Positions 1-64,000 of a DNA stretch of 64,000 nt are shown here, in pieces. A program made the translations under genes and the position numbers. The first letter of the stretch is position 1. Every line of letters starts with the position of its first letter. The stretch lies in NCBI RefSeq assembly GCF_009746125.1, contig NZ_CP041352.1, positions 1,968,436 to 2,032,435 on the forward strand. The letters run 5' to 3'. This DNA comes from Casimicrobium huifangae. GTDB taxonomy: Bacteria > Pseudomonadota > Gammaproteobacteria > Burkholderiales > Casimicrobiaceae. The notes below the pieces were generated by a model. That model did no database searches and was not told the DNA's origin. It saw only the letters and a program-made list of their open reading frames with translations.

Positions 1-1
1 T

Positions 2-343
2 TACGTCAACGCGCACGGTACCTCGACGCCGCTTGGCGATATCGCCGAGGCAACGGCGGTGAAGGCCGCGTTCGGCGATCACACCAAAAAGCTCATGGTC
101 AGCTCAACCAAGTCCATGACCGGTCACCTGCTCGGCGCCGCCGCCGGGGTGGAGGCTGTTTTCACCATCCTCGCGCTGTACCACGGCGTGATTCCTCCGA
201 CCATCAACCTGCACAAGCAGGACCCGGCGGTCGATCTCGACCTGGTGCCCAACACGGCACGTCAGGTCGCAGTCAACACGGTCATGTCCAATAGCTTCGG
301 CTTCGGCGGCACCAATAGCACGCTGGTCTTTAAGCGAATTTGA
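2..343 (+). CDS. fabF: Beta-ketoacyl-ACP synthase II, C-terminal part (truncated by window edge)
   Basis: This is the last 113 codons of a condensing enzyme of type II fatty-acid synthesis, which elongates acyl-ACP with malonyl-ACP in the cytoplasm. Two active-site histidine motifs of the KAS II thiolase fold are visible: [11 protein letters not shown] at the left edge and [13 protein letters not shown] about 38 residues later. The protein ends with the family-typical [16 protein letters not shown]. The catalytic cysteine lies before the window. The reading frame is open from base 2, so the gene starts upstream. The next gene, aspartokinase, is about 107 bp away across a REP-like palindrome, so co-transcription is uncertain. 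FabF is the best match. FabB is less likely because of the [11 protein letters not shown] form. Confidence 0.93.
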
Positions 344-371
344 CGAAGACACGGTTGCTTTCGCGCCCGAT

Positions 372-439
372 GTAGGGCGGGCATTGCCCGCCTCGTATTA
401 CACCCGGCGGGCACGCTTTCAAGGCGAATCCCGCCCTAC
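372..439. repeat. REP/BIME-like inverted pair between fabF and lysC
   Basis: The segment opens with GTAGGGCGGG and closes with its exact reverse complement CCCGCCCTAC. Inner GC-rich arms (GGGCGGGCATTGCCCGCC, and GGCGGGCACGC on the other side) are also self-complementary. The GTAGGGCGGG head matches the REP elements at 45.1, 45.7 and 46.8 kb that flank the RAYT transposase, so this is most likely a more divergent member of that family. It fills the gap between fabF and lysC. Confidence 0.75.
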
Positions 440-450
440 CAACTTCTACT

Positions 451-1707
451 ATGTCCCTAGTCGTTCACAAATACGGCGGTACTTCGATGGGCTCGGTCGA
501 GCGCATCAAGAACGTCGCCAAGCGGGTCGCCAAATGGCACCGCGCCGGCTACCAGATGGTGGTCGTGCCGTCCGCCATGTCCGGCGAAACCAATCGTCTG
601 CTGGCGCTGGCCAAAGAGGTTGACGGCAACGCCAGCCTGCGCGAGCTGGACATGATCGCCTCCACTGGCGAACAGGTCTCGGTCGGTTTGCTCGTGATTG
701 CACTGCAGGCCGAGGGCGTCGATGCCATCAGCTTCTGCGGCTGGCAGGTGCCGATCCGTACCGATGATTCGTACACCAAGGCGCGTATCACCAGCATCGA
801 CGACAAGCGCGTGCGCGACGAGCTGGCCAAAGGCAAGGTGGTGGTGATCACCGGCTTCCAGGGCGTCACTGACGACGGTCACATCACGACACTGGGTCGT
901 GGCGGGTCCGATACCCAGGCGGTGGCGGTCGCGGCCGCGATGAAGGCCGACGAATGCCTGATCTACACCGACGTTGACGCCGTCTACACCACCGATCCGC
1001 GCGTCGAGCCGGATGCCCGTCCGCTGAAGACCGTCACCTTCGAAGAGATGCTCGAAATGGCGTCTCTTGGTTCAAAAATTCTGCAGATTCGCTCGGTCGA
1101 ATTTGCCGGTAAATACAAAGTCCCGACCCGGGTGCTCACCAGTTTCAGCGATCCGATGATCCCGATCGCGGAAGAAGCCAGCTCGGGCACGCTCATCAGT
1201 TTTGAGGAAGACGAAAACGTGGAACAAGCAGTCATCTCCGGCATTGCCTTCAACCGTGACGAAGCGAAGGTTTCCGTGCTCGGCGTACCGGACAAGCCGG
1301 GCATTGCCTACGCGATTCTCGGTCCGGTCGCTAAGGCCAATATCGATGTCGACATGATCATCCAGAACGCCGGCGTTGGTGGCACCACCGACTTCTCGTT
1401 CACTGTTCATCGCAACGAGTTGCAAAAGACGCTCGACGTGCTCAAGAACGATGTGCAGCCAGCCATTCACGCCAAGGAGGTCACTGGTGACCCGAAAGTC
1501 GCCAAGGTCTCAGTCGTCGGTATCGGCATGCGCTCGCACGTGGGCATCGCCGCGCTGATGTTCGAAACGCTGTCGAAAGAGGGCATCAACATCCAGATGA
1601 TCTCCACCAGCGAGATCAAGATTTCCGTGGTGATCGACGACAAATACATGGAGCTGGCCGTCCGCGCGCTGCATCGTGCGTTCGAGCTGGACAAGGCGGC
1701 CGCGTAA
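451..1707 (+). CDS. lysC: Aspartate kinase
   Basis: The 418-residue enzyme phosphorylates L-aspartate, the first committed step to lysine, threonine, methionine and diaminopimelate. The N-terminal kinase domain starts with the signature KYGGTSMGS (residues 7-15) and has the glycine-rich stretch TLGRGGSDTQAVA near residue 150 and DVDAVYTTDPR near 175. Two ACT domains for feedback control occupy roughly residues 260-415, with KVSVLGVPDKPGIAYAIL and KVSVVGIGMRSHVGIA as their first strands. Length and layout match the LysC-type monofunctional enzymes of betaproteobacteria. I see no convincing ribosome-binding site before the ATG, but the motif order leaves little room for another start. An inverted repeat and then a tRNA gene follow. 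Confidence 0.96.
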   Translation: MSLVVHKYGGTSMGSVERIKNVAKRVAKWHRAGYQMVVVPSAMSGETNRLLALAKEVDGNASLRELDMIASTGEQVSVGLLVIALQAEGVDAISFCGWQVPIRTDDSYTKARITSIDDKRVRDELAKGKVVVITGFQGVTDDGHITTLGRGGSDTQAVAVAAAMKADECLIYTDVDAVYTTDPRVEPDARPLKTVTFEEMLEMASLGSKILQIRSVEFAGKYKVPTRVLTSFSDPMIPIAEEASSGTLISFEEDENVEQAVISGIAFNRDEAKVSVLGVPDKPGIAYAILGPVAKANIDVDMIIQNAGVGGTTDFSFTVHRNELQKTLDVLKNDVQPAIHAKEVTGDPKVAKVSVVGIGMRSHVGIAALMFETLSKEGINIQMISTSEIKISVVIDDKYMELAVRALHRAFELDKAAA

Positions 1708-1718
1708 TCGGCAGCGCA

Positions 1719-1747
1719 GTAGCGGGAAAAATAAAACCCGCTACAAT
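1719..1747 (+). promoter_or_regulatory. Inverted repeat and -10-like hexamer upstream of tRNA-Ser
   Basis: GTAGCGGG and CCCGCTAC form perfect 8-bp arms around a 10-nt A-rich loop just after lysC. There is no U-tract, so a classical terminator is unlikely on the plus strand. The sequence TACAAT at 1742-1747 overlaps the right arm and lies 11 nt before the mature tRNA. It could be the -10 box of the tRNA promoter, although I see no good -35 at the right distance. Confidence 0.4.
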
Positions 1748-1758
1748 CAAGAGCTTAC

Positions 1759-1851
1759 GGAGACGTGACCGAGAGGCCGAAGGTGCTCCCCTGCTAAGGG
1801 AGTATGCGGTGATGAGCTGCATCGAGGGTTCGAATCCCTCCGTCTCCGCCA
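1759..1851 (+). tRNA. serX: tRNA-Ser, anticodon GCU
   Basis: The 93-nt gene folds as a class II (long variable arm) tRNA. The acceptor stem GGAGACG pairs with CGTCTCC near the 3' end. Discriminator G and an encoded CCA follow. The anticodon loop is CTGCTAA between stem halves CTCCC and GGGAG, giving anticodon GCT at 1793-1795, which reads AGC and AGU serine codons. The T-loop GGTTCGAATCC is canonical and the long variable arm is typical of tRNA-Ser. Confidence 0.97.
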
Positions 1852-1893
1852 GAACCAGTCTTTAGGGCGCTTTCACCGGCCCTTCAAGACCCC

Positions 1894-1915
1894 AAGCCCC
1901 GCCCTGCGGGGCTTT
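1894..1915 (+). terminator. Rho-independent terminator after tRNA-Ser
   Basis: AAGCCCCGC and GCGGGGCTT pair around a 3-nt loop, followed by TTTT. The stem is strong and GC-rich and lies about 45 nt after the tRNA. The minus-strand MarR gene ends 75 nt further on, so it may also stop that convergent transcript. Confidence 0.85.
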
Positions 1916-1990
1916 TGCTTTCTGGCACTTGGCGACGCTGTGCCAGGCACATGGGTTGTGCTTGTGCATTTGGCTAGTGGCTGGCTCGCG

Positions 1991-2479
1991 CTACAGCTTT
2001 CTGGTGACTGGGGATTTTTCGTCGCCGTCAGTCGCCCCTGTCACCCCTGTCGCGTCGTCGCCCTGCCACACCACCTTCCGGGCGAGGCTCACAAAACTCT
2101 CGCGTTCGGCCTCACTCAGCGGATGCAGAATGTCCTGCTGCACGGCTTGCACGATGGGATGTAGCGTCGACAGCACTTGCTGGCCATCGCCCGTCAGCGT
2201 GAGCTCGCGCGCCCGGCGATCGCGATCGCTCACGACACGACTGATCCACCCTTTTTTCTCCAGGCGGTCAATGACACCGCCAATCGTTGCGCGGTCGTAG
2301 CCAATGATCTCGGCAACCCGCGCCTGGTCGGTCGCAGGGCGCGTATTGATGGCCTCGAGCGCGGCGTACTGCACGGGTGTCAGATCAATGCCGGCTGCCT
2401 GCGTCCGCTGGGCGAAGCAATAGGTCGATTGCTGATGAAGGCGGCGGATCAGATGCCCCGCCATGTCGAATATGGTCAT
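1991..2479 (-). CDS. MarR-family transcriptional regulator (MobR-like)
   Basis: The 162-residue protein is a winged-helix regulator. The MarR core is visible: LTPVQYAALEAI (helix 2-3 region, about residue 33), the recognition segment IIGYDRATIGGVIDRLEKKGWISR, then the wing with DRDRRARELTLT, which contains the family's conserved D-x-R-A/R pattern. A short Ala/Gly/Asp-rich C-terminal tail follows. The gene diverges from a flavin monooxygenase resembling 3-hydroxybenzoate 4-monooxygenase. In Comamonas testosteroni the equivalent gene mobA is controlled by the MarR-type repressor MobR, so a matching role with an aromatic acid as inducer is a reasonable inference. The intergenic palindrome at 2565-2589 is the obvious operator candidate. 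Confidence 0.9.
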   Translation of the reverse strand: MTIFDMAGHLIRRLHQQSTYCFAQRTQAAGIDLTPVQYAALEAINTRPATDQARVAEIIGYDRATIGGVIDRLEKKGWISRVVSDRDRRARELTLTGDGQQVLSTLHPIVQAVQQDILHPLSEAERESFVSLARKVVWQGDDATGVTGATDGDEKSPVTRKL

Positions 2480-2555
2480 GCCCTTGTTCCCGTCGAGACG
2501 TCGTTGCGGCCTGAATAGCTTGCTTCCAAGCTGTTTGGTAATTATGCATATTAAC

Positions 2556-2589
2556 TTGACGACAATTAATAAGTACAGTTATTATTAAT
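2556..2589 (+). promoter_or_regulatory. Sigma70-like promoter overlapped by a perfect palindrome (candidate MarR operator)
   Basis: TTGACG at 2556-2561 and TATTAT at 2580-2585 are separated by 18 bp and point toward the monooxygenase. A palindrome, ATTAATAA (2565-2572), 9-nt spacer, TTATTAAT (2582-2589), covers the spacer and the -10 box. This AT-rich island stands out from the GC-rich surroundings. Its position suggests direct repression by the divergent MarR protein. The role is inferred, not shown. Confidence 0.65.
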
Positions 2590-2636
2590 CTCATGCCGGA
2601 ATTTCGGCCTCACTTTCAAACTCATGGTGGCAAGCG

Positions 2637-4547
2637 ATGCAGTTCTACAAAGATGGCTTCAGGGGCGGCAATCCGGACGTTCGAGAGGCAGCGCCCAACC
2701 GGCGAAATCGTGGTCGCGACGAGCCGCTGCCGGACAAGGTGGATGTGCTGATCGCGGGCACCGGCCCGGCTGGTCTCTGTCTGGCCGCGCAGTTGTCGCA
2801 GTTCTCTGCCATCGAGACGATGATTGTCGAGCGCATGTCCGGCAACATCATCAAGGGCAAGGCGGACGGCATCAACACCCGCACGATGGAAATGTTCCAG
2901 GCGTTCGGGTTCGCCGACAAGGTCAAACGCGAGACCTACTGGGTCAACCAGACTGCGTTCTGGATGCCCGACCCCACGAACCCGGCCCACATCAAGCGGG
3001 TGGGTCGCGTGCAGGACGTCGCAGACGACAGTTCGGAAATGCCGCACATCCTGATCAACCAGGCGCGGCTGCACGAGTTGTTCCTCGAGGTGATGAAGAA
3101 CTCCCCGTCAAGGCTGGAGCCTGACTACGGCTGGGAGATCGTCGGCCTGACGATTGATGACACAACTGCCGATCACCCGGTGACGGTCACGCTCAAGGAC
3201 GCCACCGGCTTGAACTGGGGTGTAACCCGAACGGTGCGGGCCAACTACGTCGTCGGCTGCGACGGCGCGCACTCGGCCGTACGCAGGGCCATTGGCGGCG
3301 AGCTGCATGGTGATGCGGCGCATCAGGCCTGGGGTGTGATGGACATCCTGGCCAACACCGATTTCCCGGATGTGCGTCAGAAGTGCCTGATCTCCTCGGC
3401 CAATGAAGGCAACGTGCTGATCCTGCCGCGTGAAGGCGGTTACGTGTTCCGCATGTACGTCGAGCTCGACAAGCTCCGGCCCGACGAAAAGGCCGCGCAC
3501 CGCAAGTTCACCCAGGACGACATGATTGCCGCCGCCAACCGCATCATCCGGCCGTACTCGATTGATGTGAAGGAGGTGGTCTGGTGGTCCATCTACGACA
3601 TCGGGCACAGCATCACCGACAAGTTCGACAACGTGGGCGACGATGCGACGCGTAACCCGCGCGTCTTCACCGCTGGCGATGCCTGCCACACGCACTCCCC
3701 AAAGGCAGGGCAGGGCATGAATGTCTCGATGCAGGACACCTTCAACCTCGGCTGGAAGCTGGCGCATGTGCTGCAGGGGCGGGCCGATGCCAGCCTGTTG
3801 CGCAGCTACTCGCGGGAGCGGCTGACCGAGGCCAGGCGACTGGTCGAGACCGATCACCAATGGGCCCGCATCATGTCGGCGCCTACCACCCAGGCCGAGC
3901 GCGATGGCACCGAAGAGCCGCGCATCATTCGCCAGTTCAAGCAGAACCTCGAGTTCACTGGCGGCACCGCAGTCAAATATGACCAGTCAGCACTTTTCGC
4001 TGCATCGACGTGGCAGGCGCTCGCGAGCGGGCTCGAGATCGGCCGCCGCTTTCACTCTGCGCCGGTAGTGCGTCTGGCAGATGCGAAGCAGATGCAGCTC
4101 GGGCATGTTGCTGAAGCAGACGCCCGGTGGCGCATCTACGCCTTCGCTGGCAAGGCCGATAGTTCGGACGCGGGCTCAGCGATTCACAAACTCGCGGACT
4201 GGCTGGAAACCAACCCAAGTTCGCCCGTCGTCCGCCATACCCGAAGTGGCGAGGACATTGATGCGCTGATCGACTTCCGCGCGGTGTTCCAGCAGACCTT
4301 CGAGCAGCTCGCGTTTGAGAACATGCCTTCGCTGCTGCGGCCGAAGACGGGCAAACTGGGCCTGACTGACTACGAAAAAGTCTTTTGCGTCGATCACAAG
4401 GGTGCGGGCGACATTTTTGACATGCGCGGCATCCAGCGCGACCACGGCTGCATGGTCGTGGTGCGTCCGGATCAGTACGTTGCGCATGTGCTGCCGCTGG
4501 ATGGCTTCGACGCCTTGTCGGCATTCTTCGCGGGCTTTTTGCGGTAA
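2637..4547 (+). CDS. mobA: FAD-dependent aromatic monooxygenase, 3-hydroxybenzoate 4-monooxygenase-like
   Basis: The 636-residue enzyme belongs to the class A flavoprotein hydroxylases (phenol 2-monooxygenase branch), which add one oxygen atom to a phenolic ring with NAD(P)H. The N-terminal Rossmann motif is DVLIAGTGPAGLCLAAQL (about residues 36-53). The NAD(P)H/FAD motif VVGCDGAHSAVRR is near 206, and the second FAD motif VFTAGDACHTHSPKAGQGMN is near 343. A C-terminal thioredoxin-like domain occupies about 440-636, as in phenol hydroxylase and MobA. Length matches MobA (about 640 residues). No clear ribosome-binding site is visible before the ATG. The divergent MarR gene supports the 3-hydroxybenzoate assignment, but another hydroxylated aromatic is possible. 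Confidence 0.85.
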   Translation: MQFYKDGFRGGNPDVREAAPNRRNRGRDEPLPDKVDVLIAGTGPAGLCLAAQLSQFSAIETMIVERMSGNIIKGKADGINTRTMEMFQAFGFADKVKRETYWVNQTAFWMPDPTNPAHIKRVGRVQDVADDSSEMPHILINQARLHELFLEVMKNSPSRLEPDYGWEIVGLTIDDTTADHPVTVTLKDATGLNWGVTRTVRANYVVGCDGAHSAVRRAIGGELHGDAAHQAWGVMDILANTDFPDVRQKCLISSANEGNVLILPREGGYVFRMYVELDKLRPDEKAAHRKFTQDDMIAAANRIIRPYSIDVKEVVWWSIYDIGHSITDKFDNVGDDATRNPRVFTAGDACHTHSPKAGQGMNVSMQDTFNLGWKLAHVLQGRADASLLRSYSRERLTEARRLVETDHQWARIMSAPTTQAERDGTEEPRIIRQFKQNLEFTGGTAVKYDQSALFAASTWQALASGLEIGRRFHSAPVVRLADAKQMQLGHVAEADARWRIYAFAGKADSSDAGSAIHKLADWLETNPSSPVVRHTRSGEDIDALIDFRAVFQQTFEQLAFENMPSLLRPKTGKLGLTDYEKVFCVDHKGAGDIFDMRGIQRDHGCMVVVRPDQYVAHVLPLDGFDALSAFFAGFLR

Positions 4548-4661
4548 TTTGCCTGTGGTCTGAACGCTGCAGCAACACCGCACAACACCGGTGCCGCCGT
4601 TCTTCGCGTCGGTGATGCAGTACGCTTCGATGCCGATATTGCACGTGAAGAGGGGCGACCG

Positions 4662-5531
4662 ATGCCCGAGACTGCCAGTCCATTGATCATCCGCACCATG
4701 CGCCGCGACGAGCTACCGCTGACCGTTGAGTGGGCAGCGCAGGAGGGCTGGAACCCCGGCTTGCACGACGCAGCCCCATTTTTCGCGGCGGACCCCGGCG
4801 GCTTTCTGATCGGTGAGCTGGATGGCGAACCGGTCTCCCTCATCTCGGCCGTGCGCTATGGGAGCACCTACGGGTTCATCGGGTTCTACATCGTCAAGCC
4901 TGAATTTCGCGGCAAGGGCTACGGCTGGGCGATCTGGCAAGCCGCGCTGGCTCGCCTTCAGGGGCGCACCGTCGGTCTCGACGGCGTCGTCGCCCAGCAG
5001 GACAACTATCGCCGGTCCGGCTTCGAGCTGGCGCACCGCAACGCGCGCTACGCAGGGCAGCAATCGGCGGGCGGGCCACCCGCTGCGGCGTCTTCGGTCA
5101 ACCTGGTGCCGATCAGTCAGTTGCCACCGGAGGCGCTGCAGGCATACGACCGCAGCTTTTTCCCGGCAGCGAGGGCCGACTTCCTGCAAGCGTGGGTGAC
5201 GCAGCCGGGCACGGTCGCGCTCGCTGTGCCGGGCGACGGCGGTTTGCTCGGCTACGGCGTAGTGCGGCCGTGCCGCACGGGTTACAAGATAGGCCCGCTG
5301 TTTGCCGATTCACCGGCAATCGCCGACGCGATCTTTTCGGCGGTGCTGCAACATGTCCCCGCTGGCGAGCCGTTCTACCTGGACGTGATGACGACCCAAC
5401 CGGCGGCCGTGGAACTGGCCACCCGGCGAGGCATGCTGGTCGTCTTTGAAACAGCGCGGATGTATCTCGGCGCAGCACCAGCGATTTCCCCTGATCGCAC
5501 CTATGGCATCACCAGTTTTGAGCTGGGGTGA
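4662..5531 (+). CDS. GNAT-family N-acetyltransferase with C-terminal YitH-type domain
   Basis: The 289-residue protein has an N-terminal GNAT domain with the acetyl-CoA binding segment IVKPEFRGKGYGWAIWQAAL (about residues 76-95), which matches the V-x-P-x-x-R-x-x-G-x-G/A motif, and the downstream NYRRSGFELAHRNARY. The second half (about 145-289) resembles the acetyltransferase C-terminal domain of YitH/HolE-type proteins, two GNAT-like folds in tandem. Substrate is unknown. The gene is monocistronic, 114 bp after the monooxygenase and 266 bp before phnD. Confidence 0.85.
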   Translation: MPETASPLIIRTMRRDELPLTVEWAAQEGWNPGLHDAAPFFAADPGGFLIGELDGEPVSLISAVRYGSTYGFIGFYIVKPEFRGKGYGWAIWQAALARLQGRTVGLDGVVAQQDNYRRSGFELAHRNARYAGQQSAGGPPAAASSVNLVPISQLPPEALQAYDRSFFPAARADFLQAWVTQPGTVALAVPGDGGLLGYGVVRPCRTGYKIGPLFADSPAIADAIFSAVLQHVPAGEPFYLDVMTTQPAAVELATRRGMLVVFETARMYLGAAPAISPDRTYGITSFELG

Positions 5532-5637
5532 GGTAACGCGGTGGGCAGGATTGAAGGCAAATTCAGGTGCGGCCGCGAGCTCGTCGCGTGTTTCGTGCAT
5601 CAAGTCTCTCGTTAGACAAGCACCCGCTGCCCGATCG

Positions 5638-5667
5638 TTGCAGTGACCAATGGTAGTTGCACTGCAA
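5638..5667. promoter_or_regulatory. Perfect inverted repeat upstream of phnD
   Basis: TTGCAGTG and CACTGCAA (8-bp arms) flank 14 nt that contain a second small palindrome, ACCAATGGT. It lies about 130 bp before phnD and 107 bp after the GNAT gene. It could be an operator for the phn genes or a weak terminator of the GNAT gene (GGTTTT follows). It does not resemble a Pho box. The rest of 5532-5797 shows nothing else I can name. Confidence 0.4.
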
Positions 5668-5797
5668 GGTTTTGCGGGACAAGACGACGAACAGTGCGTG
5701 CAATCCTCGTTCCTGCTTGAGCAGCTGGCGACTGGCGAGCGCTCTCAGTAAACTTGATTCGCGTAATTTCCTCCTCTCATTCACACGAATTTCCGCC

Positions 5798-6667
5798 ATG
5801 AAAAAGAGCTTGTTTTTGGCTTTAGCCGCATTGGGCCTTGCGTTCGCAACCAGCGTGACAGCGGACGCCGCTGACCTCCTGCGCTTTGGTGTCGGCCTCT
5901 ACCAGCCCGACAAGGAGAAGAACGACGCGACCTATCGGCCACTGGCGGAGTACATCGGCAAGCAGCTTGGCCGCGATGTGAAGCTCTATACGGTTGACAC
6001 TTGGGAAGGGCTGGCCAAGTCGCTGGCGAATGGTGAGACAGACATTGCCCTGATGGGGCCGTGGGGTTATGTGCTGGCCAATCACGTCGCGGGTGCGCAG
6101 GCGGTGGCGACGATCCTCTACGACGGCAAGCCGGAATACTTCGCGATCATGGTGACGCACCCAAAATCGGGCATCAAGTCCATCCAGGATTTGAAGGGAA
6201 AGACCTTCGCGTTTGGCGACAAAGGCTCGACCTCGGGTTACCTGATACCGAACTATCACTTCCAGAAGAATGGCATCGACGTCAGCAAATTCCTGGGCAA
6301 GGTGATCAACACCAAACATCAGGCGATTGAGTTGCAGGTGACGCGTGGCGAGCTCGATGCAGGGGCGGACTACAACCGCAATCGCGACGCGATGATTGCC
6401 GACGGCCAGATTAAGGCAAGCGACAGCGTGATTTTCTGGACGTCGGACCCGTTGCCCAATGATGCGGTCGCTGTGAGTGCAACGCTGGCGAAGGACGCGG
6501 CGTTCGTGGCGAAACTGCGCGGCGCGCTGGAGAAGATCGGCCCCGAGCTTGCAAAGACCCCGAACTTGCTGCCGCTGCGTTACACGGGGTTTGTGGCGAA
6601 GGACAACAGCTATTACCGCCCGATTCGCGATGCGGGCCTCGCGAGCGGGCAGTTGCCGGGCAATTGA
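5798..6667 (+). CDS. phnD: Phosphonate-type ABC transporter, periplasmic substrate-binding protein
   Basis: The 289-residue protein carries a clear Sec signal peptide (MKKSLFLALAALGLAFATSVTA, cleaved near DAA). It then shows the PhnD/SsuA-family pattern: LRFGVGLYQPDK, the conserved region YRPLAEYIGKQLGRDVKLY, DIALMGPWGYVLAN and KTFAFGDKGSTSGYLIPNYH. I chose the ATG at 5798 because it begins the signal peptide; the open frame extends further upstream but reads no signal there. It is the first gene of phnD-phnE-phnC plus a phosphoesterase-like gene. The ligand may be a phosphonate, phosphite or related oxyanion. No C-P lyase or phosphonatase gene is in the window. Confidence 0.9.
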   Translation: MKKSLFLALAALGLAFATSVTADAADLLRFGVGLYQPDKEKNDATYRPLAEYIGKQLGRDVKLYTVDTWEGLAKSLANGETDIALMGPWGYVLANHVAGAQAVATILYDGKPEYFAIMVTHPKSGIKSIQDLKGKTFAFGDKGSTSGYLIPNYHFQKNGIDVSKFLGKVINTKHQAIELQVTRGELDAGADYNRNRDAMIADGQIKASDSVIFWTSDPLPNDAVAVSATLAKDAAFVAKLRGALEKIGPELAKTPNLLPLRYTGFVAKDNSYYRPIRDAGLASGQLPGN

Positions 6668-6670
6668 GCG

Positions 6671-6747
6671 GGTACGGTTGAAGTGCGTTCATGGTTCGAC
6701 GAGCTCACCACAAACGGGTGCGTGCGGATGCCCGTGTTCCCCGTACC
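6671..6747. repeat. Long inverted repeat with REP-like core between phnD and phnE
   Basis: GGTACGG (6671-6677) and CCGTACC (6741-6747) bracket about 63 nt that include GGTTCGACGAGCTCACCAC, a motif common in dispersed intergenic repeats of proteobacteria. A short tandem TTGA run follows at about 6761-6774. The element sits inside an operon and could form an mRNA stem-loop between phnD and phnE, helping to give the binding protein more mRNA than the permease. That role is inference. Confidence 0.5.
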
Positions 6748-6777
6748 AGTGTTGCATTTGTTGATTGATTGATTTGC

Positions 6778-7701
6778 ATGTTGGGTGATGTGACGCGAGA
6801 TGTTGTTGGCGCGGCGCCGCATTCGCGCGGGCCGGTGTATGCGCAGCGGCCGCGCGTGTCAGCACTCTGGCTTCTGCTGACCGCCTGCGCGTTGCTGGTA
6901 CTGACCAGTGTGTGGACGCTGGCGGCGGAGGACGAGTTGAGTTTCGGCCGCAAGCCGTGGCAGAACTTGCAGAAGACGGTGGCCGAGATGTCGGAGCCAA
7001 GTTTCTTGCGTGTGTGGTTCGGCGAGACGCGGCATGAAATTCGTGATCAGGATGGCAAGCTGCTGCGCGTGGACGATCAGCGCGCGACGGAGCGGCGCTA
7101 CCTCGCAGGTGTGGGTCGTGCGCTGTGGACAACGCTGCGCATCGCGACGCTGGGCACGGCACTGGCGGCGCTGATTGCGCTGCCACTCGGGCTGCTGGCA
7201 GCGCGTACGTTGAACGCACCGCGACCGGTGTTCTGGGTCGCCAAAGGCGTGCTCGACGTGATGCGTTCGATTCACACGCTGGTGTTCGGGCTGTTCTTCG
7301 TGGGCATCGTGGGCCTTGGCGCGACGGCCGGGATACTCGCGGTCGCGGCACATTCGGCGGGCACATTGGGCAAGCTGCTGGCAGAAGCGATCGAGACGCT
7401 GGATACGCAGCCGGTGGACGCGGTGCGTGCCACTGGGGCGACGGCGGGGCAGGTGTTCTTCCTCGGTGTGTGGCCAGCCGTGCTGCCGCAATACGTGTCG
7501 CAGGTGCTCTACGTGTGGGAGTTCAACATCCGTGACTCGACGATCCTTGGGCTGGTGGGCGCCGGCGGTCTCGGGTTGCTGCTGTCGGAGGCGATGGCGC
7601 TGTTTCAGTGGGGGCGACTGGCTACGCTGCTGATTGCGATTGTGATCATGGTTACCGCGTTCGACGCGGTGAGCCGCGCGGTGCGCAGGCGACTGGTATG
7701 A
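6778..7701 (+). CDS. phnE: Phosphonate-type ABC transporter permease
   Basis: The protein of about 307 residues is an inner-membrane ABC permease. A first membrane segment lies near ALWLLLTACALLVLTSVWTLA. The BPD permease domain starts at LWTTLRIATLGTALAALIALPLGLLAAR, and the coupling (EAA) loop is ETLDTQPVDAVRATGATAGQ. A final pair of helices ends with TLLIAIVIMVTAFDAVSR. An in-frame TTG at 6769 is an alternative start; neither start has a convincing ribosome-binding site. Its stop overlaps the start of phnC (ATGA), so translation of permease and ATPase is coupled. Confidence 0.88.
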   Translation: MLGDVTRDVVGAAPHSRGPVYAQRPRVSALWLLLTACALLVLTSVWTLAAEDELSFGRKPWQNLQKTVAEMSEPSFLRVWFGETRHEIRDQDGKLLRVDDQRATERRYLAGVGRALWTTLRIATLGTALAALIALPLGLLAARTLNAPRPVFWVAKGVLDVMRSIHTLVFGLFFVGIVGLGATAGILAVAAHSAGTLGKLLAEAIETLDTQPVDAVRATGATAGQVFFLGVWPAVLPQYVSQVLYVWEFNIRDSTILGLVGAGGLGLLLSEAMALFQWGRLATLLIAIVIMVTAFDAVSRAVRRRLV

Positions 7702-8477
7702 GCACCGCGACGATTGCATCGACACCCGTGATCGAGGCGCAGGGCTTGCATGTGCATGCGGGCGAGCAGGTGCTGTTGCGCGATGTGTCGTTGACCATTG
7801 CTCCGGGCGAACGCGTGGCAATCGTCGGCCACAACGGTGCCGGCAAATCGACCTTGCTGCGCACGGTGTCGGCGTTCAGCTGCGTGCACGATGGCCGGCT
7901 AAACGTGCTCGGCACCGACGTTACGCTGTTGCGGGAGCCACGCGATGCCCGGTCGTCCGGCGAGCTTCGCCATCTGCGCAGCCGAGTGGCGCAGGTGCTG
8001 CAAGGGCTGCATCTGATTGGTCGCCTGAGTGTGCTCGACAATGTGTTGATCGGCGGTGCCGCACGGACGACGTCGTGGCTCACTTGGCTGCGCCGCTGGC
8101 CGGCGCATGAGCGCGAACAGGCGCAAGTAGCGCTTGCCCGCGTGGGCATGGCATGGGCGGCTGCGCGACGGACAGATTCACTCTCGGGCGGCGAACGGCA
8201 GAAGGTGGCAATTGCCCGCGCACTGCATCAGGATGCGCCGGTGCTGCTGGCCGACGAGCCGACTGCCAGCCTGGATGCTGAGGCGGCGGACGAGGTGATT
8301 GCGCTGTTGACCTCAGTGGTAGCCGAACGGCAGGCAACGTTGGTCTGCGTGGTGCATGATCTGGATCTTGTGCCTCGTCTGGCGGAGCGCGTGATTGTGC
8401 TGCGCCGCGGGCAAGTGGTGGCGGACCAGCGCGTGCATGGCGAGATTGCGGCTGAGCTGCGGGGAATTCTCAAGTGA
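7698..8477 (+). CDS. phnC: Phosphonate-type ABC transporter ATP-binding protein
   Basis: The 259-residue ATPase powers PhnE-mediated uptake. Walker A is GHNGAGKST (about residue 40), the signature is LSGGERQKVAIARAL (about 165) and Walker B with the catalytic Glu is PVLLADEPTASLD; the switch histidine is in VVHDLD. Length matches PhnC (about 260). The ATG overlaps the phnE stop as ATGA. The C-terminal end overlaps the next start in the same way (GTGA at 8474-8477), so phnE, phnC and the following gene form a translationally coupled unit. Confidence 0.92.
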   Translation: MSTATIASTPVIEAQGLHVHAGEQVLLRDVSLTIAPGERVAIVGHNGAGKSTLLRTVSAFSCVHDGRLNVLGTDVTLLREPRDARSSGELRHLRSRVAQVLQGLHLIGRLSVLDNVLIGGAARTTSWLTWLRRWPAHEREQAQVALARVGMAWAAARRTDSLSGGERQKVAIARALHQDAPVLLADEPTASLDAEAADEVIALLTSVVAERQATLVCVVHDLDLVPRLAERVIVLRRGQVVADQRVHGEIAAELRGILK

Positions 8478-9469
8478 GTGAATTGGTCAATGCAATGACC
8501 GCCGATGCACCGGGCCGCGTGTGCCCGCTGCGCTATCGCTACGGTGCGGAAGCGATTGCGCGGGCGCCGGTGCGTGAAGCATCGTCGCTCTACGTGGTCG
8601 GCGGGCTGTACGGCAACGTGCCGGCGCTGGACGAGGTGGAGCGCATGGTGGCCGCCGAGCACGCGCGCGGCGGCGTGACACCGACCATTTGCTTCAACGG
8701 CGATTTCAACTGGTTTAACGTCGCCGATGACCGCTTCGCCGAGATTAATCGCCGTGTGCTGGCCCACGATGCGATCGTCGGCAACGTGGAGGCTGAGTTC
8801 GGCTCTGCGGGCGATGACGCGGGTTGCGGCTGCGCCTATCCGGACAGCGTGGACGCGGGCGTGGTCGAGCGGTCGAACCAGATTCATGCCATGCTGAAAG
8901 CGACCGCGCGGCGGCATCCTGCGCTGTCGGCGCAAATCGCATCGCTGCCGATGTTTGCGCGCTATCAGGTGGGCGATTGCCGCATCGGCGTGGTGCACGG
9001 TGATGCCGATTCGCTGGCGGGTTGGCGATTTGACGTTGATGCGCTCGATAGTCTAGATACAACCGATGCGACGTCCTGGCTGCGTGGCGTGTTCACCCGC
9101 GGGCGGGTGGATGTGTTCGCCAGCACGCATACCTGCTTGCCTGCACTGCGCGCCATCACCCACGCGAGTGGCGGAACGCTTGGGTGGGTGGCCAACAACG
9201 GCGCCACAGGCATGCCCAACTTCCGTGCTGATCTGGCCGGGCTTTGCACCCGCATCGGCCGGTCGCCGTCGCCGCATCCGTCGCTCGGCGAGGTTCAAGT
9301 GCAGGGTGCGTACCTTGCGCTGCTGCCCGTGCGATTCGACGTCGCGCGCTGGCACGCTGAATTTCTGGCGCAATGGCCGGCCGGGACTGCCGCCTGGCTG
9401 TCCTACTGGCAGCGCATCAGTGAGGGGCCGACATTTGCCGTCGAGCGCGCGCTGGCGGTGCATCGCTGA
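8474..9469 (+). CDS. Metallophosphoesterase-like protein with degenerate metal motifs, coupled to phnC
   Basis: The 331-residue protein keeps the outline of a calcineurin-like phosphoesterase: YVVGGLYGNVPALDEVE where GDIHGN-type motif I is expected, CFNGDFNW for the GD motif, IVGNVEAEF in place of GNHE, GVVHGDADS for the late histidine, and FASTHTCLP for GHTH. Motif I has lost the Asp-x-His metal ligands (Gly-Leu-Tyr) and motif III has Val for His. It is therefore either a divergent enzyme with another metal geometry or a non-catalytic homologue. It begins with GTG overlapping the phnC stop, so it is made together with the phosphonate importer. A role in releasing or sensing phosphorus is inferred from context only. 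Confidence 0.7.
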   Translation: MSELVNAMTADAPGRVCPLRYRYGAEAIARAPVREASSLYVVGGLYGNVPALDEVERMVAAEHARGGVTPTICFNGDFNWFNVADDRFAEINRRVLAHDAIVGNVEAEFGSAGDDAGCGCAYPDSVDAGVVERSNQIHAMLKATARRHPALSAQIASLPMFARYQVGDCRIGVVHGDADSLAGWRFDVDALDSLDTTDATSWLRGVFTRGRVDVFASTHTCLPALRAITHASGGTLGWVANNGATGMPNFRADLAGLCTRIGRSPSPHPSLGEVQVQGAYLALLPVRFDVARWHAEFLAQWPAGTAAWLSYWQRISEGPTFAVERALAVHR

Positions 9470-9490
9470 GTGCACGTCGGCGCGATAGTG

Positions 9491-9604
9491 GCTTTTCGCT
9501 GAAAGCGTTGATGGAAAAGGGCTCAGCGTCTATTTATTGACGTGTCGACTTATGCCATTTCATGGCTACAAGCCCAGTGCTGAAGCCATTTCATTGGAAA
9601 GATG
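9491..9604 (+). repeat. Structured 3'-end repeat, copy A
   Basis: This is the first of five related elements in the window. Landmarks are GCTTTT at 9491, GGGCT at 9519 (28 nt later), TCGACTT at 9545 (26 nt later) and AGCCC at 9571 (26 nt later), with GGAAAGATG closing the element. GCTTT (9491-9495) and AAAGC (9502-9506) can pair as a first hairpin, GGGCT with AGCCC as an outer stem, and GCCAT with ATGGC as a tight hairpin after TCGACTTA. It starts 21 nt after the phosphoesterase-like gene. The rest of the gap to 9741 shows nothing else I can name. Confidence 0.8.
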
Positions 9605-9740
9605 TACCGTTGAGCCCAGCTACGGTCGGCGCGAATTGTGCTTTTCCGACACCAGCGCAGCGCCGGGTGGTTTCAACCGTGGGAATATTGCAGCCCCGTC
9701 ACATCAATGCGCTTGAACGTCGTCGGGGGTTTGGGGAATA

Positions 9741-12700
9741 ATGAAAACAGTCAGGGGCACGCCTCTTGGTCACAATTATTTCGGGGAGGTTGCCTTGCTG
9801 CATCGTTTTCTACACCGCATTTGTCTGGCTGCAGTAACGTCCGCTGTGGCGCTGAGCGCGGGGCTGGCGCAAGCGCAGGTTTCGCTGACGACGCTCGGAA
9901 CGCCATACACACAAACCTTCGATACGCTACCCGCCTCCGGGTCCGTGACGTGGACTAACAACACAACCATCGCGGGCTGGTATCACGCTCGCACCGGCAC
10001 TGGTACGACAATTGTCGCCAATGATGGATCGTCAAACGCCGGCAACCTGTACAGTTATGGGACCGGCACAGCTACAGATCGTGCGCTGGGGTCGATTGGC
10101 TCCAGTAACACCGCAATCGGCGGACTGTATTGGGGCGTACGCTTTCAGAACAATACCGGAACAACGATTACGTCGTTGAATGTTTCTTATACGGGTGAGC
10201 AGTGGCGCAACAGCGCAGCTGCGGCGCAGACACTGGCTTTTTCCTACCTGGTCGGTAGTCCCACAGTGACCGGTTCGCTGGCTGAATTTCAATCGGCGGG
10301 CGTCGCCGTGACAAGTCTCGACTTTACGTCTCCCATTACCGGTGGCACAGCTGCTGCACTCAATGGCAACACCGCAGCTAACCGCACCGCCATCAGTTTT
10401 GTAATCACCGGGCTCAGTATCCCCAACGGCACCGAATTCATGTTGCGATGGTCAGATCCGGACCACGTTGGTGCGGACCACGGGCTTGCAATTGACGACC
10501 TGTCGGTTACGCCGCTTGGTGCTGTGGCGTTGCCCAACCTCACCATCAAAGACGTCTCCCTCAACGAGGGCAACGCCGGCACCACGTCATTTACCTTCAC
10601 GGTCAGTCTGTCGGCGCCTGCCGGTCCGGGCGGTGTCACGTTCGACATTGCGACAGCAGATGGCACGGCCACGCAACCCAGCGACTACACGCAGAAGTCG
10701 CTCACCGCACAAACGATCCCGGCTGGCAGCTCGACGTATTCCTTTACCGTGCTGGTGAATGGCGACGCCACACCAGAGACCAACGAGACCTTCTTCGTCA
10801 ACGTGACCAACGTGACCGGCGCGACGGTGACCGACGGTCAGGGGCAGGGCACCATCGTCAATGACGACGCCGCGCCGAACCTCACCATCAATGACGTTTC
10901 GCTGAGCGAGGGGAACGCCGGCACCACGACGTTCACCTTCACTGTGAGCCTGTCGGCGCCGGCGCCAGCTGGTGGCGTGACATTTGATATCGCTACCGCA
11001 AACGGCACTGCGACGGCGCCCAGCGACTACACCGCGAAGTCGCTGACATCGCAAACGATCCCCGCCGGTAGCTCGACCTATACGTTTGACGTGCTGGTCA
11101 ACGGCGACACCACGCCCGAGCTTGACGAAACTTTCTTTGTCAATATCACCAACATCACCAACGCGATCGGTACCGACACCCAGGGGCAGGGCACCATCGT
11201 CAATGACGATATCACCAAAATCCACGATGTCCAGGGCAACGGGGCGACCTCGCCAATGGTCGGTGCGACGGTCACGGTCGAAGGCATTGTCATCGGCAAC
11301 TATCAGGGCACCACGAAGCTGTCGGGCTTCTTTCTGCAGGAGGAAGATGCTGACGCCGACGCCGATCCGAACACGTCCGAGGGCATCTTCATTTTCTGCA
11401 ATAGCTGCCCGACTGCGGTTGCCGAGGGCCAGCGCGTGAGGGCGACCGGTGTCGTGTCCGAATTCAACGGCATGACCGAGATCACCGCCAGCACCGCGGG
11501 CTCGGTGGTGGTGACCAACGCTGGCAATAATCTGGCGCAGGTTACACCGACGGTCATTACGCTGCCCATAGCGGGCGACATCAATGCCTTTTACGAAGCT
11601 CGTGAAGGCATGCGCGTCACCTTTGCCAATACGCTGACAGTCTCGGAGTATTTTCAGCTTGGCCGCTACGGCACCATCGAGCTGTATCAGGGCGGGCGTC
11701 CGATGCAATTCACGGAAACCAGCGCTCCCAGCGTGGCGGGTAACGCAGCGTATCTGGCCAGTCTTGATGCACGGCGTGTCGTTCTTGATGACGACAACGA
11801 CGTCGAACAGGCCTACTTGGGCCTGCCCGATGGCAGCCAGTTCATTTATCACCCGCGCGCCAACGGCGGCTTCTCGGTGGGCACGCAGGGTACCGACTTC
11901 TTCCGTGGCGGAGACGTCGTCAACGGCCTGACTGGCGTGCTGCACTGGAGCTTCTCAGGTGGCAGCAGCGCGAGCGCGTGGCGTATTCGCCCGACGGCGG
12001 CCACGCCTGTGACTTTTACTGTCGCCAATCCCCGTCCGGCGGCGGCGCCGGCGGTGGGTGGGGCTATCAAGGCGGTGAGCATGAACATGCTCAACTACTT
12101 CACGACGATTGACACCACGGCCAGCAACAGCACTGGTCCCTGCGGCCCGGGTGGAACACTCGACTGCCGCGGTGCCGACAGCGTGGCCGAACTCAATCGC
12201 CAGCGCGAGCGGGCATCGATTGTGATCTGCTCGCTTAACGCGGATGTCTACGCGCTGATGGAGATGGAAAACACGACGCCAAGTGCGACGGTCACCGATC
12301 TGCTTGGTGCGGTGAATACCCGCTGTGGTGGAGCTCATCCGTTCGCGTTCGTCAACACCGGCGGCACCGTGGGTACCGATGCCATCCGGATCAACCTCAT
12401 CTACCGGACCGGGGTCGTGTCGCCGGTCGGCTCGCCGCTGATTGACCTCGATCCGATCCACAGCCGTCCGCCGATCGCGCAAACATTTGATGTGGTTGAC
12501 GCCACCAACCCTGCGTTCGGCAAACGCTTCAGCGTAATCGGCAATCATCTCAAGTCAAAAGGATCGAGCGCAGGTTTGCCGGGTGACACCGATATCGGTG
12601 ACGGGCAGGGCGCTTCGGCGGCGACCCGTACCGCGCAGGCTACTCGTCTGCTGACGTGGACCAGCAGCACGGTGATACCGGCCGCAGGCAATCCGGACGT

Positions 12701-15380
12701 GCTGCTGCTCGGCGATTTCAATTCGTATGCCATGGAGCCGCCGATCACCACGATCACCAGCGGCGGCTACACCGATCTTGCCTCAACATTGCTTGGGCCG
12801 GGCACCTACTCGTACCTGTTCGATGGTCAGCTTGGTCATCTCGACTACGCCTTTGCCAGCACCAGCCTCACGCCCAAGGTCACCGGTGTCGGCATCTGGC
12901 ATATCAATGCCGATGAGGTCGACCTGTTCGACTACAACGACGAAGTGCGCGACTCGCCGGGTGAAGCCACCTTTGAGGAAAAGCCCGATGGCTCGGCGCT
13001 GACGCCTCCGCGTGTCGTGTTCGCGCCGGGTACGCCCTACCGCGCGTCCGATCATGACCCGGTTATCGTCGGTCTGTTCCAGGTCGCCGACCTTGCCATC
13101 ACCAAGGTGGACACGCCTGATCCGGTGACTGCGGGCAACAACCTGACCTACACCATCACCGTGACCAACAACGGGCCGGATGCAGCCGCGTCGGCCTCCT
13201 GGTCCGACACGTTGCCGGCAGGGACAACATTTGTCTCGATGCCCACGGTCGCAGGCTGGTCGTGCGCCACACCGACGGTGGGCCTCGGCGGAACCGTCTC
13301 CTGCACGCAGGCAAGTTTTGCAGTGGGCAGCTCAGTGTTTACGCTGACGGTCAACGTCGGCGCCGCTGTTGCGAGCGGTACCGTGCTTTCGAATACGGCG
13401 ACGGTAACCTCCACCACTGGTGACAGCAATGCAGGGAACAACAGCGCCACGGCGACCACCACTGTCGCGGCGTCGGCCGACCTGTCGGTCACGGTAACGG
13501 ATTCGCCTGATCCGGTGCAGGCGGGCAGCAATCTGACCTATACGATTGCGGTGGCCAACGCTGGCCCGAGCATTGCCGCTGCGCCGACTGTGGGGGGAGT
13601 AATACCTGCCAATACCACAATGGTTTCGATTACGTCACCTGGTTGGCCGTGTACAGCGCCTGTCGTGGGGGGGACCGGTGCCTTCAACTGTTCATTGCCG
13701 GGAACGCTTGGCGTTGGTACTTCGACATTTACCTTGGTCGTCAAAGCGGACGCGAACGTTGCAAATGGTACGACCTTAACGAATACTGTTTCAGTCGGCT
13801 CTCCGACGTCCGACCCCGTTACCGGCAACAACAGCGCAACCGCATCGACCACGGTCACGGCGAGTGCTGATCTATCAGTCACCGTGACGGACAGCCCCGA
13901 TCCGGTCGGCGCTGGCAACACAATCACCTACAGCATCACCGTGGCCAATGCCGGCCCAACGGTGGCGGCTTCGGCGGCGATGACTGACACTTTGCCGGCT
14001 GGCACTACCTTCGCGTCGCTAGTGACGCCGGCTGGTTGGTCTTGCACCAATCCGTCCGTGGGCTCGGGCGGAACGATCAACTGCTCCACCATCGGCACAC
14101 TGCCGGTGGGCAGCTCGGTCTTCACCCTGGTGGTGACAGTGGCGCCAGCGACGGCGGCAGGGACGTTGATCAGCAACACGGCGACCGTGAGCTCGCCGAC
14201 CACTGACCCGACCCCGGGCAACAACAGTGCAACTGCGAGTACGACCGTGGTGGTCGCCAGCATGAGCCCCGCCTTCACGCTGGTGCCGACAGCGGTCGCG
14301 CCGGGGCAGGCGTTCACTGGCCTGACGCTGGTTTGCACCAATACCGGTGGCTCGCCGGCCACCAACCCGACCTGCGTGCCAAGCGCGAGCTTGGGCACCG
14401 TGAGTGCGGTGTCCTGCTCGCCGGCCAGCCCGGCAACGCTGGCCGCTGGTGCCGCAATCACTTGCAGTTTCAGCTACACCGCGCCGGGCACGGCGGGTGG
14501 TGGCGACGACAGCAATACGTCCATTGTCTTCACTGGCTCCACCAGCGCTGCCAACGCCAACGGTGGTGCCGTGTCCAGCGCCACCGCGACGGTACTGGTG
14601 GTTGACGCCGTCAATGATGGCCCGACCACGGTGCAGAACAACATCGCCAATGTGGTGAATCTGCTGGCCAACGATACGGTGGGCACGGTGGCCGCGAGCA
14701 CCGCCGGCATGGGCAACGCCACGGTCACGGCAAACGGGGCAGTCACCTGCGCCGGTTGCGTCGGCACACCAACAGTATTGACTATCGCCGCCAACGGAAC
14801 GGTCACGGTGCCAGCGTCGGCAGTTGCAGGCACCTACTCAGTGCCCTATCAGATCTGTGCTACGCCGGCCAACGCCGCGCCGCTGGCAGCCGCTTGCGAC
14901 AACGCGGTGGCGACGATTGTGGTGCAGGGCGCCGACATGGTCAGCCGCATCACCTGTACGCCAACGTCGGCCTCACCCGGCACCACCGTAACCTGCACGG
15001 CCACCTGTACCAACAACGGTCCGGCACCTGCAGTCAACGCGGTTTGCACCATCCTCAACGTGGCCGGATTGCCCGCAGGTGCCAGCACGCCGGTTTGCAC
15101 GGGGTCCCCTGCGGCCAGCCTGGCCGCAGGCGCGACGCTGACCTGCACGGTCACTTTCCCGATGCCGGCGCTGAGCTCGATCAGCATCGCTGCCGGTGCA
15201 GCGGCGGACAACGATGCGATGGGCGGCAGCGATCCCGCGGCGGTCAACAACAACGCCTCGTCCGTCTCGTTCGGCGCGCTGCTGGCAGTGCCTGGGCTTG
15301 ACGGGCTGGCGCTGGCGCTGCTTGGCTTGCTGCTCGCAGGCATCGGCTTCTGGCACGGAGCTCGTCGTCGCAGCCGATGA
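9741..15380 (+). CDS. Very large secreted ExeM/NucH-like endonuclease/exonuclease/phosphatase-domain protein
   Basis: The 1879-residue protein has a signal peptide (hydrophobic core CLAAVTSAVALSAGLAQA) and an N-terminal beta-rich domain (about 46-260). Two Calx-beta repeats (about 264-490) and an OB-like segment (about 493-600) follow. The DNase I-type EEP domain (about 774-1112) has NMLNYF, GNHLKSKG, LLGDFNSY, LDYAF and SDHDPV. Three DUF11 repeats start near 1117, 1247 and 1376. Further Cys-bearing repeats come next, then a VPGLDG, membrane helix and RRRSR tail like IPTL/PEP-CTERM sorting signals. The family (ExeM, NucH) degrades extracellular DNA. An in-frame TTG at 9795, preceded by GGGGAGG at ideal distance, is a strong alternative start and gives a more normal signal peptide. 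Confidence 0.88.
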   Translation: MKTVRGTPLGHNYFGEVALLHRFLHRICLAAVTSAVALSAGLAQAQVSLTTLGTPYTQTFDTLPASGSVTWTNNTTIAGWYHARTGTGTTIVANDGSSNAGNLYSYGTGTATDRALGSIGSSNTAIGGLYWGVRFQNNTGTTITSLNVSYTGEQWRNSAAAAQTLAFSYLVGSPTVTGSLAEFQSAGVAVTSLDFTSPITGGTAAALNGNTAANRTAISFVITGLSIPNGTEFMLRWSDPDHVGADHGLAIDDLSVTPLGAVALPNLTIKDVSLNEGNAGTTSFTFTVSLSAPAGPGGVTFDIATADGTATQPSDYTQKSLTAQTIPAGSSTYSFTVLVNGDATPETNETFFVNVTNVTGATVTDGQGQGTIVNDDAAPNLTINDVSLSEGNAGTTTFTFTVSLSAPAPAGGVTFDIATANGTATAPSDYTAKSLTSQTIPAGSSTYTFDVLVNGDTTPELDETFFVNITNITNAIGTDTQGQGTIVNDDITKIHDVQGNGATSPMVGATVTVEGIVIGNYQGTTKLSGFFLQEEDADADADPNTSEGIFIFCNSCPTAVAEGQRVRATGVVSEFNGMTEITASTAGSVVVTNAGNNLAQVTPTVITLPIAGDINAFYEAREGMRVTFANTLTVSEYFQLGRYGTIELYQGGRPMQFTETSAPSVAGNAAYLASLDARRVVLDDDNDVEQAYLGLPDGSQFIYHPRANGGFSVGTQGTDFFRGGDVVNGLTGVLHWSFSGGSSASAWRIRPTAATPVTFTVANPRPAAAPAVGGAIKAVSMNMLNYFTTIDTTASNSTGPCGPGGTLDCRGADSVAELNRQRERASIVICSLNADVYALMEMENTTPSATVTDLLGAVNTRCGGAHPFAFVNTGGTVGTDAIRINLIYRTGVVSPVGSPLIDLDPIHSRPPIAQTFDVVDATNPAFGKRFSVIGNHLKSKGSSAGLPGDTDIGDGQGASAATRTAQATRLLTWTSSTVIPAAGNPDVLLLGDFNSYAMEPPITTITSGGYTDLASTLLGPGTYSYLFDGQLGHLDYAFASTSLTPKVTGVGIWHINADEVDLFDYNDEVRDSPGEATFEEKPDGSALTPPRVVFAPGTPYRASDHDPVIVGLFQVADLAITKVDTPDPVTAGNNLTYTITVTNNGPDAAASASWSDTLPAGTTFVSMPTVAGWSCATPTVGLGGTVSCTQASFAVGSSVFTLTVNVGAAVASGTVLSNTATVTSTTGDSNAGNNSATATTTVAASADLSVTVTDSPDPVQAGSNLTYTIAVANAGPSIAAAPTVGGVIPANTTMVSITSPGWPCTAPVVGGTGAFNCSLPGTLGVGTSTFTLVVKADANVANGTTLTNTVSVGSPTSDPVTGNNSATASTTVTASADLSVTVTDSPDPVGAGNTITYSITVANAGPTVAASAAMTDTLPAGTTFASLVTPAGWSCTNPSVGSGGTINCSTIGTLPVGSSVFTLVVTVAPATAAGTLISNTATVSSPTTDPTPGNNSATASTTVVVASMSPAFTLVPTAVAPGQAFTGLTLVCTNTGGSPATNPTCVPSASLGTVSAVSCSPASPATLAAGAAITCSFSYTAPGTAGGGDDSNTSIVFTGSTSAANANGGAVSSATATVLVVDAVNDGPTTVQNNIANVVNLLANDTVGTVAASTAGMGNATVTANGAVTCAGCVGTPTVLTIAANGTVTVPASAVAGTYSVPYQICATPANAAPLAAACDNAVATIVVQGADMVSRITCTPTSASPGTTVTCTATCTNNGPAPAVNAVCTILNVAGLPAGASTPVCTGSPAASLAAGATLTCTVTFPMPALSSISIAAGAAADNDAMGGSDPAAVNNNASSVSFGALLAVPGLDGLALALLGLLLAGIGFWHGARRRSR

Positions 15381-15397
15381 AGTAACGTGTTGCGGCC

Positions 15398-15429
15398 AAC
15401 AAAAAAGGGGCGTAAGCCCCTTTTTTGTT
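15398..15429. terminator. Bidirectional terminator
   Basis: Thirteen-base perfect arms (AACAAAAAAGGGG and CCCCTTTTTTGTT) surround a 6-nt loop. The A-tract and T-tract make it work in both directions. It lies between the convergent nuclease gene and acyl-CoA synthetase gene. Confidence 0.93.
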
Positions 15430-15448
15430 TCTGCGGGGCACTCGCGAC

Positions 15449-17167
15449 CTAACGCGCGCTTTCCCGCTCCTGCAGCGCTCGCCACATCACCTTGCCGGAG
15501 CCGCTCTTTGGTAGGGCGTCGGCGAATTCGACGATGCGTGGCACTTTGTAGGCCGCCATGTTGTCGTGCGCCCAGTCGATGATCTGCTGCGCTGTGGTTT
15601 CCCTTGCGTCGTGGCGGAGCACGATCACTGCCTTGACGGTTTCGCCGCGATAGGGGTCGCGGGTGGAGATCACGCACGCTTCGGCCACCGCCGGGTGGCG
15701 GAACAGCAGCGCCTCCACCTCGGCGGGCCACACCTTGAAGCCGCTGGCGTTGATCATCCGCTTCAGGCGATCGGTCATGAAAAAGTAGCCGTCTTCGTCC
15801 ACCCGGCCCATGTCGCCGGAGCGGAAGAACTGCTTGCCATCAATTTCGACGAAGGCCGCTTCGGTGGCGGAGCGGTTTTGCCAGTAGCCCTTGAACACCT
15901 GCGGGCCGTGAATGACGATCTCGCCGGATTCGCCAATGGCGCAGGGCGCCAGCGTGTCCGGGTTCACCACCCGCGAATCGGTGCCCACGTAGGGCACGCC
16001 CAGGCACTGCTGCTTGGGGGCGTCCGGCGGGTTGGAGTGTGAGGGGGCGGCGGTCTCGGTGAGCCCATAGCCCTCGACAAATTTGAGACCGAACTGATCG
16101 AGCAGTTTCTGCGCCACCGCCTGTGGCATCGCGGCACCGCCGCCGCCAATGTATTGCAGGCTGCTCAGGTCGTACTGCGCGACGTTGGGACTGGCCAGCA
16201 GGTCGATCATCATGGTCGGCACCATGGTCCAGGATGTGACCTTGTAGGTCGAGATCAACCGGCCGGCGACATCGCGGTCCCAGCGCGGCATGATCACGGC
16301 GCATGAGCCAAGGTAGATTGGCACGTGCAGGCCATAAAGCATGCCGGTGATGTGGAACATCGGCACCACGGCCAAACTGACCACTGCCGAGCTGCCATTG
16401 GCCCACACCGCGCCGCTCACCACGTTATGCATGATGGTGCGGTGGGTGTGCATGCAGCCCTTGGGCAACCCGGTGGTGCCGGAGGTGTAGGGCAGCACAG
16501 CCAGATCGTCCGGGCCGGCGGTGGGCGCCGAGGCAGTAAGGCTGGCGCCCATCGCGTCGCGCCATGCCGTTGCGTAGGTGGGCATGTCTACCGTCAGGTC
16601 GAGCCAGGCGCGCCAGGCATCCGGGAAGCCGCCGGCGGGCAAGGCGCCGTTGCTCATTTCGTCGCAGTAGCGGGTGACGAGCAGGTGCTGCAACGCCATA
16701 TCCGGCTTGGTGGCGGCGACCTCTTGATTGGCGGCTATCCATGCAGCCGCCAGATCGCTGCCGACAATCGCCACCCTCGCGGCCGGGTCGGTGATGTAGT
16801 GGGTCAGCTCCGCTGCCTTGTTCATCGGGTTGACCGGCACCACCACAGCATCGGCCCGCAGCACAGCGTAATAGGCAATGACGAATTGCGGCGAGTTTTG
16901 CAGGCATAGCGCGACGCGGTCCCCCTTTTTGACGCCAGCCACCTGTTGCAGCCAGCCTGCGAGTTTTTCCACCGAGGCAAACAGCTCGCGGTAGCTGATC
17001 ACGCGGTCAAAGAACACGAACGCCGGCCGGTCAGCGTAGCGGCGGTGGGTGATGTCGAGATTGGCCCACAGCGAGGTGTCCGGCGTGTCGAGTTCGCGCG
17101 GCTGACGTTTTGGCCAGAACGCGAAATGGCGGGTGGGGTCGGCCGGGGTGGCCGCTGCGGTCGACAT
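15449..17167 (-). CDS. AMP-forming acyl-CoA synthetase (fatty-acid-CoA ligase family)
   Basis: The 572-residue enzyme activates a carboxylic acid with ATP and CoA. The AMP-binding P-loop-like motif YTSGTTGLPKGCMHTH is near residue 230, EGYGLTETAAPSHSN near 350, the hinge SGDMGRVDEDGYFFMTDRLKRMI near 455 and the catalytic C-terminal lysine in PKSGSGKVMWR near 560. Overall it resembles long-chain fatty-acid-CoA ligases. Chain length specificity cannot be read from the sequence. The start is the ATG at 17167. A GST-like gene ends 77 bp upstream on the same strand, so the two may be co-transcribed. Confidence 0.9.
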   Translation of the reverse strand: MSTAAATPADPTRHFAFWPKRQPRELDTPDTSLWANLDITHRRYADRPAFVFFDRVISYRELFASVEKLAGWLQQVAGVKKGDRVALCLQNSPQFVIAYYAVLRADAVVVPVNPMNKAAELTHYITDPAARVAIVGSDLAAAWIAANQEVAATKPDMALQHLLVTRYCDEMSNGALPAGGFPDAWRAWLDLTVDMPTYATAWRDAMGASLTASAPTAGPDDLAVLPYTSGTTGLPKGCMHTHRTIMHNVVSGAVWANGSSAVVSLAVVPMFHITGMLYGLHVPIYLGSCAVIMPRWDRDVAGRLISTYKVTSWTMVPTMMIDLLASPNVAQYDLSSLQYIGGGGAAMPQAVAQKLLDQFGLKFVEGYGLTETAAPSHSNPPDAPKQQCLGVPYVGTDSRVVNPDTLAPCAIGESGEIVIHGPQVFKGYWQNRSATEAAFVEIDGKQFFRSGDMGRVDEDGYFFMTDRLKRMINASGFKVWPAEVEALLFRHPAVAEACVISTRDPYRGETVKAVIVLRHDARETTAQQIIDWAHDNMAAYKVPRIVEFADALPKSGSGKVMWRALQERESAR

Positions 17168-17244
17168 CGTTGCAATCCTCCTTGCTTGTCCTGGGGCGCG
17201 TTAACAAGCCCCGATCAATTGTCGCCGCAAGACACTGTCAAATC

Positions 17245-18177
17245 CTAGTGTGCCTTTTCCAGTTTGAAACCCACCCGGGGGAAATGCACCACGACTTCGC
17301 CGGCGCGCTCGTCGAAGCGGCGCAAGGCGTAAGACTTCGCCGTCGCAGCGACCAGATCCCCGGCCACCGGGTCGAAGGCGTAGTCAAGCGGAGTGACGGT
17401 CACCGGTTCGCCGGCTGCGATGCCATGCTCGTCATGCCACTCGCCAGCCGGCGCTTCTGGTTTGGTGTCGTGTGCGATGCGGATGGCGTCAGCGCTGGCG
17501 AGCTTGGCGGGTGTGCCATGTCCCATTGCGGCGACGCGGTCCATCCACGGCAGCACATGCTGCGTGGACGAAAGGATGTCGGCCAGTGGTGTGATGCGGC
17601 GCACGAACCAGAGCGGGTGATAGGCGGCAAAGTCTGCCAGCGAGGGTGTTTGCCCAAGCAGCCACGGTGTGCGCGCCAGCATGCTGTCGATCTGTTGCAG
17701 ATAGACGCGCAACATGCCGGCAGCGTCGGCCGCCGGCGTTCGCGGCGCCCCGGCCCGCATCGCCGCGCGGTCCGCCGCGAAAGCCTTGACGATCTCGGCC
17801 GGCACCCCGTCGAAGATGAAGGCCATTGCCTTGCTCTGGAACGAGTAGGCTATGGCGCCCCACCAGAAGAGCTGGTTGTCGGCCCATTGCGCGACCGTGT
17901 CCACGAGGCCGGCCGGAACTTCGACTGGGTAGAGACTGGGGGTTGGGTAACGGCGCTCAAGCTCGTCGCAGATCAGGGCGGTGTCGCAATAGATGTCAGC
18001 ACCGATCTGCATGAACGGCGTGCGGCGGTAGCCACCGGTCAGCGCCACGACGTCCGGCTTGGGCATGATTTGCGGAATCAGCACCGATTGCCAGGCCAGC
18101 CGCTTGTAGCCGAGGATCAGGCGAACCTTCTCGGAGAAAGGGGAGGTGTGATAGTGGTGGAGGATGATGTCTGGCAA
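17245..18177 (-). CDS. Glutathione S-transferase-family protein
   Basis: The protein of about 310 residues opens with a thioredoxin-fold GST domain: IILHHYHTSPFSEKVRLILGYK, then YRRTPFMQIGADIYCDTALICDELERRYP, with the cis-Pro and the Ser/Asp glutathione-binding positions present. The helical C-terminal domain contains LLGQTPSLADFAAYHPLWF, the N-capping motif region. About 90 further residues follow, longer than ordinary GSTs (200-230). I chose the TTG at 18177 because AGGAAG lies 4 nt before it and the conserved fold begins there; an ATG at 18255 would add 26 unrelated residues. It could serve the neighbouring acyl-CoA synthetase in detoxification or fatty-acid metabolism, but the substrate is unknown. 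Confidence 0.8.
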   Translation of the reverse strand: MPDIILHHYHTSPFSEKVRLILGYKRLAWQSVLIPQIMPKPDVVALTGGYRRTPFMQIGADIYCDTALICDELERRYPTPSLYPVEVPAGLVDTVAQWADNQLFWWGAIAYSFQSKAMAFIFDGVPAEIVKAFAADRAAMRAGAPRTPAADAAGMLRVYLQQIDSMLARTPWLLGQTPSLADFAAYHPLWFVRRITPLADILSSTQHVLPWMDRVAAMGHGTPAKLASADAIRIAHDTKPEAPAGEWHDEHGIAAGEPVTVTPLDYAFDPVAGDLVAATAKSYALRRFDERAGEVVVHFPRVGFKLEKAH

Positions 18178-18379
18178 GGTACTTCCTGTGGATTTGCGGG
18201 GGGCGGTGCGTTGATGCTGCTGGAACTTTAGCGCCTCGCCGATGGTGTGCCGCATTGCGGGTTCGGTGGCGCGCTTTGGCTGCGCAGCCTGTCTGCTACG
18301 GTAAGTTCACCGAAATGGTTTCCGCGACGGCTGAACGGCGCTGCCGCCCGCACGCAAATGGCGTGGCCGGCCCAATGGC

Positions 18380-18410
18380 AACCGGTCTAACCGGTCTATA
18401 TTGCGCAATA
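18380..18410 (+). promoter_or_regulatory. Tandem 9-bp repeat and palindrome upstream of modA
   Basis: AACCGGTCT occurs twice head to tail (18380-18388 and 18389-18397) and is followed directly by the perfect palindrome TATTGCGCAATA (18399-18410), 34 bp before the modA start. Such a compact array is typical of a repressor site. It does not match the ModE box consensus known from E. coli, so the regulator is unknown. The rest of 18256-18444 shows nothing else clear. Confidence 0.5.
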
Positions 18411-18444
18411 CCGCTAACCGCGTGACTTGAGACTGGAGTACCGA

Positions 18445-19239
18445 TTGAATTTCCGATGTTCGTCGCCCGTTGCGAGCGCTGCGCGTGGCTTGGCCGCTGT
18501 AGCAGTGGCCGCTGCCGCCTGTTTAGCGAGCGCTGCCGAGCTCACCGTGTTCGCCGCCGCGTCCCTGAAGGAGTCGCTGGACAAACAGATTCAGGTGTTC
18601 CAGGGCAAGCGCGGGCATGTGGTGCGTGCGTCGTATGCAGGCAGCAACGCGCTGGCGAAGCAGATCGAAAACGGGGCGCCAGCCGATCTTTTTCTGTCGG
18701 CGGACGAGGAGTGGATGGACTATCTCGCCACGCGCAAGCTGGTCGTTGCCGCAACGCGCCGCGACCTGGTCACCAATGAGCTGGTGCTGATCGCTCCAGC
18801 GCAGAGCACAGCAAAGGTCGAATTGACGACAACGGGTGCGGCTGTATCACTGGTGACAGCGCTGGGGCAGGGGCGTCTCGCGGTAGCGAACCTCGACAAC
18901 GTGCCGGCCGGCAAATACGCGCGCACGGCGCTCACCGCGCTGGGGGCGTGGGCAGAGGTTGAGCCAAAGCTGGCGCGCAGCGAGAACGTGCGCGCTGCGC
19001 TGGCCTTTGTTGCGCGCGGCGAAGCGCCGCTCGGGATCGTCTATCGCACCGACGCCATCGCCGAGCCGAGAGTGCGTGCCCTGGCAGCATTCCCGGCCGG
19101 CACCCATGCGCCCATTGTGTATCCGGGCGCGATCGTGACTGGCCGCGACAGTGAGGCCGCGCGCGGGTTGCTGAACCATCTGACCAGCGAAGAGGGCGCG
19201 GCAGTCTGGCGTCAATTCGGATTCGTGCCGAAACGATAG
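18445..19239 (+). CDS. modA: Molybdate ABC transporter, periplasmic binding protein
   Basis: The 264-residue protein has a signal peptide (LAAVAVAAAACLASAAE) and the ModA/WtpA signature LTVFAAASLKESLDKQ right after it, in which the Ser coordinates the oxyanion. SYAGSNALAKQIENGAPADLFLSAD, NLDNVPAGKYARTAL and GEAPLGIVYRTDA are further family blocks. TTG at 18445 is preferred because GGAG lies 6 nt upstream. modB starts 55 nt downstream, and modC overlaps it. The protein captures molybdate (or tungstate) in the periplasm for molybdenum-cofactor enzymes. Confidence 0.93.
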   Translation: MNFRCSSPVASAARGLAAVAVAAAACLASAAELTVFAAASLKESLDKQIQVFQGKRGHVVRASYAGSNALAKQIENGAPADLFLSADEEWMDYLATRKLVVAATRRDLVTNELVLIAPAQSTAKVELTTTGAAVSLVTALGQGRLAVANLDNVPAGKYARTALTALGAWAEVEPKLARSENVRAALAFVARGEAPLGIVYRTDAIAEPRVRALAAFPAGTHAPIVYPGAIVTGRDSEAARGLLNHLTSEEGAAVWRQFGFVPKR

Positions 19240-19294
19240 TTCGGCCGGCTTCCGGCACAACGCGGTCTGCAGCAAGAACAGCGACAATCCGGGC

Positions 19295-19990
19295 ATGCTC
19301 TCCGCAGACGAACTCGGCATCATCCTGCTCAGCCTGAAGGTGGCTGGCGCCAGCGTGCTGTTCAGCCTGCCGCTGGCGCTGGGCTGTGCGCTGCTGCTGG
19401 CGCGCGGTTCGTTCCCCGGCAAGACACTGTTTGATGCGGTGGTGCATCTGCCGCTGGTGCTGCCGCCGGTGGTGATCGGCTATGCGCTGCTGGTGTTGTT
19501 CGGCAGGCAGGGCGTTATCGGCGCGTTGCTGCATGACTGGCTGGGCATTACGCTGGCGTTTCGCTGGACGGGGGCCGCGCTGGCGGCGGCGGTGATGGGC
19601 TTTCCGCTGATGGTGCGGGCGATGCGGCTGTCGATCGAGGCGGTGCCGCCGCGACTGGAATGGGCGGCGCGCACGCTGGGGGCATCGCGCTGGAGGGCGT
19701 TCTACTCGGTCACGCTGCCGCTCGCGATGCCCGGTATCGCTGTCGGCGTGCTGCTTGCGTTTGCCCGGTCGCTGGGCGAATTCGGCGCCACCATCACCTT
19801 CGTCTCCAACATCCCCGGCGAGACGCAGACGTTGCCGCTGGCGATCTACGGGTTGACCCAGAGCCCCGGCGGCGATGCCGCGATACTGCGGCTGTGCGCC
19901 GTGTCAGTGGTGCTGTCGATTGCGGCGCTCGCGGCCTCGGAGTGGATCAACCGTCGCGCGCGGCTGGCTCGACAGGCGGAGTTGGCGTGA
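19295..19990 (+). CDS. modB: Molybdate ABC transporter permease
   Basis: The 231-residue inner-membrane protein has about five helices and the EAA coupling motif RLEWAARTLGASRWRAFYSV near residue 122. GEFGATITFVSNIPGETQTLPLAIY is the highly conserved ModB block. Length matches ModB (about 225-230). Its stop overlaps the GTG start of modC (GTGA at 19987-19990), so the subunits are translationally coupled. Confidence 0.95.
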   Translation: MLSADELGIILLSLKVAGASVLFSLPLALGCALLLARGSFPGKTLFDAVVHLPLVLPPVVIGYALLVLFGRQGVIGALLHDWLGITLAFRWTGAALAAAVMGFPLMVRAMRLSIEAVPPRLEWAARTLGASRWRAFYSVTLPLAMPGIAVGVLLAFARSLGEFGATITFVSNIPGETQTLPLAIYGLTQSPGGDAAILRLCAVSVVLSIAALAASEWINRRARLARQAELA

Positions 19991-21165
19991 TCGAGCTGGA
20001 CATCGAAAAGCGCTTTGCTGCTCGCGGCGCGCAAGCTGGCGCGCGGCCGGACGCCACCGAGGAGGCGCGACCGCAGGCCGTCACTGCGATTCAGGCAACG
20101 CTGCGCAGTGACGCCCGCGTGCTGGCGCTGTTCGGGCGCTCCGGCTCGGGCAAATCCACCGTCATCAACATCATCGCCGGCCTGGCACGGGCGGATCGCG
20201 GGCGCGTGGTGGTGGACGGCGAAACCTGGTTCGACAGCGAGCGCGGTATCCATCTGCCGGTCGAGCAGCGCGGGGTGGGTTATGTGTTTCAGGACGGGCT
20301 GCTGTTTCCGCATCTGAACGTCGAGCAGAACCTGCGTTATGGGGCGCGACGTACCTCGGCGGCGACCGCAGCACGGGCCAGCGTCCCTTTCGAGCAAGTT
20401 ACCGAACTGCTGGGCCTGACGCCATTGCTCGGGCACGCGGTGCCGACGCTATCGGGCGGCGAGAAGCAGCGGGTGGCGATCGGCCGGGCGTTGTTGTCGC
20501 AGCCGCGCCTGCTGCTGATGGACGAGCCGCTGGCATCGCTCGATACCGCCCGACGCAGCGAGATCCTGCGCCTGATCGAGCGCGTGCGTGACGAGTTCCG
20601 CGTTCGCATCGTTTATGTCAGCCATTCGATCGGCGAGGTGTCACGGCTGGCCGATGACGTGGTGGTGATGAACGAGGGGCGCGCCGTTGCCTGCGCCAGC
20701 ACCGAGGAAATCTTCAATCGCAACGATCTGCGCCCCTACACCGGCCGCTTCGAAGGCGGCGCGCTGATCGAGGCAACCGCTGTCCGTCAGGACATGCACT
20801 ATTTCCTGACCACTTACGGATTCGACGGCGGCGAACTGGTTGCGCCCGGTGTGGACACGCCGCTGGGTACGCGGGCGCGCATCCGCATCCGTGCGCGTGA
20901 CGTTGCGCTTGCGGTAGAGCGGCCGCAGGGGCTCAGCATCCGCAATGTTTTGCCGGGCACGATCACCGCGATTGACGACCGCGGTGGCGCTATCGTCGAG
21001 GTGCATGTACGGCTGGCCGCGACGGGCGGTGGTGCCGGGCGCGAACTGCTGTCGCGTATCTCTCGGCAGGCGCTGGACGAGATGCATCTGGAAGCCGGGC
21101 AGCCGGTGTTCGCGCTGATCAAGGCCATCGCATTCGACAAGCGGAGCATGGGCTTCACGGCCTGA
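19987..21165 (+). CDS. modC: Molybdate ABC transporter ATP-binding protein with C-terminal TOBE/mop domain
   Basis: The 392-residue ATPase has Walker A GRSGSGKST, signature LSGGEKQRVAIGRAL, Walker B LLLMDEPLASLD and the switch His in YVSHSIGEV. The C-terminal third ends with a mop-like oxyanion-binding segment (SIRNVLPGTITAIDD to VFALIKAIAFD), as in ModC of E. coli. An insertion rich in Ala, Arg and Glu near the N-terminus (GAQAGARPDATEEARPQ) lengthens the first strand pair. GTG at 19987 is chosen because it overlaps the modB stop. Repeat copy B begins about 11 nt after the stop. Confidence 0.94.
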   Translation: MIELDIEKRFAARGAQAGARPDATEEARPQAVTAIQATLRSDARVLALFGRSGSGKSTVINIIAGLARADRGRVVVDGETWFDSERGIHLPVEQRGVGYVFQDGLLFPHLNVEQNLRYGARRTSAATAARASVPFEQVTELLGLTPLLGHAVPTLSGGEKQRVAIGRALLSQPRLLLMDEPLASLDTARRSEILRLIERVRDEFRVRIVYVSHSIGEVSRLADDVVVMNEGRAVACASTEEIFNRNDLRPYTGRFEGGALIEATAVRQDMHYFLTTYGFDGGELVAPGVDTPLGTRARIRIRARDVALAVERPQGLSIRNVLPGTITAIDDRGGAIVEVHVRLAATGGGAGRELLSRISRQALDEMHLEAGQPVFALIKAIAFDKRSMGFTA

Positions 21166-21174
21166 GCGGCGCAG

Positions 21175-21293
21175 CAGCTTTTCTCTGTAAGCCGCACTCG
21201 AATTGGGCTTAAACAGCGAAATGATCAAATATCGACTTTAATCACTTTTGCTATTTGAGCCCAGTCCGGATGCGGTTTCTGGCAAAAAGATGC
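21175..21293 (+). repeat. Structured 3'-end repeat, copy B
   Basis: Landmarks are CAGCTTTT at 21175 (GCTTTT at 21177), GGGCT at 21205, TCGACTT at 21232 and AGCCC at 21258, closing with AAAAAGATGC. Spacings are 28, 27 and 26 nt. GCTT and AAGC (21177-21180, 21189-21192) form the first hairpin; TGGGCT and AGCCCA give a 6-bp outer stem. It lies 9-11 nt after modC in the same orientation. The remaining 21294-21541 holds no gene that I can see. Confidence 0.8.
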
Positions 21294-21552
21294 TTGCCTA
21301 AAAGGCTGTTGACACAAACCGGCCACGGCGCGGGGCGACGAGACAAAGCCAAGCAATCCGTGTGCAAATTTTAGGCAACTGCGCCCTGCTGCGTGCTACG
21401 CATGGTTGCGCAGCGCAGCAGCGGTTACGATTGCTGGCAAAGCTGAAACTGTGTAACCCCGCAACGCTGGTGACGCATTGGCCAACTGGCCGCGAACCCG
21501 CATCGGCATTGGGTTGCCTGACAGCGTAACGACCATGCCACAAGGAGGAACC

Positions 21553-23181
21553 ATGCAAGGCTTGATGCAATACCACCCGCTGATGATCTCGTCAGTGATC
21601 GAATTCGCTGCGACTTATCACGGCGACACGGAGGTGGTGTCGCGCCGCGTGGAGGGTGACATTCATCGCTCCAACTACGCCACCATTAACCGCCGCGCCA
21701 AGCAGATTGCCAACGCGCTCGACGCGATGGGTCTCGCCCAATCGGCACGGGTTGGCACGCTGGCCTGGAACGGCTACCGCCATTTCGAGCTTTACTACGG
21801 CGTGTCCGGCTCCGGCCGGGTGTTGCACACCCTCAACCCGCGCCTGCATCCCGAGCAACTGGCCTGGATCATCAACCACGCGGAAGACGAGGCACTCTGC
21901 TTTGACATGACCTTTCTGCCGCTGGTCAAGGCGGTCGCCGCCAAATTGCCCACGGTGAAGCACTTCATCGCGCTGTGCGATGCCGACAAGCTGCCGGCCG
22001 ACAGCGGCATTCCAAATCTGCAGAGCTACGAAACCTGGATTGGCGCCCATTCCGACCAGTATGTCTGGCCCGCATTTGACGAGAACCTGGCGTCGAGCCT
22101 TTGCTACACCAGCGGCACCACGGGCAACCCGAAAGGCGTGCTGTACAGCCACCGCTCGACCATGCTGCACGCAATGGCGGGCGCTGCGACCGACGTCATC
22201 GGCATCTGCTCGCGCGACACCGTGCTGCCAGTGGTGCCGATGTTTCACGTCAATGCGTGGGGCCTGCCGTACTTGATGCCGATGGTGGGCGCCAAAGTGG
22301 TGTTCCCCGGCGGGGCGCTGGACGGCAAGTCGATCTATGAACTGTTCGAAGGCGAAAAGGTGACGTTTTCGGCGGGTGTGCCGACGGTGTGGCAGATGTT
22401 GCTCGGGCACATGGAGGCCAACAATCTGAAGCTGTCGACCATGAAGCGCACCGTGATCGGCGGCTCCGCCTGCCCGCCCGCGATGCTGGACGCCTTCCGC
22501 GAAAAGTACGGCGTCACCGTCAATCACGCCTGGGGCATGACCGAGATGAGCCCGATTGGTACCTACGGCACGCTCAAGGGCAAGCATCTGAAAGCCGGCT
22601 GGCCAACCCAGCGCAGTATCCTGCTCAAGCAGGGCCGCGCGGTGTTCGGCGTTGACATGAAGATCGTTGATCCGAACGGCGGCGAGCTGGCGCGTGACGG
22701 CAAGGTGTCGGGCGACCTGCTGGTGCGCGGGTCGTGGATCGTGCAGGAATACTTCAAGGGCGAGGGCGGCAATATCCTCGACCGCGACGGCTACTTCGCG
22801 ACCGGTGACGTGGCCACCATCGATGCCGATGGCTTCATGCAGATCACCGACCGCAGCAAGGACGTGATCAAGTCCGGCGGCGAGTGGATCAGCTCGATCG
22901 ACGTAGAGAACATCGCGATGGCGCACCCAGCCGTGGCAATGGCGGCCTGCATCGGCATCCGTCATCCCAAATGGGACGAGCGGCCGATTCTGGTGGTGGT
23001 CAAGAAGCCCAATACGGAGGTGACCGCGCACGAGATCATCCAGTTCTACGACGGCAAGATCGCCAAGTGGCAAGTGCCTGATGACGTGCAGTTTGTTGAT
23101 GCCATACCGCTCGGCGCGACCGGCAAGATGATGAAAGCGAAGCTGCGCGACATGTTCAAGGACTACTCGCTACCAGCGTGA
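21553..23181 (+). CDS. AlkK-like medium/long-chain acyl-CoA ligase
   Basis: The 542-residue AMP-forming ligase closely follows the layout of AlkK from the Pseudomonas alkane pathway: [20 protein letters not shown] at the N-terminus, [84 protein letters not shown] and the catalytic C-terminal lysine in [14 protein letters not shown]. Length also agrees (AlkK is 546). The ATG at 21553 has AAGGAGG at the right distance. It likely activates medium-chain fatty acids for beta-oxidation. Related DmdB-type enzymes take methylmercaptopropionate, so the substrate is not certain. Confidence 0.9.
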
Positions 23182-23230
23182 CACTCGGGCATCCGCAATC
23201 TACGAAACCTGCCGTGTCGGGCGTTTACTG

Positions 23231-24049
23231 ATGGATGTCGGCCATGACGTGCTGCTGGTGCCGGCGCAGTATCCGACGATCGGAGACGCTGTGCGTGCGC
23301 TGCAGCGGCCGTCCACCATCATGGTGAGCCCGGGCGTGTACGCCGAGGATGTGGTGCTGGTTGACGTGCCGGACGTGGTGATCAGTACCACTCACTTCGG
23401 TCGCCGCGGTGTGGTGCTCGTGGGAGATGCGGCCGATAGTGTGGTCCGTGCCGAAAACTCGTCCGTTTATCTGAGCGGCATTGAGATCCGCTCGAACGGG
23501 CGGGCAAGGGCCATTTCCGCGACGCGGACCAAGATTGCGTTGCAGGAGTGCGTGCTGGCCGGGAACCGCGTATGCGGCGACGACGATCTGCTGCAAGGGG
23601 CTGGCATGTTTTGCGTCGACTCTGCCGTCCGCATCCAGAAGTCGATGCTGATCGGCAATTCGATTGAGGCGCTGAAGGGTGAAGCCCGCGGCGGTGCCTT
23701 GCACTGCACTGACTGCAAGGTGGAAATCGCCGGTTGCACCCTCCAGGCCAACACTCTCCATGCTGGCGCTGGCGCGAAGGGCGCTGGTGTCTATCTGGCG
23801 CGCTCCCGGCTGCGCCTGTGGCGAAGCCGGGTGACCGACAACGCGCTATTCGCTGCTTCAGGGGAGGGCGCTGGTCTCTACTGCGAAGATTCTGCGGCGC
23901 AACTGGGTGGCAGTGTGATCACCGGCAACAGCGCGCATAGCGGCGTTGGTGCCGGGCTCTATGTCCGCGGCGCGACCGGCGAGGTCGCCGTGCATGGCAA
24001 TACCGTTGTTCGACAGAACTATCCCGATGACCAGCTATTCCAGCAGTAG
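23231..24049 (+). CDS. Parallel beta-helix repeat protein of unknown function
   Basis: The 272-residue protein reads as a right-handed parallel beta-helix: VLLVPAQYPTIGDAVRAL at the start is the usual capping segment of pectate-lyase-like folds, followed by repeated short strands with Asn/Gly turns (SVYLSGIEIRSNGRA, RIQKSMLIGNSIEA, KVEIAGCTLQANT, RLWRSRVTDNA, AQLGGSVITGNSAHS). Six cysteines are spread through the coils. No signal peptide and no lyase active-site pattern can be recognised, so I assign no activity. It is the first of four closely spaced plus-strand genes (5 bp to the next one). Confidence 0.75.
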   Translation: MDVGHDVLLVPAQYPTIGDAVRALQRPSTIMVSPGVYAEDVVLVDVPDVVISTTHFGRRGVVLVGDAADSVVRAENSSVYLSGIEIRSNGRARAISATRTKIALQECVLAGNRVCGDDDLLQGAGMFCVDSAVRIQKSMLIGNSIEALKGEARGGALHCTDCKVEIAGCTLQANTLHAGAGAKGAGVYLARSRLRLWRSRVTDNALFAASGEGAGLYCEDSAAQLGGSVITGNSAHSGVGAGLYVRGATGEVAVHGNTVVRQNYPDDQLFQQ

Positions 24050-24054
24050 CAATC

Positions 24055-24456
24055 ATGGTGGATGCTGATCTTGTGGTTCGCACGGCAGCGCTGTGTGTCG
24101 TGCTGGCGGGCGCGGAGACCTTGCACGGCATCGCACGCACGGTTCTGGTGGTGCCACGCATCGGCAAGGAACGCGCACTCAAGCTGAGCATCATCTCGGG
24201 GTCCCTGCTGGCGTTTGCTGTTTGCTACCTGCTGGTGCCGCCGATGGGATTGAATCGCACGGGGGATCTGTTGTTACTTGGCCTTGTCATCGCGCTGTTC
24301 ATGGCCAGTTTTGACGTTGCGTTGGGCAAGCTGCTGCTGCGGCGGTCGTGGGCGAAAGTGCTCGACGACTTCAACCCGGCGACTGGCAACTATCTGGTCT
24401 TTGGTGTGGTGTTGCTGATGGGTTTTCCATTGCTTGTCATGCGTCTCCATGACTGA
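24055..24456 (+). CDS. Small integral membrane protein, unknown
   Basis: The 133-residue protein has about four membrane segments: VVRTAALCVVLAGAETLHGI, LSIISGSLLAFAVCYLLVPP, LLLLGLVIALFMASFDVALGKLL (charged end) and NYLVFGVVLLMGFPLLVM. The conserved-looking patch RTVLVVPRIGKERALK lies between helices 1 and 2. I do not recognise the family. Its last 8 nt overlap the next gene, so the two are probably translated together. Confidence 0.72.
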   Translation: MVDADLVVRTAALCVVLAGAETLHGIARTVLVVPRIGKERALKLSIISGSLLAFAVCYLLVPPMGLNRTGDLLLLGLVIALFMASFDVALGKLLLRRSWAKVLDDFNPATGNYLVFGVVLLMGFPLLVMRLHD

Positions 24457-24889
24457 CTCCCGCTCCACACCGGGCGCCGTGGCGGGTGCCGCGACGGTTG
24501 AAGAGGGCGAAGTGCTGCAGTCTGGCGTGCTGTATTCGCCAGCGGATGCCATGCTGTCACAGGCAATCGCCGCGACGCTCGCCGCTCAACCTCAAGCACG
24601 AGCCACCATTTTTGAGCAACTGACGGTGGACATTGCGGCTTACGTCGCCGCCAACTTCCCGCAGCGACCGTGGACCTGTACGCTGTTTACCGGCACCGAC
24701 GGATCGCGTATCTTTCGAGGCGGCGTTGGTCACTCGCTGGTGATCGATAGGGCAGGACGGTTGTGGCGCGCACGCAGCCATGAGGATTTCGAGACCACCT
24801 GGCGATTTCACGATGGCACTTGCGAGATCGCGACGCTGACGCCGCTTTTCGGCCAGATGCGGGAGTACGTCCTGCAGGACCAGCAATAA
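24449..24889 (+). CDS. Hypothetical protein, 146 residues
   Basis: The soluble, acidic protein begins MTDSRSTPGAVAGAATVEEGEVLQSG and later reads WTCTLFTGTDGSRIFRGGVGHSLVIDRAGRLWRARSHEDFETTWRF in two blocks around residues 75-120. I recognise no domain. The start at 24449 overlaps the end of the membrane-protein gene; a TTG 15 nt earlier is possible. The coupling with a membrane protein and a beta-helix protein suggests a shared unknown function. Confidence 0.65.
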   Translation: MTDSRSTPGAVAGAATVEEGEVLQSGVLYSPADAMLSQAIAATLAAQPQARATIFEQLTVDIAAYVAANFPQRPWTCTLFTGTDGSRIFRGGVGHSLVIDRAGRLWRARSHEDFETTWRFHDGTCEIATLTPLFGQMREYVLQDQQ

Positions 24890-24918
24890 CGCTACCGGAT
24901 GGCGGCAGGAGGCCGATA

Positions 24919-25311
24919 GTGTTTTCTCACATATTTGTTGGTGTTGTCGATTTCGAGCGTGCGTTGCGCTTCTATCGCGCGTTGATGCCGGTGCTGGGCA
25001 TTCAGGAGCGCTTTTGTGATCCTGAGCGTCCGTGGGCAGGCTGGCAATCCGAGCCGGGGCCACGGCCGCTGTTTCTGATCGGCACGCCGTTCAATGGTTT
25101 GCAGCACGCCGCCGGCAACGGCCAGATGGCAGCCTTTCTCGCCGATCAGCGTCGCACCGTGGACGCCGCTTACCAGACCGCGCTGGCGCACGGCGGCGTC
25201 AGCGAAGGCGCGCCGGGGCTCCGGCCCGAGTATCACCAGCACTACTACGGCGCTTACTTTCGCGATACCGAAGGCAACAAAATTTGCGTCGCTTGCCACC
25301 GTGCGGAGTGA
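24919..25311 (+). CDS. VOC-family (glyoxalase/bleomycin resistance-like) protein
   Basis: The 130-residue protein begins with the classic VOC strand FSHIFVGVVDFERALRFYRALMPVLGI and ends with YYGAYFRDTEGNKICVACHR, the second beta-alpha-beta module with a metal-ligand-type Glu. Members include glyoxalase I, dioxygenases and resistance proteins. The substrate cannot be told. GTG at 24919 is chosen because GGCAGGAGG lies 7 nt upstream; the longer open frame upstream overlaps the previous gene and lacks VOC features. Confidence 0.82.
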   Translation: MFSHIFVGVVDFERALRFYRALMPVLGIQERFCDPERPWAGWQSEPGPRPLFLIGTPFNGLQHAAGNGQMAAFLADQRRTVDAAYQTALAHGGVSEGAPGLRPEYHQHYYGAYFRDTEGNKICVACHRAE

Positions 25312-25343
25312 TGTTGGTCAGTGGCATTCGCCGATGACCGGCA

Positions 25344-25371
25344 TTGACGTGCCCGAAGCGCGAGCTACACT
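25344..25371 (+). promoter_or_regulatory. Sigma70-like promoter of the sugar ABC importer
   Basis: TTGACG (25344-25349) and TACACT (25366-25371) are spaced by 16 bp and lie about 53 bp before the binding-protein start at 25424, which has AAGGAGA as its ribosome-binding site. No other gene separates them. Confidence 0.55.
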
Positions 25372-25423
25372 CGCGGCCCAGCGGTAGTCAAAACAACATC
25401 TGTTGCCAACAAGGAGAGATTTC

Positions 25424-26659
25424 ATGAACAAGCGAATCATTGTCGCCGCGGTCGCGTCCGCATTGATGGCCGGCGCATCGGCCGCCGCAGACGTCGAAGT
25501 GCTGCACTGGTGGACCTCGGGCGGCGAGGCGAAGTCGGTTGCCGAGCTGAAGAAGATGCTCGAAGCCAAGGGCCACAAGTGGAAGGATTTTGCGGTCGCT
25601 GGTGGCGGCGGCGATGCCGCGATGACGGCGCTCAAGGCGCGCGTAGTTTCCGGCAACCCGCCGACCGCCGCACAGATCAAGGGGCCGTCGATTCAGGAGT
25701 GGGCGCGCGAAGGCTCGCTGGGTGATATCAGCGACTCGGCCAGGGAATGGGACAAGCTGCTGCCAAAAGTCGTCGCTGATGCCATGAAGTACAAGGGCAA
25801 ATACGTCGCAGCACCGGTCAACGTGCATCGCGTGAACTGGCTCTGGATCAATCAGGACGCGCTCAACAAGGCGGGCGGCAAGGCGCCAGCGAACTACGAC
25901 GAGTTCTTCGCCCTTGCTGACAAATTCAAGGCGCAGGGCCTGGTAGCCATCGCCCACGGCGGCCAGCCTTGGCAGGACGCGACCGTGTTTGAGTCGGTCG
26001 TGCTCGGTGTCGGTGGCGCCAAGTTCTACAACGACGCGCTGGTCAAGCTGGATGCCAAAGCCATCGACAGCCCGACCATGCTGAAGTCGTTCGACACGCT
26101 GGCGAAGATCAAGACCTACATCGACAAGGATGCCGCTGGTCGCGACTGGAACCTCGCCACGGCGATGGTGATGAACGGCAAGGGCGGCATGCAGTTCATG
26201 GGCGACTGGGCGAAGGGCGAATTCACGGCGGCCAACAAGGTCGCCGGCAAGGACTACGCCTGCGTCGCGGCACCGGGCACCGCCAACGCGTACACCTTCA
26301 ACATCGACTCGTTCGCAATGTTCAACGTGAAGGCGGCCGACGCCAAGAAGGGCCAGCTTGACCTCGCCACGGCCATCATGTCGCCGGAGTTCCAGGAAGT
26401 GTTCAACCTGAACAAGGGCTCGATCCCGGTGCGCCCCGGCGTCAACAAGGCCAAATTTGACACCTGCGCTACCAAGTCGATGGCTGACTTCGACAGCACT
26501 GCCAAGAGCGGTGGTCTGGAACCGAGCTTTGCGCACGGCATGGCCGTGCCTTCTGCTACACAGGGCGCCATCGTCGACGTGATCGCCAAATTCATGAACT
26601 CGAACATGTCGAGCAAGGATGCGGTGGCGGCGTTGCTGAAGGCGTCGAAGACCAAGTAG
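25424..26659 (+). CDS. gtsA: Glucose/mannose-type ABC transporter, periplasmic binding protein
   Basis: The 411-residue protein has a signal peptide (IIVAAVASALMAGASAAA) and the extracellular solute-binding family 1 pattern DVEVLHWWTSGGEAKSVAELKKML right after it. Further blocks (YKGKYVAAPVNVHRVNWLWIN, GLVAIAHGGQPWQDATVFES, GKGGMQFMGDWAKGEF) match the glucose/mannose-binding proteins (GtsA of Pseudomonas, GlcE-type) and differ from maltose-binding proteins. The gene leads a four-gene operon of binding protein, two permeases and ATPase, with a good ribosome-binding site and an upstream promoter-like sequence. Confidence 0.88.
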   Translation: MNKRIIVAAVASALMAGASAAADVEVLHWWTSGGEAKSVAELKKMLEAKGHKWKDFAVAGGGGDAAMTALKARVVSGNPPTAAQIKGPSIQEWAREGSLGDISDSAREWDKLLPKVVADAMKYKGKYVAAPVNVHRVNWLWINQDALNKAGGKAPANYDEFFALADKFKAQGLVAIAHGGQPWQDATVFESVVLGVGGAKFYNDALVKLDAKAIDSPTMLKSFDTLAKIKTYIDKDAAGRDWNLATAMVMNGKGGMQFMGDWAKGEFTAANKVAGKDYACVAAPGTANAYTFNIDSFAMFNVKAADAKKGQLDLATAIMSPEFQEVFNLNKGSIPVRPGVNKAKFDTCATKSMADFDSTAKSGGLEPSFAHGMAVPSATQGAIVDVIAKFMNSNMSSKDAVAALLKASKTK

Positions 26660-26724
26660 CGGACTTTACTGCAGGCGAGCGATGCCACCGTGAAAGCCGT
26701 GGTGGTATCGTTCCAACAGGCCGA

Positions 26725-27609
26725 ATGCAAATTCGCGCGTCAGCCGATCGCTGGCTCCCCAAGCTCGTGCTTTCGCCCACACTTGCGGCGAGTCTGGTGT
26801 TCGTCTACGGTTTCATACTGATTACGGTTGCGCTGTCGTTTACCGAGTCGCGCCTGCTGCCGAACTGGGAGTGGGCCGGGCTGGAGCGTTACGCCGATCT
26901 GTTCGACAACGAGCGCTTCTGGACCAGCGCAAAAAATCTGGCAATATTTGGGGGTCTGTTCATCGGCATCAGCCTGATCGTCGGGCTGCTGCTCGCTATC
27001 CTGCTTGACCAGAAGATTCGTGGCGAGGGCTTTCTGCGTGCTGTCTACCTGTATCCGATGGCGCTGTCGTTCATCGTCACTGGCACCGCGTGGAAGTGGC
27101 TGCTGAATCCCGGGCTCGGGCTTGAGCGTATCGTGCAGCAATTGGGCTGGACCAGCTTCAGTTTCGACTGGCTGGTGAATCCCGATCGCGCGATCTACAC
27201 GGTGGTCATCGCCGGCGTGTGGCAGAGCGCTGGATTCGCGATGGCATTGTTTCTTGCCGGGTTGCGCGGTGTCGACAGCGAGATCATCAAGGCCGCGCAG
27301 GTCGATGGTGCGTCGGCGCTGACAATTTACCGACGCATCATCATCCCGACGCTGCGGCCGGTCTTCTTCTCGGTCACGCTGATCCTCGCGCACATTGCCA
27401 TCAAGAGTTTCGATCTGGTGATGGCGCTCACCGGTGGCGGGCCGGGCACGGCGTCTGACGTGCCGGCCATCTTCATGTACCAGTTCTCGTTCAGCCGTGG
27501 TCAGTTGGGCGTCGGTGCCGCCAGTGCGGTCATGATGCTGATGACCATCATCGCGGTGATGGTGCCGCTGATGTACGCCGAAGCGCGTTCGGGGCAGGGC
27601 TCGCGATGA
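26725..27609 (+). CDS. gtsB: Sugar ABC transporter permease, MalF-type
   Basis: The 294-residue inner-membrane protein has six predicted helices, starting with LVLSPTLAASLVFVYGFILITVALSF. The EAA loop is EIIKAAQVDGASALTIYRRIIIPTLRP near residue 193. It pairs with the next permease, whose ATG overlaps the end of this gene by 4 nt. Length and EAA form match GtsB/GlcF-type glucose permeases. The gene starts about 65 nt after the binding-protein stop. Confidence 0.87.
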   Translation: MQIRASADRWLPKLVLSPTLAASLVFVYGFILITVALSFTESRLLPNWEWAGLERYADLFDNERFWTSAKNLAIFGGLFIGISLIVGLLLAILLDQKIRGEGFLRAVYLYPMALSFIVTGTAWKWLLNPGLGLERIVQQLGWTSFSFDWLVNPDRAIYTVVIAGVWQSAGFAMALFLAGLRGVDSEIIKAAQVDGASALTIYRRIIIPTLRPVFFSVTLILAHIAIKSFDLVMALTGGGPGTASDVPAIFMYQFSFSRGQLGVGAASAVMMLMTIIAVMVPLMYAEARSGQGSR

Positions 27610-28454
27610 ATCGTGTCGCCCGCTATGCCTTGTATGGCGTGCTCCTGCTCGTCGCCCTCTACGCACTGGCGCCGATGTGGGTGATGGTGGCGACCTCGTT
27701 GAAGTCGCTGGACGAAATCCGTGAGGGTAGTCTGATTGCGGCACCGCATGCGCCGACCATCGAGCCCTGGCTGAAGGCGTGGAGCCACGCCTGCACGGGC
27801 GTGCGTTGCGAGGGCCTGAAACCGTTCTTCCTGAACTCCCTGCTGATGACGATTCCGGCGGTGCTGATATCGACGCTGATCGGTGCGCTGAACGGCTATG
27901 CGCTCACCCACTGGCGCTTTCGCGGCTCCGACGCGTTGTTCACCCTGCTGCTGGTCGGCTGCTTCATTCCGTTTCAGGTGGTGCTGCTGCCGATGGCGCG
28001 CACGCTGGGCGCCGTCGGCCTGTCAGACTCGGTGTGGGGTTTGATCTTCGTGCATGTGATCTATGGGCTGGCCTTTACGACACTGTTCTTCCGCAACTAC
28101 TACATTGGCGTTCCCGGCGAACTGGTCAAGGCGGCCCGCGTTGATGGCGCCGGCTTCTTCACCATCTTTCGCCGCATTCTGTTGCCGATCAGCGGGCCGA
28201 TCTTCATGGTCTGCGTCATATGGCAGTTCACCCAGATTTGGAACGATTTCCTGTTCGGCGTGGTGTTCGCCGGCGCCGATTCGCAACCGGTGACCGTGGC
28301 GCTCAACAATCTGGTGCGCACGTCAACCGGTGTCAAGGAATACAACGTCGACATGGCGGCTGCGATCATTGCCGCTGCACCGACCTTGTTCGTCTACATC
28401 GTGGCGGGCAAGTATTTCGTGCGCGGGCTGACAGCCGGCGCAGTCAAAGGTTAG
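27606..28454 (+). CDS. gtsC: Sugar ABC transporter permease, MalG-type
   Basis: The 282-residue permease has six helices and the EAA loop [44 protein letters not shown] is the conserved MalG-family block. It has two cysteines in the first periplasmic region ([10 protein letters not shown]), which also appear in GtsC-like proteins. Start and stop of the two permease genes overlap as ATGA, so the heterodimer is translationally coupled. Confidence 0.87.
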
Positions 28455-28462
28455 GGAAGCGC

Positions 28463-29590
28463 ATGGCCAGTCTCGTTGTCAGGAACATTCGCAAAACCTT
28501 CCCCAATGGCGTCGAGGTGCTGAAGGGCATCAACCTCGATATTGCCGATGGCGAATTCCTGATTCTGGTCGGTGGTTCTGGCTGTGGCAAAAGCACATTG
28601 CTCAACATGATCGCCGGGCTGGAGACAGTCACCGAGGGCGAAATCGCCATCGGTGGCAAACGCGTCAATGACCTGCCGCCGAAGGATCGCGACATCGCGA
28701 TGGTGTTCCAGAGCTACGCGCTTTATCCGTCGATGAGTGTGCGCGAGAACATTGCATTTGGGCTGTCGCTGCGCAAGGTGCCCAAGGCCGAGCAGGACGC
28801 GACGATTGCCCGCGTTGCGAAACTTCTGCAGATCGAAGCGCTGCTTGATCGCCGTCCGGCGCAACTGTCTGGAGGCCAGCGCCAGCGCGTAGCGATGGGA
28901 AGGGCGCTGGCGCGCGAGCCGCAGATATTCCTGTTCGACGAGCCGCTGTCTAACCTTGACGCCAAGCTCCGCGTCGAGATGCGCAGCGAGATCAAGCTGC
29001 TGCACAAGCGGCTGGGCATCACCACGGTCTACGTCACGCACGACCAGATTGAGGCGATGACGCTGGGCGACAAGATCGCGGTGATGAAGGATGGTGTGGT
29101 GCAGCAGTTCGGCCCCCCAGACGACATCTACAACCGGCCGGTGAACACCTTCGTCGCCGGGTTCATGGGCTCGCCGCCGATGAATCTGATCCCCGCTACC
29201 GTCGTGGTGGAAGCCGGCGTCGCCGTCGCCCGCGTAGAGGAGCATGGCAAGCAGGCGGCGTTCACGCTGTCGCTGCGCCATATTGCCGTCAGCGATTTGC
29301 CGCCTTCCGCTGCGCCCATCGAGGTACTGCTGGGCGTGCGACCCGAGCACATGACTGATGCGCTGCGTGCCGATACGTCGCATGAGCGCATCACTGTGCA
29401 CGTCGATATCACCGAACTGACTGGCGCCGATACGCTGGCCTTTGTGACGCTCGGCGGCGAGCGCTGCGTGTGCCGGCTGCATCCATCGGCACCGATCCAC
29501 GATCATCTGATCGAACTGGCCGTCGACACGCGTTCGGTGGCCTTGTTTGATCGTGCTACTGGCAGAGCTATCGCGTTTTCGTCTCGTTAG
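28463..29590 (+). CDS. gtsD: Sugar ABC transporter ATP-binding protein (UgpC/MsmX/MalK family)
   Basis: The 375-residue ATPase has Walker [10 protein letters not shown], signature [15 protein letters not shown] and Walker [17 protein letters not shown]. The C-terminal TOBE/OB region is about residues 240-375, with [16 protein letters not shown] and LLGVRPEHM, which mark the MalK/UgpC group. The ATG at 28463 is preceded by AGGGAAG and lies 8 nt after gtsC. In this family one ATPase can serve several sugar importers. A longer open frame upstream only overlaps gtsC. Confidence 0.9.
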
Positions 29591-29725
29591 CAGATCGCCA
29601 CTTGCGCGCCACCGCTGGCGTCCTGCTTGCATTGCTGATGACGATGTCATAGACTGCGTCGGTTGCAGTCGAGCGGAACAGTGCCCGCTGCATTTCACCG
29701 GGGGATTTGTCTACATGGAAGCACT

Positions 29726-31672
29726 ATGCAGCAAAGCGGTGAAAAAAGTCCCCAGCAAAGGCTATTGCTGAGGCGCTGGCCGGCCGATTACCGGTCCCTG
29801 CTAATCGGTTCTATCGTCGTCCTGATCTGGCTGCTGGCTTCGCTCAGTGCTCCGGCGGCGACACTGACCCTGACCGCCACTGCCGGACCGATCAGCAATG
29901 GTCGGGCAACGGTGACCGCCAGTTACACCAGCAGCGGGCACGACAACGATACCGTCCGGCTCTACGTCAATGGCAAACGCTGGGGCGCGAGCGCCGGTGC
30001 CAGCGGCATGTGGGACGTGCCTGACCTTGCTGTTGGCACCTACAAGTTCATCGCGCGAACCAACGGCAGCAATGCGCAGTGGTCGAATGAGGTGATACTC
30101 ACTTTCGGCACCGTCACCCCACCGGCAGCCAGCGATCCCAAACGGGTCGATGCCGCAAGGTTCCTCACCCAGGCGAGCTTCGGTGCCCGTACAACGGCTG
30201 ATATCGACGACGTAGTCAATCGCACGCCAGCGGCGTGGCTCGACAGCCAGTTCACTGCGCCGTGGGGCACTCACGCCAGTTATCTCGCAGCCATTCGGGC
30301 GACTGGTGGCCGGGTGGAGGAGCAGCACATCTACGAGGCGATCTGGCAGAACCTGATCTTTGGTGACGCCCGCCTGCGCGCCCGCGTCGCACTCGCCCTG
30401 TCCGAGATCATGGTGGTATCGAACATCGCCCCTGATCAGGACACCGACGCACTCGCCTTCTGGATGGACACTCTCTACAAGAACGCGTTTGGCAACTATC
30501 GCACGCTGCTGCGCGATGTGACCCTGCAGCCAGCGATGGGCTATTACCTCAACATGCTCGGCAACGACAAGGAAGACCCGGCGACCGGGCGCATGCCGAA
30601 CGAGAACTACGCACGCGAAGTGCTGCAACTGTTCTCGATCGGACTGGTGCAGTTGAACGACGATGGCACCCCCAAGCGTGATACTGCCGGGCAAACGATC
30701 CCGACCTACGACCAGACCGTGGTGCAGGGCTTTGCCAAAGTGTTTACTGGCTGGAGCTTTGGCGGCAACGACACGTCCTTCTCGGCAGGTTTCAATCCGC
30801 CGAAAGAAAACTGGACACTGGAGATGGCCAATTGGCCGAGCCATCACTCCACCGGTCCCAAGCAGTTATTGAACGGCGTGGCGATTCCCGCCGGACAAAC
30901 CGCGCAGAAGGATCTCGATGACGCGCTCGACAACATCGCCAACCATCCCAACGTCGGGCCGTTCATGGCCAAGCGGCTGATCCAGTTCCTGGTGACCAGC
31001 AATCCGTCGCCGGCCTATATGACGCGCGTTGTGGCGGTGTGGAACAACAATGGCGCCGGCGTTCGTGGCGACTTGGAAGCGGTGGTGCGCGCCATTTTGC
31101 TGGACGATGAGGCGCGAAGTCCGTCTGCTGCCAGTGTGAGCTACGGCAAACTGCGCGAACCAATGGTGCGCTTCGTGCACTTTGTCAATGCGATGGGCGG
31201 CAAGTCGAAGAATGGCCGCAATTCGGTGTGGTGGCTCGATTCGCCCGATGACTACCTGGGGCAGTCGCCGTTGCTGTCGGTGTCGGTGTTCAACTTCTTT
31301 TCGCCGTTTTACACGCGACCCGGTGCCATCGCGCAGGCCGGGCTGGTCGCACCCGAGTTCCAGAATGCGTCCGACACCCAGGTGGTGGGCAGCACCAATT
31401 TTTTCTCGCGGATGATCAGCGACGGGGGGATTGGTTTTGACGACGCGAACCGCGTCGATTTCGACACGACACCTTGGCTGGCTGCTGCCTCGTCAACTGG
31501 CGGCCTGCTGGACCGCATGAATTGGCTGCTGTTCTCGGGGAGCATGTCGAACAGTACGCGAACCGTGCTTGAGAAGGCGATCAACGCGGTGCCGGCAAAC
31601 CGGCCGTCGGACCGTTTGTTGGTGGCGCTGAATATCGCGGTCATCGCACCTGAGTTTGTTATTCAGCGATAG
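29726..31672 (+). CDS. DUF1800-family secreted protein with N-terminal Ig-like domain
   Basis: The 648-residue protein begins with a cytoplasmic Arg-rich head and one membrane segment/signal (SLLIGSIVVLIWLLASLSAPAA). An Ig-like domain of about 85 residues (TLTLTATAGPISNGRATVTA) is next, then the DUF1800 region from DAARFLTQASFGARTTADID to APEFVIQR. Typical DUF1800 landmarks are NENYAREVLQLFSIG, VFTGWSF and LREPMVRFVHFVNA. No biochemical role is established. It is paired with a DUF1501 gene 9 nt downstream, the usual arrangement for the two families. ATG at 29726 is chosen because GGAAG lies 4 nt before it. Confidence 0.88.
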   Translation: MQQSGEKSPQQRLLLRRWPADYRSLLIGSIVVLIWLLASLSAPAATLTLTATAGPISNGRATVTASYTSSGHDNDTVRLYVNGKRWGASAGASGMWDVPDLAVGTYKFIARTNGSNAQWSNEVILTFGTVTPPAASDPKRVDAARFLTQASFGARTTADIDDVVNRTPAAWLDSQFTAPWGTHASYLAAIRATGGRVEEQHIYEAIWQNLIFGDARLRARVALALSEIMVVSNIAPDQDTDALAFWMDTLYKNAFGNYRTLLRDVTLQPAMGYYLNMLGNDKEDPATGRMPNENYAREVLQLFSIGLVQLNDDGTPKRDTAGQTIPTYDQTVVQGFAKVFTGWSFGGNDTSFSAGFNPPKENWTLEMANWPSHHSTGPKQLLNGVAIPAGQTAQKDLDDALDNIANHPNVGPFMAKRLIQFLVTSNPSPAYMTRVVAVWNNNGAGVRGDLEAVVRAILLDDEARSPSAASVSYGKLREPMVRFVHFVNAMGGKSKNGRNSVWWLDSPDDYLGQSPLLSVSVFNFFSPFYTRPGAIAQAGLVAPEFQNASDTQVVGSTNFFSRMISDGGIGFDDANRVDFDTTPWLAAASSTGGLLDRMNWLLFSGSMSNSTRTVLEKAINAVPANRPSDRLLVALNIAVIAPEFVIQR

Positions 31673-31681
31673 GAGCGCAGC

Positions 31682-33067
31682 ATGAGCAAATACTTCTCTC
31701 CTGATGCAACACAACTGCTGCAATCCCGCCGTCGCGTGCTGAGGCTTGGGGCGGTGGCGCCGCTCGCCCTCGGCGGTGGACTGATGGCCGGGCTGACCCG
31801 TGCCGCTTTCGCGCAAAGCGCTGCCACTGACTACCGGGCGCTGGTGGGTGTTTTTCTGTTTGGCGGCAATGACGGCAACAATCTCCTGATCCCGCTGGAT
31901 GCAGCGGGCTTTGGCGACTATCAGCGTGGGCGCGGTCGTCTGGCGCTGGATCGCGGCTCTCTGACTGCCATCAATCCAACCAACACCGGCGGACGCCAGT
32001 TTGCGCTGCATCCGTCGATGGGGGCACTGTCGGCGCTGTTTGAAAGCGGTCAATGCGCCGCTGTTGCCAACGTGGGGCCATTGTTGCAGCCATTGACGCG
32101 TACGCAATGGCAGAACAACACGGCGCAGACGCCACCCAATCTTTTCTCGCATAGCGACCAGCAGTCGCAATGGCAGACCGGGACGGCTGACAGTTCGATC
32201 AAGCTGGGGTGGGGTGGTCGGGTAGCCGACCAGATCGCGTCAATGAACGGCGTGCAGAACGTGGCCACGGCCATTGCGGTCAACGGTCGCAGCAGTTTTC
32301 AGCAGGGCGCCACCGTGACGCCGTTTCAAGTGTCATCCTCCGGCAGTTTTGGCTTCGACGCCTATGAGGCCGGGGCCACCGATCCGCTGGCGGTCGGTTT
32401 CGGTGAGATGATCAACGTGGCGCGCGGGCACTTGTTCGAGGCGGCATGGAACGAAACGATCAAGCGTGGCATCACTACCCAGCAGGTCTTCCAGCAGGCG
32501 CTGAACAGCGGGCCAGCACTGACAACTGTGTTTCCCGGTACCGGTCTGGGTGATCAATTGCGCACGGTAGCACGGCTGATACAGGCGCGCGCCAGCTTTG
32601 GCGTGAAGCGGCAGGTGTTCTTCTGCTCAATCGGCGGTTTTGATACGCACGGCATCGACCAGTTGGCGGACCAGGCGGAGCTGCTTGGCATTGTCAGCGA
32701 TGCAATAGCGGCTTTCTACCGCGCCACGGTCGAGCTGGGCGTTGCCAGCCAGGTCACCTCGTTCACCATGAGCGACTTCGGCCGCGATTTCCCGGCCAAT
32801 GGCAGTGGCGGGTCGGACCACGGCTGGGGCAGTCACCATGTGGTGGTTGGGGGCGGCGTGGCAGGGCGCAAGCTGTATGGCACCTTCCCGACGCTGCGTG
32901 TGGATGGCCCCGATGACACCAGCGGCGGTCGCTGGATCCCGACCACATCAACCGAGCAGTACGCCGCAGCACTCGGTGGTAACTTCTTTGGGTTGACGGC
33001 GGCGCAGCTTGCCGACGTATTTCCAAGGCTCAACCGTTTCCCTGCGGGGCCACTGCCGATGTTCTGA
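31682..33067 (+). CDS. DUF1501-family Tat-exported protein
   Basis: The 461-residue protein has a twin-arginine signal (QSRRRVLRLGAVAPLAL followed by AAFAQ) and then DUF1501, a branch of the alkaline-phosphatase/sulfatase superfamily. Visible blocks are LVGVFLFGGNDGNNLLIPLD, QVFFCSIGGFDTHG, TMSDFGRDF and SDHGWGSHHVVVGGGVAG, with Asp and His residues that can act as metal ligands. The function of the family is unknown. It is 9 nt after the DUF1800 gene and likely in one operon with it. The Tat signal suggests that it folds with a metal cofactor in the cytoplasm. Confidence 0.88.
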   Translation: MSKYFSPDATQLLQSRRRVLRLGAVAPLALGGGLMAGLTRAAFAQSAATDYRALVGVFLFGGNDGNNLLIPLDAAGFGDYQRGRGRLALDRGSLTAINPTNTGGRQFALHPSMGALSALFESGQCAAVANVGPLLQPLTRTQWQNNTAQTPPNLFSHSDQQSQWQTGTADSSIKLGWGGRVADQIASMNGVQNVATAIAVNGRSSFQQGATVTPFQVSSSGSFGFDAYEAGATDPLAVGFGEMINVARGHLFEAAWNETIKRGITTQQVFQQALNSGPALTTVFPGTGLGDQLRTVARLIQARASFGVKRQVFFCSIGGFDTHGIDQLADQAELLGIVSDAIAAFYRATVELGVASQVTSFTMSDFGRDFPANGSGGSDHGWGSHHVVVGGGVAGRKLYGTFPTLRVDGPDDTSGGRWIPTTSTEQYAAALGGNFFGLTAAQLADVFPRLNRFPAGPLPMF

Positions 33068-33114
33068 GGACTGCAGCCTGCGGGCAGGCACGACGGAGTC
33101 GCTAGCATGACAAC

Positions 33115-34029
33115 ATGCAATCGGCTCCAGCAACAATTTCAACGGCAGGCGCTCGCGTCGCCATCCCGGCTTTCATCTTCGTCTGGGCAACTGGCTACGT
33201 CGTCGCCAAGCTGGCCGCGAAAGACGCCGAAGCGCTGTCGTTCCTGATCGTCCGTTACCTGGGTGTGATGATCATGATGGCGTTGCTGGCGGTGCTTGCC
33301 GGTGCCAGGTGGCCCAACAAGCGCGACGCGCTGCATATCGCGGTGGCGGGCGTGATGATTCAGGCGATTTATCTCGGCGGCGTCTGGGTATCCATCCGCA
33401 TGGGCCTGTCGGCGGGCGTTGCCGCGCTCATTGTCAACTTGCAGCCGGTATTGACCATTTGTCTCGCGCACTGGACGGGAGAGCGAGTCAACGCGCGACA
33501 GATCGCCGGTGTTGCCGTGGGTTTTGTGGGCGTGATGATTGTGCTGTACGCCAAACTGGCGGGCGTTTCCGCGCAGTCGCTGGGTTGGCCAACGCTGATC
33601 TGCTTTGTAGCGCTGCTGGGGACGACCTTTGGCGTGCTCTACCAGAAGCGCTTCGTGCCGCACTTCGACTTGCGTGCCGGGCAGGCGATTCAGTTCGCCG
33701 CAGCGACGGCTGCAACGCTGCCTTTCGCCTGGGCATTCGAGAGTTTCTCGATCCGCTGGACCACCGAAGTCATCATTGCGATGGCGTGGAGCATTCTGGT
33801 GCTTTCCGGCGTTGGCATCACGCTGATGTTTTATCTGCTGCGTACGGGTTCGGTGACGCGGCTGACCAGCACCATGTACGTGGTGCCGGGGTTGACCGCG
33901 ATCCTGGCGTGGCTGATGTTTGACGAGAAACTGGGCGGCAACGTGATCGTCGGCATGGCGGTCACGTTGCTGGGTATTTATCTCGTTGTGGCGCCGTCAC
34001 GTCGGCGCCCCGAAACCGCTTCTAGTTGA
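33115..34029 (+). CDS. EamA/DMT-family transporter
   Basis: The 304-residue inner-membrane protein has about ten helices in two EamA repeats (about residues 14-140 and 160-290). FIFVWATGYVVAKLAAKDAE at the start and YVVPGLTAILAWLMFDEKLGGN near the end are typical of RhaT/YdcZ-like drug/metabolite exporters. The substrate is unknown. The 3' end overlaps the convergent minus-strand gene by 8 nt. Confidence 0.88.
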   Translation: MQSAPATISTAGARVAIPAFIFVWATGYVVAKLAAKDAEALSFLIVRYLGVMIMMALLAVLAGARWPNKRDALHIAVAGVMIQAIYLGGVWVSIRMGLSAGVAALIVNLQPVLTICLAHWTGERVNARQIAGVAVGFVGVMIVLYAKLAGVSAQSLGWPTLICFVALLGTTFGVLYQKRFVPHFDLRAGQAIQFAAATAATLPFAWAFESFSIRWTTEVIIAMAWSILVLSGVGITLMFYLLRTGSVTRLTSTMYVVPGLTAILAWLMFDEKLGGNVIVGMAVTLLGIYLVVAPSRRRPETASS

Positions 34030-34852
34030 CCTTGCAGGCGCCGCTGATGCCCGGTGTATTGGGGATTTCGGCGGTAGCGGGTGGCACCGCCTTGCCGTCG
34101 AACAGCATCGGGATCTGGTTGCCGATACCGTAAGCCTTGTCGGCGCGACGGCGTTCATTGAGCGTGCGGAAAATGTTCCATTCTTCATGCGCGCCGTTGC
34201 TGACCGTGATCGAGCCTTTCAGCCCGTAGTAGTTTCGGAACGTCTGTTTGGTGACGCGGCCACGCTCAACCTCGCGCTGCAGGTTCTTGTCGGTCTTGAT
34301 CCGTTCATCAAAATAGGCATCGACCTTCTTCATGTCGGCAACGCCGTCAAAGCCGAAGAAGGCGCCGAAGTCAGACGGGCCGACGAAGTAGACGAAATCG
34401 AAGTCCTCGCCCAGACCCTTGACGCCCTCGAGGATGCGGGTCCACATCAGCATGTAGTCGTCGTTGGTGCCGCGGGCGCCCGACGGCAGGCTGAGGTCGG
34501 ACTCCTTAGTGCCGGGGCTTAATACCCAGACCGAGTCAACACCAAAACGTGCCTCGATCCGATCCTTGGTTTTCTTTGCCACTTCGGTGTTGACATCGAA
34601 GAAGCCACCCCCCAGCGTCGATAGCGGCAGGCTCATATACGCGACCGCCTTGCCTTTGGCCCGTGCATCGGCGATCTGCTGGCGGTAGAACTTGATCTTC
34701 TCTTCGATGACTGGCTTGAAGTCGTCGTTGACGCAATAGCAGAGCTTGAGGTTCGTGCACTCAGTGCTGTTGGCTGCAAACGGCGAGGTTGAGGCGACCA
34801 GCGCGGCAGAAGCGACAAGCAGCTTGAGGGCGGTTTTCAGGCGTCCGTACAT
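34022..34852 (-). CDS. Secreted hypothetical protein, 276 residues
   Basis: A signal peptide is clear (LKLLVASAALVASTSPFAA). The mature part starts with a cysteine-rich patch, STECTNLKLCYCVNDDF, then a Lys/Asp-rich alpha/beta stretch with YFVGPSDFGAFFGFDGVADMKK and TKQTFRNYYGLKGSITVSNG, and ends with GACKVN. Four cysteines suggest disulfides. I do not recognise the family. The ATG at 34852 starts the signal peptide; 54 further codons upstream are open but give no signal. The gene converges on the EamA gene with an 8-nt overlap. Confidence 0.75.
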   Translation of the reverse strand: MYGRLKTALKLLVASAALVASTSPFAANSTECTNLKLCYCVNDDFKPVIEEKIKFYRQQIADARAKGKAVAYMSLPLSTLGGGFFDVNTEVAKKTKDRIEARFGVDSVWVLSPGTKESDLSLPSGARGTNDDYMLMWTRILEGVKGLGEDFDFVYFVGPSDFGAFFGFDGVADMKKVDAYFDERIKTDKNLQREVERGRVTKQTFRNYYGLKGSITVSNGAHEEWNIFRTLNERRRADKAYGIGNQIPMLFDGKAVPPATAEIPNTPGISGACKVN

Positions 34853-34943
34853 GACTATCTCCACAAATTGGGTACGTGTGATGCTAAGCATAAATCGCAC
34901 CGCATGCACGCATTGCGCACACGCGCCGTGTGACGCCGTGATG

Positions 34944-35093
34944 TCAGGAGCGCTTCTTGCTGCCGCCGCTGGTGCTACTTTCAGGTTTCTTCTCTTCCGG
35001 CTTGTAGTCGCCAAGCGTGCTTTTCAGCGGGCAGACAGAAAACGCCGGGCACTTTTTGCAACCGGCGACGACGGCGATCGGGCATAGTGTCAT
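34944..35093 (-). CDS. Small cysteine-motif protein, 49 residues
   Basis: This short gene starts 2 nt after the stop of the upstream esterase gene on the same strand. A strong ribosome-binding site, AGGAAGGAG, is embedded in the end of that gene. The product reads MTLCPIAVVAGCKKCPAFSV at its start, then CPLKSTLGDY, with a Lys/Glu/Ser tail (GGSKKRS). The cysteines are arranged C-x7-C-x2-C-x5-C, which could bind a metal or iron-sulfur centre. I recall similar small proteins in other betaproteobacteria but cannot name a function. Coupling to the esterase makes this a credible real gene despite its size. Confidence 0.72.
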   Translation of the reverse strand: MTLCPIAVVAGCKKCPAFSVCPLKSTLGDYKPEEKKPESSTSGGSKKRS

Positions 35094-35095
35094 GG

Positions 35096-36403
35096 TCAGG
35101 CTCCTTCCTCGTGGTGGGCTGCAGCAGCATACTCTTCTGTCTGCGCAGGGGCGGTCCCGTCGCTGAGGAAGCCGCGCAACGCGGCATAGGCAGCGGGCGC
35201 GCCAAGCAGTTGCAGGTGGTCAATCCCTGGAAGAACTGCTGTGTGAGACGGCGGAAAGGCCAGCGCCCGGTGGGCGTCCTTGTGCTGCCCCAATGCGCTG
35301 GCGAGGGGCACAAGGCCGTCACCCAGCAGTCGCCCCTTCAGGTCGTCAGGTTCGCGCCCAATGGTGCCGCCGATGGCGAAGCAATCGACGTCTGTCGGCA
35401 ATGGCAGCGGATGAATTGACGATTCGTTGGTTTCGAAACGATTACTGCCATGCCAGTCTTCCTCGCGGACTCTGCCATAGCGCAGATCGGTGATGCCCGC
35501 GCTGCGTAGCCGGCCCAGTCGTGCGAGCGGCGCAGCGTAAGGCGTTGAACCAAGCACCGATTCCAGCCAGCGCCCGCCGCGCTCCAGTGGGGCACCGGCA
35601 TGCGGTGTGCCCAGGAAGACCATTTTGCGCAAACGGCGGCGCCACGTTGACGGTGTTTCCTCGCCGTAGCAGCAGGCACTACGGGCGACCAGTCCGCCCA
35701 TGCTGTGGGCGACGATGGTGATCGACTCGACCGGTACTGGCCAGGCGGTGACCAGCGCCTCCAGCGCCTGCGAAAGCTGGCGACCGTTGGTGGCAATGTG
35801 CAGGCCGGTGTTGTAGCGAAGGTAAACGGCGGTGTAGCCAAGCTCGTTGTGTAGCGCGGCGCCGTGATCATGCGGGCCAGCCTCGCTGCTGCGCTGCCAG
35901 CGCAGATCGTTCATGCACAGGCCATGCACCATGATCAGCAGCTTGCCGCTGACGTCGGCGATGCTGTGCCTGATTGCATCTGGCGTTATCTCCAGTCGCC
36001 GGCCGCCGACGCGCCACTCCATGTCGATGGCGAGCGGGTTACCGCTTTGCTGCAGGTAGTCACCCATCACGCCATTGACGATGCTCAGGATGCTGTCCCG
36101 CCCGCGCACATCAGGCACGTCTCGCAGGGCCGGTGACAGCAGCCGCAGCGCAGCGTCGATGCCAAAGCCAACGCCTCGCGTGATGCCGCGAACGCTGCTA
36201 TACACGAGGCCGGCAATGCCGCCCGCACGAGCGTCCGGGCTGCCCTTGCGGAGCGGCCGTTTGATGCCGCCGTGCATCGCCTCGACCAGGCTGGTGATGC
36301 TGGTTGTCGCGTCAATGGCGAGCTTGCCTACGCCGCGAAGGTCGTCGCCCACGTTACCCGTGCGGTGCGGGGCGGACGGGTCAGGACGAATGCCTGCTGT
36401 CAT
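35096..36403 (-). CDS. Alpha/beta-hydrolase (lipase/PGAP1-like esterase)
   Basis: The 435-residue protein carries an N-terminal helical region (about 1-150) and then an alpha/beta-hydrolase domain: LLIMVHGLCMND (oxyanion-hole region, near 160), IVAHSMGGLVARSA (nucleophile elbow, Ser near 233) and a late SHTAVLPGIDHLQLLG with the catalytic His. No signal peptide is seen. It resembles PGAP1-type and triacylglycerol-lipase-like esterases. The substrate is unknown. The ATG at 36403 is chosen over one 24 nt upstream because GGAG precedes it. The tiny cysteine protein follows within 2 nt. Confidence 0.85.
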   Translation of the reverse strand: MTAGIRPDPSAPHRTGNVGDDLRGVGKLAIDATTSITSLVEAMHGGIKRPLRKGSPDARAGGIAGLVYSSVRGITRGVGFGIDAALRLLSPALRDVPDVRGRDSILSIVNGVMGDYLQQSGNPLAIDMEWRVGGRRLEITPDAIRHSIADVSGKLLIMVHGLCMNDLRWQRSSEAGPHDHGAALHNELGYTAVYLRYNTGLHIATNGRQLSQALEALVTAWPVPVESITIVAHSMGGLVARSACCYGEETPSTWRRRLRKMVFLGTPHAGAPLERGGRWLESVLGSTPYAAPLARLGRLRSAGITDLRYGRVREEDWHGSNRFETNESSIHPLPLPTDVDCFAIGGTIGREPDDLKGRLLGDGLVPLASALGQHKDAHRALAFPPSHTAVLPGIDHLQLLGAPAAYAALRGFLSDGTAPAQTEEYAAAAHHEEGA

Positions 36404-36451
36404 CAGTTGTCTCCAGCGGCGCGTCAACAGGCGCCGCAGGAGACAACTTAC

Positions 36452-37486
36452 TCATTTGCCGTAGAGCGACCTAGCTAATTGCGCGCCTTGCGCCAGCGCA
36501 TTGAGCTTGGCCCGCGCAATGCCACGGTCCATCGGCGCCATGCCGCAGTTGGTGCACGGGATCAGCTTGTCGCGTGGCACGAATTCGAGCGCCTTGCCGA
36601 TGGTGTCAGCAACCTCCTGCGGCGTTTCAATCGCATCGCTCGCGACATCGATGACGCCGACCATGACCGTCTTGCCTTTCAGCAGCGCCATCAGATGCAT
36701 CGGCACTTTCGCGTGCATGCACTCAAGCGAAATCTGGTCAATGCGGCTGGCCGCGAGTGCCGGGAAGATTTCCTCGTATTGCCGCCACTCGCTGCCAAGT
36801 GTCTCCTTCCAGTCGAGATTGGCCTTGATGCCATAGCCGTAGCAGATGTGAACGGCCGTCGTGCAGGTCAGCCCTTCGATGCAGCGGTGCAGGGCGTCAA
36901 TACCCCAGCGCTTGACGTCGTCCATGTACACATTGAACGCTGGTTCGTCGAACTGAACCACGTCCACGCCATCGGCCTGCAACGCGCGCGCTTCCTGGTT
37001 GAGCAGTTCGGCGAAGGCCATCGCCAGCTTCACCTTGTCACCGTAGTAATTGTCCGACAACGTATCGATGATGGTCATCGGGCCGGGCATGGTGATCTTG
37101 ATCTTGTGGGTGCTGTGAGCGCGCATCAATTGTGCTTCGCGCTGATGCACTCGCCCTTTCAGCTTGAGCGGGCCAACCACCACCGGCACCATCGCGTCAT
37201 AGCGGTTGTTACGGATGCCCATCTTCACCTTGTGTTCGAAGTCGATGCCTTCGACGTATTCGAGAAAGCCGTGCACGAAGTGCTGCCGGGACTGTTCGCC
37301 GTCAGTGATGATGTCAACGCCGGCGTCCTCCTGCTCCTTGATCCAGAGCAGGGTGGCGTCGCGCTTGGCAGCGTCGAGCTCGTCGCCCTGTGCCCGCCAT
37401 TGAGGCCACAGCTTGTTGGTCTCGGACAGCCAGGCCGGCTTTGGCAGGCTGCCTGCGATGGAGGTGGGGAAGAGGGCGTGGGTCAT
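36452..37486 (-). CDS. Core-MetE-type methionine synthase (cobalamin-independent, C-terminal domain only)
   Basis: The 344-residue protein corresponds to the catalytic C-terminal half of MetE. It begins with LFPTSIAGSLPKPAWL and contains DGEQSRQHFVHGFLEYVEG, VVQFDEPAFNVYMD, TAVHICYGYG, ISLECMHAK and PCTNCGMAPMDR. The zinc ligands are the His/Cys of HICYG, the Glu of SLEC and the Cys of CTNCGM. The N-terminal folate-binding half of MetE is missing, as in the core-MetE enzymes that take the methyl group from other donors. The methyl donor here cannot be told. The CoA-transferase gene upstream is separated by 63 bp. Confidence 0.82.
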   Translation of the reverse strand: MTHALFPTSIAGSLPKPAWLSETNKLWPQWRAQGDELDAAKRDATLLWIKEQEDAGVDIITDGEQSRQHFVHGFLEYVEGIDFEHKVKMGIRNNRYDAMVPVVVGPLKLKGRVHQREAQLMRAHSTHKIKITMPGPMTIIDTLSDNYYGDKVKLAMAFAELLNQEARALQADGVDVVQFDEPAFNVYMDDVKRWGIDALHRCIEGLTCTTAVHICYGYGIKANLDWKETLGSEWRQYEEIFPALAASRIDQISLECMHAKVPMHLMALLKGKTVMVGVIDVASDAIETPQEVADTIGKALEFVPRDKLIPCTNCGMAPMDRGIARAKLNALAQGAQLARSLYGK

Positions 37487-37549
37487 GGTGAATCCTGGCT
37501 GGTCGTGCTGGTTTCGGTTGATGCAAGTTGAATGTTTGCCTGGGAATTT

Positions 37550-39487
37550 TCAGTGGTGCGCGGGCGCTGGCGTCGCGAGTCGTGCTTTCAGAAAGCCACC
37601 CGTGCCGTAGCGGGTGACGCGGCTGTAGTAACGGGCGGTGAGGCGGTTCACCATCGCGGCATAGGGGTCGACCAGCTCTGGCGCGATGCTGAAGTGATCG
37701 TAGTTGACCACGGCGGCGACGCGCGCTTGCTGACCGCCGAGCCTTGCTTCAACACTACGCTCAATGGCATCAATCTGCGCCGGTGCGTTGATCGAAAGCC
37801 CGCTGAAGTCGATATAGAGCGTGTTGTGCGCCGTGTCGAGGTCGAAGCGGTCGGCCAGTGGTGTGGCGAGAATGCGCTCGCGCAGACCGAGCGATGCCTC
37901 GTTGAACAGCGCCGTCTCCATCATTGCCACGTTGGCAGCATGCTGCGGCTGGAACGCCATCCTGGCGAGAACGTCGCGTTCGAGTTCGATGCCCGGTGCC
38001 AGTTCGACCAGTTCAAGTCCCGGCTTGCCGCCACCCGCATCGATCAGCCGGAAAACGGCACGTTCGGTGACATAGAGCACGGGCTGTCCACGACGCAGCG
38101 CCTCGGCGCCACTGAAGGTTCGGTGTTCCACGCCAGCCACGAACTTGCCGGTGCTGCCGTCCTGAACGATGTTCAAGCTGCCATCGCCCACCTTCACCCG
38201 CAGATCGCCCGCCATGAAGGTGCCGACAAAAACCACGGCCTTGGCGTTCTGGCTGATGTTGATGAAGCCGCCGGCGCCGGCCAGCTTGGGGCCAAATTTG
38301 CTGACATTGACGTTGCCTTCGGCGTCCACCTCCGCCATGCCCAGCACCGCCACGTCCAGCCCGCCGCCGTCGTAGAAATCAAACTGATACGGCTGGTCGA
38401 TGACCGCCTGGGTGTTGACGGCCGCACCGAAGTTGAGGCCACCAGCCGGGACACCGCCGATCACGCCGGGTTCAGCTGTGAGCGTGATCAGGTCAATAAT
38501 GCGTTCTTCGGCCGCCACCGCCGCGACGCCTTCCGGCATGCCGATGCCGAGGTTCACCACGTTGTGCGCACGCAGCTCCAGCGCGGCGCGGCGCGCGATC
38601 AGTTTGCGCAGATTCAGCGCCTGCACCGGCGCATCATCCATCGGCACCCGAATCTCGCCGGCGAACGCAGCGCTGTACGGTTCAACGAAGGTTTGCATGT
38701 GATGCGCAGGGTCGGTGGCGACGACGACCGCATCCACCAGCACCCCAGGCACCTTCACCTGACGCGGGTTCAGCGAGCCACGCTCGGCCACACGCTCTAC
38801 CTGGGCGATCACCACACCGCCGGAATTGCGTGCGGCCATCGCTATCGCCAGCGCCTCCAGCGTCAGCGCTTCGCGCTCCATGGTGAGGTTGCCGTCGGCA
38901 TCAGCGGTGGTCGCGCGAATGATGCCAACGGAGATCGGAAACGCCTTGTAGAACAGGTAGTCCGTGCCGTCGATCGGCATCAGCCGCACCAGCTCCTCGG
39001 TGGTCCGGGCATTGACCTTGCCGCCGCCGTGGCGTGGGTCAACAAAGGTGCCAAGCCCCACGCGCGTGAGCGAGCCCGGTTTGCCAGCGGCAATATCGCG
39101 GAACAGATGGGTGATCACGCCTTGCGGCAGGTTGTAGGCTTCGATCTCGCCCGCCGTCGCCAGCGCCTGCAGTTTGGGCACCAGCCCCCAGTGCCCGCCA
39201 ATCACCCGATTCAGCAGCCCCCGGTGACCCAGATGATTGAGCCCGCGGTGCTTGCCGTCGCCTTGCCCGGCGGCATAGACCAGTGTCAGGTCACGCGGCG
39301 CCTGTTCGCTTTCGAAGCGCTTCTCCAGCGCAATCGCGATCTCCTCCGCGAAGCCGATGCCCACAAAGCCGCCGGTGGCGACGGTGTCGCCCGAATGAAT
39401 CAGACGGACCGCTTCATCGGCAGAGACCAGCTTGGACTTGTGGGCAGCAGCGCGCGCAGCGCCGTGCGCGTTCAGGGGCGCGGGCAT
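37550..39487 (-). CDS. Fused acetate/3-ketoacid-type CoA-transferase
   Basis: The 645-residue family I CoA-transferase contains both alpha-like (about 15-260) and beta-like (about 285-520) halves in one chain, as in YdiF and propionate CoA-transferase. Blocks include [40 protein letters not shown] and the catalytic Glu in [16 protein letters not shown]. About 120 extra C-terminal residues after FQPQHA are not part of the usual fold ([32 protein letters not shown]). Acyl group unknown. The ATG at 39487 begins [17 protein letters not shown]. Confidence 0.88.
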
Positions 39488-39579
39488 CGATCAATTCCTC
39501 CTGATGGCGATGATAGTCGCCAGCCGGATCACTGACTGCCGGATTAGCCCGCAGCGGCGAGAAATTCTCCCGCGCGGCT

Positions 39580-40023
39580 TTAACCTTCGCCGTGCACCAC
39601 CATCACTGGCACTGGCGAATGCGCAAGCACACGCTGGGTCACGCTGCCCAGCAGCAGGCGGTCGATCTTGCCGCGGCCGTGAGTGCCCATCACGATCAGG
39701 TCTGCGCCGGCGGACTCTGCGGCTTCGACCACGCCACGCCAGATGGTGTTTGACTCGGCGATGCGTGATTCAAACGGCAGCTCCGCAGCCTCAACTTCGG
39801 CGCGAACACCGGCGATGGCTTCGGCAGCGGCTGCATTGGCCGCTGCCAGATACTCGGCGAGACCTTCGGCGAAGCCCTCGCCAAAGCCCGCGTAGGGGTA
39901 AACATGAATCACGTGAATGACGGTCAATCGCGCTTTGACAGCCTGCGCAAAGCGGATGGCAGAGCGTGCTGCCTGCATGGCGATGGTTGAACCGTCAACG
40001 GGTACGAGAATGTGCTTGAACAT
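39580..40023 (-). CDS. Universal stress protein (UspA family)
   Basis: The 147-residue protein is a complete single UspA domain. It starts FKHILVPVDGSTIAMQAARSA and ends with the ATP-binding form GTHGRGKIDRLLLGSVTQRVLAHSPVPVMVV, the G-x2-G-x9-G-S/T motif of ATP-binding members. The ATG at 40023 begins the fold; 33 more open codons upstream do not resemble the family. It stands alone, 92 bp after the CoA-transferase gene on the same strand. The gap 40024-40375 shows no gene I can support. Confidence 0.92.
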   Translation of the reverse strand: MFKHILVPVDGSTIAMQAARSAIRFAQAVKARLTVIHVIHVYPYAGFGEGFAEGLAEYLAAANAAAAEAIAGVRAEVEAAELPFESRIAESNTIWRGVVEAAESAGADLIVMGTHGRGKIDRLLLGSVTQRVLAHSPVPVMVVHGEG

Positions 40024-40375
40024 GATGTCTGCCTGAACAAGGGCGTGATGACGATGGCCGCAATGTCGCACGGGTTGGCTCGCGGCGCACCGCAACCGTG
40101 CCTTGAGCTTGACGGTCATCAATCCTGATCTTGCCTGGCGCCGGCGGTACGGTCAATGCAATCGTCATTTCCTGTGCGCGGCGAGCGAGCCGCGCATCGC
40201 CGCGCTGGATCAAGCGTCCGCCTGATTGGGGCTGCCACGCATGACGGCGAAAGGCTTGGGTGGCATACTTGTTTTTCGATGGATCGGCGCGAGCCGATGG
40301 CGTGACCAATAAAAATCCGGCACGTCACACGGGGTGGGTTTGACGGGCAGGTGCGCGCTGGCGCACCGGGAGGTG

Positions 40376-40951
40376 ATGGTGAAATTGACGATGGGTGATT
40401 TGCCGAACGAACGCGGGCCTTGCCCGCGGGCGGGCGTGGGGCCATGGCGAGCGACGCTGGCAGCGACTTTGTGCGCGCTGTGCGTCATGGGCTTGGGGGC
40501 CAGCGATGCTCATGCGCAGGCGGGTGCGGCAGTGGTGATGCCACGCTGCACCGTGTTGCTGCCCCCGGACACCGTTCGCACGGTTGCCGGCAACGGTTTT
40601 ACGGCGCAGCCGCAGCGGCAGCGCGAAGAGCACGTCACGGATTGTGCCTGGGCCAAAGGGGACAGCGCGACGATCACGCTGCAATGGTTTGATCGCGCGG
40701 CAATCCAGTCGAGCTCGGTGACGCGTACGCTGGAAGGCTACGCCGACATGCTGCTGACCGCTGGCGAAGAAGTGGCTGGTAAAAAGCGCGACGCCGTTAC
40801 CGGCATGGGTGGACGCGCCGCGACCGTACAGGGCAGCACTCAGGTGATGCTTGTCGTGCAACGGCCCGATGGCGTGGTGCGGGCGCTGGCTGGCGGCCTG
40901 ACCAACAAGCAAATCCTGGCGCTGGCGAAAGCGCTGAGCGGCAACGCCTGA
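40376..40951 (+). CDS. Secreted hypothetical protein
   Basis: The 191-residue product has a Sec signal (WRATLAATLCALCVMGLGASDAHAQ). The mature part has a cysteine pair (PRCTVLLPP and EHVTDCAWAKGDSA), consistent with a disulfide, and a C-terminal alpha/beta tail ending QILALAKALSGNA. I do not recognise the family. ATG at 40376 follows GGGAGG very closely; GTG at 40379 or ATG at 40391 are alternatives. Repeat copy C begins 75 nt after the stop. Confidence 0.7.
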   Translation: MVKLTMGDLPNERGPCPRAGVGPWRATLAATLCALCVMGLGASDAHAQAGAAVVMPRCTVLLPPDTVRTVAGNGFTAQPQRQREEHVTDCAWAKGDSATITLQWFDRAAIQSSSVTRTLEGYADMLLTAGEEVAGKKRDAVTGMGGRAATVQGSTQVMLVVQRPDGVVRALAGGLTNKQILALAKALSGNA

Positions 40952-41026
40952 GTTGCCGCCGACTGCGTTGGCGGGAGGGCAAGGTTGGCCTGTCCGTCCA
41001 CCCCACGCGTCGTGAGGGGGCTTATG

Positions 41027-41141
41027 GCTCTTTTCCGAAAAGCTTATTCACACTGGGCTTGAAGCCCAATTTGGTCAATTATCGACTTAGGCGCGAATGG
41101 CGCTGACGGCCCATTGTGGACGTCAATCCATCAAAAAGCTG
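41027..41141 (+). repeat. Structured 3'-end repeat, copy C
   Basis: Landmarks are GCTCTTTT at 41027, GGGCT at 41055, TCGACTT at 41082 and GGCCCA at 41108, closing with AAAAAGCTG (41133-41141). Spacings are 28, 27 and 26 nt. CTTTT (41030-41034) pairs with AAAAG (41038-41042) in the first hairpin; TGGGC and GCCCA form the outer stem. It stands between a plus-strand secreted-protein gene and a minus-strand one. Confidence 0.8.
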
Positions 41142-41170
41142 CTGCCGATTGGCCAATCGATCCGGCGTGC

Positions 41171-41581
41171 CTAGCGCTTGAGTTCAACGCGAACGGTGAC
41201 CGGCGCCTCCGACTCGTTGCTCCACATCCAGCACCAGTCAAAGTTGAAGGTCGGGCTGAAGCGGCCATTGAGCTCGCGCGTCATGAAGCTGCGGGTGGCG
41301 TAGATCACCTCGCTCCCGGAATGGCGGTGAATGTCGAACGTCAACGGGCCATTGGCCGTGAAGCGCCATTCCACCGGCAGCCGTGGCTCGATGGTGCCGC
41401 AAACTTCCGCGGCCTTGCCCGGCTGGATCGCCACCATGTGCTCAAAGGTGTCGGCGGGGGACCACTTGATGTCCACGGCGTGGGCGGGGGCTGCCAGGCT
41501 CAGGGCCGTCGCAACGCCAATGGCGCTGATCGCCGCCAGCGCGCGCGACGTCTTTGCAAAGGTGGATTGGACAGCGTTCAT
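41171..41581 (-). CDS. Secreted hypothetical protein, 136 residues
   Basis: A signal peptide (ALAAISAIGVATALSLAAPAHA) is followed by a beta-rich mature part, VDIKWSPADTFEHMVAIQPGK, then CGTIEPRLPVEWRF, PLTFDIHRHSGSEVIYATRS and NFDWCWMWSNESEAPVTVRVEL. The pattern resembles a small jelly-roll/Ig-like secreted domain with one Cys pair. I do not recognise a family. It ends close to repeat copy C, convergent with the preceding gene. Confidence 0.72.
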   Translation of the reverse strand: MNAVQSTFAKTSRALAAISAIGVATALSLAAPAHAVDIKWSPADTFEHMVAIQPGKAAEVCGTIEPRLPVEWRFTANGPLTFDIHRHSGSEVIYATRSFMTRELNGRFSPTFNFDWCWMWSNESEAPVTVRVELKR

Positions 41582-41749
41582 GGCGGTGCTCCGGAAATCA
41601 GAAAGGGTGCCTAGTAGACGTATCGTAGCGCCGAATGCGACATAGCCGACTGCTCGGCGAGCGGCTGGTGTCGCCTCCGCTGTGGCTTTTTGGTGCATCG
41701 GCTGTGCTCTGCAGCATCCTTTTGCCCAACCGATGCTGATTTGGTGGTT

Positions 41750-41768
41750 GTTCAGATACGATATGAAC
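41750..41768. promoter_or_regulatory. Imperfect palindrome upstream of the 41.8-kb gene
   Basis: GTTCA and TGAAC flank a 9-nt spacer, directly before an AT-rich stretch leading into the gene. It may be an operator. I see no other named element in 41582-41784. Confidence 0.3.
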
Positions 41769-41784
41769 ATTGACAAAAATAAAT

Positions 41785-42384
41785 ATGTCAATGGTTTTGG
41801 TATCGAGGGAAACGCGCCAAAGCGCCACAACAACAATGACGTACGCGGCAGAAGAGCAGGCAACCACCCGCGAAAGCGGGGCGGTGGAAGTCATGGACGC
41901 AGTTTTTCGCAAGACCATACTTGGCTACAACGAGTCTGAGCATCATCATGTGCTCAGTCGCCCGCAACTGAGGCGCCTGCTGGATCTGATTGATGGCGAG
42001 CAGGGGCTGGACGCGCTGCTGCCCCATTTTCGGCCAGCCGAACTGGGCGAGCTCGTCAGCGAGTTGCTCAATCTGGGGCTGATTGAGCCGGTATCACTAT
42101 CCGAGTTGCCGGGCGCCACGGCGCTGGAAAGCGTCGACGCGATGCAGCGGTCGCTGACGCCGATGCAGTTCGAGGCTGCCCGCCGTGCTGCCATGCATGC
42201 CACGATGGAGCTGCTCGGCGACGATGCGCGCCCCTTTATTGCCGGCCTGATCCATTGCCAGGATTCGGCGATGCTGCGCGACGCCATCGATGGCATCAAG
42301 GCCGCCGTCACCGAGCGCTGCAGCGCCGGCGCTGCCAAACTGCTGGTGGAGACTGTCCGCGCCGCAGCGCGGCTCGACCACTGA
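41785..42384 (+). CDS. Hypothetical protein, about 199 residues, possible winged-helix N-terminal module
   Basis: The central block FRKTILGYNESEHHHVLSRPQLRRLLDLIDGE then LLPHFRPAELGELVSELLNLGLIEPV (split here for length) is like a widespread proteobacterial module with the pattern RKT-x-x-G ... L-x-LIDG ... L-x-x-L-x-x-x-GLIE, which I believe forms a small winged-helix-like unit. The C-terminal half is an alpha-helical region rich in Ala. No enzymatic motif. The start is uncertain: ATGs at 41785, 41791 and 41836 are in frame and none has a good ribosome-binding site. Confidence 0.65.
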   Translation: MSMVLVSRETRQSATTTMTYAAEEQATTRESGAVEVMDAVFRKTILGYNESEHHHVLSRPQLRRLLDLIDGEQGLDALLPHFRPAELGELVSELLNLGLIEPVSLSELPGATALESVDAMQRSLTPMQFEAARRAAMHATMELLGDDARPFIAGLIHCQDSAMLRDAIDGIKAAVTERCSAGAAKLLVETVRAAARLDH

Positions 42385-42403
42385 TCTCGACGGCCGACCG
42401 ACC

Positions 42404-43249
42404 TTAGAGCATTTCCAGCGGGGTACGCCGCGTTGGCGCCGGGAAGGCAGCGTCCAGCGCTTTCAGCGTTGACGGTTCGAGCCGCAAATCCAGCGCCCCC
42501 AGGTTTTCGTCCAGCCGGGCGATATGCGTTGTCTTCGGGATCACGATTACGTCCGGCTGATTCATCAGCCACGCAATCGCCAGCTGCGCTGGAGAGACGC
42601 CGACGTCGCGCGCGATGGCCTTCAGTTTGTGCGAATCCAGCAGTCGCGCCTGCCCGACGGGTGAATACGCCATGGTCGGGATACTGCGCTCCCGCTGCCA
42701 CGGCAACAGCGAGAACTCGACACCGCGCCTTGAGAGGTTGTAGAGCACCTGATTGGTGGCGACGCCGTCACCGCCGGCGGTAAGCAGCGCCTGCATGTCG
42801 GCAACGTCAAAATTTGATACGCCCCAGGCGCGAATCTTCCCCTGCGCTTTCAGCAGTTCAAAAGCGGCCACCGTGTCCTCAAGCGGATGCTCGCCTGGCC
42901 AGTGCAGCAGATAGCAATCGAGGCATTCAGTGCCCAGCCGTTTGAGGCTGCGCTCGCAGGCGGCAATAGTGCCGCGCTTCGACGCATTGTGCGGATAAAC
43001 CTTGCTGACCAGATAAAGCTGTTCGCGCGGCACGCCGGCGTCGCGCATGGCCTGGCCGATAACGGATTCGGCGCCGCCCTCGCCATACATCTCCGCTGTG
43101 TCGATCAGCGTAACGCCGCGCTCGATGGCGGCACGGATCAGTGCAACCTCGGCCGCCGCCACCTCGGTTTGCTCGCCCATGCGCCAGGTACCAATACCAA
43201 ATCGTGGCATCGCGCCGCCGCAGGGAAGCGGCGTAACAGAAATGTGCAT
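42404..43249 (-). CDS. Aldo/keto reductase
   Basis: The 281-residue oxidoreductase shows the AKR signature: DTAEMYGEGGAE (catalytic Asp and Tyr), LVSKVYPHNAS (catalytic Lys), CYLLHWPGEHPL (catalytic His), IRAWGVSNFDV and IVIPKTTHIARLDENL near the NADPH pocket. It most resembles the YeaE/2,5-diketogluconate reductase-like group. The natural substrate is unknown. The gene ends 20 nt from the end of the plus-strand 41.8-kb gene. Confidence 0.92.
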   Translation of the reverse strand: MHISVTPLPCGGAMPRFGIGTWRMGEQTEVAAAEVALIRAAIERGVTLIDTAEMYGEGGAESVIGQAMRDAGVPREQLYLVSKVYPHNASKRGTIAACERSLKRLGTECLDCYLLHWPGEHPLEDTVAAFELLKAQGKIRAWGVSNFDVADMQALLTAGGDGVATNQVLYNLSRRGVEFSLLPWQRERSIPTMAYSPVGQARLLDSHKLKAIARDVGVSPAQLAIAWLMNQPDVIVIPKTTHIARLDENLGALDLRLEPSTLKALDAAFPAPTRRTPLEML

Positions 43250-43356
43250 TGCGACCTCATTTGCATTGGCGGGAGAGGCGCAATGTTAGGCTGGTTCTCA
43301 GCCGGCATGAGGCCACAGAAGCACGGCAGCACCGTAGCGAGGCACCTTGACGATGA

Positions 43357-43866
43357 CTACTGATACTCGATCTTCACGTCTGGACGCAAACGCCCGATCG
43401 CGGCGAGCATGTTGTTCACGTCATCCGCTTCGTATCCCGACGGGGAGACCCGCGCCAGTTCCTTGTGTGATGAATCAAAAAAGAACAGCCAAGGGATCGA
43501 CACGCGCACCGGTGCGCTGCTGCCGCCGATGTGTGCGTTGTTCGCCTTGGCAACGATGACGGAGAGCTTCTCCCGCGGAATCGACTGCGCGTTGAATGGC
43601 TGTGTGATCTTGACGCTGCCGTCGCGGTAAAGGGTCATCGCGAACCGGGTGAAAGCGCGGCGCAGCAAATACATCACGCCGAGCGGAATGAACAGCAACG
43701 GCCAGAACAGCAGAACCTTCGGGTTTTTGCCCACTTCGCTGATGGTCATCGGAATCACGATCAGCGGGAACGAGAACACCACGTACATGATGCCCTGGAT
43801 GACGCCAGGCAATGGCAGTCCACTCTGGTTTTTGATGTGCAGTTCGATCGGCTTGTCCTGTTCCAC
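43357..43866 (-). CDS. Membrane protein of unknown function, 169 residues
   Basis: Two membrane helices (IMYVVFSFPLIVIPMTIS and LLFWPLLFIPLGVMYLL) are followed by a cytoplasmic-looking beta domain (MTLYRDGSVKITQPFNAQSI to RPDVKIEYQ) reminiscent of PH-like bacterial domains. The last step is inference from the pattern of strands after two helices. I do not recognise a named family. Confidence 0.7.
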   Translation of the reverse strand: MEQDKPIELHIKNQSGLPLPGVIQGIMYVVFSFPLIVIPMTISEVGKNPKVLLFWPLLFIPLGVMYLLRRAFTRFAMTLYRDGSVKITQPFNAQSIPREKLSVIVAKANNAHIGGSSAPVRVSIPWLFFFDSSHKELARVSPSGYEADDVNNMLAAIGRLRPDVKIEYQ

Positions 43867-43965
43867 GGTATCGACTCCTTGTACTGAGGTGGATACTGTG
43901 GATTACGGCGTGTCGCGCCAAACTCGGACATCGTGCCAATCGCTCGCGCGGCGGGCGCGGATATA

Positions 43966-44466
43966 TCAGCGCGCCTTCGCAAACTCCTTGCTCAGGGCAG
44001 CGTCGAATTCAATATCGATCTTTGGGCCGCCTTGCGCTGAGGCGTCGTGCGTCCACTTGCCGGCCAGGCGTTGCGGCGAGTTGGCGGTCAGCTTCATCGT
44101 CTCCGGTTGCGCGGTGCCGGACGCCTGCACGCGCTGGCCGTTGCCCACGAACCAGAAGTTCAGCCGCGGCCCAGCGTCGAAGTCCACGGTCATGCCGCTT
44201 TCCAGCTTGTTCGATGCGCAGGACAGCGTGGCGCAGCCCTTGATGTGGCTGGCCAGATCAACGTCGGACAGGATCAATTGCCGCATAGGCTTCCCGCTCA
44301 TGTCATCCGGCCCCTTGACCAGAAAAGCGTACTTCACGTTGACCACCACCGGACCGGACTTCGCGGCGTGGTTCAGTGTGCCTTTTGCAGGCTCGGCCGA
44401 CAGTGACGGGCTGACGCCCAGCAGCGAGGCCAATAGCAGCCACTTGAGGCAAGGGGAGCAAAGCAT
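43966..44466 (-). CDS. Secreted hypothetical protein, 166 residues
   Basis: The signal peptide is WLLLASLLGVSPSLSAEPA. The mature part contains VVVNVKYAFLVKGPDDMSG, HIKGCATLSCASNKLE and MTVDFDAGPRLNFWFVGNGQ, with two cysteines 5 residues apart. It looks like a small beta-rich periplasmic protein. No family recognised. ATG at 44466 is chosen because CGGAGA precedes it; 20 further upstream codons lack a signal. Confidence 0.7.
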   Translation of the reverse strand: MLCSPCLKWLLLASLLGVSPSLSAEPAKGTLNHAAKSGPVVVNVKYAFLVKGPDDMSGKPMRQLILSDVDLASHIKGCATLSCASNKLESGMTVDFDAGPRLNFWFVGNGQRVQASGTAQPETMKLTANSPQRLAGKWTHDASAQGGPKIDIEFDAALSKEFAKAR

Positions 44467-44597
44467 GGAGATCTCCGTCTGATGCAATGAAGACACCACG
44501 AAAGACGCGATTGCTGGCGAGAGCACGCCAGCCTTGCCTTAAGCCTTGGGGCGGGTAACCGTTCCGCAGCAACCGAGCGGGACGCGCTCGAACTGGC

Positions 44598-45101
44598 TCA
44601 AATGTCGTAGCGCTTGTGAACGCGGTTGAAAGTGCGGCCCTGCGAACGCGGATCGCCGTCTTCGACCCGATAAGTCACAAAGCCCATCTTGCCGTAGTAG
44701 GCCAGGCCACCCGTGTTGTCGACACGGATGGATGCATTGATCGTCGTAAAGCCGTACTGCGCGGCTGCCGCACGCGTATGCGCGAAGAGTGCACCGCCGA
44801 CGCCGGATTTCTGCCGCGACCGGCTCGCGAAAGTCGCAATGTCCACCCAGCCTTCCTGCAGATCGCCGTATCGGCTCAGGGACTGAAAGCCCAGAATCTC
44901 CCCATTCGCGTTGATCGCCAAGAAGCAGGACACGACGTCCGCGCCAGAGATGAACCACTCGCGCATTTCGTCCACTGACAACTCGCTGGTGATCGCGGTG
45001 GTCCCACCGATGCGGATGATTTCGTTGAGCAGAGCGCGCATGGGTTCGGCATCGCTGTCGAGCGCGGGTCGGATCAGGCGTGATTCAGTCGGGGCATCCA
45101 T
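44598..45101 (-). CDS. GNAT-family N-acetyltransferase
   Basis: The 167-residue enzyme has the acetyl-CoA site RSRQKSGVGGALFAHTRAAA (Q/R-x-x-G-x-G/A), preceded by the WVDIATFAS strand and followed by INASIRVDNTGGLAYYGKMGF. The overall form matches the L-amino acid/phosphinothricin acetyltransferase (PAT, MnaT) subgroup. Substrate unknown. ATG at 45101 follows an ATG-poor REP region; the longer open frame upstream runs into REP sequence and is not credible. Confidence 0.85.
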   Translation of the reverse strand: MDAPTESRLIRPALDSDAEPMRALLNEIIRIGGTTAITSELSVDEMREWFISGADVVSCFLAINANGEILGFQSLSRYGDLQEGWVDIATFASRSRQKSGVGGALFAHTRAAAAQYGFTTINASIRVDNTGGLAYYGKMGFVTYRVEDGDPRSQGRTFNRVHKRYDI

Positions 45102-45119
45102 GCGGCGGATGGTATCGCC

Positions 45120-45146
45120 GTAGGGCGGGACGCTAGCGGTCCCGCC
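45120..45146. repeat. REP element (single hairpin) next to the RAYT gene
   Basis: GTAGGGCGGGACG then CTAGCGGTCCCGCC folds on itself: GGCGGGAC pairs with GTCCCGCC. The head sequence matches the REP arms at 45.7 and 46.8 kb. It lies just after the 3' end of the RAYT gene (45185), between it and the GNAT gene. Confidence 0.8.
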
Positions 45147-45184
45147 GAACGCGGTCGCCGGGGAGCCCAGCGCCCAACGCCAAG

Positions 45185-45721
45185 TCATTCGCCAACGGTG
45201 TCGCCCAAGGTATCTCCACCCGCCCAATCGTCGGCATAAACCCCACGATCAACCCACCGATGAAACGTCGAATGTGGCCAATCGGCCGGGCGCCCAACGT
45301 GACCATGCTTCACCGGGTTGTAGTGAACGTAGTCGAAATGGCGAGCGAAATCCCGTTCATCGCGGATGAGATGCTCCCAGAATCGGCGTTGCCACATGCC
45401 ACGCTCGCCGTTTACTGCGCGCGTCTCCGAGCGTCTTTCGGTCGGAGGAATCGCGCGGTTGAAGCGAATCTTGATGGCACGAATGCGGGCCGAAAAGTCA
45501 GAGTCACCCGGCGGCAGCGTGAGCATCATGTGCATGTGCTCGGGCAACACCACCCAGGCGTCGATGCGGAAAGGCCGCTCCTGTTTCGTGACACGCACGG
45601 CGCTGCGTAACGCGTCGATGTTGTCAACGAGCAGACGATTGCCCCGCCGTTCCAGCAGCGTCACCGTGAAGAAGTACGAACCACCCGGAACGAACAGACG
45701 ACGATAGTCAGGCATGTCCAA
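45185..45721 (-). CDS. REP-associated tyrosine transposase (RAYT, Y1/HUH family)
   Basis: The 178-residue protein is a complete TnpA_REP-type HUH nuclease. The start PDYRRLFVPGGSYFFTVTL is the typical RAYT N-terminus. The metal-binding histidines are in LPEHMHMMLTLP (H-x-H, near residue 63), and the catalytic tyrosine is in FDYVHYNPVKHG (near residue 130). WQRRFWEHLIRDERDF is also conserved. RAYTs process and spread REP/BIME hairpins. A REP hairpin and a BIME lie at its two ends (45120-45146 and 45724-45830), so it appears in its natural genetic context. Confidence 0.93.
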   Translation of the reverse strand: MDMPDYRRLFVPGGSYFFTVTLLERRGNRLLVDNIDALRSAVRVTKQERPFRIDAWVVLPEHMHMMLTLPPGDSDFSARIRAIKIRFNRAIPPTERRSETRAVNGERGMWQRRFWEHLIRDERDFARHFDYVHYNPVKHGHVGRPADWPHSTFHRWVDRGVYADDWAGGDTLGDTVGE

Positions 45722-45723
45722 GT

Positions 45724-45830
45724 GTAGGGCGGGACGCTTGCGGTCCCGCCGTGTGCCGTTGCCGAAGGCTGTTTAGTCGATTAGGAGGTGTGCAACCGCG
45801 TTCGGCGGAACCGCAAGCGTTCCGCCCTAC
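45724..45830. repeat. BIME-type inverted REP pair
   Basis: Two hairpins face each other: GTAGGGCGGGACG...GTCCCGCC at the left and GGCGGAACCGC...GTTCCGCCCTAC at the right. A middle spacer begins GTGCCGTTGCCGAAGGCT and is shared with the element at 46.8 kb. It lies between the RAYT start and the HEPN-like gene end (4 nt away). Confidence 0.88.
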
Positions 45831-45834
45831 GGCA

Positions 45835-46791
45835 CTAAATCGCTCTAATCTTTGACATGATTGCCGGCTGCGCGATCCACTGGCGAAAGAGCATTCGCAA
45901 CGAAGCATCCAAGTACTTGCACGCGGTCGTGACGTCAACGAGATACTGCGATTGTGATTCCAAGCGCCCCCCGTTTCCATGCGCGATGTTGCTCCGCAGG
46001 CTGTAAAGCCTTGTCCAGAGTTGATCTGTACGCAATTTGTCCGGAATTTTTGGAAAGAAGTCTTTCGCCTGAAGTGGTGTCTCTGAAATTGAATTTACGA
46101 GATCGAACTTGCGTTTGATTTGCCTCGTTATTGACTCCGTGGGATCCGTGGGTTTGGGTTGATGTGCAAGTAGCCCCTCGATAAGCGCCATCAATGCAGA
46201 AAAGCGAAAGCTTGACCAAATCGGGATCGATAGCACGTCAACGTACTGCCGAATCAGATCGAGAACTTGCTCGGCTTCTTCGGCTTCTTCTCCAACGTGA
46301 GCAAGCAAATTAACCAGCCCCTTCATGTCCGCGTCGGATATTCTTTTATTGCGTTGTCCGCCACTGCGAAACTCGCGATTGCTCAGCCCTACTAAGGAAT
46401 CTGCCGCTCCCAAAGTGTTGAAAGTTAGGACAAATTTTGGACCGATTTTCTTCACAGGTGTAGAAAAAACCAATGGCTCAACAAGTATCAATGCCAATAG
46501 CTGTAGCAAATCGATTTGTCGTTGCTCAGTTGTTTCCAGTACAACGTATCGTCGGGGCTTCCTCTTCCGTTGAAAGCGGAAGCTACCCGGAGTTCCGTTA
46601 GAAATCCAATCACCGAACCAAGTGTGCTGCCGATCAATTCGGCTTTGTCCAAGCAACGCGTCCGCTACTTGGTCGAGGACCATCGTCTCTAGGTCCGTGG
46701 CGTAACGCAGCAAGCCAATTTCGCCAAGTTGGAATTCTCGACGATCCGGCAAATCGACCGAGTTTGCGCAAACCATCATATGCACTTCCAC
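45835..46791 (-). CDS. HEPN-like protein, AT-richer than its neighbours (possible defence gene)
   Basis: The 318-residue protein has an N-terminal part I do not recognise (charged, with RFQRKRKPRRYVVLE) and a helical C-terminal part. LYSLRSNIAHGNGGR near 263-275 contains R266-x4-H271, the R-x4-6-H RNase motif of HEPN domains, in the usual RN-x-x-H-like position. This is similar to Apea-type HEPN proteins, some of which give phage resistance. Base composition is visibly lower in GC than the flanks. GTG at 46791 has GAGGAG as ribosome-binding site 5 nt upstream. The gene stands alone between two BIMEs. Function is inferred from the motif only. Confidence 0.6.
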   Translation of the reverse strand: MEVHMMVCANSVDLPDRREFQLGEIGLLRYATDLETMVLDQVADALLGQSRIDRQHTWFGDWISNGTPGSFRFQRKRKPRRYVVLETTEQRQIDLLQLLALILVEPLVFSTPVKKIGPKFVLTFNTLGAADSLVGLSNREFRSGGQRNKRISDADMKGLVNLLAHVGEEAEEAEQVLDLIRQYVDVLSIPIWSSFRFSALMALIEGLLAHQPKPTDPTESITRQIKRKFDLVNSISETPLQAKDFFPKIPDKLRTDQLWTRLYSLRSNIAHGNGGRLESQSQYLVDVTTACKYLDASLRMLFRQWIAQPAIMSKIRAI

Positions 46792-46824
46792 CGAAACTCC
46801 TCGCTAGATGCACGTCTGAAGCAC

Positions 46825-46932
46825 GTAGGGCGGAACGCTCGCGGTTCCGCCTTGTGCCATTGCCGAAGGCTATTCAACGCGGTGGCTAACTATGCCACCG
46901 CATCCGGCGGGACCGCAAGCGTCCCGCCCTAC
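46825..46932. repeat. BIME-type inverted REP pair
   Basis: It has the same architecture and length as the 45.7-kb BIME. The hairpin arms carry compensated changes: GGCGGAAC/GTTCCGCC here at the left against GGCGGGAC/GTCCCGCC there, and the reverse at the right. The middle GTGCCATTGCCGAAGGCT also matches. It lies between the HEPN-like gene start and the aspS stop (4 nt away). Confidence 0.88.
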
Positions 46933-46936
46933 CACG

Positions 46937-48727
<1,791 letters not shown>

Positions 48728-48918
48728 GGTTTTTCTCGGTAGCAGTATTTGGTGTTTGCCAGCCTTCAGCGGGGTGCGCAATCAACGTCAACGCGAAGCA
48801 CGCGGAACGCAAACGGCAAGGCAAAGAATCGGGAACGGTGTACTGCCGAGCTACCGGGTGGCCGGGGTACTGGCAGTGTCGGCGGCTGGCTCATATGACA
48901 CAGGCGCCGCCGACCTGG

Positions 48919-49596
48919 TCACGCGTTGGTATTACCTTGATTGGGAGGCGGGGCGGCCAGCGCCGACTGGTTGGCCTCGGCCCAGCGGGCCAGCTCGCCA
49001 TTGGCGCGCGGCGGCGGCGCGGCGACGCCCATCGAGATGATGTACTTGAGCGCCTGATCGACGCTCATGTCCAGCTCCTGCACGCGCGACTTCGGCAGCA
49101 GCAGCATGTAGCCACCGGTCGGGTTTGGCGTGGTGGGGATGTAGACCGCAACGTGCTCTTCGCCAAGCTTGTCATGCAGCTCGCCCTGCACCTTGTTGGT
49201 CAGGAAGGCGATGGAGTGCGCGCCAGGATGCGGAAACTCGATCAGCACCGCCTTGTTGAAGGCCTGCCCGTTTTCCGACAGCACCGGGTCGGTCAACTGC
49301 TTGACGCTTTTGTAGATGCCGCCGACGACCGGGATGCGGTTCACCATGCCGTCCCAGGCTTTGCCGAGCTGCTTGCCAAACACATTGCTGGCGATGGCAC
49401 CGGTGACGAACAGCAGCAGGAAGGAGATCACGATGCCGAAGCCTGGAATCGTTTCACCACGGAAGGTGGGGCGATAGGCGTCAGGCAGCAGGTGTGAGGT
49501 GGCGTCCAGCGTGGTGACGAGGAAATGCAGCACCCAGATCGTGATCCCGATCGGTGCCCAGACGAGAAGCCCGGCGAGGAGGTACTTCTTGATCAT
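48919..49596 (-). CDS. DUF502-family inner-membrane protein
   Basis: The 225-residue protein has two to three membrane helices (YLLAGLLVWAPIGITIWVLHFLV and FGIVISFLLLFVTGAIASNVF) and the family block RIPVVGGIYKSVKQLTDPVL. It ends with FPHPGAHSIAFLTNKVQ, VYIPTTPNPTGGYMLLLPKS and a short Pro-rich tail. DUF502 proteins are widespread in proteobacteria and are often near aspS. Function is not established. The gene lies 191 bp upstream of aspS on the same strand. Confidence 0.92.
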   Translation of the reverse strand: MIKKYLLAGLLVWAPIGITIWVLHFLVTTLDATSHLLPDAYRPTFRGETIPGFGIVISFLLLFVTGAIASNVFGKQLGKAWDGMVNRIPVVGGIYKSVKQLTDPVLSENGQAFNKAVLIEFPHPGAHSIAFLTNKVQGELHDKLGEEHVAVYIPTTPNPTGGYMLLLPKSRVQELDMSVDQALKYIISMGVAAPPPRANGELARWAEANQSALAAPPPNQGNTNA

Positions 49597-49644
49597 GCTG
49601 CGCTGCTGTTTCCGGTCAAATTATTGGTTGTCAGTGCGCTGCGA

Positions 49645-49938
49645 CTACTCGGCTGGCGTCGCGCAGGCGCCGCAGGCACCGGCGCCACAGGCGGGCGCAG
49701 CGGATTCGGCGGGCTTGCTCTCAGCCTCTTTTTTACTCTCGGCCGGCTTGCTGCCGCCACCTTTGAAATCGGTGGCGTACCAGCCGGTGCCCTTCAGCGC
49801 GAAGCCGGCGGCGGAAATCTTCTTGAAATACTTGCCGCTGCCACAGGCCGGGCACGCAGCGATTGGCGCGTCGGCGAGCTTTTGCATGTGCTCGTTTTGG
49901 GCGCCACACTCAGGACAGGCGTATTCGTAGATGGGCAT
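49645..49938 (-). CDS. FmdB-family zinc-ribbon protein
   Basis: The 97-residue protein begins MPIYEYACPECG, the FmdB zinc ribbon, with second pair PACGSGKYFKKISAAGF. After TGWYATDFKGGG follows a low-complexity Lys/Glu/Ala tail and two cysteine clusters (PACGAGACGACATP). The tail resembles a second metal site or a flexible arm. The gene is in one group with DUF502 and aspS. FmdB was named from formamidase operons, but no such role is implied here. An in-frame start 66 nt upstream is not credible since the zinc ribbon starts at MPIYEY. Confidence 0.9.
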   Translation of the reverse strand: MPIYEYACPECGAQNEHMQKLADAPIAACPACGSGKYFKKISAAGFALKGTGWYATDFKGGGSKPAESKKEAESKPAESAAPACGAGACGACATPAE

Positions 49939-50224
49939 GTTCGTGAATCCGATAGCAACCGGGCTGCGGCGGACGCCGCTAAACCATTGATTATACGGGG
50001 ACAAGCGCTATTTTTGTGCGGCGCGGCACATCTCAAGCCGCAGCGGCATTGAAGTGTTGCAGGCGCGTACAAAAGCCGGCTGTCACGACGTTTTCGGCGG
50101 CAATGCAGACCCAAAGGGGGCCTCTTGCGACCAGTCGCGGGGACGTAGCCGCCAGTCGCGGAGGCCAGCCTTTGCGGCGCCCCCATCTACCCGTATCATG
50201 ACTGCAATGACGGAGAGATAAGAC

Positions 50225-50644
50225 ATGGCACTGCAATACCTCTGGTGGATCGCCGCCGCCATCCTGGTTGGCGTGGAAATGATGACAGGTACGTTCTACC
50301 TGTTGATTGTGGCGCTGGCCTGCGTCGCCGGTGGCATCGCCGCTGTCGCTGGCCTCGACGTTGGCTGGCAATGGGGGGTAGCGGCGGTCGTGGAAGTGGT
50401 TGGCACGCTGGCGGTGAACCGCTGGAAGCGCAGCCACATGTCGAAACCGCGACTGTCGAACAATCTGGACGTCGGTCAGCGGGTGAGCGTGCTTGAGTGG
50501 CGCGATGACGGCACCGCACGGGTCGCCTACCGAGGCACCCACTGGGACGCGGTGCTTGATTCGGCGAGCACCCCGCGACGCGAACAGATGGTCATTGTCG
50601 ACATGCGCGGGGCGCAACTGGTGTTGGGCCCGCTGCCGGCCTGA
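50225..50644 (+). CDS. NfeD-family membrane protein (YbbJ-like)
   Basis: The 139-residue protein has two to three membrane helices (LWWIAAAILVGVEMMTGTFYLL and WQWGVAAVVEVVGTLAV) followed by a C-terminal OB-fold (RVSVLEWRDDGTARVAYRGTHWDAVLD). This is the short NfeD/YbbJ type without a protease domain. It lies 36 bp before an SPFH protein gene. In many bacteria NfeD and SPFH proteins form a complex in the membrane, so the pairing supports both assignments. Confidence 0.88.
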   Translation: MALQYLWWIAAAILVGVEMMTGTFYLLIVALACVAGGIAAVAGLDVGWQWGVAAVVEVVGTLAVNRWKRSHMSKPRLSNNLDVGQRVSVLEWRDDGTARVAYRGTHWDAVLDSASTPRREQMVIVDMRGAQLVLGPLPA

Positions 50645-50680
50645 TCGACAGCCAACCGCAAACGGGGGATTGACGGCACG

Positions 50681-52042
50681 ATGGCCGAACAGAAGAAACC
50701 ACCGGGCGAGGACCCGCTGAAGCGCCTCCTGCTGGAGGCCGGGGCGGAGATGGATGCCCGGTTGCGCGACTGGATTGCCAAGTCCTCAGGCAAACCTGGC
50801 ATCACCAGGACCCGTGCCAGTACCGGCCAGCCATCGGGCTTTCCCGCGCCTTCAGGGCAGCGTGATCCGGGCAATGCGGAAAGCGATAGCAGCGCGCAGC
50901 GCAAGGCGTTCGAGGCAAAGCTGCGCAAATGGATCCTGTGGGGTGTATTCGGCTTCCTTCCTGCCTACAGCGTCGGCAAGTACTTTTTCAACCAATTCAT
51001 CGTCGGTGTGAAGTGGAAGCCACGAACCGACTTTCAGGAATTCGGCGGTATCAACGGCCAGGATTTCAGCGACGTCATCACAAGTGTCATTAGTGGATTT
51101 TTTGGGGAGATCACCATGAGTGGTTTTATGAGTTCCATCGTCCCGCTGGCGATTTTCATCGTCGGCATCATTTTCGTCATCAAGGCCATCCGTGTGGTGC
51201 CGCAGCAGCGTGCGCTGGTGGTGGAGCGGCTCGGCCGCTTCGACCGCGTGCTGGAGCCGGGGCTGCGCTTCACCATCCCGTTCATTGACCGCGTGTCCTC
51301 CCGGCACGACCTGCGCGAAGTGCCGCTCGACGTGCCAAGCCAGGTGTGCATCACCAAGGACAACACGCAGTTGCAGGTGGACGGCATCCTGTACTTTCAG
51401 GTGACGGACCCGAAGCTCGCCACCTATGGCTCGTCCAATTACATCGTCGCCATCACGCAGCTCGCCCAGACCACGCTGCGCAGCGTGGTCGGCAAGTTGG
51501 AGCTGGACAAGACGTTTGAAGAGCGCGACATGATCAATCACGCTGTCGTCTCGGCGCTTGATCAGGCCGCAATGAACTGGGGCGTCAAGGTGCTGCGCTA
51601 CGAGATCAAGGATCTGACGCCGCCGAAGGAAATCCTGCACGCGATGCAGGCGCAGATCACGGCCGAGCGTGAGAAGCGTGCGCTGATTGCGGCATCCGAA
51701 GGCCGCAAGCAGGAGCAGATCAACATCGCGATGGGCCAGAAAGAAGCCGCGATTGCCAAGTCGGAAGGCGACAAGATCTCTGACATCAATCAGGCGCAGG
51801 GCGAAGCCGCTGCGATCCTGGCCAAGGCCGAGGCCAATGCCGAGGCGATCCGCAAGATTGCGATGGCGATTGGCTCGGAAGGTGGCCTGCAGGCGGTGAA
51901 TCTGAAGGTCGCCGAGCAGTACGTCGCGGCGCTGTCGAACATCGCCCGTACCGGCAACACCATCGTGGTGCCGCAGAACCTGACCGACATCGCTGGTCTG
52001 GTGACCACCGCCACCAGCGTACTCAAAGCGCAGCCGAAGTAA
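50681..52042 (+). CDS. SPFH/stomatin-like (QmcA-type) protein with a long N-terminal extension
   Basis: The 453-residue reading frame has two parts. From about residue 146 on (MSGFMSSIVPLAIFIVGIIF), it is an ordinary QmcA/YbbK-type SPFH protein: membrane helix, VPQQRALVVERLGRFDRVLEPG, DVPSQVCITKDNTQLQVDGILYF, ERDMINHAVVSALDQA, and a Glu/Ala coiled coil with AQITAEREKRALIAASEGRK. The first 145 residues are Pro/Ser/Arg-rich, contain a membrane-like WILWGVFGFLPAYSVGKYFF, and are not part of the family. An internal ATG at 51116 is preceded by GGGGAGA at ideal spacing and would give the standard 308-residue protein. One open frame without stop joins both, so I list a single gene. Confidence 0.85.
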   Translation: MAEQKKPPGEDPLKRLLLEAGAEMDARLRDWIAKSSGKPGITRTRASTGQPSGFPAPSGQRDPGNAESDSSAQRKAFEAKLRKWILWGVFGFLPAYSVGKYFFNQFIVGVKWKPRTDFQEFGGINGQDFSDVITSVISGFFGEITMSGFMSSIVPLAIFIVGIIFVIKAIRVVPQQRALVVERLGRFDRVLEPGLRFTIPFIDRVSSRHDLREVPLDVPSQVCITKDNTQLQVDGILYFQVTDPKLATYGSSNYIVAITQLAQTTLRSVVGKLELDKTFEERDMINHAVVSALDQAAMNWGVKVLRYEIKDLTPPKEILHAMQAQITAEREKRALIAASEGRKQEQINIAMGQKEAAIAKSEGDKISDINQAQGEAAAILAKAEANAEAIRKIAMAIGSEGGLQAVNLKVAEQYVAALSNIARTGNTIVVPQNLTDIAGLVTTATSVLKAQPK

Positions 52043-52059
52043 GCAGGGGACGAGGCATC

Positions 52060-52755
52060 ATGAAATTTCAGCCGAAAACACTTTTGCGCCCGCTGCTCGC
52101 TGCCGGCGCGCTGGTCGGCCTGGCGGCAGTTTCGGGCTGCGGTGACATTTCGATCACTTTTGGCGACGGGCCATCTGTCAAGGGCAGCGGCGTCAGCGCC
52201 AGCGAGTCCCGCGCTGTGGCGCACTTTGAAGCGATCGAGGCGACCGGCACTGGCAAGCTGAAGTTGCGCATCGGTGACACCGATTCACTCAAGGTCACGG
52301 CCGACGACAACATCCTGCCGCTGATCAAGACCGAAGTCCGCGACGGCGTGCTGGTGCTGTCAACGGAGGGCGGCTACACACCAAAGAGCAACTTGTTGTT
52401 CGAGGTGACGGCGAAAACGGTCAAGCGGATCGAGAACTCGGGGACTGTCTCCATTGACGCCAGCGGCTTCAATGGCGGCGAATTCAAGCTCGAAACTTCT
52501 GGCGTGGGCAGCGCGACGCTCGCTGGCAAAGTCGATTCGCTGAAACTGGCGCTGTCCGGTGTTGGCAGTGTCGACGCCGAAGGTCTGGCGGCAGATCGCG
52601 TGGTGGCCGAGATGTCTGGCGTCGGCAGCGGCAGCGTGCGTGCCGAAAAGTCGCTGAAAGCAGATGTCAGCGGCGTCGGCAGCCTGACCTGGAAGGGCGG
52701 TGCCACCGACGTGTCAACCAATGTGAGCGGAATCGGCCGCGTTTCGAAGGGCTGA
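52060..52755 (+). CDS. DUF2807 (head GIN) lipoprotein
   Basis: The 231-residue protein has a lipoprotein signal (LAAGALVGLAAVSGC, lipobox VSGC) and a beta-helix-like domain of regular glycine turns: FEAIEATGTGKLKLRIGD, RIENSGTVSIDASGF, LETSGVGSATLAGKV, LALSGVGSVDAEGL, AEMSGVGSGSVRAE and VSGVGSLTWKGG. The repeated S-G-V-G-S is typical of the DUF2807 auto-transporter-like fold. Function unknown. Start 18 nt after the SPFH gene suggests co-transcription. Confidence 0.9.
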   Translation: MKFQPKTLLRPLLAAGALVGLAAVSGCGDISITFGDGPSVKGSGVSASESRAVAHFEAIEATGTGKLKLRIGDTDSLKVTADDNILPLIKTEVRDGVLVLSTEGGYTPKSNLLFEVTAKTVKRIENSGTVSIDASGFNGGEFKLETSGVGSATLAGKVDSLKLALSGVGSVDAEGLAADRVVAEMSGVGSGSVRAEKSLKADVSGVGSLTWKGGATDVSTNVSGIGRVSKG

Positions 52756-52776
52756 TCGGGGCTGACCGGCCCGGTC

Positions 52777-52929
52777 ATGCGCCATATCGCGCTACTGGTG
52801 TTGCTGGTGGCGGCTGCGGCCGCCTGCTATGCCGTTGGCTTTCGCAAGGGGTTCGTCCTGCTTGCGGTGCTTGGCGGCGTTCTGGAGTTTGTCTTCTGGG
52901 TTCGGCTGCTGCGCGGCGTGCCCCGGTGA
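52777..52929 (+). CDS. Small membrane protein, 50 residues
   Basis: The product begins MRHIALLVLLVAAAAACYAV and continues with GFRKGFVLLAVLGGVLEF, then VFWVRLLRGVPR. Two hydrophobic helices are separated by a short GFRKG turn; Arg residues at the ends fit the positive-inside rule. No ribosome-binding site is strong (GGCCCGG). It lies 21 nt after the DUF2807 gene and 51 nt before repeat copy D. I have seen similar small membrane proteins in related bacteria but know no function. Confidence 0.6.
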   Translation: MRHIALLVLLVAAAAACYAVGFRKGFVLLAVLGGVLEFVFWVRLLRGVPR

Positions 52930-52978
52930 GGTGCAACCGGCGCCTTCGAGCGACGTGCTGAGCCACCGACCACCTGAT

Positions 52979-53094
52979 CAGCTTTTCGATGAATCCATCA
53001 TCTGATAAGGGCTCAGGCGGTCTTTAGTCAAAAGTCGACTTAAGGCGAATTGCTCGGTCAGCCCTTATCAAACCTTCATTTCAGGCCAAAGCTG
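52979..53094 (+). repeat. Structured 3'-end repeat, copy D
   Basis: Landmarks are CAGCTTTT at 52979 (GCTTTT at 52981), GGGCT at 53009, TCGACTT at 53035 and AGCCC at 53060, closing with AAAGCTG (53088-53094). Spacings are 28, 26 and 25 nt. The outer stem is the best in the family: TGATAAGGGCT pairs with AGCCCTTATCA over 11 bp. CAGCTTT at the left end and AAAGCTG at the right end are perfect 7-bp terminal inverted repeats. Confidence 0.82.
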
Positions 53095-53182
53095 TCGTTG
53101 CAAACGATGCGGTCGGCCGTTGCGTCGAAGCCGCTGCGTTAGCCTCCGTCATCAGCCTGCACGCTGCGGGTTGGAGACAAGG

Positions 53183-54586
53183 ATGACCGTGAATCTGGCT
53201 GACTTTTCCGCTGAGGCGCTCTCCCGCGCCTTCCGCCGTCGTGAGGCATCTCCCGTTAACGCCGCGACTGCCGTGTTCACCCGCCTGGACCAGTGGCAAC
53301 CAAAGATCAACGCCTTCTGCTTCGAGGATCGCGAGCGCACGCTGGCCGATGCACGCGCCAGCGAGGCGCGCTGGCAGGCGGGGGCACCGCTGTCGCCGCT
53401 TGACGGGGTGCCGATTTCGATCAAGGATCTGATCCTGACCAAAGGCTGGCCGACGCGGCGAGGTTCGCGCACCGTCGACCCCGCGCAGCTGTGGAACGAT
53501 GACGCACCCAGCGTTGCGCGCTGCCGCGAAGCGGGCTTGGTCATCATCGGCAAGACCACGACGCCGGAGTTCGGCATCAAGGGCACCACCGACAACACAC
53601 TGACTGGGATCACGCGCAACCCTTGGAACGTCGAACGAACCTCGGGTGGATCGTCCGGCGGCAGCGCGGCGGCGGTGGCGGCGGGCATCGGGCCATTGTC
53701 GATTGGCACGGATGGCGCTGGCAGCGTGCGCATCCCGGCGGCGTTCTGTGGTGGTTTCGGGCTCAAGCCGTCATTTGGCCGCGTACCGGCGTGGCCGCTG
53801 TCGCCGTTCGGTACCGTGGCGCACCTCGGGCCGCACACCCGCACGGTGACCGATGCGGCGATGCTGATGAACGTGATCTCGCGTCCCGATGCGCGCGACT
53901 GGACGTCCTTGCCATTTGACGCTCGTGACTACACGGTGGGACTGAACGATGGCATCCGTGGTCTGCGTGTGGCGTTCAGCCCGAAGCTTGGCTATGTGAC
54001 CAAAGTGCATCCGGCAGTCGCCGCCGCCGTCCGCCGCTCGGCGGAAAAGCTCGCCGAACTGGGCGCCCACGTGGAGGAGGTCGATCCCGGTTTCAACAAT
54101 CCGCTCGAAATCACCATGAAGCTCTGGTTCATCGGCTCCGCCACGCTCTACGGCGGCATGACGGCCGAGCAGCAGGCGCTGGTCGATCCGGCGCTCGCCG
54201 CACAGGCAGCGGCGGGTGCCCGCGTGACCGTGCCCGAACTGCAGGCCTTGACCAAACGGCGCGGCGAGTTGGGCATCCTGATGCGCAAGTTCCACGAGCG
54301 CTACGACCTGCTGGTCACGCCGGGCGTCTCGGTGCCCGCGTTCAAGGCGCGGGCGTCAAACGAATGGGATACACCGATCGAGCAGTTTCTCGACTGGACG
54401 CCGTTCTCCTACCCGTTCAATCTCACGCAGCAGCCCGCCTGCGTCTGCCCCTGTGGCTTTGACGACGACGGCCTGCCGCTCGCCACGCAGATTGTCGGCC
54501 CGATGCACGGCGACGCACTGGTGCTGCGGGCGGCACGGGCGCTGGAGTCGGCGCAGCCGTGGGCGACAATGGCGCCTCTTTCCTGA
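53183..54586 (+). CDS. Amidase (amidase-signature family)
   Basis: The 467-residue enzyme has the Ser-cisSer-Lys catalytic set: Lys in GVPISIKDLILTKGWPT, the Gly/Ser-rich loop RTSGGSSGGSAAAVAAG with cis-Ser and the nucleophilic Ser in GTDGAGSVRIPAAFCG. It is like bacterial amidases and GatA-family hydrolases; it lacks GatA partners nearby, so a free amidase acting on a small amide or nitrile-derived substrate is most likely. ATG at 53183 is chosen since the fold begins there and ACAAGGA precedes. It lies 12 bp before the kinase gene. Confidence 0.9.
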   Translation: MTVNLADFSAEALSRAFRRREASPVNAATAVFTRLDQWQPKINAFCFEDRERTLADARASEARWQAGAPLSPLDGVPISIKDLILTKGWPTRRGSRTVDPAQLWNDDAPSVARCREAGLVIIGKTTTPEFGIKGTTDNTLTGITRNPWNVERTSGGSSGGSAAAVAAGIGPLSIGTDGAGSVRIPAAFCGGFGLKPSFGRVPAWPLSPFGTVAHLGPHTRTVTDAAMLMNVISRPDARDWTSLPFDARDYTVGLNDGIRGLRVAFSPKLGYVTKVHPAVAAAVRRSAEKLAELGAHVEEVDPGFNNPLEITMKLWFIGSATLYGGMTAEQQALVDPALAAQAAAGARVTVPELQALTKRRGELGILMRKFHERYDLLVTPGVSVPAFKARASNEWDTPIEQFLDWTPFSYPFNLTQQPACVCPCGFDDDGLPLATQIVGPMHGDALVLRAARALESAQPWATMAPLS

Positions 54587-54598
54587 GCCATTACCGCC

Positions 54599-55525
54599 AT
54601 GCCTGACATCCTATCCCTCGGCGAACCCTTGTGGGAAATGAGCGCCATTCCGTCCGAGCCAGGCAAGTACACGCTGGGTTACGGTGGCGACACCATGAAT
54701 TTCTGCATTGCCGCCGCTCGGCAGGGCGCCAGTGTCGGCTACATCACGCGGGTGGGCAATGATCCATTCGGGGCGCAGTTGCGCGTGCTGTGGGAGGACG
54801 AGGGCATTGATTGCTCGCAGGTCGAAGTGGATGATCGCGCCAGCACCGGTGGCTATTTCATTCACCACGGACCTGCCGGGCACCAGTTCAGTTACGCCCG
54901 GGCCGGCTCGGCGGCGACAAAACTCGCGCCGGGTGACATTGACCCCGACTTGGTTGCCGACACCACGTTCGTGCACGCCAGCGGCATCACTCAGGCCATT
55001 TCCGAGACAGCGCGGGCGGCGGTGTTCTCGCTGTTCCGCGAGGCGCGCAATGCAGGCGTCAGCACCGCGTTTGATGCCAATGTGCGCACCCGGCTGTGGA
55101 CGCTCTCCGAGGCTCGGGAAGCGCTGGCGGAGATCCTGCCGCTGACTGACTATTTCTTCCCGTCCTTTGAAGATGCGCGAGACTTGTCGGGCAGCGAGGA
55201 CTACGAGACCATCATGAAATGGGCGCACAGCCTGGGCGCGCAGGTGGTGCTGCTCAAGCTCGGTGCCAAAGGCGTGCAGATCAGCCAGGGGCAGGGTGCC
55301 GACGTGATCCAGATGGCGTCATTCGTGGTCGATACTGTCGATGCCACTGGCGCTGGCGATTGCTTCGCCGGCGCCGCGATTGCGCGGCTGGTAGCGGGAG
55401 ATGCGCTGCTTGACGCCGTGCGCTATGCCAACGCAGCAGCAGCGTTGACCACCACTGCCTATGGCGCGATCGCCGCGATCCCGAATCGTGATCGCGTCAA
55501 GGCGTTTCTGGCAGCGCAGGTATGA
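54599..55525 (+). CDS. kdgK: PfkB-family sugar kinase, 2-keto-3-deoxygluconate kinase-like
   Basis: The 308-residue kinase begins [14 protein letters not shown] and has [33 protein letters not shown], the PfkB signature 1 region (broken here between residues 30 and 60). The second signature is [20 protein letters not shown], with the catalytic Asp in the GAGD anion hole. The form matches KDG kinases of the Entner-Doudoroff-like branches more than ribokinases. The mgsA start overlaps its stop as ATGA. The substrate is inferred. Confidence 0.82.
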
Positions 55526-55899
55526 GCACGGGCCGTGCCATTGCGCTGATTGCGCATGACCGCTGCAAGCCCGACATGGTCGCCTTCGCGCGCGCTCATG
55601 CCGATGCGTTGCGCCGCGAGACGCTGATCGCAACGCGTACCACGGGCAGCTTGCTGGGACGCGAGGTGGGGCTCGACGTGGAATGCGTGCTCTCCGGCCC
55701 CGAAGGCGGCGACCTGCAGATCGGTGCCGAGATTGCTGAGGGCAATATTGGTGCGGTGATCTTCCTGCGCGACGTGCTCACCTCGCAGCCGCACGAGCCG
55801 GACATCACCGCATTGCTGCGCGTTTGCGATGTGCACAACGTGCCGGTGGCGACCAATCTGGCGACAGCGGAGCTGGTGATCCAGTCTCTGGGCCGATAG
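55522..55899 (+). CDS. mgsA: Methylglyoxal synthase
   Basis: The 125-residue enzyme converts dihydroxyacetone phosphate to methylglyoxal and phosphate. Landmarks are [16 protein letters not shown] near the start, [27 protein letters not shown] with the catalytic Asp region, and [17 protein letters not shown], which has the family's D-x-L-T-x-Q-P-H-E-P-D. Length is in the normal range (120-150). It overlaps the kinase gene by 4 nt, so both are co-translated. The two ends of this operon and the enoyl-CoA hydratase gene converge with a 9-bp gap. Confidence 0.92.
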
Positions 55900-55908
55900 G
55901 CGCGCAGA

Positions 55909-56742
55909 TCAGGAGAATTTCGGCGGGCGTTTCTCGATGAACGCGCGAATGCCTTCGACAAAGTCGTCCTTGGCGGCGCAGTTCGAAAAGCTCTCACGCT
56001 CCGCGTTGAGCTGCTCGCTCAGTGAATTGCCCAGCGACGTGGTGAGCAGTCGTTTGGCGCCAGCCATCGAGCCGCGTGCGCTCGCCGCCAGACTGGCCGC
56101 GATACGATCGACCGTTGCATCGAGCTCGGCAGCAGCGACGACCTTGTTGACCAGACTCAGTCGCAGCGCTTCGTCCGCCTTGATGCGTTCCGACAGCAGC
56201 ACCAGCTCCAGCGCCTTCTTGACGCCAACGATACGCGGCAGGAAGTACGACTGGCCACCGTCGGGCGTCAGGCCGATGGTCTTGTAGGCGCTGGCGAAAT
56301 AGGCGTCGTCGGACGCGACGGTGAGGTCACAACCGATGGCCAGACTCAGGCCGAATCCGGCGCAGGCGCCGCGCACTTTGGCGACGGCAATGACATCCGA
56401 GCGCTGCAGCAACTCGACACCGGCATGTACCGTGCTGATCAAGTCCATGAAGTGCTTTTTGCGCTCGCTGCCGGGTTCCGAGAGTGTCTCGGCAAAGCTC
56501 TTGATGTCGCCGCCGGCCATGAAATGTTCACCGGAGCCCTGCACGATGACAACGCGGATCGCCGGGTCCTGGGTGACGCGCTGGATCGCCGGTACCAGCG
56601 CGCGGGTCATCGCCATATCCAGCGCGTTCAGCGCCTTCGGGCGATTGAGCGTGAAGGTGGCGACACCGGGCATGGTGGGATGCGGTGCGATCAGGATCGG
56701 CGAATCGGCGGAGCTGAATGAATCAGGCGAGGGCGTGGTCAC
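55909..56742 (-). CDS. Enoyl-CoA hydratase/isomerase-family protein
   Basis: The 277-residue crotonase-fold enzyme has FTLNRPKALNALDMAM, the oxyanion-hole residue block EHFMAGGDIKSFAE, VAKVRGACAGFGLSLAIGCDL and LTPDGGQSYFLPRIVGVKKALEL, with the Glu/Asp pattern typical of 2-(1,2-epoxy-1,2-dihydrophenyl)acetyl-CoA isomerase or enoyl-CoA hydratases. Specificity is open. GTG at 56742 overlaps the stop of the upstream deacylase gene as GTGA; the longer open frame upstream lies in the deacylase gene. Confidence 0.87.
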   Translation of the reverse strand: MTTPSPDSFSSADSPILIAPHPTMPGVATFTLNRPKALNALDMAMTRALVPAIQRVTQDPAIRVVIVQGSGEHFMAGGDIKSFAETLSEPGSERKKHFMDLISTVHAGVELLQRSDVIAVAKVRGACAGFGLSLAIGCDLTVASDDAYFASAYKTIGLTPDGGQSYFLPRIVGVKKALELVLLSERIKADEALRLSLVNKVVAAAELDATVDRIAASLAASARGSMAGAKRLLTTSLGNSLSEQLNAERESFSNCAAKDDFVEGIRAFIEKRPPKFS

Positions 56743-57629
56743 GTGAAAACCTCGAAAGCTGTGCGGACAGTGTTGAAGTGAATGTCGACGATATCGGCGA
56801 CGTTGTGAGCATAGCCGCCCGCCATCGTGACGGTAACCGGGATCGCCCACTCGCGCGCGAACGTAAGCACGTAGCGATCACGCTCCGCGAGCCCGGCCTT
56901 GCTGAGCTTGAGCCGGCCCAGGCGATCGCCCTCGAAGGGATCCGCCCCGGCCAGATAGATCATCGCCTCCGGCTCGAAGCTACGCACGATGCGCGGCAGA
57001 TGGTCACGCAGGGCGGCGAGGTACGGCGCGTCGGTGCAACCGTCGGGCAATTCGACGTCGAGCGAGCTCTGCTCCTTGCGCACCGGATAGTTGCGCTCGC
57101 CGTGCATCGAGAAGGTGAACACGCTGGCGTCGCCGGCGAAAATGCGTGCCGTGCCGTTGCCCTGGTGCACGTCAAGGTCGCAGATCAGCACGCGACCGAT
57201 GGCGCAGTCTCGTTGCAACACACGGGCGGCCACGGCCGCGTCGTTGTAACAGCAGAAGCCCTCGCCGTGGTCGGCAAAGGCATGATGCGTGCCGCCGGCG
57301 AGATTGATGCCGCAGCGGTCGCGCAAAGACGCGCGGGCAGCGGCAATGGTGGCGCCGGCCGAACGTCGGGCGCGCTCGGCCATGCCCGGGCTCCACGGAA
57401 AGCCAATCTGGCGCACCTCGCTGGCCGTCAAGGTGCCGTTCGACATGCGCGCCACGTAAGCAGCATCATGGGCGAGCAGTAGCTCGTCGTCGCGCGCTGC
57501 TGGCGCTTCTTCCAGCGTTTGTGGCGCGAAGGTCTGTACGGCTTCCCGCAGCATCGAATACTTGCGCATCGGAAAGCGATGACCCTCCGGGAGCGGCAGG
57601 ACAAAGTGGTCGGTGTAGAAGACCTTCAC
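56739..57629 (-). CDS. Histone-deacetylase-family amidohydrolase (acetoin-utilisation-like)
   Basis: The 296-residue arginase/deacetylase-fold enzyme has GINLAGGTHHAFADHGEGFCCYNDAAVA in the active-site rim, the metal ligands in CDLDVHQGNGTA and GADPFEGDRLGRL, and SMHGERNYPVRKE. This form is that of bacterial HDAC-like enzymes near acyl-CoA genes; real substrates are small acetylated amines or proteins. Its 3' end overlaps the enoyl-CoA hydratase start by 4 nt and its start overlaps the stop of the FemAB/GNAT-like gene by 4 nt (57626-57629), so three genes are coupled. Confidence 0.9.
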   Translation of the reverse strand: MKVFYTDHFVLPLPEGHRFPMRKYSMLREAVQTFAPQTLEEAPAARDDELLLAHDAAYVARMSNGTLTASEVRQIGFPWSPGMAERARRSAGATIAAARASLRDRCGINLAGGTHHAFADHGEGFCCYNDAAVAARVLQRDCAIGRVLICDLDVHQGNGTARIFAGDASVFTFSMHGERNYPVRKEQSSLDVELPDGCTDAPYLAALRDHLPRIVRSFEPEAMIYLAGADPFEGDRLGRLKLSKAGLAERDRYVLTFAREWAIPVTVTMAGGYAHNVADIVDIHFNTVRTAFEVFT

Positions 57630-58885
57630 CGCTTTGTCCCCTCGCCCCTTGTGGGAGAGGGGTCGGGGAGAGGGGGCCGCGGCGATGCATCCAGCGTGTT
57701 GCCTGCGCCAAGGTCACCCTCTCCCCCAGCCCCTCCACCCTCGAGGGGGAGGGGAGATTGCGATTTGAACGGCGAACTTTCGTTCAGTTCTTCCATTGTG
57801 TGCGCGATGCCCGCCGATTCACGACGCAGAAAGTGGCGCACCGCATCGGTGAAGCGCCCGTCGGCCAGCCAGTGCGCCGAATGCGTTGCTACTGGCAGCA
57901 GCCCGCGGGCGAGCTTGTGTGCGCCTTGGGCACCACCTTCAAAGTGCTGAAAACCATTCGCGATGCACCACTCAATCGGCTGGTAGTAGCAAGCCTCGAA
58001 GTGCAGTGAACGCAATGCCTCCAGCGTGCCCCAGTAGCGACCGTAGGCAGTATCTCCGCTGGCAATGCACAGTGACGAACAGAGGGCCCGGCTGTCACGT
58101 TCCCCAATGAACAGCACCGCCGCGTCACCCATGTCGCGACCCATGCGTTCGAAGAATTCAGCGGAAAGATAAGGTGTTGAATGATGCGCCGCGTAAGTAG
58201 TCTCGTAGCAGCGGTAGAAGAATGCCCAGTCCTCCCCGCTGATCGCCCCACCACGACTGACACGCCAGTGCACACCGGCCTCGTGCACATAGCGCCGATC
58301 CTGCCGGATACGTTTGCGTTTGTCGTGCGTCATGCTGGCGAGCAAGTCGTCGAACGTCCGGTAGCCGTGGTTTTGCCAGTGAAACTGCACGCCCTGCCGC
58401 AGCATTAGCCCTGCGTCCTGCCACTGCGCTGCTTCAGCGTCCGGCGGAAACAGTACATGCAGGCTCGACACCTGCAACTGCTTCGCCAGTTCAACCGCGC
58501 CGTGCATCAGAGCGCGCCCAATCTCGTCGTTAGTGGCCAGCACACGCGGCCCGGTGCACGGCGTAAACGGCACTGCTGCGAGGAGCTTGGGGTAATAGTC
58601 GCCGCCCGCGCGTTGCCAGGCATCGGCCCAGGACCAGTCGAACACGTATTCGCCGTAGGAATGTGCCTTCAGATACAGCGGCAGCGCACCTTGCAGCAAG
58701 CCCGAGTCGTCGCGGGCAATCAGGTAGCGCGGTGTCCAGCCAGTTCGTGGGCTGGCGCAGCCTGTGGTGTGCAGTGCGTGCAGGTAGGCGTGAGATAGAA
58801 AGACGTTGCCGCCGGCACTGGCGACCAGAGCATCCCACTCCGCTGCAGGGATGTCCGACAGCGAATCCACGACTTCGATTTGCAT
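57626..58885 (-). CDS. FemAB/GNAT-like protein (COG3146-type), with repeat-derived C-terminus
   Basis: The 419-residue protein has the N-terminal block MQIEVVDSLSDIPAAEWDAL and YLHALHTTGCASPRTGWTPRYLI, then KRKRIRQDRRYVHEAGV and AYGRYWGTLEALRSLHFEACYYQPIEWCI, with FEGGAQGAHKLARGLLP. These match the peptidoglycan-biosynthesis-like GNAT/FemAB proteins of COG3146. The last 40 or so residues (SPLPLEGGGAGGEGDLG and SPRPPLPDPSPTRGEGTKR) are read from a palindromic dispersed repeat (57638-57756), so the original stop was probably near MEELNESS. ATG at 58885 is the first start giving the fold. Confidence 0.83.
   Translation of the reverse strand: MQIEVVDSLSDIPAAEWDALVASAGGNVFLSHAYLHALHTTGCASPRTGWTPRYLIARDDSGLLQGALPLYLKAHSYGEYVFDWSWADAWQRAGGDYYPKLLAAVPFTPCTGPRVLATNDEIGRALMHGAVELAKQLQVSSLHVLFPPDAEAAQWQDAGLMLRQGVQFHWQNHGYRTFDDLLASMTHDKRKRIRQDRRYVHEAGVHWRVSRGGAISGEDWAFFYRCYETTYAAHHSTPYLSAEFFERMGRDMGDAAVLFIGERDSRALCSSLCIASGDTAYGRYWGTLEALRSLHFEACYYQPIEWCIANGFQHFEGGAQGAHKLARGLLPVATHSAHWLADGRFTDAVRHFLRRESAGIAHTMEELNESSPFKSQSPLPLEGGGAGGEGDLGAGNTLDASPRPPLPDPSPTRGEGTKR
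57638..57756. repeat. Dispersed palindromic repeat at the 3' end of the FemAB/GNAT-like gene
   Basis: CCCCTCGCCCC with GAGAGGGGTCGGGGAGAGGG at one side and CCCTCTCCCCCAGCCCCTCC with AGGGGGAGGGGAG at the other form nested GC-rich inverted repeats of a type common in betaproteobacterial and related genomes. Here the repeat is read as coding sequence and extends the protein. It lies 9 nt inside the stop. Confidence 0.75.
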
Positions 58886-58975
58886 GGGCAGATTGTGCCG
58901 TATGACCGCGAGCCAGTACTTCCGTCCCCAGCGGCGCAGCCCCAGGAGACAGGGCAGACTTTGAAACACACAAGT

Positions 58976-59106
58976 CTTCCCTGCGACGCAGGGGAGATGT
59001 CGGCGTAGCCGACAGAGGGGTTGTTGGCGACCGGCGACCATTTGAGCGAGCCACCGCCTCGACCCCTCCGCCGCTTCGCAGCCCCCCTGTCGCGCAGGGG
59101 AGGCAC
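58976..59106. repeat. Palindromic repeat cluster between the FemAB/GNAT-like gene and nadE
   Basis: Several hairpins follow each other: CTTCCCTGCG/CGCAGGGGAG, TGTCGGC/GCCGACA (58998-59014), and AGAGGGGT further on pairs with ACCCCTC. The pieces CCCCCCTGTCGCGCAGGGGAGG near the right end repeat the first motif in inverted form (shown here broken at 59082-59105). This is a typical dispersed intergenic repeat. TACAAT at 59117-59122, 7 nt before the nadE ATG, could be a -10 box, which would make nadE nearly leaderless. Confidence 0.65.
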
Positions 59107-59129
59107 TATGGACCCCTACAATTCACTGC

Positions 59130-60731
59130 ATGAAAGCTGTCATTGCACAACTCAATCTTCTGGTCGGCGACCTCAAGGGCAACGCCGCCAAAATCCTTGA
59201 TGCGGCGAAGTCTGCTGCGGCCGTCAATGCCGATCTGCTGCTGACCCCCGAGCTTTCCATCTGCTCCTACCAGCCGGAGGATCTGCTGCTGCGGCCTTCG
59301 TTCATTTCTGCGTGCAAGACTGAGGTGGAGGCGCTGGCGACGCAACTGCCGCCTACGCTCGCGGCGATTGTTGGCCTGCCGTGGCGCGATGAGACAGGGC
59401 TCTACAACGCAGCGGCCGTGCTGCGTGGTGGCAGGATTGAGGCCATCTATCGCAAAATGGACCTGCCCAACTATTCGGTGTTCGACGACAAGCGCTACTT
59501 CGAGCACGGCAACGCGGCGACGGTGGTCGACGTCGGCGGCGTTCGCGTTGGTTTGCTGATCTGCGAAGACATCTGGTTCCCGCGCGCGGCGGCGCTCGCG
59601 CGCGAGGCCGGTGCGCAGGTGCTTGCGGTGATTAACGGCTCGCCCTATGACACCGAGCATCTCGACGGCCGCGAAGCCGCGTGTCGCGAGCGCTGTGGGG
59701 AGCAGGGGCTGCCGATCCTGTTCTGCAACCTGGTGGGTGGGCAGGACGAGATTGTTTACGACGGCCAGTCGTTTGTGATGGACGGCAAGGGCGAGGTCGT
59801 GCAGCGGTTGCCGGGATTTGTCGAGGCCACCGCCGTGGTTGAGTTTGAGGGCGCCACCCCGATACCCGTCCGCTACAACCGCCCGCAAGGCCGGGTTGCC
59901 GACGTGTATGCCGCGCTGGTGCTGGCGGTTAAGGACTACATCAACAAAAACCGCTTCCCCGGCATCGTGCTCGGGCTTTCGGGCGGTATCGATTCGGCCG
60001 TCGTGCTCGCGATTGCGGTTGACGCGCTGGGGCGCGACCGCGTGCGCTGCGTGATGCTGCCGTCAAAGTTCAATGCCAGCATCAGTCTGGACGACGCGCG
60101 CTGGATGGCCGGCGTACAGAGCGTGCGTTACGACGAAATCCCGATCGAGCCCGTCTATGAGGCGTTCGAAGCGGCGCTGGCCGACCAGTTCAAGGGTTAC
60201 CCGGTGGACGCCAGCGAGGAGAACCTGCAATCGCGCATCCGCGGCACCATCCTGATGGGCATCTCGAACAAGACGGGCTTTCTGGTGCTGACGACGGGTA
60301 ACAAGAGCGAGATGACCACCGGCTACGCCACGCTCTACGGTGATATGGCCGGTGGCTTCGGCGTGCTCAAGGATTGCGACAAGGAGCTGGTCTACGACCT
60401 CGCCAACTGGCGCAACACGCTGGGCCGCGTGATCCCGGAACGCGTCATCACCCGTGCGCCATCGGCCGAGCTGCGCAACGATCAGACCGATCAGGATTCA
60501 CTGCCCGAGTACCCGATTCTCGACGAGATCATGGCGCTTTACATGGAGCAGAACCTGTCCGCTGCCGAGATCAAGGCGAAGGGCTTGCCGCCGGCGGACG
60601 TGGACAAGGTGGTGCGGCTGCTGCGCATCAACGAATACAAGCGCCGCCAGGCTCCTGTCGGCCCGCGCGTCACGCCGCGAGGCTACGGGCGCGACTGGCG
60701 GTACCCGATTACGAGTGGGTGGCGGGAGTAG
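59130..60731 (+). CDS. nadE: Glutamine-dependent NAD+ synthetase
   Basis: The 533-residue enzyme makes NAD+ from deamido-NAD+ and ATP with nitrogen from glutamine. The N-terminal nitrilase-type glutaminase domain (about 1-255) has Glu in LTPELSICSYQPEDLL, Lys in YRKMDLPNYSVFDD and Cys in LLICEDIWFPRA. The C-terminal synthetase domain (about 270-533) starts with the PP-loop GLSGGIDSAVVLAIA and has GTILMGISNKTGFLVLTTGNKSE (broken near 375-400) and SAELRNDQTDQDSLPEY. Length matches the two-domain form. No clear ribosome-binding site precedes the ATG. Confidence 0.95.
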   Translation: MKAVIAQLNLLVGDLKGNAAKILDAAKSAAAVNADLLLTPELSICSYQPEDLLLRPSFISACKTEVEALATQLPPTLAAIVGLPWRDETGLYNAAAVLRGGRIEAIYRKMDLPNYSVFDDKRYFEHGNAATVVDVGGVRVGLLICEDIWFPRAAALAREAGAQVLAVINGSPYDTEHLDGREAACRERCGEQGLPILFCNLVGGQDEIVYDGQSFVMDGKGEVVQRLPGFVEATAVVEFEGATPIPVRYNRPQGRVADVYAALVLAVKDYINKNRFPGIVLGLSGGIDSAVVLAIAVDALGRDRVRCVMLPSKFNASISLDDARWMAGVQSVRYDEIPIEPVYEAFEAALADQFKGYPVDASEENLQSRIRGTILMGISNKTGFLVLTTGNKSEMTTGYATLYGDMAGGFGVLKDCDKELVYDLANWRNTLGRVIPERVITRAPSAELRNDQTDQDSLPEYPILDEIMALYMEQNLSAAEIKAKGLPPADVDKVVRLLRINEYKRRQAPVGPRVTPRGYGRDWRYPITSGWRE

Positions 60732-60765
60732 TTTTCCTCGGCGCGGCGTACCGTCAGGCCTGTTG

Positions 60766-60836
60766 GCTTTTGATGAAGAAGCCCACCAACGCTGGGCTTG
60801 AAGCTCGAATGTGCCATTAGTCGACTTCATCGATTT
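60766..60836 (+). repeat. Structured 3'-end repeat, copy E, left fragment
   Basis: Landmarks are GCTTTT at 60766, GGGCT at 60794 (28 nt later) and TCGACTT at 60821 (27 nt later). GGCTT and AAGCC (60765-60769, 60779-60783) form the first hairpin. The element is cut at the TTT at 60834-60836, where the IS30 element begins. It starts 34 nt after nadE in the same orientation. Confidence 0.8.
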
Positions 60837-61926
60837 GCTGCGTTTAAGTACGAACTGTCGGCGAGCGCGGCGAAGAGAAGTGTATTTCGTAAGGAGTCAA
60901 GCCGTTCAAGATTTTGCGAGGACGGCGGTTGATGAAGTCCTGCACCTGTGCGACGTAGTCGTCTGAGTAGCTGTCCATGGAGCGCCCCCTGGGGAAGAAC
61001 TCGCGCAGCCAGCGGTTGACGTTCTCACAGGAGCCGCGCTCATCGGCGCGGTAGGCGTGACAGACAAAGAGTTTGTCTTTGAAGAACTGCGGTAGACGAG
61101 CAAATTCAGCGCCTCGGTCACAGGTCAGGGTTTTGAGCGTTGAGCCTTTAAGCAGCGATTGGGCGCCAATGGCGGTGGCAATAGCGCTCTTCTTGAATGT
61201 GCCCAGCCGCACGTAGCGGCTCTTGCGGTCCAGAATCACCAGTAGGCGATGCTCGTCGCGCTGACGTCCCCAGAGCGTGTCGCACTCCAGATGATTGCGC
61301 TCCAGCCGCCGATTAGCGCGCTCGGGGCGCTCGCTGATACTCTGAGCCTTGGCGGCCCAGCCCGTATCGCGGCCCTTCGCACCGTGGCGCGTCGTTGTGC
61401 GCGTGCCCGAGCGTCCCCGCCAGAGCACGCAGGACGGGTCGCTCATGCGCTCCCGTTTGAGCCACGCGTAGACGGCCGGCGTCGACAACGACAGACGCGG
61501 CTTGCCAGCTGCCCTGGGCAGTCGACCCAGCATGAGGCTCACCCCTTCAGGCGACAGCCGCTGCGGCTCGTCAAACAAGCCGTAGAGCTGCAGCAACAAC
61601 TCGCCCTGAGTCTTGACCACCACGTTGGCCGCCGAGCGCGCGGCGCAGCGCTGCCGATCAAGCCCCGCGCGGTACGCGTTGTAGCGTTTGCCAGCGCAAC
61701 GATCAAGCTCCCGCTCGACCGTGCGCGGGCAGCAGCCGAGCTGCCGCGACAGCTCGGCTGCTGCCCGCATCCCCGCCTGCCTCAACGTCTCAAGTTGTAT
61801 CCTCTTCTCTGGGGTGAAGAAAGCCATAAACACCGTCCTTTAGTCTTCAAGAAACCAAAGGGTAGCGCTTCGCTTATCTTCATCCCTCCCAATGCCTAAG
61901 TGCGACTGTTCGTGGTTTAACTCAGC
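60837..61926. mobile_element. IS30-family insertion sequence inserted in repeat copy E
   Basis: The element spans about 1090 bp. Its left end reads GCTGCGTTTAAGTACGAAC then TGTCG, and the reverse complement of its right end reads GCTGAGTTAAACCACGAAC then AGTCG, 19 matches of 24. TTT stands on both sides (60834-60836 and 61927-61929), fitting the 2-3-bp target duplication of IS30. Joining the flanks after removing one TTT restores a continuous repeat copy with normal spacing. Ends are deduced by eye. Confidence 0.82.
60844..61833 (-). CDS. IS30-family transposase
   Basis: The 329-residue protein has an N-terminal HTH (FTPEKRIQLETLRQAGMRAAAELSRQLG, broken here around 8-35; CCPRTVERELDRC is its second helix). 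The DDE catalytic domain has Asp in ECDTLWGRQRDEHRLLVILD, Asp in LTCDRGAEFARLP, and Glu in DERGSCENVNRWLREFFPRG, followed by FINRRPRKILNGLTPYE. This order and the C-x-x-D-R-G-x-E-F form are those of IS30. Complete and without frameshift, so possibly active. The stop codon is 7 nt from the left IS end. Confidence 0.95.
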   Translation of the reverse strand: MFMAFFTPEKRIQLETLRQAGMRAAAELSRQLGCCPRTVERELDRCAGKRYNAYRAGLDRQRCAARSAANVVVKTQGELLLQLYGLFDEPQRLSPEGVSLMLGRLPRAAGKPRLSLSTPAVYAWLKRERMSDPSCVLWRGRSGTRTTTRHGAKGRDTGWAAKAQSISERPERANRRLERNHLECDTLWGRQRDEHRLLVILDRKSRYVRLGTFKKSAIATAIGAQSLLKGSTLKTLTCDRGAEFARLPQFFKDKLFVCHAYRADERGSCENVNRWLREFFPRGRSMDSYSDDYVAQVQDFINRRPRKILNGLTPYEIHFSSPRSPTVRT

Positions 61927-61974
61927 TTTTCTGTTGCCTAGCCCTTATTCAATGGGTTTCGGCGTCAATTGCTG
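61927..61974 (+). repeat. Structured 3'-end repeat, copy E, right fragment
   Basis: This is the continuation of copy E after the IS30 element. AGCCC is at 61940. Counting from TCGACTT at 60821 to the IS (16 nt) plus the 10 nt from 61930 to 61939 gives 26, as in copies A, B and C. The closing segment at 61970-61974 reads TGCTG. Confidence 0.7.
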
Positions 61975-61991
61975 ATCGGCGGCAAAATTCC

Positions 61992-62020
61992 TTGACGTAA
62001 ATAGTTTAGGTGTCAATAAT
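61992..62020 (+). promoter_or_regulatory. Sigma70-like promoter of the salicylyl-CoA hydroxylase-like gene
   Basis: TTGACG (61992-61997) and AATAAT (62015-62020) are spaced by 17 bp, 39 bp before the ATG at 62059. The AT-rich stretch continues to 62030 and stands out from the surroundings. Confidence 0.6.
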
Positions 62021-62058
62021 TCGTTCAATTCGAAACCCGACCAACGGGAAAAGGACGA

Positions 62059-64000
62059 ATGAGCATGCGAATCCTGTGCATCGGTGGCGGACCGGCGGGC
62101 CTTTACTTCGCGCTGCTCATGAGGCTGCAGGACCCAGCGCACGTGATCCGCGTGGTCGAGCGCAACCGGCCGTTCGACACCTTTGGCTGGGGCGTGGTGT
62201 TCTCCGACCAGACCCTCGGCAATCTACAACTGGCCGATCCGGTTACGGCGCAAGAGATTAGCGACGCTTTCAATCACTGGGACGACATCGACGTTCACTT
62301 CAAGGGCCGCACCGTGCGCACCACCGGGCACGGCTTCTGTGGCATTGGCCGCAAGCGGCTGCTGAATATCCTGCAGGCCCGTTGTCAGGCGCTCGGGGTG
62401 GAGCTGGTGTTCGAGACCGACGTCACCGACGACCAGACGCTGGCAGCCGAGTTTGGCGCCGATCTGGTGATCGCGTCCGACGGGCTCAACAGCCGCATCC
62501 GCACCCGCTATGCCGACACCTACCAGCCGGATATCGACACCCGACTCTGCCGCTTTGTCTGGCTCGGCACCAAAAAGACGTTTGACGCCTTCACCTTCGC
62601 CTTCGAGAAGACCGAGCACGGCTGGTTTCAGGCACACGCCTACCGCTACGACGGCGAGACCTCCACCTTCATCGTGGAAACGCCGGAACCAGTGTGGAAG
62701 GCCCACGGCATTGAACAGATGGAGCAGGCCGAGGCCGTCGCGTTCTGCGAGCGACTGTTTGCAAAGTATCTCGATGGCCATGCACTGATGACCAACGCCA
62801 GCCATCTGCGCGGCTCGGCGAACTGGATCCGCTTCCCGCGCGTGATCTGCAAGTCCTGGGTGCACTGGAACGGCGACGTACCCGTGGTGTTGATGGGCGA
62901 TGCCTCGCATACGGCGCATTTCTCCATCGGGTCCGGCACCAAGCTCGCGCTGGAGGACGCCATCGAGCTGGCCAATTCGTTCAAGCGGCACGGCAATAGC
63001 GACCTGCGGGCCACGCTGGCGGACTACGAGGCCGTCCGCGGCGTCGAGGTGCTGAAGATTCAGAACGCGGCGCGCAACTCGATGGAGTGGTTCGAAAACG
63101 TCGAACGCTACACCGGCATGGATGCCGAGCAGTTCACCTATTCACTGCTGACCCGCTCGCAGCGGATCAGCCACGAGAACCTGCGCTTGCGCGATGGCCA
63201 ATGGGTTGGCGGATACGAGCGCTGGCTCGGTGGCGGCGAAGCGGCGACGCTGCCGATGCTGCTGCCATTGCAGGCGCGCAGTCTGACGCTCAAGAACCGC
63301 ATCGTCGTGTCGCCGATGGCGATGTATTCGGCGGTCGAAGGCGTGCCGCAGGACTTTCATTTGGTTCATCTTGGCGCGCGGGCCCTCGGCGGCGCGGCGC
63401 TGGTGTTTGCCGAAATGACCTGTGTGTCGCCAGAAGGCCGCATCACCCCCGGCTGCCCCGGCCTTTGGACCGACGAGCAGGCGCTGGCCTGGAAGCGCAT
63501 CGTGGACTTTGTGCATGGCTCCAGCGACGCCTGTATCGGCATGCAGATCGGTCACAGCGGGCCGAAAGGCTCAACGCAACTGGGCTGGCAGATGAGCGAC
63601 GAACCGTTGGCCGATGACAACTGGCCATTGCTGGCGGCGAGTGCTGTGCCGTACGGCCCGCACAATCAGGTGCCCAGGGCGATGACGCGCGACGACATGC
63701 ATCACGTTACCGGGCAGTTCGTCGAGGCGGCCATGCGCGCCGCGATGGCCGGTTTCGACTGGCTGGAGCTGCACTGCGCGCATGGCTATCTGCTCTCCAG
63801 CTTTATCTGCCCGCTGACGAACCATCGCGGCGACGAGTACGGCGGTAGTCTTGAAAACCGCTGTCGCTATCCGCTCGAGGTGTTCCGCGCGGTGCGTGCG
63901 GCGTGGCCCGAGCACCTGCCGATGAGCGTACGCATCTCGGCGCATGACTGGGCGCCGGGCGGCAACACGGCGGAAGACGCGGTGGCTATCGCCAGGCTGT
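62059..64000 (+). CDS. Bifunctional salicylyl-CoA 5-hydroxylase/NADH:flavin oxidoreductase, 5' part (truncated by window edge)
   Basis: At least 647 residues are visible. The N-terminal half (about 1-380) is a class A flavin monooxygenase: [39 protein letters not shown] and [27 protein letters not shown]. From about residue 398 ([27 protein letters not shown]) an old-yellow-enzyme TIM barrel follows, with [11 protein letters not shown]-type ([16 protein letters not shown]), [19 protein letters not shown] and [13 protein letters not shown]. This fusion is that of salicylyl-CoA 5-hydroxylases and 2-aminobenzoyl-CoA monooxygenase/reductases, which act on CoA-bound aromatics. ATG at 62059 or 62065 with AAGGA upstream. 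Confidence 0.9.

Follow-up and report, generated by a model that had tools for sequence, protein, structure and literature searches.

An insertion sequence (IS) of the IS30 family splits one copy (copy E) of a dyad-symmetric DNA site of approximately 122 bp. The window, i.e., the whole stretch of 64,000 nucleotides that was analyzed (G000:C1:1968436-2032435), belongs to a genome of 4,465,898 bp in a single contig, and five copies of the dyad were located in it with centers at 9546, 21233, 41083, and 53036, and at 60822 for the split copy (Table 1). Insertion of the IS in copy E, together with its targeting of dyad sites, was regarded as nearly certain. Judging from sequence, the dyad is likely to be a protein-bound DNA site, and we had equally good confidence in targeting and protein binding taken together.

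The IS30-family element and its insertion in copy E

The element carried an IS30-family transposase, terminal inverted repeats, and a short target duplication (TTT), and annotated IS30 transposases matched its transposase at approximately 31% (tblastn). The boundaries at 60837 and 61926, proposed beforehand by a model from the letters alone (the sequence-only reading), were borne out by terminal repeats identical at 19 of 24 positions and by TTT on both flanks, the junctions reading TTT-IS-TTT. The same reading had taken TTT as the target duplication. When nine lengths (0 to 8 bases) were removed together with the IS and the right arm was scored, removal of three bases was the best, in agreement with this proposal: 17.2 bits, against 13.1 and 11.5 bits for four and two bases, respectively. 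Target duplications of 3 bp are found in some members of the IS30 family. After one TTT was left out, the rejoined copy E had a right arm of 59 nt, with AGCCC at an offset of 26 from TCGACTT. This was the 26-nt spacing that had been claimed for three intact copies as well; the value held for copy E, but was not uniform among the half-sites of the window, since only two of the four matching TCGACTT...AGCCC exactly had an offset of 26, and the other two (both arms of 53036) had 25.

Comparison with a relative lacking the IS at this site, also proposed in the sequence-only reading, was possible in G018. The orthologous site was uninterrupted, and its right arm was 59 nt, the same as in the rejoined copy E. 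Orthology was based on the same downstream gene and on a flank segment with 88% identity over 339 bp; in G018, approximately 1 kb of other sequence lay between nadE and the site. Since the letters of the G018 arm had diverged, the geometry of the junction was confirmed, but not every base. In the window, the 3' end of the NAD+ synthase gene was 91 bp ahead of the dyad center of copy E, and a site was also present 3' of nadE in G011, G019, and G012.

A search of the genome with the window IS revealed one full copy, the other match being an inverted segment of 44 bp within this IS itself; a check on further copies was, therefore, possible solely in relatives (see below). A 44-bp near-perfect palindrome was located inside the transposase gene (61725-61768), and an IS relative in G016 had a palindrome at what by eye appeared to be the equivalent position, changes on one side being matched on the other; the comparison covered two sequences only. 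From its sequence, this palindrome is perhaps a translation-controlling hairpin. Elsewhere in the window, tandem repeats of 300 and 93 nt with 60-75% identity were found at 10532-15023, and probably belong to a predicted large repetitive surface protein.

Table 1. Features of the window related to copy E, the IS, and the intact dyads.
Feature	Position	Strand	Basis and remarks
Intact 122-bp dyad	9486..9607		HMM 40.7 bits, both arms
Intact 122-bp dyad	21173..21294		HMM 64.9 bits, both arms
Intact dyad, right arm without exact AGCCC	41023..41144		HMM 36.0 bits, both arms
Intact dyad, both arms strict	52976..53097		HMM 61.3 bits; strict pattern
NAD+ synthase gene	59130..60731	+	Pfam NAD_synthase, CN_hydrolase
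Copy E: left arm, dyad center (between 60822 and 60823), first 14 nt of right arm	60762..60836		Half-site HMM 16.6 bits
Target duplication TTT, left copy	60834..60836		Sequence; top score on removal of three bases
IS30-family insertion sequence, 1090 bp	60837..61926	-	Only full copy in genome
Terminal inverted repeat, transposase 3' side	60837..60860		19/24 identity between IS ends
Transposase gene, 329 aa	60844..61833	-	NCBIfam NF033563 transpos_IS30, 147.1 bits (cut-off 80)
Terminal inverted repeat, transposase 5' side	61903..61926		19/24 identity between IS ends
Target duplication TTT, right copy	61927..61929		Sequence
Copy E: rest of right arm, starting at second TTT (arm positions 12-14)	61927..61976		HMM 11.1 bits at 61928-61974; 59-nt arm once rejoined

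Architecture, placement, and species range of the dyad sites

The repeat recognized in the sequence-only reading was half of the dyad-symmetric site. Outward from the center, an arm consisted of GACTT(TT), AWWT at positions 12-15, a middle box centered near position 34 (AGCCC..GAATGnGG in the window genome), and AAAAGCTGWT at positions 52-61. Aligned arms were conserved to position 61, including AGCCC (positions 25-29, which had been used for picking the arms) and GAATGnGG and TTT (positions 35-46). Among the seed right arms of the genome (n = 64), 49, 14, and 1 were 29-, 28-, and 30-nt arms, respectively. The existence of the repeat family, claimed before from the window, was well founded: half-sites of the pattern TCGACTTN{15,22}AGCCC numbered 268 in the genome and 2 in the reversed control, and strict full dyads 47 and 0, respectively. 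In a sample of 864 kb (40 stretches of 20 kb around the chromosome plus the window), 124 half-sites scored 8 bits or more with a 62-position model, compared with 1 in the reversed sequence; once the duplicate entry arising from the split copy E was removed, the sample contained 69 sites. A contiguous region of 864 kb, partly overlapping the sample, contained 67 sites, and the number per genome was estimated by extrapolation to be approximately 350.

The information per site was approximately 88 bits, a somewhat inflated figure because the sites had been picked with the model, whereas approximately 14 bits would suffice to mark 345 places in the genome. This surplus suggests a large multi-contact complex, as a reading of the sequence. 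A period of 9.5-10 bp was present in the AT content along the arm (equaled in 0 of 2000 column shuffles), but the power at 8 bp was equal, and in the flank part of the arm it was higher at 7.5 bp than at 9.5-10 bp. Helical phasing was not established because the 8- and 7.5-bp power was as high or higher.

In the contiguous 864 kb, with genes called by our own codon-usage script (not a standard predictor), 65 of the 67 sites were in intergenic gaps and 2 inside called genes. Among gaps of 110 bp or longer, sites were present in 20 of the 40 convergent, 12 of the 80 divergent, and 30 of the 167 tandem ones. Copy E is one of the 20, and its gap owes the convergent arrangement solely to the IS gene; when copy E was left out, the convergent excess had Fisher p values of 2.5e-4 and 2.6e-4 against divergent and tandem gaps, respectively. 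The median distance from the dyad center was 87 bp to the neighboring 3' end and 162 bp to the neighboring 5' start. Spacing in the same region was more even than in random draws among gaps of the same types: the interval CV was 0.63, against 0.95 in the controls (0 of 5000 as even), and 8 intervals were shorter than 5 kb, with 18.9 expected. Evenness persisted at thresholds of 12, 25, and 35 bits (0, 5, and 5 of 2000 controls, respectively). Under-dispersion (lower-tail p = 6.5e-5) was also seen in the 20-kb stretches (n = 40, with 7 falling within the contiguous region): one was empty, with 8.3 expected, and sites were present in 39 of the 40 stretches spread around the chromosome. In a 358-kb contig of G011 with 21 paired sites, evenness was not significant (CV 0.74, against 0.90; 797 of 5000). 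An initial G011 estimate (28 sites, CV 1.04) was dropped because 7 of its hits were unpaired shadows of a true site 67 bp away.

Among the 64 genomes of the family, 6 carried the strict full pattern, all of them belonging to one genus; of 274 genomes taken from the class, the outer-plus-core pattern occurred in 2, the window genome and one with a single match. A scan of named genomes gave 90 stretches with a strict full dyad; among the matches listed (80), there were six metagenome-assembled genome (MAG) assemblies, with titles naming Burkholderiales, Betaproteobacteria, Proteobacteria, or (one locus) Deltaproteobacteria. This last locus (L080; JAKQOD010000145.1) had one strict 56-bp dyad, the other 79 listed loci being in MAGs with one of the first three labels, and may represent a mislabeled bin, a misbinned contig, or a transfer.

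Within the genus, type A half-sites (with AGCCC) were numerous in G000 (268), G013 (208), G017 (182), G015 (176), G018 (163), and G016 (135), and numbered 18 in G010 (control 5) and 1 to 11 in the remaining ten genomes (controls up to 5). Type B half-sites, with ACGACC in place of AGCCC, numbered 59, 55, and 21 in G011, G012, and G019, respectively, and 0-5 elsewhere. A looser outer-plus-core pattern was above the control in G010 and the type B genomes (35, 131, 67, and 67), not above it in G005-G009 and G014, and marginal in G020 (11, against 2). Overall, sites were clear of the controls in 10 of the 17 genomes.

In three sister species, the layout was retained together with the core, AAGTCGACTT, and with AAAAGCTG as the outer box, but the 21-bp middle box was a different one, at orthologous places as well. 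In G011 stretches that had been chosen around sites, the G011 model detected 134 halves with scores of 8 bits or more (reversed control 3) and the G000 model 3; conversely, the G011 model detected 21 halves in the G000 sample. Of 14 G000 sites mapping into G011 (not counting three rows that mapped poorly or at a distance and a single weak half-hit), nine were matched by a G011 site at the corresponding position, in most cases within approximately 20 bp and in one case 121 bp off, and five had none. Examples of identical layout with a different middle box were L176:13167 and L235:16268, L169:16916 and L240:17272, and the window site 53036 and L244:349; an ortholog table (70 of 174 rows with a nearby site) repeats overlapping loci of site-chosen stretches and serves for examples only. 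The nadE gene tree was too weak to tell whether the middle box had switched once. We think that the dyad sites are under continuing selection: from species to species, the layout, core, and outer box are retained at orthologous loci, and the middle box differs.

IS ends at dyad sites in related genomes

A loose search for the IS ends in the 17 genus genomes gave 61 matches, against 63 in the reversed control, indicating that such matches are mostly chance. Flanks were tested for 11 ends: all seven outside the window with at most two mismatches, and four with three mismatches that resembled IS ends. After G012:C282 (22/27, not aligning with this IS) was dropped, ten related ends were kept. Seven of them, in G010, G016, and G019, adjoined a site at E < 1e-4: G010:C154 and G016:C169 by the type A model, and G019:C283, C675, C644, C939, and C868 by the type B model. 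No site was found at E up to 1 in the control flanks of 21 chance matches, and the question raised in the sequence-only reading, whether IS30-type elements target the repeat, was thereby answered in the affirmative.

Flanks with the outer part of a site started at arm position 12 and those bearing the center at position 14 (15 in C283), which means that the 3 bp at arm positions 12-14 were duplicated, the same as in the window. Type A and type B sites had this register in common, as did ends of either orientation: six were one way, and C283 and the window IS the other. Since seven of the ten ends shared one register, the IS targets the sites at the AT block 13 bp off the dyad center, and targeting of the hairpin apex, raised as a question in the sequence-only reading, was not supported. 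C939 may be one side of a single insertion with C644 or C675 as the other, and the seven ends, therefore, represent at least 6 insertions. The presence of one full IS copy in the window genome and the three of ten ends unmatched to a site would suit an IS that struck copy E by chance without target preference; however, a shared register at seven ends from three other species, compared with 0 of 21 control flanks, makes such a coincidence hardly credible, and its variant in which the ends were inherited is made unlikely by the occurrence of either orientation and of type A as well as type B sites.

The ends unmatched by the models were G010:C77, G010:C139, and G016:C532. Of these, G010:C77 fits by eye, has a duplication equal to that of C154, and may be the other side of the C154 insertion. 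At G016:C169, the second half-site was absent from the opposite IS flank, perhaps due to a deletion. Ends with at most two mismatches occurred in four of the ten site-bearing genomes (the window's own counted) and in none of the seven without clear sites; a close relative of the IS end was not seen in the other six site-bearing genomes. Contigs C283, C675, C868, and C939 of G019 and C77 and C154 of G010 ended approximately 150 bp or less inside the IS, a sign that the IS probably has several copies, in G019 at least, and breaks the assembly at dyad sites.

Insertion at the center of a hot spot is a preference of IS30 and not a requirement of the family, and was not followed by the window IS (arm positions 12-14). 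The element resembles E. coli IS30, which prefers near-palindromic hot spots, in transposase family, terminal repeats, and palindromic target preference, but differs in a duplication of 3 bp instead of 2 bp, in having a host site family as its target, and in a cut off the symmetry center (PMC9333248, accessible part). Since IS30 hot spots and the targeting of REPs by ISs are both known, landing of an IS in extragenic palindromes is a known kind of event.

Nature and possible role of the dyad sites

The repeat had been regarded as a hairpin; compensatory pairing between the arms was absent, and this view was not upheld. Complementarity of the variable arm parts was 0.400 in 29-nt arms, against 0.383 (sd 0.014) when shuffled between sites, and 0.325 in 28-nt arms, against 0.338 (sd 0.021); middle boxes covaried neither in G000 nor in G011. 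Apparent covariation in unregistered arms was gone once the 28- and 29-nt arms were aligned. Folds were more stable than dinucleotide shuffles (mean z -2.3 for 104 sites; -0.04 for 56 controls), but hybrid sites with arms swapped between sites folded equally well (-35.6, against -35.5), and the stability is therefore attributable to the shared dyad. The stability leaves a small probability for a single-strand role of the sites. A terminator of transcription acting in both directions, or an RNA hairpin, at the ends of genes would agree with the fold scores and the preference for 3' ends. In spite of this, we consider it highly improbable: neither arms nor middle boxes covaried, the swapped arms folded as well, 12 of the 67 sites were in divergent gaps, and an Rfam scan of the window gave a tRNA and no other match, so that neither an Rfam match nor a covarying stem, the marks of a Rho-independent terminator or known RNA, was found.

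Mobile repeats of the REP or MITE type, spread by copying and without present function, are an explanation to which we give very little probability. It is favored by hundreds of intergenic palindromic copies, by a REP-associated transposase in the window, by REPs being known IS targets (PMC1525189, accessible part), and by the five mapped sites missing in G011. On the other hand, pairwise identity at 24 weakly conserved columns was that of column shuffles, with shared descent of the copies not seen, and 58 sites at 18 offsets showed no clear excess of flanking target duplication, the mark of a MITE, outside the site itself (largest signal: 4, against 0, for 3-mers at one offset). Of the features of REP/BIME elements, an intergenic location and more than 100 copies were found, but not a compensatory stem-loop or co-occurrence with REP-associated tyrosine transposases (RAYT): the RAYT domain (PF01797) was present in 15 of the 17 genus genomes, siteless ones included, and did not track the sites. 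Nine of the 14 mapped sites at the orthologous place in G011 (in stretches chosen around sites) and the even spacing in G000 also argue against mobile repeats. Viral contigs gave 0 matches to the outer-core-outer pattern; one match to the strict type A pattern scored 3.4 bits with the full model and was rejected as chance. The absence of arm covariation and of copy-and-paste descent in the weak columns leaves a protein-bound DNA site as the most likely nature of the repeat.

Near position 45 kb, the window contained a REP-associated tyrosine transposase (45356-45652; NF047646, 113 bits) beside GTAGGGCGGRACGC hairpin repeats at 45120, 45724, and 46825. This is a conventional REP system, separate from the dyad family. 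REPs are short hairpins. They are targeted by ISs of the IS3, IS110, IS4, IS256, and IS5 families and bind gyrase, IHF, and Pol I; IS30, to which the element described here belongs, is not among the families named in the accessible part of that source (PMC1525189). REP/BIME with their targeting ISs (IS1397, ISKpn1, and IS621) resemble the present case in that hundreds of intergenic palindromes serve as a specific IS target. The dyad sites differ in their 122-bp length, spaced boxes, lack of covariation and of a RAYT link, even spacing in G000, and a middle box that is species-dependent at orthologous places.

DNA gyrase was the main rival because its motif in E. coli is symmetric, extends over 130 bp, and consists of a central part between periodic flanks, with gyrase sites enriched in BIME-2 (PMC6379681; see also PMC12393610; accessible parts); gyrases of three species showed a 10-11 bp GC periodicity (PMC12324340, accessible part). 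The dyads would then be genus-specific strong gyrase sites, wrapped and cut near the dyad, removing positive supercoils at gene ends. Length (approximately 122 bp), symmetry, 3'-end proximity, and some AT periodicity at 9.5-10 bp agree with this, and AT/GC alternation is likewise shared with the E. coli motif and the Mu strong gyrase site (PMC6379681, accessible part). We nevertheless regard this explanation as unlikely: approximately 88 bits per site with exact boxes (e.g., AACGACC..GGTCGTT), a very high sequence specificity, differ from a degenerate motif, the middle box differs among sister species, the phasing is not clean but mixed with 7.5-8 bp, and the sites are genus-limited in the genomes searched, with a single chance-level match outside the genus among the family and class genomes.

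As to the protein-bound DNA site, a protein complex would cover the dyad, and its middle-box specificity would have changed between species. The AWWT block may be distorted or exposed in the complex and so receive the IS. The IS30-family element uses the dyad site as a target, inserting at arm positions 12-14 and duplicating 3 bp, and copy E was split in this manner. The transposase would either read the core/outer geometry itself or follow bent or protein-bound DNA. Evenly spread nucleoprotein complexes at gene ends might anchor loops or limit supercoiling; such a role in chromosome organization is the leading candidate, with a probability somewhat below even. Chromosome-organizing sites such as matS and parS are short (approximately 13-16 bp) and confined to a region. 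The dyad sites resemble them in their many copies, with protein binding and a chromosome role presumed here, and differ in being long and occurring around the chromosome.

No description of the dyad site family or of its dedicated IS30-family element was found in the literature searched, which was mostly without subscription journals, and a literature search with the core sequence gave no paper about such an element among the matches listed. Slightly more doubtful than the chromosome role is the reading that the sites are a new class of element, i.e., approximately 350 evenly spread 122-bp nucleoprotein sites delimiting units of approximately 13 kb, with a fast-evolving binder and a dedicated IS30-family exploiter, the address box having been rewritten at orthologous loci genome-wide in one or more lineages.

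Supercoiling or loop domains in bacteria are approximately 10 kb. How the chromosome is divided into such domains is an old question, and few sequence-defined boundaries are known; the dyad sites are a sequence-defined, evenly spread, and directly testable family. The difference in the middle box at orthologous positions is a natural case of a change in DNA-binding specificity at very many sites. The IS provides an independent physical read-out, marking one reactive point, 13 bp off center, per entered site, and the entry of its relatives at an identical point of dyad sites in other species suggested that the sites are probably a protein-bound, chromosome-wide element.
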